In this document: positions 1 to 22,378 of the stretch, in pieces
How the letters are laid out: every line of letters begins with the position of its first letter
How positions within the stretch are numbered: position 1 is the first letter of the stretch
DNA from: a virus
Reading direction: 5' to 3' (one strand)
IMG/VR virus record: IMGVR_UViG_3300020195_000174
Location: 1-22,378 of that record
Length of the DNA stretch: 22,378 nt
The notes under the pieces: model-generated
The model's database searches: none
What the model was told of the DNA's origin: nothing
What the model saw: only the letters and a program-made list of their open reading frames with translations
Program-made: the position numbers and the translations under genes

Positions 1-1
1 T

Positions 2-370
2 TTAGATCTGTTCATGTTCCAAGAAAAGGTCTACGACTATGGCGACAAGGAAGCCGCCGCTGTTGGACGACATTTCGAGGATCAGCTTTTCCGGATATTC
101 GATAACTTCGAGGTTCCTGACCTCAACGATTTCTGCCTCGTCTTGGGCGGTCAACAGTTCTTCGATATCACCGGATACATGGCGAAGACTCATGGACAAA
201 TGATCACCATCCCTTCGCCGGAGTTCAGGTGGTCAAGGAAGGGTGGCTACGAGGCGAGGTTCACGAACTTTCCCATCCATGTGGTTCCTTGGCTCGACGG
301 AGCCTGCCTCATCCCGAAAGTTATCGTCGAGCGATTGCCCAAACGAGACGATGGGAATCCAATATGGTGA
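2..370 (+). CDS. Hypothetical phage protein, probably 5'-truncated by window edge
   Basis: The function is not recognised. The frame stays open to the left edge. The first ATG (14) has no Shine-Dalgarno sequence in front of it, so the true start is probably outside the window. Codon use (TTC, ATC, GAC, GGC favoured) matches the genes downstream, which is why this strand is preferred over an opposite-strand ORF at 2-199. The visible part is about 120 residues, soluble-looking, rich in Phe and Asp, with no membrane segment or known motif. Its stop overlaps the start of the next gene (ATGGTGA), which suggests translational coupling in a plus-strand operon of small genes. Confidence 0.65.
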   Translation, partial: LDLFMFQEKVYDYGDKEAAAVGRHFEDQLFRIFDNFEVPDLNDFCLVLGGQQFFDITGYMAKTHGQMITIPSPEFRWSRKGGYEARFTNFPIHVVPWLDGACLIPKVIVERLPKRDDGNPIW

Positions 371-570
371 TCAATCCGTGTTACCTCGGCGACGGAGCCT
401 ATGTCTCCAGAGGAAGCGATCATTCCTTTTGGTTCGCAGCGAATGACCACAGGAATGTCACTGTCTGCGTTCAACGCGAAGACATGATATCGCTGATGCT
501 CTATATCATCAAAGAAGATCCAGCGCTGGCCTCGGCGATGGCGGACCAAGTAAGGACTGAGAATGGGTGA
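364..570 (+). CDS. Hypothetical small phage protein (68 aa)
   Basis: The function is not recognised. The ATG at 364 overlaps the stop of the preceding gene by seven bases, and the gene's own stop overlaps the ATG at 563. This places it in a coupled operon. The frame stays open further upstream (to about 229), but an earlier start would overlap the previous gene heavily. The protein is mixed alpha/beta-looking with a central aromatic FWFAAND stretch and no cysteine cluster or membrane segment. It is probably an early accessory protein, judging only from location. Confidence 0.6.
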   Translation: MVINPCYLGDGAYVSRGSDHSFWFAANDHRNVTVCVQREDMISLMLYIIKEDPALASAMADQVRTENG

Positions 571-742
571 CCTGATAATGATCTCGTTCGGTGTTGATCT
601 GCCGACCAGAAATCAGAACCTGCTCCGTGCAAGAATGGAGTTCAAAGCGTGGAGCGATCGGCGTGACGACGCCATGATGAGAGATGACTACGAGACTCTG
701 GATCGGTTGGACAGAGAATATGAAATGATAGGACTGCCATGA
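563..742 (+). CDS. Hypothetical small charged protein (59 aa)
   Basis: This is a short gene beginning at ATG 563 behind an AAGGA Shine-Dalgarno sequence. The ATG lies inside the end of the preceding gene, and the TGA (740-742) forms an ATGA overlap with the gene at 739. The protein is strongly charged, with many Arg and Asp residues, notably a run of alternating RRDD/RDD in its middle, and is predicted to be helical. No family is recognised. The tight overlaps on both sides and matching codon use are the main evidence that it is real. Confidence 0.6.
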   Translation: MGDLIMISFGVDLPTRNQNLLRARMEFKAWSDRRDDAMMRDDYETLDRLDREYEMIGLP

Positions 743-1047
743 CCAAGATCAATATAAAGTGGGAAGTCTCGCCCGCTCCAACCGGTCCCTACAGGTCTTT
801 TCACAGACGTAGTTGGCCGTTGGGAATCGTCAATGGAAAGAACCGAGTGATCTTTCTGTGCGAAGATGACTACGTTCCAGCCAGCGTGAAGGCAGGAAAT
901 CATTCGCCGATTACTATAAAGGTGGACGTCTTCAAAGATGACGAAATGAAACTGGTCAGGATGGTTCAAACTTCTCCGACTCTGGCCGATGCCAAGGCTC
1001 GAGCGAAGAAGTTCTTCGTCACCAATCCGCATTATGTCAAACCTTAG
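739..1047 (+). CDS. Conserved-looking hypothetical phage protein (102 aa)
   Basis: It starts at ATG 739 in an ATGA overlap with the previous stop. The N-terminus carries a WEVSPAPTGPYRSF stretch followed by a second Trp-Pro and then a CEDDYVP segment (about residues 46-53). From memory this layout resembles short proteins found in many phages of proteobacteria that have no assigned function, but no search was run. A C-terminal helix rich in Ala and Lys follows. It is the last gene before a promoter and ends this first operon segment. Its role is unknown. Confidence 0.75.
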   Translation: MTKINIKWEVSPAPTGPYRSFHRRSWPLGIVNGKNRVIFLCEDDYVPASVKAGNHSPITIKVDVFKDDEMKLVRMVQTSPTLADAKARAKKFFVTNPHYVKP

Positions 1048-1058
1048 ATATTTTGTAG

Positions 1059-1087
1059 TTGTCATTTGCCTCCCAAGCTGTTACCCT
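1059..1087 (+). promoter_or_regulatory. Sigma70-like promoter, first copy of a duplicated promoter
   Basis: A -35 box TTGTCA (1059-1064) is separated by exactly 17 bases from a -10 box TACCCT (1082-1087), which is preceded by TGT (extended -10). Initiation is expected near 1094, about 20 bases upstream of the gene at 1113. The same boxes, spacer length and flanks (GTTGTCATTTGC and TGTTACCCTGTAAGGGC) recur at 1792-1820, although the spacer centres differ. This supports a functional element. Confidence 0.75.
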
Positions 1088-1112
1088 GTAAGGGCAGCTT
1101 AGGAGTGCAAAC

Positions 1113-1379
1113 ATGAAACCAACAATCACCCTCCCCGAACTGCTCGCGGATATTGCGAGCGGAAAGTTTCGCCAGATGGTTGATCGAGATTATTATCTCT
1201 ACGGAGAGGCACCGCTGGGATCGCTCATTCGGAGCGTTCAATACGATATGTTCACGGCGGACATTCTCGTGTGTCCAGACTGCAACGAATTGTTGATCGA
1301 TGTCTACACATATTGTGAGACTCTCGATTGCGGAGCATGGCGCTGGACTATAGATGGCTGGAAAGAGATGCGAAACTAA
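1113..1379 (+). CDS. Hypothetical protein with possible zinc-binding cysteines (88 aa)
   Basis: ATG 1113 lies seven bases behind a TAGGAG Shine-Dalgarno sequence and just downstream of the promoter at 1059-1087. Residues from about 51 carry a CPDC pair, followed by YCETLDCG, giving C-x2-C ... C-x4-C. That is compatible with a small zinc ribbon, although the spacing matches no family I can name. The C-terminus is Trp-rich (AWRWTIDGW). It is the first gene of a short transcription unit with the genes at 1392 and 1581. The metal-binding role is inferred. Confidence 0.7.
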   Translation: MKPTITLPELLADIASGKFRQMVDRDYYLYGEAPLGSLIRSVQYDMFTADILVCPDCNELLIDVYTYCETLDCGAWRWTIDGWKEMRN

Positions 1380-1391
1380 GGAGACGCGACA

Positions 1392-1580
1392 ATGAAACTG
1401 ACGCAAGCCGAAATCGACTTCGACAAACTCATGAAGCCAGCACACGAGAAAGCATGTGAGGAATTGAATCGCAAGCATCCCAGTCAGCTGGATCCTGGAA
1501 ACCCGAACCATCCGAATCACGACGGAATTTTCGGAGTGGCGACCGCTGATTTCCTGTCAAAACAATACAAGGAGCGCTGA
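1392..1580 (+). CDS. Hypothetical small protein (62 aa)
   Basis: ATG 1392 follows an AAGGAG site at 1378-1383. The product is hydrophilic and helical at its N-terminus, with a proline/asparagine/histidine-rich middle (PGNPNHPNHD). No family is recognised. It sits 12 bases after the preceding stop and is immediately followed by the ATG of the next gene, so it belongs to the same short operon. Confidence 0.65.
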   Translation: MKLTQAEIDFDKLMKPAHEKACEELNRKHPSQLDPGNPNHPNHDGIFGVATADFLSKQYKER

Positions 1581-1781
1581 ATGACCTACCAAATTGATCT
1601 ACAAGCCTTGGCACTCGGTGACCCTGCCCATTTGCAGCGATTCTATCTGTCTTGGGTGAATGAGTTTCTGACTCGCGAATTCATGGCAGAATATTATGGT
1701 TTGAAATTTGAATCCGTTATCGACTTTATTGAGCGAGGCCGCGTTATTCATGAACGCAGATTGACCCAGAAAGAGACGTGA
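1581..1781 (+). CDS. Hypothetical small protein (66 aa)
   Basis: The start ATG abuts the stop of the preceding gene, with AAGGAG six bases upstream. The protein is mostly helical, with aromatic residues (FYLSWVNEF) and a charged C-terminus. There is no recognised domain or membrane segment. It is the last gene before the second copy of the duplicated promoter. Confidence 0.65.
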   Translation: MTYQIDLQALALGDPAHLQRFYLSWVNEFLTREFMAEYYGLKFESVIDFIERGRVIHERRLTQKET

Positions 1782-1791
1782 AATTTAGGGG

Positions 1792-1820
1792 TTGTCATTT
1801 GCATCCGTAGGTGTTACCCT
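1792..1820 (+). promoter_or_regulatory. Sigma70-like promoter, second copy of the duplicated promoter
   Basis: TTGTCA (1792-1797), a 17-base spacer and TACCCT (1815-1820) with an upstream TGT repeat the architecture at 1059-1087. GTTGTCATTTGC upstream and TGTTACCCTGTAAGGGC downstream are identical in both copies. It drives the operon starting at 1849. Confidence 0.75.
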
Positions 1821-1848
1821 GTAAGGGCCTGTTATGGAGGACACCAAG

Positions 1849-2190
1849 ATGGCATGGAAGTTCAAGACTGTGAAGTCCGCGAAGATCGGCGGATGGCGTT
1901 TCGAGTTGGTGATTGATGAGGGCGAGTATCAGATCATCGAGTATGATCTGGATGGTTATTTCGATGACTATCACGGCGGATGGGACTCTGTCCCGGTCAC
2001 CGACGACAACCTCAACGACGTGCTTGAGGCGTGGGACGCGTGGATCGCGAAAGTGGCCGGGCAACTCGAGCCCGACGGTCCCCAGCCTGACTGGGAAGCC
2101 CAAGCGCGATACGACGAGCAGCACGGCACGATCAACGGCCAGCACGCTGGGATCGTTGCGTATGAGGAGGCCTTTCCCTATGGCGGTTAA
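1849..2190 (+). CDS. Hypothetical acidic protein (113 aa)
   Basis: ATG 1849 is chosen over ATG 1834 because GGAGG (1836-1840) sits eight bases before it, and the upstream ATG would lie on top of that ribosome binding site. The protein is acidic, with beta-like alternation early (WRFELVIDEGEYQIIEYDLDGYFD) and several Trp residues. It contains no recognised domain. It is the first gene behind the second promoter copy, and its stop overlaps the next ATG in an 11-base ATGGCGGTTAA overlap. Confidence 0.7.
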   Translation: MAWKFKTVKSAKIGGWRFELVIDEGEYQIIEYDLDGYFDDYHGGWDSVPVTDDNLNDVLEAWDAWIAKVAGQLEPDGPQPDWEAQARYDEQHGTINGQHAGIVAYEEAFPYGG

Positions 2191-2380
2191 GGTATGCCCT
2201 CAGCGGATAATTGCCGAGGCGATCCGTTTGCTCGATGAGTGTGGACTCGGTCCAACCTCTGATCCTGTGGAGTTTGAGGAAGCGATCTCAAATAACAGGC
2301 ACGAATTGGAGTCGCTCTCACGGGCGCTCTATCGTGACGGAATCATCAACATTGTGGAGGCTCCTTCCCATGGCGGATAA
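2180..2380 (+). CDS. Hypothetical small helical protein (66 aa)
   Basis: ATG 2180 lies in the last bases of the previous gene, behind GGAGG (2166-2170). The product is an alpha-helical, Leu/Glu-rich small protein with no recognised family. Its end overlaps the following gene by ATGGCGGATAA, almost the same overlap as at its own start. Neither the N-terminus nor the middle shows a membrane segment. Confidence 0.65.
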   Translation: MAVKVCPQRIIAEAIRLLDECGLGPTSDPVEFEEAISNNRHELESLSRALYRDGIINIVEAPSHGG

Positions 2381-2840
2381 GTTCAGTTTCTCCTGGGCGC
2401 TGATGGACGGCTATTCGGCCGGAGCGGTCTACTCCAATGAAGGTGGGTTTCAGGCCTCCGTGGCCGTGTGGTTCGTCACCAACTCGATCAGCCTCCTCAA
2501 CGTGGATTACTGCCATATCTACGAAGAGGTCGGGGATCATTGGGGGATGGTCGGCTTCATGATCGGAAACAATCTGCCGAGGAAGATCGAGCAGACCAAT
2601 CGGTCCCTCGATATGCACGAGATCGCCGTTGACTTCCTCAACGAATGCGATCAGGAATGGGATGGTGACGATAGCGGAGTGACCATCTCCCAGGACGGGG
2701 CGGATAACTGGGACACCGGCGTTCCTGGTGATTTCGTTGTCGTCATCGCAGGTGTCTATTCCATTCTTCGGATTGCACCCACACTCGAGGCAATCGATCA
2801 CGCTGTCGATTTCCAGCAACACAGAGTAGGATATGACTGA
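2370..2840 (+). CDS. Hypothetical protein (156 aa)
   Basis: ATG 2370 follows GTGGAGG and overlaps the previous stop by 11 bases. Longer upstream frames are open but would cover the whole preceding gene. The protein looks globular, with an aromatic N-terminal half (FSFSWALMDGYSAG) and an acidic Trp-containing region (EWDGDDSG ... DNWDTG). The family is not recognised. The stop TGA shares one base with the next ATG, typical of a coupled operon. Confidence 0.7.
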   Translation: MADKFSFSWALMDGYSAGAVYSNEGGFQASVAVWFVTNSISLLNVDYCHIYEEVGDHWGMVGFMIGNNLPRKIEQTNRSLDMHEIAVDFLNECDQEWDGDDSGVTISQDGADNWDTGVPGDFVVVIAGVYSILRIAPTLEAIDHAVDFQQHRVGYD

Positions 2841-3136
2841 TGATCATCGATAAATATCCCGGGATCAAACTGGTATCCCTGAACATCGCCTATGATAATG
2901 ACATGATCAACAGAGGTTGTTCTGAGGAACAATGGCTGCTCTCGCTCGATCCCGTCCTTGGCGCTACAGGCATCGATACTGCCGATCTGGAGATTCTGGA
3001 TCGGTGGTGCCAAACCCTCACCGAAGAACAGGCTGAGACTTTAGCTGCTGGCGAGCACACCGATATGATGAGAGTCAGATCGTTGTGCCCGAAGCCGGAA
3101 CTCTGCGATCTGTTCGACGATATTTTTGGAGCATGA
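2840..3136 (+). CDS. Hypothetical protein (98 aa)
   Basis: ATG 2840 overlaps the preceding TGA by one base. The product is acidic with a helical C-terminal half. No motif or family is recognised, and the four cysteines are not spaced like a zinc site. It is followed one base later by the gene at 3138. The strength of the call rests on continuous coding on one strand and matching codon use. Confidence 0.65.
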   Translation: MIIDKYPGIKLVSLNIAYDNDMINRGCSEEQWLLSLDPVLGATGIDTADLEILDRWCQTLTEEQAETLAAGEHTDMMRVRSLCPKPELCDLFDDIFGA

Positions 3137-3137
3137 A

Positions 3138-3515
3138 ATGATCATCCACGGTTTCCTTATCGACCCTTCGCTCGAGACGATTGAAGTTGTCCGCGTCGAC
3201 AACGCTCTCAATCTCTATGGCTGCTTTCTGATGGGAAAGCATGTTGCTCCTATTTCCTTGATGGAGGAATCTACGGAGTCGATTCCATGGAATTCTCTCG
3301 GTGATCGGATTCACTACTGTGAGCCGAAGCCGGGAGATGTCTCCTTCCAGGTGGCAGGCGTCCTCCAGCCAATCTTTGGAAGGGGGCTGATCCTGGGACA
3401 TGACAGTCAAGGCCTCGGCCTGAACTGCGGTCCCAGGGTCGCTTACATTCAGTGGCTTCACCGAGTCCAGTTCGACAACGGTTTCATGATCCCGTTTGAG
3501 AAGGTGGCATCATGA
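3138..3515 (+). CDS. Hypothetical protein (125 aa)
   Basis: The start ATG 3138 has TTGGAG (3126-3131) six bases upstream. The protein begins with MIIHGFLIDP and shows an alternating beta-like pattern. No family is recognised. It encodes one of the dispersed palindromes (3266-3286) within its coding sequence, read as EESTESIP, a frame different from that used by the copy in the next gene. Its stop forms an ATGA overlap with the gene at 3512. Confidence 0.65.
   Translation: MIIHGFLIDPSLETIEVVRVDNALNLYGCFLMGKHVAPISLMEESTESIPWNSLGDRIHYCEPKPGDVSFQVAGVLQPIFGRGLILGHDSQGLGLNCGPRVAYIQWLHRVQFDNGFMIPFEKVAS
3266..3286. repeat. Dispersed palindrome copy 1 (GGAATC-N9-GATTCC)
   Basis: GGAATC (3266-3271) and GATTCC (3281-3286) are perfect inverted arms around TACGGAGTC. 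The preceding GATGGAG and the following ATGGA are shared with other copies. It lies inside a coding region. Confidence 0.7.
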
Positions 3516-3832
3516 GCGCAGACCCTGATGGAGGAATCTACTGCGTCGATTCCTACATATTCGATCGTAAGCCGATCAGCCGGACGATCGTTTATGGGAG
3601 CCCCGAGTATGATGCCGAGGTGAATCGTATTCTGGAAAGGGAAGCCTATGGGATATGGAACACGGCTTCTGAATGGAACAGGTTGAATGAAGTGATGACG
3701 CATCGGAGAGGCCTCATCATATTCTACTGGCTCCTCGAGAAGGTTAGCCTCGGTCTCCTTTGGGCTGTCTCCATCTTTCTGACCCTCTATCCCATCTGGA
3801 GCATTCTTCGGACCTTCAGATTCATACAATAA
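3512..3832 (+). CDS. Hypothetical membrane protein (106 aa)
   Basis: It starts in an ATGA overlap with the previous gene. The C-terminal third holds one or two hydrophobic segments (about residues 68-100, GLIIFYWLLEKVSLGLL then WAVSIFLTLYPIW), so the protein is probably anchored in the host inner membrane with a soluble N-terminus. The early part GGIYCVDSY is encoded by a copy of the dispersed palindrome at 3533-3553. A small membrane protein in an accessory phage block could be a holin-like or exclusion factor, but nothing in the sequence decides this. Confidence 0.65.
   Translation: MSADPDGGIYCVDSYIFDRKPISRTIVYGSPEYDAEVNRILEREAYGIWNTASEWNRLNEVMTHRRGLIIFYWLLEKVSLGLLWAVSIFLTLYPIWSILRTFRFIQ
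3533..3553. repeat. Dispersed palindrome copy 2 (GGAATC-N9-GATTCC)
   Basis: GGAATC and GATTCC arms flank TACTGCGTC. The preceding GATGGA and core TCTAC are the same as in copy 1. It lies 267 bases from copy 1, near the 5' end of the gene at 3512. Confidence 0.7.
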
Positions 3833-3842
3833 GGAATCGATC

Positions 3843-4109
3843 ATGATCGCTGATCTCCACAAAGCCCAAAGGAAGATGCTCGACGAAACTCTGAAAGTCA
3901 CGCGACTCGCAGACAAGATGACCCTCGCTCGCAGCAACTTCGCTGATGCTGCCACCGACGAAGACCCCAAGCGGATGGAGAGCCACCGGATGGAACTCCA
4001 CGAGATCACTGATCAGCTGTTGGATGCGCTAGTGTTCACGGCAAAAATCAAGAAACAGATCCTCGACATCTTGTTGAAGTCTGATCCCAATGATTGGCCG
4101 AAGACGTAG
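3843..4109 (+). CDS. Hypothetical helical protein (88 aa)
   Basis: ATG 3843 follows AAGGA, which is part of a GGAATCGAT half-palindrome at 3833-3841. The product is almost entirely helical and charged, with heptad-like spacing of Leu/Met, and so may form a coiled coil. No family is recognised. It is the last plus-strand gene of this block and ends ten bases before a strong hairpin. Confidence 0.65.
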   Translation: MIADLHKAQRKMLDETLKVTRLADKMTLARSNFADAATDEDPKRMESHRMELHEITDQLLDALVFTAKIKKQILDILLKSDPNDWPKT

Positions 4110-4118
4110 GGAAACGGA

Positions 4119-4143
4119 GGGCTCGACTATCGGCGTCGAGCCC
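4119..4143. terminator. Hairpin between convergent genes, likely bidirectional terminator
   Basis: GGGCTCGAC (4119-4127) pairs perfectly with GTCGAGCCC (4135-4143) around a 7-base loop. It lies just after the plus-strand stop at 4109 and spans the stop of the minus-strand gene (4127-4129). Neither side has a long T tract, so termination efficiency is uncertain. Confidence 0.6.
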
Positions 4144-4672
4144 TTGCCCTAAACAAACCCTTTTGCTCCATCACCTCGAAGAGCTCTTCTTCCTCAGACT
4201 CTTCCATGTCACGGAAAACTTCAAGTTCGTCCTCGATGACTTCAATCGTGACCTTCTCATCGTTCAATTTGATCCAGTCACACAGCCATGTTTGGATCAT
4301 GAAACACTCCAGCCCGTAGACGATCTCAAGCGGATGAGTCCATCTCCAAAACATTCTATTTGTGAATCCATTAGTGCTCAAAGCGTTTTTCTGAAAGCTG
4401 AGCCGATACTGGACGATTGATTCAAGTATCCTGCCGACTTGAGTTTTGGAAACTGTGCGTTGATCACTGAACAACTCATTCATGAGAACGTTCTTTTCCA
4501 CCATCGTGCGCAGTATCGGCATCGCACTGAAGGACTTGTAGAGTCTGATCATGATGAGTATGTTGTTCAGACCATGCGAATCAAACTTTTCCGGGTTGAA
4601 TTTGGGTTTTTGGCGATGGAAAAGGCGGACATTGTCCATCGTAGCGGGTCGGATGAGCGTTGGGTGTGACAT
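4127..4672 (-). CDS. Hypothetical protein, divergent to the terminase block (181 aa)
   Basis: This is the only minus-strand gene outside the island. ATG at 4672 has AGGA about nine bases upstream and a promoter at 4700-4728. The protein has a basic N-terminal half, a segment SKTQVGRILESI (about residues 75-86) that could be part of a helix-turn-helix, and a strongly acidic C-terminal helix (EVIEDELEVFRDMEESEEEE) before a basic tail. A regulatory role would fit its divergent position, but no known family is recognised. Codon use on this strand looks normal, and the plus-strand ORFs across it are weaker. Confidence 0.65.
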   Translation of the reverse strand: MSHPTLIRPATMDNVRLFHRQKPKFNPEKFDSHGLNNILIMIRLYKSFSAMPILRTMVEKNVLMNELFSDQRTVSKTQVGRILESIVQYRLSFQKNALSTNGFTNRMFWRWTHPLEIVYGLECFMIQTWLCDWIKLNDEKVTIEVIEDELEVFRDMEESEEEELFEVMEQKGLFRARARRR

Positions 4673-4699
4673 GTGTGATTCCTAAATTGACATGCCCTA

Positions 4700-4728
4700 T
4701 CTATATACACATTTTGGAAGTCCTGCAA
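4700..4728 (-). promoter_or_regulatory. Promoter of the minus-strand gene ending at 4127
   Basis: Read on the minus strand, TTGCAG (4728-4723) and TATAGA (4705-4700) are 17 bases apart. They lie about 30 bases upstream of ATG 4672. Confidence 0.6.
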
Positions 4729-4739
4729 GTGTTTGTTTT

Positions 4740-4970
4740 CACTTGTCTATTTTGGTAAATGTCCGGATATGCGGGTGTCAGCATAGCCGAGGGGCTGTTT
4801 TGAGTTGCACGGTAAACGCGGCGGCAGGGTCGGGTGGTGGTTGGTGGTTTCTGTTTCTTTGGCTGGTGGTCAGCCCAAGAGAGGGCCTGGGTCAGGTGGC
4901 GCAAGCTGGGGGAATGTAGTAAAGTATTATTATAATATTATTATATTATGAAAAAAATATAGATAACCTG
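4740..4970. other. Noncoding control region with G-rich and AT-rich tracts
   Basis: I see no credible gene between 4673 and 5123. A G-rich stretch (about 4818-4916) has runs such as GGGTCGGGTGGTGGTTGG, capable of two-layer G-quadruplexes. It is followed by a tract of almost pure A/T (about 4917-4965) built from TATTAT/ATAATA units. Such a bent AT-rich segment directly upstream of the small terminase gene could be a protein-binding, replication or packaging-recognition site. This is inference from position. Confidence 0.4.
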
Positions 4971-4996
4971 TTGTTTTGGCTTCAGAATCTGAGTGT

Positions 4997-5002
4997 TACA
5001 AT
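4997..5002 (+). promoter_or_regulatory. Possible extended -10 promoter upstream of the small terminase gene
   Basis: TACAAT preceded by TGT (4994-4996) has the same extended -10 form as the promoters at 1059 and 1792. No good -35 box lies at the right distance, so it is a weak candidate next to the promoter at 5044-5072. Confidence 0.35.
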
Positions 5003-5043
5003 ACTCGGGGGATGGCTTTACTTTGATCACGGAAATCTGTGGA

Positions 5044-5072
5044 TTGTCAGGCGGTCCTCGTTGGGCTATATT
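5044..5072 (+). promoter_or_regulatory. Promoter of the small terminase gene
   Basis: TTGTCA (5044-5049), 17 bases, TATATT (5067-5072). Initiation near 5079 leaves a 45-base leader before ATG 5124. The same -35 hexamer is used in the duplicated early promoters. Confidence 0.7.
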
Positions 5073-5123
5073 GAAACGGGTGAATCGCGATCTCGTTTAC
5101 CTTGCAAACACAGGATTCTTGAA

Positions 5124-5768
5124 ATGGCCACTGACCGAGACAACCGCTCGCCCGAGTATTATGACACTCCCGTTCCCAAGCGCTCACCCACAAGAGCCGA
5201 AGTCACAAACGGAGTCAAACAGGGCCGATTCTACGCTAAAGAGATCAAACTCCTCGATGGAACCACAGTCGTGAAGATTGTGTCATCACAAGGAACATTC
5301 ACACCTGATCTCTACAACGAGTTCTTGGATGAATATGAGAAACATGGAATGATCCGGAAAGCAGCCGCTGCGATCGGCGTCAGTTCTTCGGCGATTAAAA
5401 GAGTGATCATGAAGAATACGGAATTCGCAGAAGCCTGTGTCGAGTGCGAAGAGACCTATCGTGATAGGATGGTCGAGCATATCCAGAATCTCGCGTTCAA
5501 TGGCTCGATCAAGCAGACTTTTGATCGCACGGGAAAGCTGCTCACTGAAGAGATCGTCTACCCGATTCCACTCATCCAGATGGAAGCGCGTCGGGTGGAG
5601 GCAGGATACCGTGACAAGAGAGAAGTGGAGATGAAAGTTTCCGGTGGAGTTCTGATCGCTCCCGCCGAGGTAAAGTCAATCGACGATTGGGAGAAAAGAT
5701 ACAACGATGGCGATACGATCGAAGGCGAGGCAACCGAGATCGAGGATCACGAAGCCCAAGAAGAATGA
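5124..5768 (+). CDS. terS: Terminase small subunit
   Basis: This is the DNA-recognition subunit of the packaging motor, expected to form a ring that binds viral DNA and hands it to the large subunit. Residues about 74-95 (IRKAAAAIGVSSSAIKRVI) form a helix-turn-helix of the terminase small subunit type. They are followed by the characteristic AEACVECEETYRDRMVEHI helix and an acidic tail that may contact the large subunit. At 214 residues it is within the family range. ATG 5124 is chosen over the TTG at 4971 because AGGA lies eight bases upstream and the 5044-5072 promoter would start transcription after any earlier start. It is separated from the large subunit by a 3.8 kb stretch, whereas the two genes usually adjoin. 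Confidence 0.85.
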   Translation: MATDRDNRSPEYYDTPVPKRSPTRAEVTNGVKQGRFYAKEIKLLDGTTVVKIVSSQGTFTPDLYNEFLDEYEKHGMIRKAAAAIGVSSSAIKRVIMKNTEFAEACVECEETYRDRMVEHIQNLAFNGSIKQTFDRTGKLLTEEIVYPIPLIQMEARRVEAGYRDKREVEMKVSGGVLIAPAEVKSIDDWEKRYNDGDTIEGEATEIEDHEAQEE

Positions 5769-5785
5769 CGGTCGAAAAAGATCGT

Positions 5786-5817
5786 GAAAAAGCCCGCCTC
5801 CTCTCGCGAGTGGCGGG
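5786..5817 (-). terminator. Terminator of the minus-strand island operon
   Basis: GCCCGCC (5791-5797) pairs with GGCGGGC (5811-5817) around a CTCGCGAG-containing loop. Read on the minus strand it is followed by TTTTT (5790-5786), a typical intrinsic terminator after the gene ending at 5836. On the plus strand it follows terS and is trailed by a weaker ATTTCTTCTT, so it may act in both directions. Confidence 0.75.
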
Positions 5818-5835
5818 CATGATTTCTTCTTGGGC

Positions 5836-6021
5836 TCAGCTCTCCTTTCCGTTCCGGTGGTATTCTGCCCGAACAGTCCGCACGAGGTCCTGCGTCGCCC
5901 TGGACATCTCATTTCCAGGAGCCGCGAACGGAGGACACCGCTTGACTTTCCCTCCGCTTGCCAAGAATTTGGCAATGGCGTCTTGGGACGCCGAGGTCAG
6001 TTTCTTGATAACGAAAGCCAT
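5836..6021 (-). CDS. Hypothetical small basic protein, island gene (61 aa)
   Basis: This is the last gene of the minus-strand operon. ATG 6021 has AGGAG nine bases upstream, directly behind a perfect hairpin. The frame is open to 6192 but that extension reads through the hairpin module. The sequence includes AKFLASGGKVKRCPP, a stretch that resembles short phage proteins of the form FLxxGGKVTxLPP from memory, with no known function. The C-terminus is basic and helical. A strong terminator follows 19 bases after the stop. Confidence 0.65.
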   Translation of the reverse strand: MAFVIKKLTSASQDAIAKFLASGGKVKRCPPFAAPGNEMSRATQDLVRTVRAEYHRNGKES

Positions 6022-6038
6022 AGATCTTCTCCTAAATA

Positions 6039-6060
6039 ATGCCGTCACCATTGACGGCAT
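6039..6060 (-). promoter_or_regulatory. Leader hairpin module copy 1, start-proximal stem
   Basis: ATGCCGTCA (6039-6047) and TGACGGCAT (6052-6060) are perfect inverted arms with a 4-base loop, seven bases upstream of the AGGAG of the gene at 6021. The same element precedes the genes starting at 6660 (copy not adjacent) and 7004, as detailed in the findings. Confidence 0.7.
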
Positions 6061-6075
6061 TACAAGGGAGAGGAG

Positions 6076-6094
6076 GACCGGGCATTGCCCGGTC
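6076..6094 (-). promoter_or_regulatory. Leader hairpin module copy 1, distal GC-rich stem
   Basis: GACCGGGC (6076-6083) pairs with GCCCGGTC (6087-6094) across loop ATT. No T tract follows on the minus strand, so it may be a processing or stability element rather than an efficient terminator. Confidence 0.6.
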
Positions 6095-6124
6095 ATTCTC
6101 CAGTGGCTTGGCTTCATCAGTGTG

Positions 6125-6161
6125 GGGAGAGCCACTCCCGCACAGACAGGCTTGCGCCTGT
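6125..6161 (-). other. Two further hairpins in the intergenic transcript
   Basis: GGGAG/CTCCC arms around 6126-6139 and a perfect ACAGGC (6146-6151)/GCCTGT (6156-6161) stem. On the minus strand the loop of the second is GCAA, a GNRA tetraloop. They lie just after the stop of the gene at 6170. Confidence 0.5.
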
Positions 6162-6169
6162 TTCGCCAG

Positions 6170-6397
6170 TTATTCGCCAAATCCCTCGGCAATGTCAGCC
6201 TCGCTGACGTTCAGTTCATCGCACATGGTTTTGGTCAGCTCGAGCAGCCGATTGGCCGATCCTGCATGGCTCCAGTTGACATGGGCTTTCTCGCCGCCAG
6301 CCATGGCTTCGAGTTTTTCGAAAGCCAATTCAAAGCGGATACGGGCTTCAGCCATTGCGGCTGAATATACGTCGTGGCTTGCAGGTTTCATGGTCAT
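6170..6397 (-). CDS. Hypothetical protein, island gene (75 aa)
   Basis: ATG 6397 forms an ATGA overlap with the stop of the upstream gene (6394-6396), so it is translationally coupled. An in-frame ATG at 6391 is better spaced from the GGAG at 6401-6398 and is an alternative start. The protein is helical, with a C-terminal LTKTMCDELNVSEADIAEGFG segment that looks like a small helical bundle or HTH-like unit. The family is not recognised. The start region (about 6392-6408) is duplicated almost exactly at 6091-6107 in the next intergenic region. Confidence 0.65.
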   Translation of the reverse strand: MTMKPASHDVYSAAMAEARIRFELAFEKLEAMAGGEKAHVNWSHAGSANRLLELTKTMCDELNVSEADIAEGFGE

Positions 6398-6660
6398 TCT
6401 CCAGTCGCTCGGGCCGCGTCGCCATTCTCACCCGGCCACAGGACCTCATGCCATGCGATGACAGGGTAGCCCTGGATGCCCGACATGGAGAGTGCCATAC
6501 GGAACTCTCCAATGCTGAGAGGCAACTGGTAGCTCTGGTGGATGAGGTCCGTCAGCTTATTGTATCGGTCGTCGCCGATGTAGTCCTTGATATCCTGGAT
6601 TGCCTGAGCCAGCTTCGCGTCCGGCGCAAGATTGGGATAGCTGATGTCATAATGACTCAT
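6394..6660 (-). CDS. Hypothetical protein, island gene (88 aa)
   Basis: ATG 6660 has GGAG nine bases upstream, behind the leader hairpin at 6677-6698. The product is a mixed helical protein of 88 residues (MSHYDISYPNLAPDAK at the N-terminus, an aromatic GYPVIAWHEVLWPG patch near the end). No family is recognised. Unlike its neighbours it has no internal repeats. It is coupled to the downstream gene by an ATGA overlap. Confidence 0.7.
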   Translation of the reverse strand: MSHYDISYPNLAPDAKLAQAIQDIKDYIGDDRYNKLTDLIHQSYQLPLSIGEFRMALSMSGIQGYPVIAWHEVLWPGENGDAARATGE

Positions 6661-6676
6661 GATCTTCTCCTGAATA

Positions 6677-6698
6677 ATGCCGTCACCATTGACGGCAT
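6677..6698 (-). promoter_or_regulatory. Leader hairpin module copy 2, start-proximal stem
   Basis: ATGCCGTCA (6677-6685) and TGACGGCAT (6690-6698) form a perfect stem with loop CCAT, followed on the minus strand by TATTCAGGAGAAGATC and ATG 6660. Its layout is the same as copy 1. Confidence 0.7.
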
Positions 6699-6712
6699 AA
6701 CAAGGGGGAAGT

Positions 6713-6735
6713 GGGACCGGGGATTGCCCGGTCCC
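6713..6735 (-). promoter_or_regulatory. Leader hairpin module copy 2, distal GC-rich stem
   Basis: GGGACCGGG (6713-6721) pairs with CCCGGTCCC (6727-6735), a 9-bp stem five bases after the stop of the gene at 6741. It has the same position in the module as the stems at 6076 and 7061 but a different stem sequence. Confidence 0.6.
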
Positions 6736-6740
6736 AGGTT

Positions 6741-7004
6741 TCAGGTGGAAGCCGCTTCGGCCTTCCAGGCGGCATGAGCAGCGACTTGGGAAACCCAAGC
6801 CGATTCCCACAAGGCATGAGCAGCCGCTTCGGCTTTCGAAGCCTTTTCCCAGGAGGCACGAGCAGCCGCTTCGGCTTCGCCCTCTGGGGTCGCCTCCCAG
6901 GAGGCACGAGCAGCCGCTTCGGCTTTTGAAGCCGCTTCCCAGGAGGCATGAGCAGCCGAGTCGGCTTCTGCCGCCGCTTCCCAGGCTTGCCTTGAATTGG
7001 TCAT
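6741..7004 (-). CDS. Alanine/tryptophan repeat protein, island gene (87 aa)
   Basis: ATG 7004 has AGGAG about seven bases upstream, behind hairpin module copy 3. Almost the whole protein consists of about six units of roughly 14 residues with the pattern [HR]-A-x-W-E-x-A-x-[KE]-A-[ED]-x-A-A (for example RASWEKASKAEAAA). One unit is lengthened to 16. It should form a long amphipathic helix with Trp at a fixed phase. Proteins with repeating Ala/Trp/Arg units occur in several phages without a known function. The DNA repeats (about 42-48 bases) are still similar, so the expansion may be recent. The plus-strand ORF over it is a shadow. Confidence 0.65.
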   Translation of the reverse strand: MTNSRQAWEAAAEADSAAHASWEAASKAEAAARASWEATPEGEAEAAARASWEKASKAEAAAHALWESAWVSQVAAHAAWKAEAAST

Positions 7005-7021
7005 AGTTCTTCTCCTAAATA

Positions 7022-7043
7022 ATGCCGCCACCATTGGCGGCAT
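7022..7043 (-). promoter_or_regulatory. Leader hairpin module copy 3, start-proximal stem with compensatory change
   Basis: ATGCCGCCA (7022-7030) and TGGCGGCAT (7035-7043) form a perfect stem with loop CCAT. Compared with copies 1 and 2, a T-A pair has become C-G on both arms, so pairing is preserved. It lies seven bases upstream of the AGGAG of the gene at 7004. Confidence 0.75.
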
Positions 7044-7060
7044 AACAAGGGGGAAGTGAA

Positions 7061-7081
7061 CCGGGTGGCATTGCCACCCGG
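7061..7081 (-). promoter_or_regulatory. Leader hairpin module copy 3, distal GC-rich stem
   Basis: CCGGGTGGC (7061-7069) pairs with GCCACCCGG (7073-7081) around ATT. It keeps the loop of copy 1 with a different stem and lies ten bases after the stop of the gene at 7091. Confidence 0.65.
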
Positions 7082-7090
7082 CCCTTGATT

Positions 7091-7570
7091 TTATGCTGCG
7101 ACTTCCACTTTGGGCTTGCCAGCTTCCCATGCCGCCACTTCGGCCTCGTACTCCTGGTCGGTGCAGTCACACATCACGATCAGCTTGTTCTTCTCCCAAA
7201 AGGTAAGGTCCAGGTAGCACAAGCCCGGCGTGGTCTTGGCCTGTTGCATGGTCATGCCGACCCTGTAGAGGTGCCACCGCTTGATGCCCAGACCCATTCC
7301 GGGGTGAACGCCCATGCTGGCAATGCGGCGCAACATCTTGCGCTGAGGCTTGGCCTTCTGGGTGAAGCCGCCACACGCCTTGATGGTCGCCGCCATGCGC
7401 TGTTGGAACAGCGCGGCTGCAACTTCGGCGGCTGTAGGGCCAGCCGTTTCGGGCGGGGCCGCTTCGGGCGGGGCCGCTTCGGGCATGGCCGCTTCGGGCA
7501 TGGCCGCTTCGGGCGGGGCCGTTTTGCCGTTGCGAGTGGCGAAGCGGTTCGTTGCGTTGAGTTGTGCCAT
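7091..7570 (-). CDS. Hypothetical protein with N-terminal PEAAP repeats, island gene (159 aa)
   Basis: ATG 7570 follows AGGAAG. Residues about 17-41 are five pentapeptides (PEAAM/PEAAP/PETAG) encoded by 15-bp DNA repeats, likely an extended flexible linker. The C-terminal about 100 residues look like a folded domain with cysteines and aromatic residues (CGGFTQKAKPQRKM, HLYRVGMTMQQAK, CYLDLTFWEKNKL, EYEAEVAAWEAGKPK). I cannot name its family. It is the largest island protein and the second gene of the operon. Confidence 0.7.
   Translation of the reverse strand: MAQLNATNRFATRNGKTAPPEAAMPEAAMPEAAPPEAAPPETAGPTAAEVAAALFQQRMAATIKACGGFTQKAKPQRKMLRRIASMGVHPGMGLGIKRWHLYRVGMTMQQAKTTPGLCYLDLTFWEKNKLIVMCDCTDQEYEAEVAAWEAGKPKVEVAA
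7448..7522. repeat. Five tandem 15-bp units inside the gene at 7091
   Basis: The unit is TTCGGGCGGGGCCGC, with ATG instead of GGG in two central units. It encodes the PEAA[PM] pentapeptides on the minus strand. Confidence 0.8.
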
Positions 7571-7606
7571 AGTTTTACTTCCTACAGTTAGCAGGCTTGA
7601 TTACCT

Positions 7607-7642
7607 GCCCTATGCACCCCGCCATGATGAGGTGCATAGGGC
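7607..7642 (-). terminator. Long perfect hairpin between island genes
   Basis: GCCCTATGCACC (7607-7618) pairs with all 12 bases of GGTGCATAGGGC (7631-7642) around a 12-base loop. It lies between the stop of the gene at 7690 and the start of the gene at 7570. There is no T tract, so it may slow or process the transcript rather than end it. Confidence 0.55.
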
Positions 7643-7689
7643 AAGCAACTGACCGCCACATGCGATCAGTGCTGGCCTTGGCCTTGGCC

Positions 7690-7863
7690 CTATGGGGCCG
7701 GGGCCATCAACTTGGCAAGGTTATCAAACGCCTCAGTCAGTGCGTCGTCAGCCAGTGCGGCTTGCACCATCGCCTTGCGCATTGCCTTGGCTTGTGCGGC
7801 TTGTGCGGCTTGTGCGGCTTGTAGCGCGTCCAACAGGTAGTTTAGCGTATTAGTGTTTACCAT
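7690..7863 (-). CDS. Hypothetical small Ala/Gln-rich protein, first island operon gene (57 aa)
   Basis: ATG 7863 lies about 30 bases downstream of a candidate promoter; its Shine-Dalgarno (GGGGT) is weak. The frame remains open to 8112 through tandem arrays, but that stretch reads as low-complexity translation of 9- and 10-bp repeats and is not trusted. The protein is a helix with QAAQAAQAAQA (from a 9-bp DNA repeat at about 7796-7822) and a C-terminal acidic segment. Its function is unknown. Confidence 0.55.
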   Translation of the reverse strand: MVNTNTLNYLLDALQAAQAAQAAQAKAMRKAMVQAALADDALTEAFDNLAKLMAPAP

Positions 7864-7897
7864 CGTTTTTACCCCAAAGGCCCATTGCCCTTGTACC

Positions 7898-7926
7898 CTT
7901 ATAGCACCAGGGCAAAAGCCAAGTAA
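7898..7926 (-). promoter_or_regulatory. Candidate promoter of the minus-strand island operon
   Basis: On the minus strand TATAAG (7903-7898) has TTACTT (7926-7921) 17 bases upstream. The -10 is good and the -35 weak. It sits correctly for the gene starting at 7863. Confidence 0.45.
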
Positions 7927-8025
7927 AGCCCTATTTTGACAAAAGTCCAAATAAACGTCAGTCCCACGTAGACCCATTGGAGTCAGTCCTACAGACCCGG
8001 AGTCCGTTTGGTCCCCATAGGTGCC

Positions 8026-8079
8026 CGCTACAGCCGCTACAGCCGCTACAGCCGCTACAGCCGCTACAGCCGCTACAGC
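8026..8079. repeat. Six tandem copies of a 9-bp unit
   Basis: The unit is CGCTACAGC, repeated six times without error. It lies in the 370-base gene-free interval 7864-8233 between the divergent genes, which otherwise shows two imperfect GTCAGTCC...AGACCC units (about 7957-8000). Confidence 0.9.
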
Positions 8080-8080
8080 C

Positions 8081-8140
8081 ATGCCAGGCCATGCCAGGCC
8101 ATGCCAGGCCATGCCAGGCCATGCCAGGCCATGCCAGGCC
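8081..8140. repeat. Six tandem copies of a 10-bp unit
   Basis: The unit is ATGCCAGGCC, repeated six times without error, directly adjoining the 9-bp array. A 10-bp period equals about one helical turn, so identical sequence would face the same side of the DNA. Confidence 0.9.
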
Positions 8141-8233
8141 CATTGGCTAGGTGTTGCTCACAATTAGCTTGCCATCTGTTTTTTTGCCATGGTAGTGTAG
8201 CGGTGGGCAATGCTGCCCAAAGGAGTTAACAAC

Positions 8234-8557
8234 ATGCCAAAACTTGTTACGCTACCCATACAAGCACCAACCACGCTACCAACCATTTTTGCCCACGTGG
8301 CCACAGCCGCAGCCGCCCTTAACTGGCAAGGGCCGGCCCTTTGCCATGCCTTGCATGGCGTGGTAAAAATGCGCGCTGAGCTTGCGCCGGGCTTGGTCCC
8401 AGCGGCACAAGCAAGGGCCATAAATGGTACACTGTATGCGCAAGCCATTGCTTTACAGCGCGCGCAAGAGCAAGCGGCCGCAGTCACTGCGGCCCTAAAC
8501 AGCGCTTTGCTGGCTCTGGCGCTGTTGTTGCCACAGGCCACAGACTACAGGCCATAG
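8234..8557 (+). CDS. Hypothetical alanine-rich protein, island gene (107 aa)
   Basis: ATG 8234 has AAAGGAG eight bases upstream, the clearest ribosome binding site in the island. It is followed by a helical Ala/Leu-rich protein with a weakly hydrophobic C-terminal stretch (ALNSALLALALLLPQA). That stretch could be a membrane segment but is short. Codon use (CAA, GCC, CTA, GTA, ACC frequent) is unlike the terminase and capsid genes. The stop codon lies inside a 7-bp repeat array. A hairpin GGGCA/TGCCC (8205-8219) lies in its leader. The family is not recognised. The opposite-strand ORF has no comparable start signal. Confidence 0.6.
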   Translation: MPKLVTLPIQAPTTLPTIFAHVATAAAALNWQGPALCHALHGVVKMRAELAPGLVPAAQARAINGTLYAQAIALQRAQEQAAAVTAALNSALLALALLLPQATDYRP

Positions 8558-8604
8558 GCCGTAGGCCATAGGCCGTAGGCCATAGGCCATAGGTTATAGG
8601 CCAC
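8549..8604. repeat. Eight 7-bp units AGGCC[AG]T
   Basis: Units of AGGCCAT and AGGCCGT alternate, with one AGGTTAT variant. The array begins inside the last codons of the gene at 8234 and supplies its stop TAG. It opens the gene-free interval 8558-8975. Confidence 0.85.
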
Positions 8605-8644
8605 CCCATAGGGTGGCCCTTGCCACCCCATAGGGTGGCCCTTG
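8601..8644. repeat. Tandem duplication of a 22-bp hairpin unit
   Basis: Two identical 22-bp units (8601-8622 and 8623-8644) each contain the perfect hairpin CCACCC-CATA-GGGTGG. They follow the gene at 8234 and might end its transcript, but no T tract is present. Confidence 0.85.
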
Positions 8645-8766
8645 CCATGCCTTAACCCCACCCTAGGCGCGGCCGGTGGTAGAATGTTACCCCAAGGTGG
8701 TCCCGTGCCCATCGCTCTCGCCCACCTCCAAATCAAAATAGTGCAATCACAAACACTAGAATAAGA

Positions 8767-8834
8767 ATCGAGGATGAAATCGAGGATGAAATCGAGGATG
8801 AAATCGAGGATGAAATCGAGGATGAAATCGAGGA
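8767..8834. repeat. Five tandem 12-bp units ATCGAGGATGAA plus a partial unit
   Basis: Five perfect copies (8767-8826) are followed by ATCGAGGA. In one plus frame the array reads (I-E-D-E)n and stops at TAG 8848-8850, but no start codon or ribosome binding site precedes it. I see no gene in 8558-8975. Confidence 0.9.
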
Positions 8835-8898
8835 GATGGACTCCCAATAGGGTGCAAAAGACAACTGACGAGCCCAAGAGGACCAGGAAACTCACCCA

Positions 8899-8927
8899 TT
8901 GCTCTCGAAACGTATTGATGGTAAACT
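8899..8927 (+). promoter_or_regulatory. Candidate promoter of the late (structural) block
   Basis: TTGCTC (8899-8904), 17-base spacer, TAAACT (8922-8927) with an extended -10 TGG. It has the same architecture as the early promoters and lies about 50 bases upstream of the first gene. Confidence 0.5.
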
Positions 8928-8975
8928 AGCCTTATCAATTTTACGAGTTCAATGGCCCGCGCCCGGAGCAATACT

Positions 8976-9230
8976 ATGATCACCGAATCAGAACTGAAAG
9001 CATGTCGGCTCGCGTGGATCTCTTTCAAGATGCCGAATAGGACGAACAACGGACCAGAGTTGATGGACGACGGAGTGAGATATCTTCGTCTGTCGAGCGA
9101 GCAGGTTACTGGAGTGGTCAGAAAAGCGATGCTGTTGAAAGCTGGTGAAGTGCTGAGCGCGAATTTACCTCAGGGCGTTTTCGAGGTTATGGTCGTTTCC
9201 TTTGGGCTATGTTGGAATCGACTCAAGTAG
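8976..9230 (+). CDS. Hypothetical protein upstream of terL (84 aa)
   Basis: ATG 8976 is preferred to ATG 8952 because GGAG lies eight bases before it. The protein is small and mixed alpha/beta, with no recognised family (motifs RLAWISFKMPN, LMDDGVRYLRLSSEQV). Its last codons and stop lie inside a dispersed palindrome at 9214-9235. Codon use matches the phage core rather than the island, so the island's right border is to its left. Confidence 0.65.
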   Translation: MITESELKACRLAWISFKMPNRTNNGPELMDDGVRYLRLSSEQVTGVVRKAMLLKAGEVLSANLPQGVFEVMVVSFGLCWNRLK

Positions 9231-9235
9231 ATTCC
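9214..9235. repeat. Dispersed palindrome copy 3 (inverse orientation)
   Basis: GGAATC (9214-9219) and GATTCC (9230-9235) arms around GACTCAAGTA. It has one extra spacer base compared with copies 1 and 2 and lies in reverse orientation. It is followed by TCC. Confidence 0.7.
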
Positions 9236-9277
9236 TCCTTGAATAACGAGAAAATTCATACTTGCAAGAAGGCTCAA

Positions 9278-9562
9278 ATGAAAGTAAAGGTGAATCTGAA
9301 AGGAATCGACGCAGTATATTCCTCTACAAAGAGATCAATAACCATGCCTCCAACAGAAGTCATAAAGACACAGTTTCCAGGACCAGGATTTAGAACTGTA
9401 GAGTCCACTCTCGAAACGTCGAAGACTCTTGGTATGACCGACATCGTAGTCGTCGGCTTCGATCGACATGGTGATTTCGTGCTGAAGACGTCTTCCATGC
9501 AACGAAAAGACACTCTTTGGCTGCTCCAAGTCGCGATTCAGAATACGATGAAAGATCAATAG
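9278..9562 (+). CDS. Hypothetical phage protein upstream of terL (94 aa)
   Basis: ATG 9278 follows AAGAAGG. The protein resembles a frequent small phage protein type from memory: a central segment DIVVVGFDRHGDFVL (about residues 55-69) followed by a C-terminal helix with DTLWLLQVAIQ. The function is unknown. Palindrome copy 4 is translated here as GIDAVYSS. The stop lies three bases before the terL ATG, so the two are probably cotranslated. Confidence 0.7.
   Translation: MKVKVNLKGIDAVYSSTKRSITMPPTEVIKTQFPGPGFRTVESTLETSKTLGMTDIVVVGFDRHGDFVLKTSSMQRKDTLWLLQVAIQNTMKDQ
9302..9322. repeat. Dispersed palindrome copy 4 (inverse orientation, one arm mutated)
   Basis: GGAATC-GACGCAGTA-TATTCC. The core is the reverse complement of that in copy 2 (TACTGCGTC), and the right arm has T in place of G. 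Confidence 0.65.
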
Positions 9563-9565
9563 CAC

Positions 9566-11092
9566 ATGGCTTTAGATCAATATCCTGATAATGTGATCTG
9601 GAAGCCACAGAAGGGGTCGCAAGAGGCGTTCCTTTCTTCTACTCCGATCTTTGAGGTCCTCTTCCAGGGATCACGAGGCGGTGGCAAGACAGATTCCCTT
9701 CTGATGTCGTTCGGGATGCACGTTGGCAAGGGATTTGGAGCCGGTTGGAAGGGAGTCTTGTTCCGGCAGACCTACAAACAGCTTTCAGATGTGATTACCA
9801 AGACAAAGAAGTGGTTTCCGCAGATTTGGCCTGGAGCAAGATTCAACGGGAGTGAACATAAGTGGGTCTGGCCCTCTGGCGAAGAATTTCTGCTTCGTCA
9901 GTTCAAGCGGGACGACGACTATTGGAACTATCACGGTCACGAGTATCCATGGATCGGTTGGGAAGAACTTTGTAACTGGCCTGACGACACTGGATACAAG
10001 AGAATGTTCTCGTGCTGCCGGAGTTCGACTCCTGGTATGCCACGGATGGTTCGTGCGACGACGAATCCGTATGGTCCCGGTCACAACTGGGTCAAAATGA
10101 GATTTCTGCCTTCTACAATGAACATGAAAGTTCGTAGGGAGTTGAAGGACGAACGCGGTATTCCTGAGCCGCCTCGTTTGTCGATCTTCTCCCGTCTGGA
10201 AGAGAACCTGGTTCTTCTCAAAGAGGATCCTGACTATGTGAACAAGATCGCAGCGGCGGCTCGCAACGATGCTGAGCGAAAAGCATGGCTTGAGGGATCG
10301 TGGGACATTGTCGCTGGTGGAATGTTCGACGATGTCTGGGACCCGGCTTTCAATGTCCTTCGTCCGTTCGTTATCCCGGATCGATGGACCATCGATCGGA
10401 GTTTCGACTGGGGTTCCTCACGTCCGTTTTCTGTTGGCTGGTGGGCGAGAAGCAATGGCGAAGATGTGCAGTTGAAGAATGGTCAGTGGCGATCCACAGT
10501 TCGTGGCGATCTGTTTCGTATCCGTGAATGGTATGGATGGACAGGGAAGCCCAACGAAGGGAAGCAGATGCTGGCGACCGACATCGCTCGTGGGATGGTC
10601 GAGAGGGAGATCAAGTGGGGATATCGCATTGCTGGTGATGGATCATATTGCCGTGTGAAAGGTGGAGTTGCAGACTCGCAGATTTTCGCTGCCGAGAATG
10701 GGAACTGCATTGCCGTTGATATGAAGACCAAGGTTCGACTCGAAGATGGAATTCGTTACAAGGGAATCTATTGGGGCGAAGCTGACAAGCGCCCGGGATC
10801 GCGTCACACAGGTTGGGTGCAGATGCGCCAGATGATCAAGAACGCTCATCCCACCATCTTGGGCTTGAATGCAGAAGAGAAGCCAATCTACGGCCCAAGA
10901 GAGAAAGCTGGACTCTACATCTTTGACAACTGTGAGCAATGGATACGAACTGTTCCTGTTCTTCCGAGGGATGAAGACGATCCTGATGACGTTGATACGA
11001 GGACAGAAGATCACATTGCCGATGAAACGAGATATCGTGTCCGTTTCGTTGGAATGAAGATCGGTCAGGGGACCACGACTGGAATGAATTAA
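9566..11092 (+). CDS. terL: Terminase large subunit (ATPase and nuclease)
   Basis: This is the packaging motor that cuts concatemers and pumps DNA into the prohead. The N-terminal ATPase holds a Walker A motif GSRGGGKT (residues 35-42), a Walker B region YPWIGWEEL with the acidic pair at 133-134, and a coupling motif TTNPYGPG (165-172). The C-terminal RNase H-like nuclease begins near FDWGSSRPFSVGWW (Asp 281), with a further acidic site in AGDGS (Asp 358). The length of 508 residues is typical. No strong Shine-Dalgarno precedes ATG 9566; the stop three bases upstream suggests translational coupling. The gene is followed by a 130-base gap with palindromes and a promoter before the portal gene. 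Confidence 0.95.
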   Translation: MALDQYPDNVIWKPQKGSQEAFLSSTPIFEVLFQGSRGGGKTDSLLMSFGMHVGKGFGAGWKGVLFRQTYKQLSDVITKTKKWFPQIWPGARFNGSEHKWVWPSGEEFLLRQFKRDDDYWNYHGHEYPWIGWEELCNWPDDTGYKRMFSCCRSSTPGMPRMVRATTNPYGPGHNWVKMRFLPSTMNMKVRRELKDERGIPEPPRLSIFSRLEENLVLLKEDPDYVNKIAAAARNDAERKAWLEGSWDIVAGGMFDDVWDPAFNVLRPFVIPDRWTIDRSFDWGSSRPFSVGWWARSNGEDVQLKNGQWRSTVRGDLFRIREWYGWTGKPNEGKQMLATDIARGMVEREIKWGYRIAGDGSYCRVKGGVADSQIFAAENGNCIAVDMKTKVRLEDGIRYKGIYWGEADKRPGSRHTGWVQMRQMIKNAHPTILGLNAEEKPIYGPREKAGLYIFDNCEQWIRTVPVLPRDEDDPDDVDTRTEDHIADETRYRVRFVGMKIGQGTTTGMN

Positions 11093-11105
11093 ATAGGAAT
11101 CGATA

Positions 11106-11126
11106 GGAATCGACGAAGTAAATTCC
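11106..11126. repeat. Dispersed palindrome copy 5 (inverse orientation)
   Basis: GGAATC-GACGAAGTA-AATTCC, preceded by a half copy GGAATCGAT (11096-11104), lies 14 bases after the terL stop. The following TTCCTCC...AACGAGAA...CTTGC resembles the sequence after copy 3. Confidence 0.7.
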
Positions 11127-11151
11127 TCCGCAACAACGAGAATAAAAGTCC

Positions 11152-11180
11152 TTGCCAGATACCTCGGATGGAGCTACGCT
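11152..11180 (+). promoter_or_regulatory. Candidate promoter of the portal-capsid genes
   Basis: TTGCCA (11152-11157), 17 bases, TACGCT (11175-11180). The leader would include palindrome copy 6. Confidence 0.5.
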
Positions 11181-11193
11181 GCATTTCAAACGC

Positions 11194-11215
11194 GGAAATC
11201 TACTGCGTCGATTCC
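11194..11215. repeat. Dispersed palindrome copy 6 in the portal leader
   Basis: GGAAATC-TACTGCGTC-GATTCC has the same core as copy 2, with an extra A in the left arm. GATTCCATGGA is shared with copy 1. It lies 12 bases before the portal ATG. Confidence 0.65.
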
Positions 11216-11227
11216 ATGGAGACTCGT

Positions 11228-12709
11228 ATGTCGCGGGACATTTCTTCGAAGCACCCTCAATATGTCGCAATGCTTGAAGACTGGATTCTGATGAGCGATG
11301 CTTATCGTGGTCAGCGTCAAGTCAAGTCGAAGCGAACGGCTTATCTTCCGGCGACGAGTGGGCAAATTGCCGATGGAATGACGAACACGGAACAGGTGGG
11401 ATACAAGGCTTACGATTCTTATCTGCGGAGGGCTCGTTTCCCGAACTTCGTCCGTGAGGCTGTCCAGACAGCTGTCGGGATGCTCCACTCCCAGCCAGCG
11501 AAGATCATTCTGCCGAAAGGTATGGATGGAATTCGTTCGTCAAAAGGAGAAGATCTTCCTCAGTTGCTACGCCGTATCAACACTGAACAGTTGATTTCTG
11601 GTCGTATCGGTCTTCTTGCCGATCTGCCGACTTCCGGTGGGAACATTCCTTACATCGCCACCTATACGACAGAGCGTATCATCAATTGGGATGATGGAAC
11701 AGTTGAGGGACTTGTTCCGCAGGTGATGAATCTCGTTGTTCTTGACGAATCCGAATACGAGCGTGGGCTGACCTCGTTCACGTGGGAGATCGATGAGAAG
11801 TATCGTGTTCTGGTCATCGGCAACATCAATCAGAACGAATCTGCTGCCGCCTATAAAGTCGGTGTTTTTCTTACCAAAGATATCGAGTTCAACCCAGATC
11901 AGTTGAGGGCTCCGTCTCTTCTCGGAAAGACCCTGGAAAAGATTCCTTTCGTTATCATCAACTCGTGTGATCTTGTGTCTGATCCCGATGAGCCGCCTCT
12001 GCTGGACCTCGGCGAACTCTGCATGACGATCTATCGTGGTGAGGCAGACTATCGCCAGAACCTGTTCATGCAAGGTCAAGAGACGCTGGTCGTGATCGGT
12101 GGAACACAAGAAGAGGACGAGAGTCTTCGGACTGGTGCCGGTGCAAGAATCGATATCAGCAATCCTCAGGGTGATGCCAAGTTCATTGGAGTCACAGCCA
12201 ATGGTCTTTCGGAACAGCGAGAAGCATTGAAAGACGATCGTGGACACGCTGGCTCCATGGGCGCTCAATCACTTGATAGCACCAGTCGCGAACGTGAAAG
12301 TGGCAAGAGCCTCGGTATTCGTATCGCCGCTCGAACAGCCGATCTCAATCAGGTCGCTGACACCGGAGCGAAAGGTCTTGAAACTGCGCTCAAGATTTGC
12401 GCCGAATGGATGGGCTTGAATCCAGCAGAGGTTTCTATCGAGCCCAACAAAGAGTTTGGCAATACAGAACTGACCGGCCAGACGATGGTCGAACAGCAGA
12501 CTGCCCGGAATCTCGGCTTCCCGATTTCCGCTCGCAGCCTCCACCAGATAGCATTCGATCGTGGACTCACGAAGTTGACCTTCGAAGAGGAATTGAGTGC
12601 TATTGAAAAGGAGGAGAAGACAGTCTTGAAACGTGACCCTTCTGGTGATCGCAATGGTGACCAAAAGAACAAGACTGGAAACCCGTCTCAAGAGAATCAA
12701 AACAACTAG
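11228..12709 (+). CDS. Portal protein, DUF4055-like
   Basis: The portal is the dodecameric ring at one capsid vertex through which DNA passes and to which connectors bind. The N-terminus (SSKHPQYVAMLEDW, VKSKRTAYLPATSGQ) and the following FVREAVQTAVGMLHSQPAKI segment match the DUF4055 type of phage portal. A long helical C-terminus ends in a hydrophilic tail. The length of 493 residues is usual for this type. ATG 11228 is preferred over 11168 and 11216 because GGAG (11218-11221) is six bases upstream and the earlier frame runs through a palindrome. It sits between terL and the scaffold, as expected. Confidence 0.85.
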   Translation: MSRDISSKHPQYVAMLEDWILMSDAYRGQRQVKSKRTAYLPATSGQIADGMTNTEQVGYKAYDSYLRRARFPNFVREAVQTAVGMLHSQPAKIILPKGMDGIRSSKGEDLPQLLRRINTEQLISGRIGLLADLPTSGGNIPYIATYTTERIINWDDGTVEGLVPQVMNLVVLDESEYERGLTSFTWEIDEKYRVLVIGNINQNESAAAYKVGVFLTKDIEFNPDQLRAPSLLGKTLEKIPFVIINSCDLVSDPDEPPLLDLGELCMTIYRGEADYRQNLFMQGQETLVVIGGTQEEDESLRTGAGARIDISNPQGDAKFIGVTANGLSEQREALKDDRGHAGSMGAQSLDSTSRERESGKSLGIRIAARTADLNQVADTGAKGLETALKICAEWMGLNPAEVSIEPNKEFGNTELTGQTMVEQQTARNLGFPISARSLHQIAFDRGLTKLTFEEELSAIEKEEKTVLKRDPSGDRNGDQKNKTGNPSQENQNN

Positions 12710-12732
12710 CGTGATGCTGAAAGGAATGATCG

Positions 12733-13569
12733 ATGCCGATCGAATTGAAATATGACAACGAGGACGCTCTGCCGGAAGCGTTCCGCAACGAGACTATCTT
12801 CGCCGAACTCTTTACGAGGAACGATGATGGCTCGATTTCGGTGACAGGTGTCACCGGGATGAAGACCCAGAAAGATGTGGACTCTGTGTCCGAGGCGCTT
12901 CGCAAGGAACGCAACGATCACAGGCTCACGAAAGATCGGCTGAAACCGTGGGGTGAACTCAATGCTGAGGAAACTCTCACTCAGCTGGATCGCATCCGCG
13001 AACTGGAAGCCGCTGCTGGTGGCAAGCTGGACGACGATGCGATCAACAAGATCGTTGATGGCCGTTTGGCACAGAAGACAGGTCCTCTCGATCGTCAGAT
13101 CAAAACGATCGGTGAAGAGCGTGATGCTCTTACACAGGAGAACGCCGGTCTGAAGAACTCGATCATCACTCGCGATCGCAACGACTCTGTTCGCGCCGAG
13201 GCAACCAAGGTGAAGTCTCACGCGACGGCGGTTCCGGACATCGAAGGTGCTGCCTCAGTGATGCTGGAGCAGAACGAAGAAGGCAGGTGGATCACCAAGT
13301 CAGGAATTGAAGGTATCACTCCTGGTCTCGGTATTGATGGCTGGCTTCGCGACATGCAGAAGCTTCGCCCTCACTGGTGGCCCGAAAGTGAAGGCGGTGG
13401 CGCTCGTGGTGGAAACGGTGGGACCGGTTTCAATGGAGCGAATCCTTGGTCGGCGAAAAGCTGGAATCTCACCGAGCAAGGCAAGGTCTTCAAGGACAGC
13501 GCCGACCTCGCTGGTCGCCTTGCCAAAGCCGCTGGGACTTCCTTGGGCGGTCCTCGGCCGAAAGCCTGA
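12733..13569 (+). CDS. Putative capsid scaffolding protein
   Basis: ATG 12733 follows AAAGGA. The 278-residue product is highly charged, with a central coiled-coil (about residues 55-150, many heptads such as IRELEAAAGGKLDDDAI and IGEERDALTQENAGL), a Gly-rich linker near 220-235 (GGGARGGNGGTG) and a C-terminal NPWSAKSWNLTEQGKVFK domain. This tail form is common in proteins coded between portal and major capsid protein. Such proteins chaperone capsid assembly and leave before maturation. The role is inferred mainly from position and architecture; no protease gene is seen. Confidence 0.7.
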   Translation: MPIELKYDNEDALPEAFRNETIFAELFTRNDDGSISVTGVTGMKTQKDVDSVSEALRKERNDHRLTKDRLKPWGELNAEETLTQLDRIRELEAAAGGKLDDDAINKIVDGRLAQKTGPLDRQIKTIGEERDALTQENAGLKNSIITRDRNDSVRAEATKVKSHATAVPDIEGAASVMLEQNEEGRWITKSGIEGITPGLGIDGWLRDMQKLRPHWWPESEGGGARGGNGGTGFNGANPWSAKSWNLTEQGKVFKDSADLAGRLAKAAGTSLGGPRPKA

Positions 13570-13576
13570 AAATTAC

Positions 13577-13671
13577 GCTTGCACCGGAGTCTGAATTGAG
13601 TTATGGTGCAAGCATCAACCCGATCAGGGGATCGGTTTCCTCCGACTGAGCAGGGGCTCGTTGTCGGTTTT
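13577..13671 (+). promoter_or_regulatory. Structured intergenic region before the major capsid gene
   Basis: Three potential hairpins occur in 130 bases: GCTTGCACC (13577-13585) with GGTGCAAGC (13605-13613); CCGATC with GATCGG (13620-13635) followed by TTT; and CCGAC...GAGC with GCTC...GTCGG (13642-13667) followed by TTTT. The last looks like a partial intrinsic terminator. Within the first, TTGCAC and TATGGT are 17 bases apart and could be a promoter. This would allow separate, higher expression of the capsid gene. Confidence 0.5.
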
Positions 13672-13703
13672 CCCAAAACGCCAATGCTCGAAAGGAGAAT
13701 CAC

Positions 13704-14777
13704 ATGGCAGCAGGCCCCGCAACTCGCGTGAGCGACGTAGTCGTTCCGCAGATTTTCACTGGCTACGTCCAGCAACTCACGGAAGAGAAATCTCGCATCA
13801 TTCAATCAGGCATGGCCGTTCGCGATCCCGCGATCGACGGTCTTCTGGCTGGTGGTGGTCTTACCTTCAACCTTCCGTCCTGGCGCGATCTGGACAATGA
13901 TATCGACCGGGTTTCCAACGACTCCTCGTCGGTGTTCGACACCGCAGACTCCGCAGCGAACGCGGCTGGCTCTGGCACTTCGCCGGAACGCCCTCCAAAT
14001 CCGCAGAAGATTGGCAGTATTACCGAAGTCGGCGTTCGTCTCGAGCGGAACCAGTCCTGGTCGACCATGTCGCTCGCTGCGACTCTGGCCGGCTCCGATC
14101 CGATGGCTGCGATCGCCGATCGTGTCGCCTATTACTGGACCCGCCGACTGCAAACCGCTTTCGTGTCGACGTGGAAAGGTGTGATCGCAGACAACACGGC
14201 AAACGACTCCGGCGATTACACGAACGATATCTCTGGTTCGTCCTATTCGGCGGGCGTCACCGATTTCTCGGCCGAGGCGTTCCTCGATGCTGCCTTGACG
14301 ATGGGCGACAGCATGGAAGATCTCACAGCCGTGATGGTTCATTCGGTCGTCTACAGCCGTATGCAGAAGAACAACCTGATCGACTTCATTCCGGACTCGA
14401 CTGGTGCTGTGAACATTCCCACGTTCCTGGGTCGCGAGGTCGTGATTGACGACGGTATGCCGTTCGCATCCAACGTCTATCAATCGTGGATGTTCGGTGG
14501 TGGTGCGACTCGTCTGGGTATCGGCTCTCCGCCGGTTCCCACGGAAGTCGATCGCCGTCCTGGGGCGGGCAATGGCAGCGGACAAGAAATCCTCTACAAC
14601 CGTGCGCAATGGTGCATCCATCCCGTCGGCCATGCGTGGATTGGCACGGCTCCCAATGGTGGTCCAGCGAACACTGGCACGGCTGGTAACGATCTGGACG
14701 AGGCAGCTTCCTGGAACCGTGTCTACACGGAAAGGAAGCAGATCAAGTTCGCGCGGCTGGTCACCCGCGAGGCGTGA
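13704..14777 (+). CDS. Major capsid protein (HK97-fold coat protein)
   Basis: This is the main shell protein. ATG 13704 has AAAGGAG six bases upstream. The sequence shows features of phage coat proteins that pair with DUF4055 portals: an N-terminal VVVPQIFTGYVQQLTEEKS, a central helix with DPMAAIADRVAYYWTRRLQ, and a P-domain-like VMVHSVVYSRMQKNNLIDFI followed by VNIPTFLGREVVIDDGMP. The length of 357 residues is typical. The codon use is the most GC-ending of the window, in line with high expression. It is followed by a GC hairpin and then a probable decoration gene. Confidence 0.88.
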   Translation: MAAGPATRVSDVVVPQIFTGYVQQLTEEKSRIIQSGMAVRDPAIDGLLAGGGLTFNLPSWRDLDNDIDRVSNDSSSVFDTADSAANAAGSGTSPERPPNPQKIGSITEVGVRLERNQSWSTMSLAATLAGSDPMAAIADRVAYYWTRRLQTAFVSTWKGVIADNTANDSGDYTNDISGSSYSAGVTDFSAEAFLDAALTMGDSMEDLTAVMVHSVVYSRMQKNNLIDFIPDSTGAVNIPTFLGREVVIDDGMPFASNVYQSWMFGGGATRLGIGSPPVPTEVDRRPGAGNGSGQEILYNRAQWCIHPVGHAWIGTAPNGGPANTGTAGNDLDEAASWNRVYTERKQIKFARLVTREA

Positions 14778-14783
14778 TCTGTA

Positions 14784-14816
14784 GCGGGGGCGGCTTCCGG
14801 TAGCGGTCGCCCTCGC
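14784..14816 (+). terminator. GC-rich hairpin after the major capsid gene
   Basis: GCGGGGGCG (14784-14792) pairs with CGCCCTCGC (14808-14816) with one G-T pair. There is no T tract, so it may act as an mRNA 3' stabiliser or attenuator rather than a full terminator. Confidence 0.45.
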
Positions 14817-14845
14817 GTCACCCTCAGTTCTGAAAGGAGAACGTC

Positions 14846-15364
14846 ATGGGTAAAGGACTTCCTCGATCTTTGTCTCGCGGTGACAAACGCAAACAGGAGC
14901 TCGTCAAAGAACGAATTCGTATTTCTGGCACTGTCAGCGTCTTGGCGGCGGGTGCTGGTGTCGGTTTCGGGACCCTTGTCATCGGTGATTTCCCCGAAGG
15001 CAACATTCTGTTCTTGGGCGCAGTCACCAATATCAATTTCAGTGGAACTGGTAGCGATGCCAATCTTGTCGACGCCTGGAACGGAGATTTCGGTATCGGC
15101 ACGGGACCTGATGCCAACGGAACTCTCACCGGCATAGAAGTCGATATCATCGCTTCTGCAGCCATCGGTCCAGCCGCCGCAGAAATTGCGCCGGTTGTGA
15201 GGGCGGTCAACGCAACGCAAGCGATCTTCGACAATACCGATGGATCGCTGGAAATCAACCTCAACGTCCTCATCGATGCCGCTGATATCGCAGATGCCGC
15301 GACTGTCGTGCTTACAGTCACCGGCGAACTTCTCCTGTGCTACACTGTGCTCAGCGACGACTAA
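14846..15364 (+). CDS. Putative capsid decoration or head structural protein (172 aa)
   Basis: ATG 14846 follows AAAGGAG. After a basic N-terminus (KGLPRSLSRGDKRKQ) the protein is beta-rich, with GFGTLVIGDFPEGNILFLGA and a series of Gly/Asn/Thr-rich strands ending in VLTVTGELLLCYTV. Such a beta protein coded directly behind the major capsid gene is usually a head decoration or stabilising protein. No specific fold signature is identified, so the role is inferred from position and composition. Confidence 0.6.
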   Translation: MGKGLPRSLSRGDKRKQELVKERIRISGTVSVLAAGAGVGFGTLVIGDFPEGNILFLGAVTNINFSGTGSDANLVDAWNGDFGIGTGPDANGTLTGIEVDIIASAAIGPAAAEIAPVVRAVNATQAIFDNTDGSLEINLNVLIDAADIADAATVVLTVTGELLLCYTVLSDD

Positions 15365-15376
15365 GGAGAACTGACC

Positions 15377-16060
15377 ATGTCGAAAGCGAAAATTGTCGAG
15401 GCCCTTGCCGGAATGGATGCCTTGGACGACGATCAGTGGACCCAGAATGGTGATCCGCTGGTCGACTACCTCAAGGAGAAGACTGGTATCGAAGTCCTGA
15501 GTCGTCAGGAAATCTTCGAGGCCGATCCTTCTTTCAACCGCAAGAAACTCATGGAGGGTGGAAATGCCGAAAAAGCCGATGACGAAAAAGAAACCGATCA
15601 AAAAGTGAACGACGAGATCGATCTCGACATTGACACCTCGTCGGCCGGGACCCTTGCTGATTTCGACGAACCGCTTCCTGAGAAGGAGTTCGCGATGTTC
15701 CTTCGTGGTGTGCCCAAGGAAGACCTCGAGGAGATCGAATCACTGATTATACAGCAGCAGACCGAAGTCACTCGCAACGTCGAACATCTGAGCGATCTTC
15801 GTAATCGGCTCAAGATGTCGCTGATGTTCGTTCAGTCACGAATCAAGACCGAATTGCCGATGCAAACCAACGCCGAGGCGATACGTTCATACATCGATTC
15901 GCAGAACGAACAACGGGCTGAACGTTCGGCGAAACAGAAGGCTGTGATGTCTCAGTTTGGTTCGTTGAAAGACATCAACCCTCGCTCTCAGCTGGATCAG
16001 GCTATGGTGCGGAAAACGAAACGCGGCGGCAAGCGTCCCGCTCGTGCTTTGTTGAAGTGA
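15377..16060 (+). CDS. Putative head protein with coiled coil (227 aa)
   Basis: ATG 15377 follows TAAGGAG. The N-terminal 55 residues (LDDDQWTQNGDPLVDYLKE, SRQEIFEADPSFNRK) resemble a short domain seen in several phage structural proteins, though I cannot name it. An acidic linker and a C-terminal helical coiled coil (about residues 105-190) follow, then a basic tail (RKTKRGGKRPARALLK) that might contact DNA. It lies between the decoration gene and the connector genes. A role in head assembly is inferred from location only. Confidence 0.65.
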   Translation: MSKAKIVEALAGMDALDDDQWTQNGDPLVDYLKEKTGIEVLSRQEIFEADPSFNRKKLMEGGNAEKADDEKETDQKVNDEIDLDIDTSSAGTLADFDEPLPEKEFAMFLRGVPKEDLEEIESLIIQQQTEVTRNVEHLSDLRNRLKMSLMFVQSRIKTELPMQTNAEAIRSYIDSQNEQRAERSAKQKAVMSQFGSLKDINPRSQLDQAMVRKTKRGGKRPARALLK

Positions 16061-16067
16061 GGCTGTG

Positions 16068-16190
16068 ATGGCCTCACCTCCGAAACCAAGATTCGCTAGC
16101 CTGAAGAATTCGCCGCCCAAGGTGAAAGCGAAACTTCAAGCTTCGCTTTTCATCGCGAGGGAAAATCGCAAGAAGAAGCTGGGGCCGTAG
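16068..16190 (+). CDS. Small basic protein between head genes (40 aa)
   Basis: This is a short gene with GAGG upstream of ATG 16068 and a stop three bases before the next ATG. The product is very basic and proline/lysine-rich (PPKPRF, NSPPKVKAKLQ, ARENRKKKLG). It fills the gap between two structural genes, and its codon use is like theirs. No family is recognised. It is coded with the head genes, so it may be a minor head or packaging-associated peptide, which is a guess. Confidence 0.55.
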   Translation: MASPPKPRFASLKNSPPKVKAKLQASLFIARENRKKKLGP

Positions 16191-16193
16191 AAA

Positions 16194-17090
16194 ATGACGC
16201 TCATCGTAGAAACGGGTATCGGCGTCTACGGGGCGAACGGCTACGTTCCGGTTTCTTTTGTGACCAACTACCTCACTTTGCGAAATCGTGTTACAGAGAA
16301 CCTGTGGTCAACTTCTACTGTCTCAGTTCAGGAAGCTGCAATCATCGCAGCAACAGATTATCTGGAGAAGAGGTTCAGTCATAAGTTCAAAGGTCTCCCT
16401 CTGTCCTCTTTCTCGGCCACCTTTGCAGAGGGTTCTGTTTCCTTCGTTGGTCTCCCTGCCAACAATGACACTCTCACTTTGGGCGACATGATCTACACGT
16501 TTGTGACTTCTCTCTCTGGAGCACCGAACGAAGTTCTCATTGGTTTGACGATAACCTTGACTGCGAGCAACTTCGCCGATGCCGTGATGGCTTTGCCAGC
16601 GGCGGCGGGTGTTACCTATGGCACGGCAACGGTAGCAAGCCGCCACAGCACGGCCACAGCGGCGGCGGGCGTGGTGGCACTGGTAGCACTGGCCCCCGGC
16701 GCAAGCGGTGCCTATACGGTGCTCTCCGAGGCCGCTCCGAACATCACAATTTCGCCTTTTATTGGAGGTCTTGATGGTGGGATTCAGCCATTGTCCTGGC
16801 CTAGACAATACGTCTACGATGATCGTGGAAATACCATCGCTGGAATTCCTGAGAGAATCAAGCAAGCGACTTCTGAGTATGCCGTTCGTGTCTTGAACGG
16901 CGTCTTGCTCAGAGATCCTACTTCTGATGATTTTGGTGGACCTGTGACTTCTCGTCGTGAGAAGGTTGGTCCTATTGAAGAAGAATATCAGTATGCCTCG
17001 AATATGACAATCTCGAGGTTTCCTGCTGCTGATCGTCTTCTATATCCCTTCTTGGTGAATGGTGGAAGAGGAGGAGTCATTCGTGACTGA
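16194..17090 (+). CDS. Head-tail connector/adaptor protein with inserted domain
   Basis: The outer parts match the DnaT-like/head-tail adaptor type of phage proteins: N-terminal VETGIGVYGANGYVPVSFV and AAIIAATDYLEKRF, and C-terminal LSWPRQ...IPERIKQATSEYAVRVL...REKVGPIEEEY. These proteins bind the portal as the first connector ring. Between them, residues about 72-197 form an extra domain with ANNDTLTLGDMIYTFVTSLS and NEVLIGLTITLTASNFADAV, similar to small modules found inserted in other phage structural proteins. Within it, residues about 136-172 use different codons (GCG, GGC, GTA, GCA). At 298 residues it is much longer than the usual 150-190. No ribosome binding site is clear; the preceding stop is three bases upstream. 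Confidence 0.75.
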   Translation: MTLIVETGIGVYGANGYVPVSFVTNYLTLRNRVTENLWSTSTVSVQEAAIIAATDYLEKRFSHKFKGLPLSSFSATFAEGSVSFVGLPANNDTLTLGDMIYTFVTSLSGAPNEVLIGLTITLTASNFADAVMALPAAAGVTYGTATVASRHSTATAAAGVVALVALAPGASGAYTVLSEAAPNITISPFIGGLDGGIQPLSWPRQYVYDDRGNTIAGIPERIKQATSEYAVRVLNGVLLRDPTSDDFGGPVTSRREKVGPIEEEYQYASNMTISRFPAADRLLYPFLVNGGRGGVIRD

Positions 17091-17484
17091 TTTCTACAAT
17101 GGACTTGCAGCGACTGCCATTCGGATGATTAACAAAAGAGGAAGATCGATCAGATTGATTCGCTTTGATGAGACAGCTGCAAACGCCGCTCGTCCTTGGA
17201 GAGGCCCGCCGAGCAGTCCCACTGAACCTGGATCTAATGTCTTTGGAGTCTTTGTCCCACCGATTTCCGTTCGCCAATTTGGTTTGAGCGCTCTCGGTCT
17301 TGGCACAGAGATGGAATCAATGATCGCCGTAAGCGAACAGATCATAATCGTTTCTGCTGGAGAAATCGATCTTCGACAGTTCTCAGAAGTTTTGGATCAA
17401 TCAGAAAGATGGGGAATCTTCGCCTCTCAAATTCTCAAGCCCGGGAGCACGACTCTACTCGGATTTCTTGGAGTCCGTAGATGA
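17083..17484 (+). CDS. Putative head closure (head-tail joining) protein (133 aa)
   Basis: GTG 17083 is chosen because GAGGAGG lies about seven bases upstream and the gene then overlaps the previous one by only eight bases. ATG 17059 is an alternative. The N-terminus TDFYNGLAATAIRMINKRG is typical of small head-completion proteins of siphoviruses, which seal the connector after packaging. The remainder is beta-rich. It sits between the adaptor and the tail terminator and overlaps the latter by an ATGA. Confidence 0.7.
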   Translation: MTDFYNGLAATAIRMINKRGRSIRLIRFDETAANAARPWRGPPSSPTEPGSNVFGVFVPPISVRQFGLSALGLGTEMESMIAVSEQIIIVSAGEIDLRQFSEVLDQSERWGIFASQILKPGSTTLLGFLGVRR

Positions 17485-17900
17485 GCGTCACATTCTCAGA
17501 TGCTGTCGATCAGATCATGGACCTTTTCAAGGCCGCGTGGGATACGACCGGCTTTCCAACCTACTACGAAGATGTTCGTCAACAACGGGACTCTAGCGAG
17601 AATCCGTGGTCGACAACTACGCTCCGTCATGCTTCGGGGCAGCAGACGACCCTCGGAACGGCGACTGGAACAAGCCGTTTTGCAAGAGAGGGATTGCTCG
17701 TTGTTCAGATATTTACCCCGGCAGGAAAAGGCTTGCAAGAAGCCTATAATTTGGCTAAGGTTGTGGCCGACGCCTACGAGGGTTCTACAACTCCAGGGGG
17801 AGTGTGGTTCAGGAACGTGAGGTTGAATGAAGTCGGTCGGGATGGCAGGTTCTTTCAAATGAATGTCCTTGTTGAATTCCTATACGATGAACTCAAATGA
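17481..17900 (+). CDS. Tail terminator protein, DUF4128-like
   Basis: It forms the ring that caps the tail tube and joins it to the head. The 139-residue product shows RFAREGLLVVQIFTPAGKG, a helix AYNLAKVVADAYEG, then GGVWFRNVRLNEVG and FFQMNVLVEFLYDE, a pattern characteristic of DUF4128 tail terminator-like proteins. ATGA overlap with the head closure gene; a 13-base gap precedes the tail tube gene. Position and pattern agree. Confidence 0.8.
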   Translation: MSVTFSDAVDQIMDLFKAAWDTTGFPTYYEDVRQQRDSSENPWSTTTLRHASGQQTTLGTATGTSRFAREGLLVVQIFTPAGKGLQEAYNLAKVVADAYEGSTTPGGVWFRNVRLNEVGRDGRFFQMNVLVEFLYDELK

Positions 17901-17913
17901 TGGAGAGCCTTAA

Positions 17914-19449
17914 ATGGTGCAAGTCGCAAAGATTGACTCCAACTCCACGGGCCTTGCTTACGCCGAGGAATCAGCCCTCGCAACGTTGAGCGTGCCTGTT
18001 TGGATTGCTCTGGAGCCGAATGGTTATGGTGATTTCGGCAGCGAAATCACAAACGTCTCCCCGACGCCAATCACGAACACTCGTTCGCGCAAGAAAGGTG
18101 TGACAACCGATCTGGACGCGACGGCGCAGTTCAATCACAACCTTTCCCTCTGGAACCTGGAGGATATCCTTCAGGGGTTCATGTTCGCCAGTTGGGAACG
18201 CAAAGGTCGCGAAGTCGTCACGGCTGTTGACATTGATGGGGCGAACCCTGACGAGTATGAAGTCGCCAGCACGACAGGCTTCGTGGTCGGCAGCCTCATT
18301 CGTGGATTTAAGTTCACCAACGCCGCGAACAACGCTCTCAATGTCGTGACAGTGGTCACTTCATCGACTGCGGTCGAGGTTGCGACTGGCCTTCTCGTCG
18401 CGGAAGCTGCTCCTCCGGCCGGTGCCTATATTCAGGTCGTCGGCTCTCAAGGTGCCGCTGGTGACATCGATGTGGATGCGGCAGGCGATCTCGTCGCGCT
18501 GACCTCGACATCTTTGGACTTCACCACTCTTGGTCTGGTTGCTGGTCAGTGGATTTTCGTTGGTGGAGATGCGGTTGGCAATCGCTTCACGACGGCTGCG
18601 AACAATGGGTTCAAACGTGTTCGCACTATCGCAGCAACTCGCCTGACGCTGGACAAATCCACTCTGGCGATGGTCACCGAAGCTTCTACTACGGAGACTA
18701 TCCAGATCTTCTACGGCGATGTCCTTCGCAACCGTGTCGGTTCCAATATCGTTCGTCGCACCTATCACCTGGAACGTCTGCTCGGCGCTCCCGATGACGC
18801 GGCACTCAGCAGCATTCAGACGCAGATCATCAAAGGTTCAGTCGGCAACGAATTCACCTTGAATGTCCCGACTGCGAATCTCGTGAACGTCGATCTCGGC
18901 TTCGTCGGCACTGATGAAGAACTCCGCGACTCGACTGCTGGCCCCCTCCAGTCGTCTGTCACGACGCCGATGCTGACTGACGTGTTCAACACCTCGTCGG
19001 ATTTCAGTCGCATCAAGATCGCTCTGGTTTCCGGTATCAACGAGGCACCGGCTTCTCTCGCTGCTTTCATCACTGAAGCGACGATCAATATCAACAACAA
19101 CGTTTCGCCCAACAAGGCGGTCGGGACGCTCGGGGCTTTCGATCTTACGGCTGGTATCTTCCAGGTCGGCGGATCGATAACGGCCTACTTCAACAATGTG
19201 AGCGCCATATCTTCTGTCCGCAACAACTCGGACATTACAGTGGATATGGCGATGGTGAAAGACAACGGCGGGATCGTCATTGATATCCCGCTCATCTCCT
19301 TGGGCGACGGACGTTTGAACGTTTCGCCCAATGAGGCGATCAAAATCCCGCTCAACATGGAGGCAGCGGATGCGAGTGCAATCTTCAGTGGATACACTCA
19401 CACCCTGATGTGGACTTGGTTTGGCTATCTGCCGGATGCCGCCGAGTAA
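17914..19449 (+). CDS. Major tail (tube) protein
   Basis: It forms the hexameric rings of the non-contractile tail tube. ATG 17914 follows GGAGAG. The N-terminal LAYAEESALATLSVPVWIALEPNGY and SRKKGVTTDLDATAQFNH, and the C-terminal LGDGRLNVSPNEAIKIPLN, fit tail tube proteins of the Phage_tube_2 type. At 511 residues it is long; residues 119-157 and 202-249 are related modules (FTNAANN and FTTAANN) that probably form an inserted, duplicated surface domain. It lies directly after the tail terminator with no sheath gene, which supports siphovirus morphology. Confidence 0.8.
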   Translation: MVQVAKIDSNSTGLAYAEESALATLSVPVWIALEPNGYGDFGSEITNVSPTPITNTRSRKKGVTTDLDATAQFNHNLSLWNLEDILQGFMFASWERKGREVVTAVDIDGANPDEYEVASTTGFVVGSLIRGFKFTNAANNALNVVTVVTSSTAVEVATGLLVAEAAPPAGAYIQVVGSQGAAGDIDVDAAGDLVALTSTSLDFTTLGLVAGQWIFVGGDAVGNRFTTAANNGFKRVRTIAATRLTLDKSTLAMVTEASTTETIQIFYGDVLRNRVGSNIVRRTYHLERLLGAPDDAALSSIQTQIIKGSVGNEFTLNVPTANLVNVDLGFVGTDEELRDSTAGPLQSSVTTPMLTDVFNTSSDFSRIKIALVSGINEAPASLAAFITEATININNNVSPNKAVGTLGAFDLTAGIFQVGGSITAYFNNVSAISSVRNNSDITVDMAMVKDNGGIVIDIPLISLGDGRLNVSPNEAIKIPLNMEAADASAIFSGYTHTLMWTWFGYLPDAAE

Positions 19450-19471
19450 TAGACAACAAAGGAGTGACCAT

Positions 19472-19924
19472 ATGTCGATGTATTCACAATTCGAAACCGA
19501 CCCTCACCTGGAGAAAACTGGTGTCTGGGTCGATTACGGTGATTTCCGTGTTCTCCTTGGTCGTGCAGGTGGCGCGAACAAGAAATATATGAAATATGCC
19601 GAGCAGAAGTCGAAGCCGTTCCGTCGGGCGATCCAAGCCGGTGTGATGCCTGAGGAGCGTTCGAAAGAATTGCTGTTCGACATCTATGCCAACGCTGTGA
19701 TCCTCGACTGGAACGTCTCTGACGGTGTCAACGAAGTCACTGGCGAAACGATCTGGAAGCGCGGCATCCACATGCCAACTGGAGAGACCGGCGACTTCTC
19801 CTACGACAACCTGATGATGACGTTCCGTCGTCTTCCGGACATTTTCTTCATGCTTCAGAAAGAAGCCGAACAGATCTCGATCTTCCGGAAGGAAGAGTTG
19901 GAGGAGGAAGCAAAAAACTCGTAG
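19472..19924 (+). CDS. Tail assembly chaperone, G-type (0-frame product)
   Basis: ATG 19472 has AAAGGAG seven bases upstream. The 150-residue protein has the pattern WVDYGDFRVLLGRAGGANKKY, KPFRRAIQAG, then SKELLFDIYANAVILDW, seen in siphovirus tail assembly chaperones coded between tail tube and tape measure genes. Such proteins coat the tape measure during tail assembly. The C-terminus is acidic (KEELEEEAKNS). Its last codons contain the slippery site A AAA AAC, so a fraction of ribosomes should continue in the next frame. Confidence 0.8.
   Translation: MSMYSQFETDPHLEKTGVWVDYGDFRVLLGRAGGANKKYMKYAEQKSKPFRRAIQAGVMPEERSKELLFDIYANAVILDWNVSDGVNEVTGETIWKRGIHMPTGETGDFSYDNLMMTFRRLPDIFFMLQKEAEQISIFRKEELEEEAKNS
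19912..19918 (+). other. Programmed -1 ribosomal frameshift site A AAA AAC
   Basis: Read in the zero frame as GCA-AAA-AAC, the heptamer A-AAA-AAC is a canonical -1 slippery site. A Shine-Dalgarno-like GGAGGAGG (19900-19907) lies just upstream, as in the E. coli dnaX signal. A weak stem ATGCTC (19937-19942)/GAGCAT (19953-19958) lies downstream. The -1 frame continues as LVEVLIHALKRGS with no start codon needed. Confidence 0.85.
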
Positions 19925-20250
19925 AGGTCTTGATTCATGCTCTGAAGAGAGGGAGCATCGAAATCAAGATCATGGCAGAAGCACTAAGGGAAGATCGAGA
20001 AATCCCTGACGAAATAGCTTTCGCCCCAGAGATAGGATCAGGTCTTGAACTCTACTATTATGGGTTCATGGACATTTCAAGCAGTCGACAGATCGGCATG
20101 GGACTCGGTCCTATTCCCTGGAAGATTGTTCATGATTACTGTGTTGCCCTAGAACTGGACGAGGATCAAACAGAGGCGATGCATTATCACATAGCGGAGA
20201 TGGATGGAGCCTTCATGGAGCACAATCGGTCAAAGAGTAAAGGCAAGTAG
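19918..20250 (+). CDS. Tail assembly chaperone T domain (made as GT fusion by -1 frameshift)
   Basis: This frame has no ATG with a ribosome binding site near its beginning: the first start-like codon is a bare TTG (19930) and the first ATG is at 19972. It joins the G frame at the slippery heptamer, giving a fusion of about 259 residues. The T part (about 110 residues) is helical, with IPDEIAFAPEIGSG and ELDEDQTEAMHYHI, and ends in a basic KSKGK tail. In lambda-like tails the GT product recruits the tail tube to the tape measure. The next gene begins directly after its stop. Confidence 0.75.
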   Translation, partial: LVEVLIHALKRGSIEIKIMAEALREDREIPDEIAFAPEIGSGLELYYYGFMDISSSRQIGMGLGPIPWKIVHDYCVALELDEDQTEAMHYHIAEMDGAFMEHNRSKSKGK

Positions 20251-20715
20251 ATGGCTACTCTTCTCCAGTTTTCAAGAAACATGCGGGTGCGCGGAAGCAA
20301 AATCGAGAACAGTTCTATTGGTCTCGTAAAGCGGATTGCCAAGCGTGCTCTCATTGGGCTGGTCGAAGGGACACCTGTTGACAAAGGCGTTGCTCGCTCC
20401 AACTGGAGAGTTTCTATCTATAATCCGACTCGTGCAGTGATTCCAGCATATCTCCCTGGCAAGAATCTCGGCCGGGGAGAGCGTTCCAACGCGAGGGCTG
20501 CGATTGCCGCTGGCATTGCACAAATCAACCTGTTGAGAGTCGGGGCTGCTTTCGGCACAGGACAGGCTGGTCGTGCCCTTTTCATAACGAACGCCATTCC
20601 GTATCTTGGTAGATTGCGGACTGGATCTTCTACTCAACAACCGAAAGATTGGGTTTCTATTGCTTTGATTGAAGCAAGATCAGAGATCAGTTCTGTTCGC
20701 CTCTTGGAGCGGTAA
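20251..20715 (+). CDS. HK97 gp10-like neck/tail protein (154 aa)
   Basis: ATG 20251 abuts the previous stop, with AAAGG upstream. It has the recognised sequence order of the HK97 gp10-like family: a helical N-terminus, GTPVDKGVARSNWRVS (residues about 40-55), and near the C-terminus ALFITNAIPYLGRLRTGSS followed by PKDWVSIALIEA. Family members are small structural proteins of the head-tail region. Its location after the chaperones rather than before the tail terminator is less usual but occurs in some phages. Confidence 0.75.
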   Translation: MATLLQFSRNMRVRGSKIENSSIGLVKRIAKRALIGLVEGTPVDKGVARSNWRVSIYNPTRAVIPAYLPGKNLGRGERSNARAAIAAGIAQINLLRVGAAFGTGQAGRALFITNAIPYLGRLRTGSSTQQPKDWVSIALIEARSEISSVRLLER

Positions 20716-20718
20716 AGA

Positions 20719-22378
20719 GTGACAACTGAAATCATCAATATCGTAATTCGTTCTGTCGGCGCTCGCGTCGTCAAGAGGGAATTAGAAAGTATTGGTGAGA
20801 GTGCCACTGGAGCCGCAAGAGGAGTGACCGGACTTCAGACTGCGATCGTTACTGTCGGTCTTGCTGCTGTAGTCGCTGTCACTGGTCTTGTCCGTATGCT
20901 GGACACTCTTACAGGTTTTGAGAACAGGCTTCGTCTTGTGACTTCGACCAGTCGTGAATTCAACGATGTCCAAGCTGAGTTGTTTGCTATCTCTGCAAGA
21001 ACCAGAAGTGACTTCGAAACTACAGCACAAATCTACACAAGAACTGCTTTGTCAGTTCGTGAACTTGGTATCAGTCAACGACAGACTTTGGCGTTCACAG
21101 AGTCTCTGAACCAAGCTGTTGTTCTTTCAGGAGCAACTGCCAGAGAAGCAAACGCTGCTTTGATACAGCTTTCTCAAGGTATTGCATCCGATCGTCTCGG
21201 TGGAGACGAACTTCGTTCTGTTCTGGAACAACTTCCGTTTGTTGCAGATATCATCGCAAAAGAACTTGGACTAACTCGTGGTAAATTGAGAGAACTTGGT
21301 CGAACGGGAGCCATCACTGGTAAGACCATTCTTGATGCTTTCAGGAACGCTCGAAGAGAAATCAACGATAAATTCCTTGAGACTATTCCCACGATCAGTC
21401 AAGCGTTCAACGTTCTTCGGACGAACCTTCTGGAAGTTCTGGATGCTCTCGACGACACGACCGGTGCCAGTGGCGCTGTCGCTAATGCGATTATTGGGAT
21501 AGCGAATTCTTTGCAGATCGCTCTTCCTGTTCTCGCAGCGTTCGGCATAAGTCTCGCTGTTCGTTTTGCGTCGAGGTATATTGCAGGGATAACCGCTGCG
21601 ATTGCCTCCGAAATTCGTTTCCAGATGGCTGTCCAGTCTGGCAGCGTGATTCTTAGGAATAGTGCAAGAGAAGAACAACTGAGATCGGCGGCTTTGTTGG
21701 CCTCTGCTACTGCTCAGAATACTTCGTCGGTTGCAAAGGTTCGTGACATACAGTTGACGGTTGCGGGTCTTCAATCAAATCTTGAGACTATCAAACTACA
21801 GAGGGCACAAGCTGCAAACTACGTTCAACTCCAGCAAGGTATCGCGCTCGCTACCGGCAGAACATCAGGATTGATCGCTGCAAGAATATCACTGAACAAT
21901 TCGTCGAGAGCACTTATCGTCACTGAGAGAGCTCTTCGTGCTGTGACTGGTGAACTGACAGCGGCACAACTTCTTCTCACGGGAAGCACGAGTGCTCTGT
22001 CTGCTGCCCAAGCGAGAGCGGCTGCTGCTACAGCGTTGACCGCGACTTTCGGCGCAACTCTTATCCGACTGATCCCAGGACTCGGTCTCGTGGTGACTGC
22101 TTTCACTCGTCTCATCACTCTCTTGGGCGGTCCTCTCAGTGCAGCTTTCATCGCGTTGTTCGTGATCTTCGCTCTGTATAAGTCGCAGAGCAAGATCATT
22201 GAAGAAGCGAACAGAGCCGTTGAGGATACTGTTTTCAGTCTAAAGTCAGCTTATGAAGAAGTTGGTGGTGTTCTAGAAGATGTCACGGAAGATCTTCTCG
22301 GGTTTACTGAGATCGAACTTCTTACTCAAATCACTGAGCAGGCAGATCTTGCAGCAAAATCTATGCGAAGCCTCGACA
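20719..22378 (+). CDS. Tail tape measure protein (N-terminal part, cut by window end)
   Basis: The frame opens with GTG 20719, nine bases after GGAG (20706-20709), and runs to the window edge (553 codons so far). Residues about 55-210 match the tape measure N-terminal domain (ENRLRLVTSTSREFNDVQAE, DRLGGDELRSVLEQLPFVAD, LGLTRGKLRELGRTGAITGK). Hydrophobic segments at about 40-55, 266-283 and 447-487 (LIPGLGLVVTAF...AAFIALFVIFALY) fit membrane insertion during DNA delivery. Long helical stretches lie between. This protein sets tail length. Its start right after the chaperone block confirms the tail module. The opposite-strand ORFs here are shadows. Confidence 0.9.
   Translation, partial: MTTEIINIVIRSVGARVVKRELESIGESATGAARGVTGLQTAIVTVGLAAVVAVTGLVRMLDTLTGFENRLRLVTSTSREFNDVQAELFAISARTRSDFETTAQIYTRTALSVRELGISQRQTLAFTESLNQAVVLSGATAREANAALIQLSQGIASDRLGGDELRSVLEQLPFVADIIAKELGLTRGKLRELGRTGAITGKTILDAFRNARREINDKFLETIPTISQAFNVLRTNLLEVLDALDDTTGASGAVANAIIGIANSLQIALPVLAAFGISLAVRFASRYIAGITAAIASEIRFQMAVQSGSVILRNSAREEQLRSAALLASATAQNTSSVAKVRDIQLTVAGLQSNLETIKLQRAQAANYVQLQQGIALATGRTSGLIAARISLNNSSRALIVTERALRAVTGELTAAQLLLTGSTSALSAAQARAAAATALTATFGATLIRLIPGLGLVVTAFTRLITLLGGPLSAAFIALFVIFALYKSQSKIIEEANRAVEDTVFSLKSAYEEVGGVLEDVTEDLLGFTEIELLTQITEQADLAAKSMRSLD

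Follow-up and report, generated by a model that had tools for sequence, protein, structure and literature searches.

Two-hairpin modules and a predicted type II hammerhead ribozyme between the small genes of a phage operon

Genome region and operon

The window, i.e., the whole stretch of DNA analyzed, is a 22.4-kb IMG/VR virus record. Its terminase large subunit is at most 58% identical to those of named phages, with 57% identity to that of Pseudomonas phage M6, a member of Yuavirus. In phage M6, the two terminase genes abut; in the window, an island of small genes on the minus strand lies between them. When compared with annotated phages, the island matched nothing at the DNA level, and two of its genes matched nothing at the protein level.

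The island reads as a minus-strand operon, framed by a promoter-like site (TTTACT-18-TATAAG, positions 7898 to 7927; a consensus match only) and, at its end, by a putative terminator of canonical form (5787 to 5818), the hairpin GCCCGCC...GGCGGGC with TTTTT after it. Similar terminator hairpins are present in G001, a near relative of the window (terminase 96% identical), and in L061 (terminase 66% identical). The first gene (7091 to 7570) encodes a 159-amino-acid protein of a conserved family with an AKPQRKMLR core, a family absent from the bacterial genomes searched. Its leader contains a perfect hairpin of 19 bp (7602 to 7647); three relatives share the fold but have other arms. The first gene is followed by a repetitive small gene (6741 to 7004), a small gene with a product starting MSHYDISY (6394 to 6660) that has an orthologue with the same leader in G001, a gene for 75 amino acids (6170 to 6397), and the last small gene (5836 to 6021). 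The product of the last gene matched the SutA RNA-polymerase-binding domain below the threshold (19.2 bits; cut-off, 29.3), and short proteins related to it were found in L026 and L028.

Several repeats were observed in the window. Tandem-repeat arrays with units of 9, 10, 12, and 14 nt adjoin the island (8016 to 8147, 8530 to 8606, and 8754 to 8846), and G001 and L061 have other simple repeats on the same side. An inverted repeat, GGAATC(GACGCAGTA)GATTCC, is dispersed in both orientations at positions 3266, 3533, 9214, 9302, and 11106, with a half copy at 11197; several copies are near gene starts, and the repeat is present in G001 too. In addition, a 49-nt repeat (1047 to 1095 and 1780 to 1828; 84% identical) lies upstream of two genes and contains the promoter-like sequence TTGTCA-17-TACCCT.

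The two-hairpin module

Three spacers of the operon share the same order of elements on the minus strand: a stop codon, a GC-rich hairpin (hairpin 1), a perfect hairpin with an ATGG loop (hairpin 2), AGGAG, and an ATG. The sequence-only reading, an earlier inspection of this DNA that had described this arrangement, had placed all three spacers correctly. In each copy, the linker between the hairpins is pyrimidine-rich and ends in CCCTTGTWATG, and every module copy is intercistronic and on the sense strand. Module W3 (7002 to 7081) comprises hairpin 1 (7061 to 7081), the extended hairpin 2 described below (7008 to 7057), AGGAG, and the ATG of gene 6741-7004. Module W2 (6658 to 6735), which is orthologous to positions 1246 to 1320 of locus L015 in G001, has hairpin 1 at 6713 to 6735 and the extended hairpin 2 at 6663 to 6712, followed by AGGAG and the ATG of gene 6394-6660. 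Module W1 (6019 to 6094) has the corresponding elements at 6076 to 6094 and 6025 to 6074, with AGGAG at 6029 to 6033 and the ATG of gene 5836-6021. The distance of hairpin 1 from the stop codon is 5 nt in W2 and 9 nt in W3.

The GC-rich stems are GACCGGGC-AAT-GCCCGGTC in W1 (6076 to 6094), GGGACCGGG-CAATC-CCCGGTCCC in W2 (6713 to 6735), and CCGGGTGGC-AAT-GCCACCCGG in W3 (7061 to 7081). It had been proposed that these stems differ in sequence in all three copies. W1 and W2 share a CCGGG core in hairpin 1, however, so these two stems are not wholly different. The upper stem of hairpin 2 is ATGCCGTCA-ATGG-TGACGGCAT in both W1 (6039 to 6060) and W2 (6677 to 6698) and ATGCCGCCA-ATGG-TGGCGGCAT in W3 (7022 to 7043). 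While the ATGG-loop stem is as given in the sequence-only reading, the hairpin is longer than had been thought: RNA folding extends it by a further 6 to 8 bp, and its lower stem takes in the Shine-Dalgarno sequence. In the minimum-energy and centroid structures of every copy, the ATGG hairpin is followed by a 3x3 internal loop and then by the lower stem, in which an upstream CUUCUCC tract or its variant (CUUCYCC) pairs with the Shine-Dalgarno sequence GGAGAAG. The lower stem has a C.A mismatch in two of the window copies.

The three window copies fold with z scores of -8.1, -5.9, and -6.5 relative to dinucleotide shuffles, none of the 200 shuffles being as stable; across seven module copies, minimum free energy z scores range from -5.7 to -8.1. 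Neither Rfam nor the literature searched had a match to the module. Of the Rfam matches, only the hammerhead described below reached its gathering score; low-threshold matches to mir-2068, PK-repBA, snaR-A, and isrK fell short of theirs and resemble random hits on strong hairpins. The integron attC cores GTTRRRY and RYYYAAC were not found in the three modules.

A stable GC-rich hairpin directly past a stop codon could be a partial terminator or attenuator, with hairpin 1 slowing the polymerase and grading expression along the operon. However, TTTT is absent from all three modules, and the end of the operon carries a canonical hairpin with TTTTT. We consider such a role very improbable.

Conservation and covariation among relatives

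Module patterns were scanned for in 2.9 million viral contigs and in 80 terminase relatives. The copies found belong to two close phages (the window and G001), one diverged relative (L061), and one unrelated phage record (G002). G001 has three copies in the homologous operon. The diverged copy of L061, found among the terminase relatives, has a new GC stem (GGGACAGGCG-GAAA-CGCCTGTCCC), an upper stem with a U.G pair, and a lower stem consisting of UUUCUCC/GGAGAAA. G002 has an identical 22-nt upper hairpin with a GC-rich hairpin ahead of it, and its lower stem, CGACUUCAU/AUGGAGUCG (CGACUUC/GGAGUCG), fits its own Shine-Dalgarno sequence, GGAGUCGG, which recurs ahead of other genes in that phage; no evident gene follows the G002 copy. 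Relaxed viral patterns also returned L115 and L127 to L133, in which the module is not formed and which look like chance matches. A genome scan for the hairpin gave 29 matches, nearly all of which look coding and are without the lower stem. One match lies directly upstream of a small gene on a contig of Methylovulum psychrotolerans that carries plasmid-like genes (L170, 240 to 330, plus strand); it is an intergenic hairpin that shares the inner stem and AUGG loop of the module and includes GGAG in its lower stem. We took it as a look-alike because 151 genomes of its order gave one further, partial match.

In the alignment of eight module copies, seven pairs are changed on both sides, a count reached by none of 500 shuffles, and slid controls gave 0 to 1. 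Without G002, there are three such pairs, and 41 of 500 shuffles reach that number; covariation without G002 is thus modest. The pair count on a further alignment, A3, was set aside, as that alignment includes matches on the reverse strand. A G.U pair (columns 12 and 39) is present in all copies except G002 and, together with the U.G pair of L061, points to RNA rather than to a DNA palindrome. The loop CAAUGG is invariant in all eight copies while the stems vary.

Hairpins in this position also occur where the sequence is different. L026 and eight plus-strand relatives, in which the first gene is on the plus strand, have two hairpins after the stop codon that are unlike the module in sequence. 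The two leaders of L026 fold below shuffles (z scores, -6.0 and -3.9); among four plus-strand relatives analyzed over 130 nt, two are ~2 standard deviations below shuffles and two are not below them.

The sequence-only reading had taken covariation within the window as an indication of selection for RNA structure. The relatives bear this out, whereas the single compensated stem 2 pair of the window is weak on its own, and in one copy of G001 that very pair of the upper stem is a C.A mismatch. Selection on the RNA structure of the module is supported, as far as sequence comparison goes, by the compensation in the Shine-Dalgarno arm, the conserved G-U pairs, and the same order of hairpins in diverged sequence.

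The same features bear on a reading in which the palindrome is DNA, namely, a dimeric repressor site within a promoter with -35 TTGTTA and -10 CATTAT. Weak hexamers do lie on either side of it in W1 and W2 at a spacing of 18, with 8 of 12 matches. However, transcription would then start at or after the Shine-Dalgarno sequence, the best hexamer pair of W3 is elsewhere, and the G.U pairs and the covariation of the Shine-Dalgarno arm are features of RNA. An operator or promoter at these sites is therefore extremely unlikely.

The lower stem could also make the module a pure translational switch, in which hairpin 2 hides the Shine-Dalgarno sequence, an opening or locking protein or RNA binds the CAAUGG loop, and no cleavage takes place. 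In L061 and G002, changes in the Shine-Dalgarno arm are matched by changes in its partner, and the constancy of the loop amid varying stems also fits this idea. However, the computed probability of the Shine-Dalgarno sequence being unpaired is 0.23 to 0.45, and the median for control genes is 0.33, so that the predicted occlusion appears ordinary for these phages and no stronger than in their ordinary genes; occlusion as the sole function is unsupported against these controls. Nor is Shine-Dalgarno pairing universal, because the two leaders of L026 and the leader of the first operon gene leave the sequence largely free. Such a switch would also leave hairpin 1 without a role, and we regard it as unlikely.

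A predicted type II hammerhead ribozyme

The spacer that contains W1 also contains an element predicted to be a self-cutting type II hammerhead ribozyme (6100 to 6169, minus strand, including a pseudoknot tail). It matches Rfam family RF02276 at positions 6106 to 6168 with a score of 38 bits, i.e., 1 bit above the gathering score of 37. The core is intact, with CUGAUGA, CGAAAC, and GUC/U (the slash indicating the cut) all present, and the predicted cut (GUC/UGUG) is between 6145 and 6144, which places it downstream of the preceding gene and ahead of the W1 module. Neither the ribozyme nor the pairing of hairpin 2 with the Shine-Dalgarno sequence had been noticed in the sequence-only reading.

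Hammerheads also stand in leader positions in other records. G057 (3300035181_001319; terminase 53% identical) has three type II hammerheads before consecutive small genes (L141, 8250 to 9046, minus strand), and the gene after the first of these is homologous to gene 6170-6397 of the window. In each G057 hammerhead, the pseudoknot strand AGCCACU runs into the Shine-Dalgarno sequence GGAG, 7 nt before the ATG. When the window hammerhead was aligned with the three G057 copies, stems I and III were loop-closed, stem II was open, and 99% of the cells were paired; compensatory changes are present in stems II and III. A pseudoknot of 7 bp, between AGUGGCU in loop I and AGCCACU in the tail just past stem II, is formed in all four copies. 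Such a pairing between loop I and the tail has been described for the majority of type II hammerheads (Perreault et al. 2011, PMC3088659). In G082 (3300032093_000121), a type II hammerhead with a different loop/tail pairing precedes a gene start (L142, about 5501 to 5566, minus strand), and no further hammerhead record was found among the 88 searched. An unannotated region of Streptomyces phage Salutena (MT708548, 40900 to 40963) is 75% identical to a G057 hammerhead leader (E = 0.01).

Hammerheads that flank single phage or prophage genes have been known since 2011, when they were interpreted as mRNA punctuation or message processing (PMC3088659). The arrangement of a hammerhead before a gene is therefore a new instance of a known pattern.

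Cassette behavior

In the alignment of the window with G001, the window has one extra unit, consisting of gene 6741-7004 and one module, and the break is inside the module. The idea that each gene comes as a cassette with its own leader, already put forward from the window itself, is supported by this one clean difference, as G001 is without exactly one gene and one module. Other rearrangements were also seen: (i) on the minus strand of L061, the right half of a module is fused to the operon terminator hairpin (CTCGCGAGAGGAGGCGGCATTATTTAGGAG), upstream of ATGATGTTCATTGC; (ii) the early-region gene of the window at 2840 to 3133 is missing at that position in G001, and a homologue with 72% DNA identity is found in the G001 island behind a module (L015, 1953 to 2258); and (iii) two copies of a 14-nt direct repeat, ACTGGAGAATGACC, flank the unit formed by gene 6170-6397 and the ribozyme. 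The left copy (6392 to 6405, minus strand) overlaps the stop of gene 6394-6660 and supplies the Shine-Dalgarno sequence of the next gene, and the right copy (6091 to 6104, minus strand) overlaps both the tail of the hammerhead and the beginning of hairpin 1. The gene and its ribozyme look like an insertion that separated the W1 module from the stop of gene 6394-6660, and without this insert the arrangement would resemble that of G001.

All of these junctions could mean that modules are kept mainly as identical intergenic sequences for cassette swapping, i.e., as recombination linkers whose RNA structure is secondary, a role like that put forward for the stem-loop cassettes of T4-type phages. 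However, selection for homology alone leaves the compensatory changes and G.U pairs unexplained, and the relatives lose sequence identity yet keep the hairpins. We find it distinctly unlikely that linking is the main role of the modules.

Modules as mRNA punctuation

Our best explanation, which we give an even chance of being correct, is that the modules are RNA punctuation and leader elements of a polycistronic phage mRNA, which separate messages, gate translation, and are carried as cassettes. Hairpin 1, just past the stop codon, would cap the upstream message at its 3' end, and hairpin 2 would be the 5' leader stem, base paired to the Shine-Dalgarno sequence of the next gene. A host RNase may cut in or between the hairpins, and near W1 the hammerhead may cut too. 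This would yield single-gene mRNAs with a hairpin at each end and free or expose the Shine-Dalgarno sequence, while the modules would mark the joints at which gene cassettes are gained or lost. A cut type II hammerhead would likewise leave its stem III hairpin on the upstream 3' end and stem I on the downstream 5' end near the Shine-Dalgarno sequence. The two-hairpin module has the same predicted geometry as the cut hammerhead, with no catalytic core; it may rely on a host nuclease or act by protection alone.

This punctuation reading is based on the intercistronic sense position, the conservation of structure, the hammerhead and the G057 leaders, the cassette difference to G001, and the frame of promoter-like site and terminator. 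Counted against it were the ordinary occlusion, the nonuniversal Shine-Dalgarno pairing, the C.A mismatches, the modest covariation without G002, the hammerhead score close to the cut-off, and the weak or null folding in plus-strand relatives. Action at the RNA level and cassette behavior are supported; transcription, cleavage, stability, and translational effects are inferred.

A more tentative extension, doubtful as it stands, is that two-hairpin modules and hammerheads are interchangeable punctuation cassettes. Each gene would then have its own separating leader, self-cut or host-cut, and both types would end at the Shine-Dalgarno sequence, coupling processing and translation. A predicted self-cutting leader and a noncatalytic leader are side by side in this one operon. 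If correct, the proposal would provide a simple system for studying how phages divide polycistronic messages and swap small accessory genes while keeping their expression. Phage hammerheads, described in 2011, have had no proven function since then; the proposal would suggest one for them by setting the pseudoknot strand directly against the Shine-Dalgarno sequence.

Comparison with known systems

The start-associated sequences of Cluster K mycobacteriophages (SAS and extended SAS [ESAS]) consist of a 13-bp sequence, GGGATAGGAGCCC, located upstream of gene starts with an inverted repeat; they are common to genes of different families, and a role in translation initiation has been suspected (PMC3203893). 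All three modules similarly have an inverted repeat just upstream of the start codon. However, the module sequence is unrelated, its inverted repeat includes the Shine-Dalgarno sequence, a GC-rich hairpin lies ahead of it, and its copies were found within a single operon only. The SAS 13-mer gave no match at 0 to 1 mismatch and three matches at 2 to 3 mismatches (chance mean, 5.1), none of them in the sense orientation at these starts.

RNase III sites separate the early genes of T7 and precede the N gene of lambda. The module resembles these sites in having an interrupted intercistronic stem of ~20 bp that adjoins the Shine-Dalgarno sequence, and its modeled stem length and internal loop are compatible with an RNase III processing site. 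In contrast to the T7 and lambda sites, the module has two separate hairpins and an unrelated sequence. The PeSL cassettes of T4-type phages, said to have been described by Arbiol et al. in 2010, are reportedly repeated intergenic stem-loops tied to modular gene shuffling and are said to carry an early promoter. The modules share the repeated intergenic stem-loops and the modular gene shuffling with PeSLs but are without a promoter-like site (best match, 8 of 12).

The window and G057 ribozymes share the fold of type II hammerheads, including the pseudoknot, and their location between or before small genes (PMC3088659; RF02276). They differ from known members in that, in the window, ribozyme and module occupy one spacer and, in G057, the pseudoknot strands abut the Shine-Dalgarno sequence. 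CUGAUGA and CGAAA are absent from all three modules, and we rejected the idea that the module is a hammerhead derivative, as these core nucleotides are missing. Judged by its sequence features, the two-hairpin module is a real, selected RNA element with cassette behavior and a variant of the known start-associated and gene-punctuating elements of phages.
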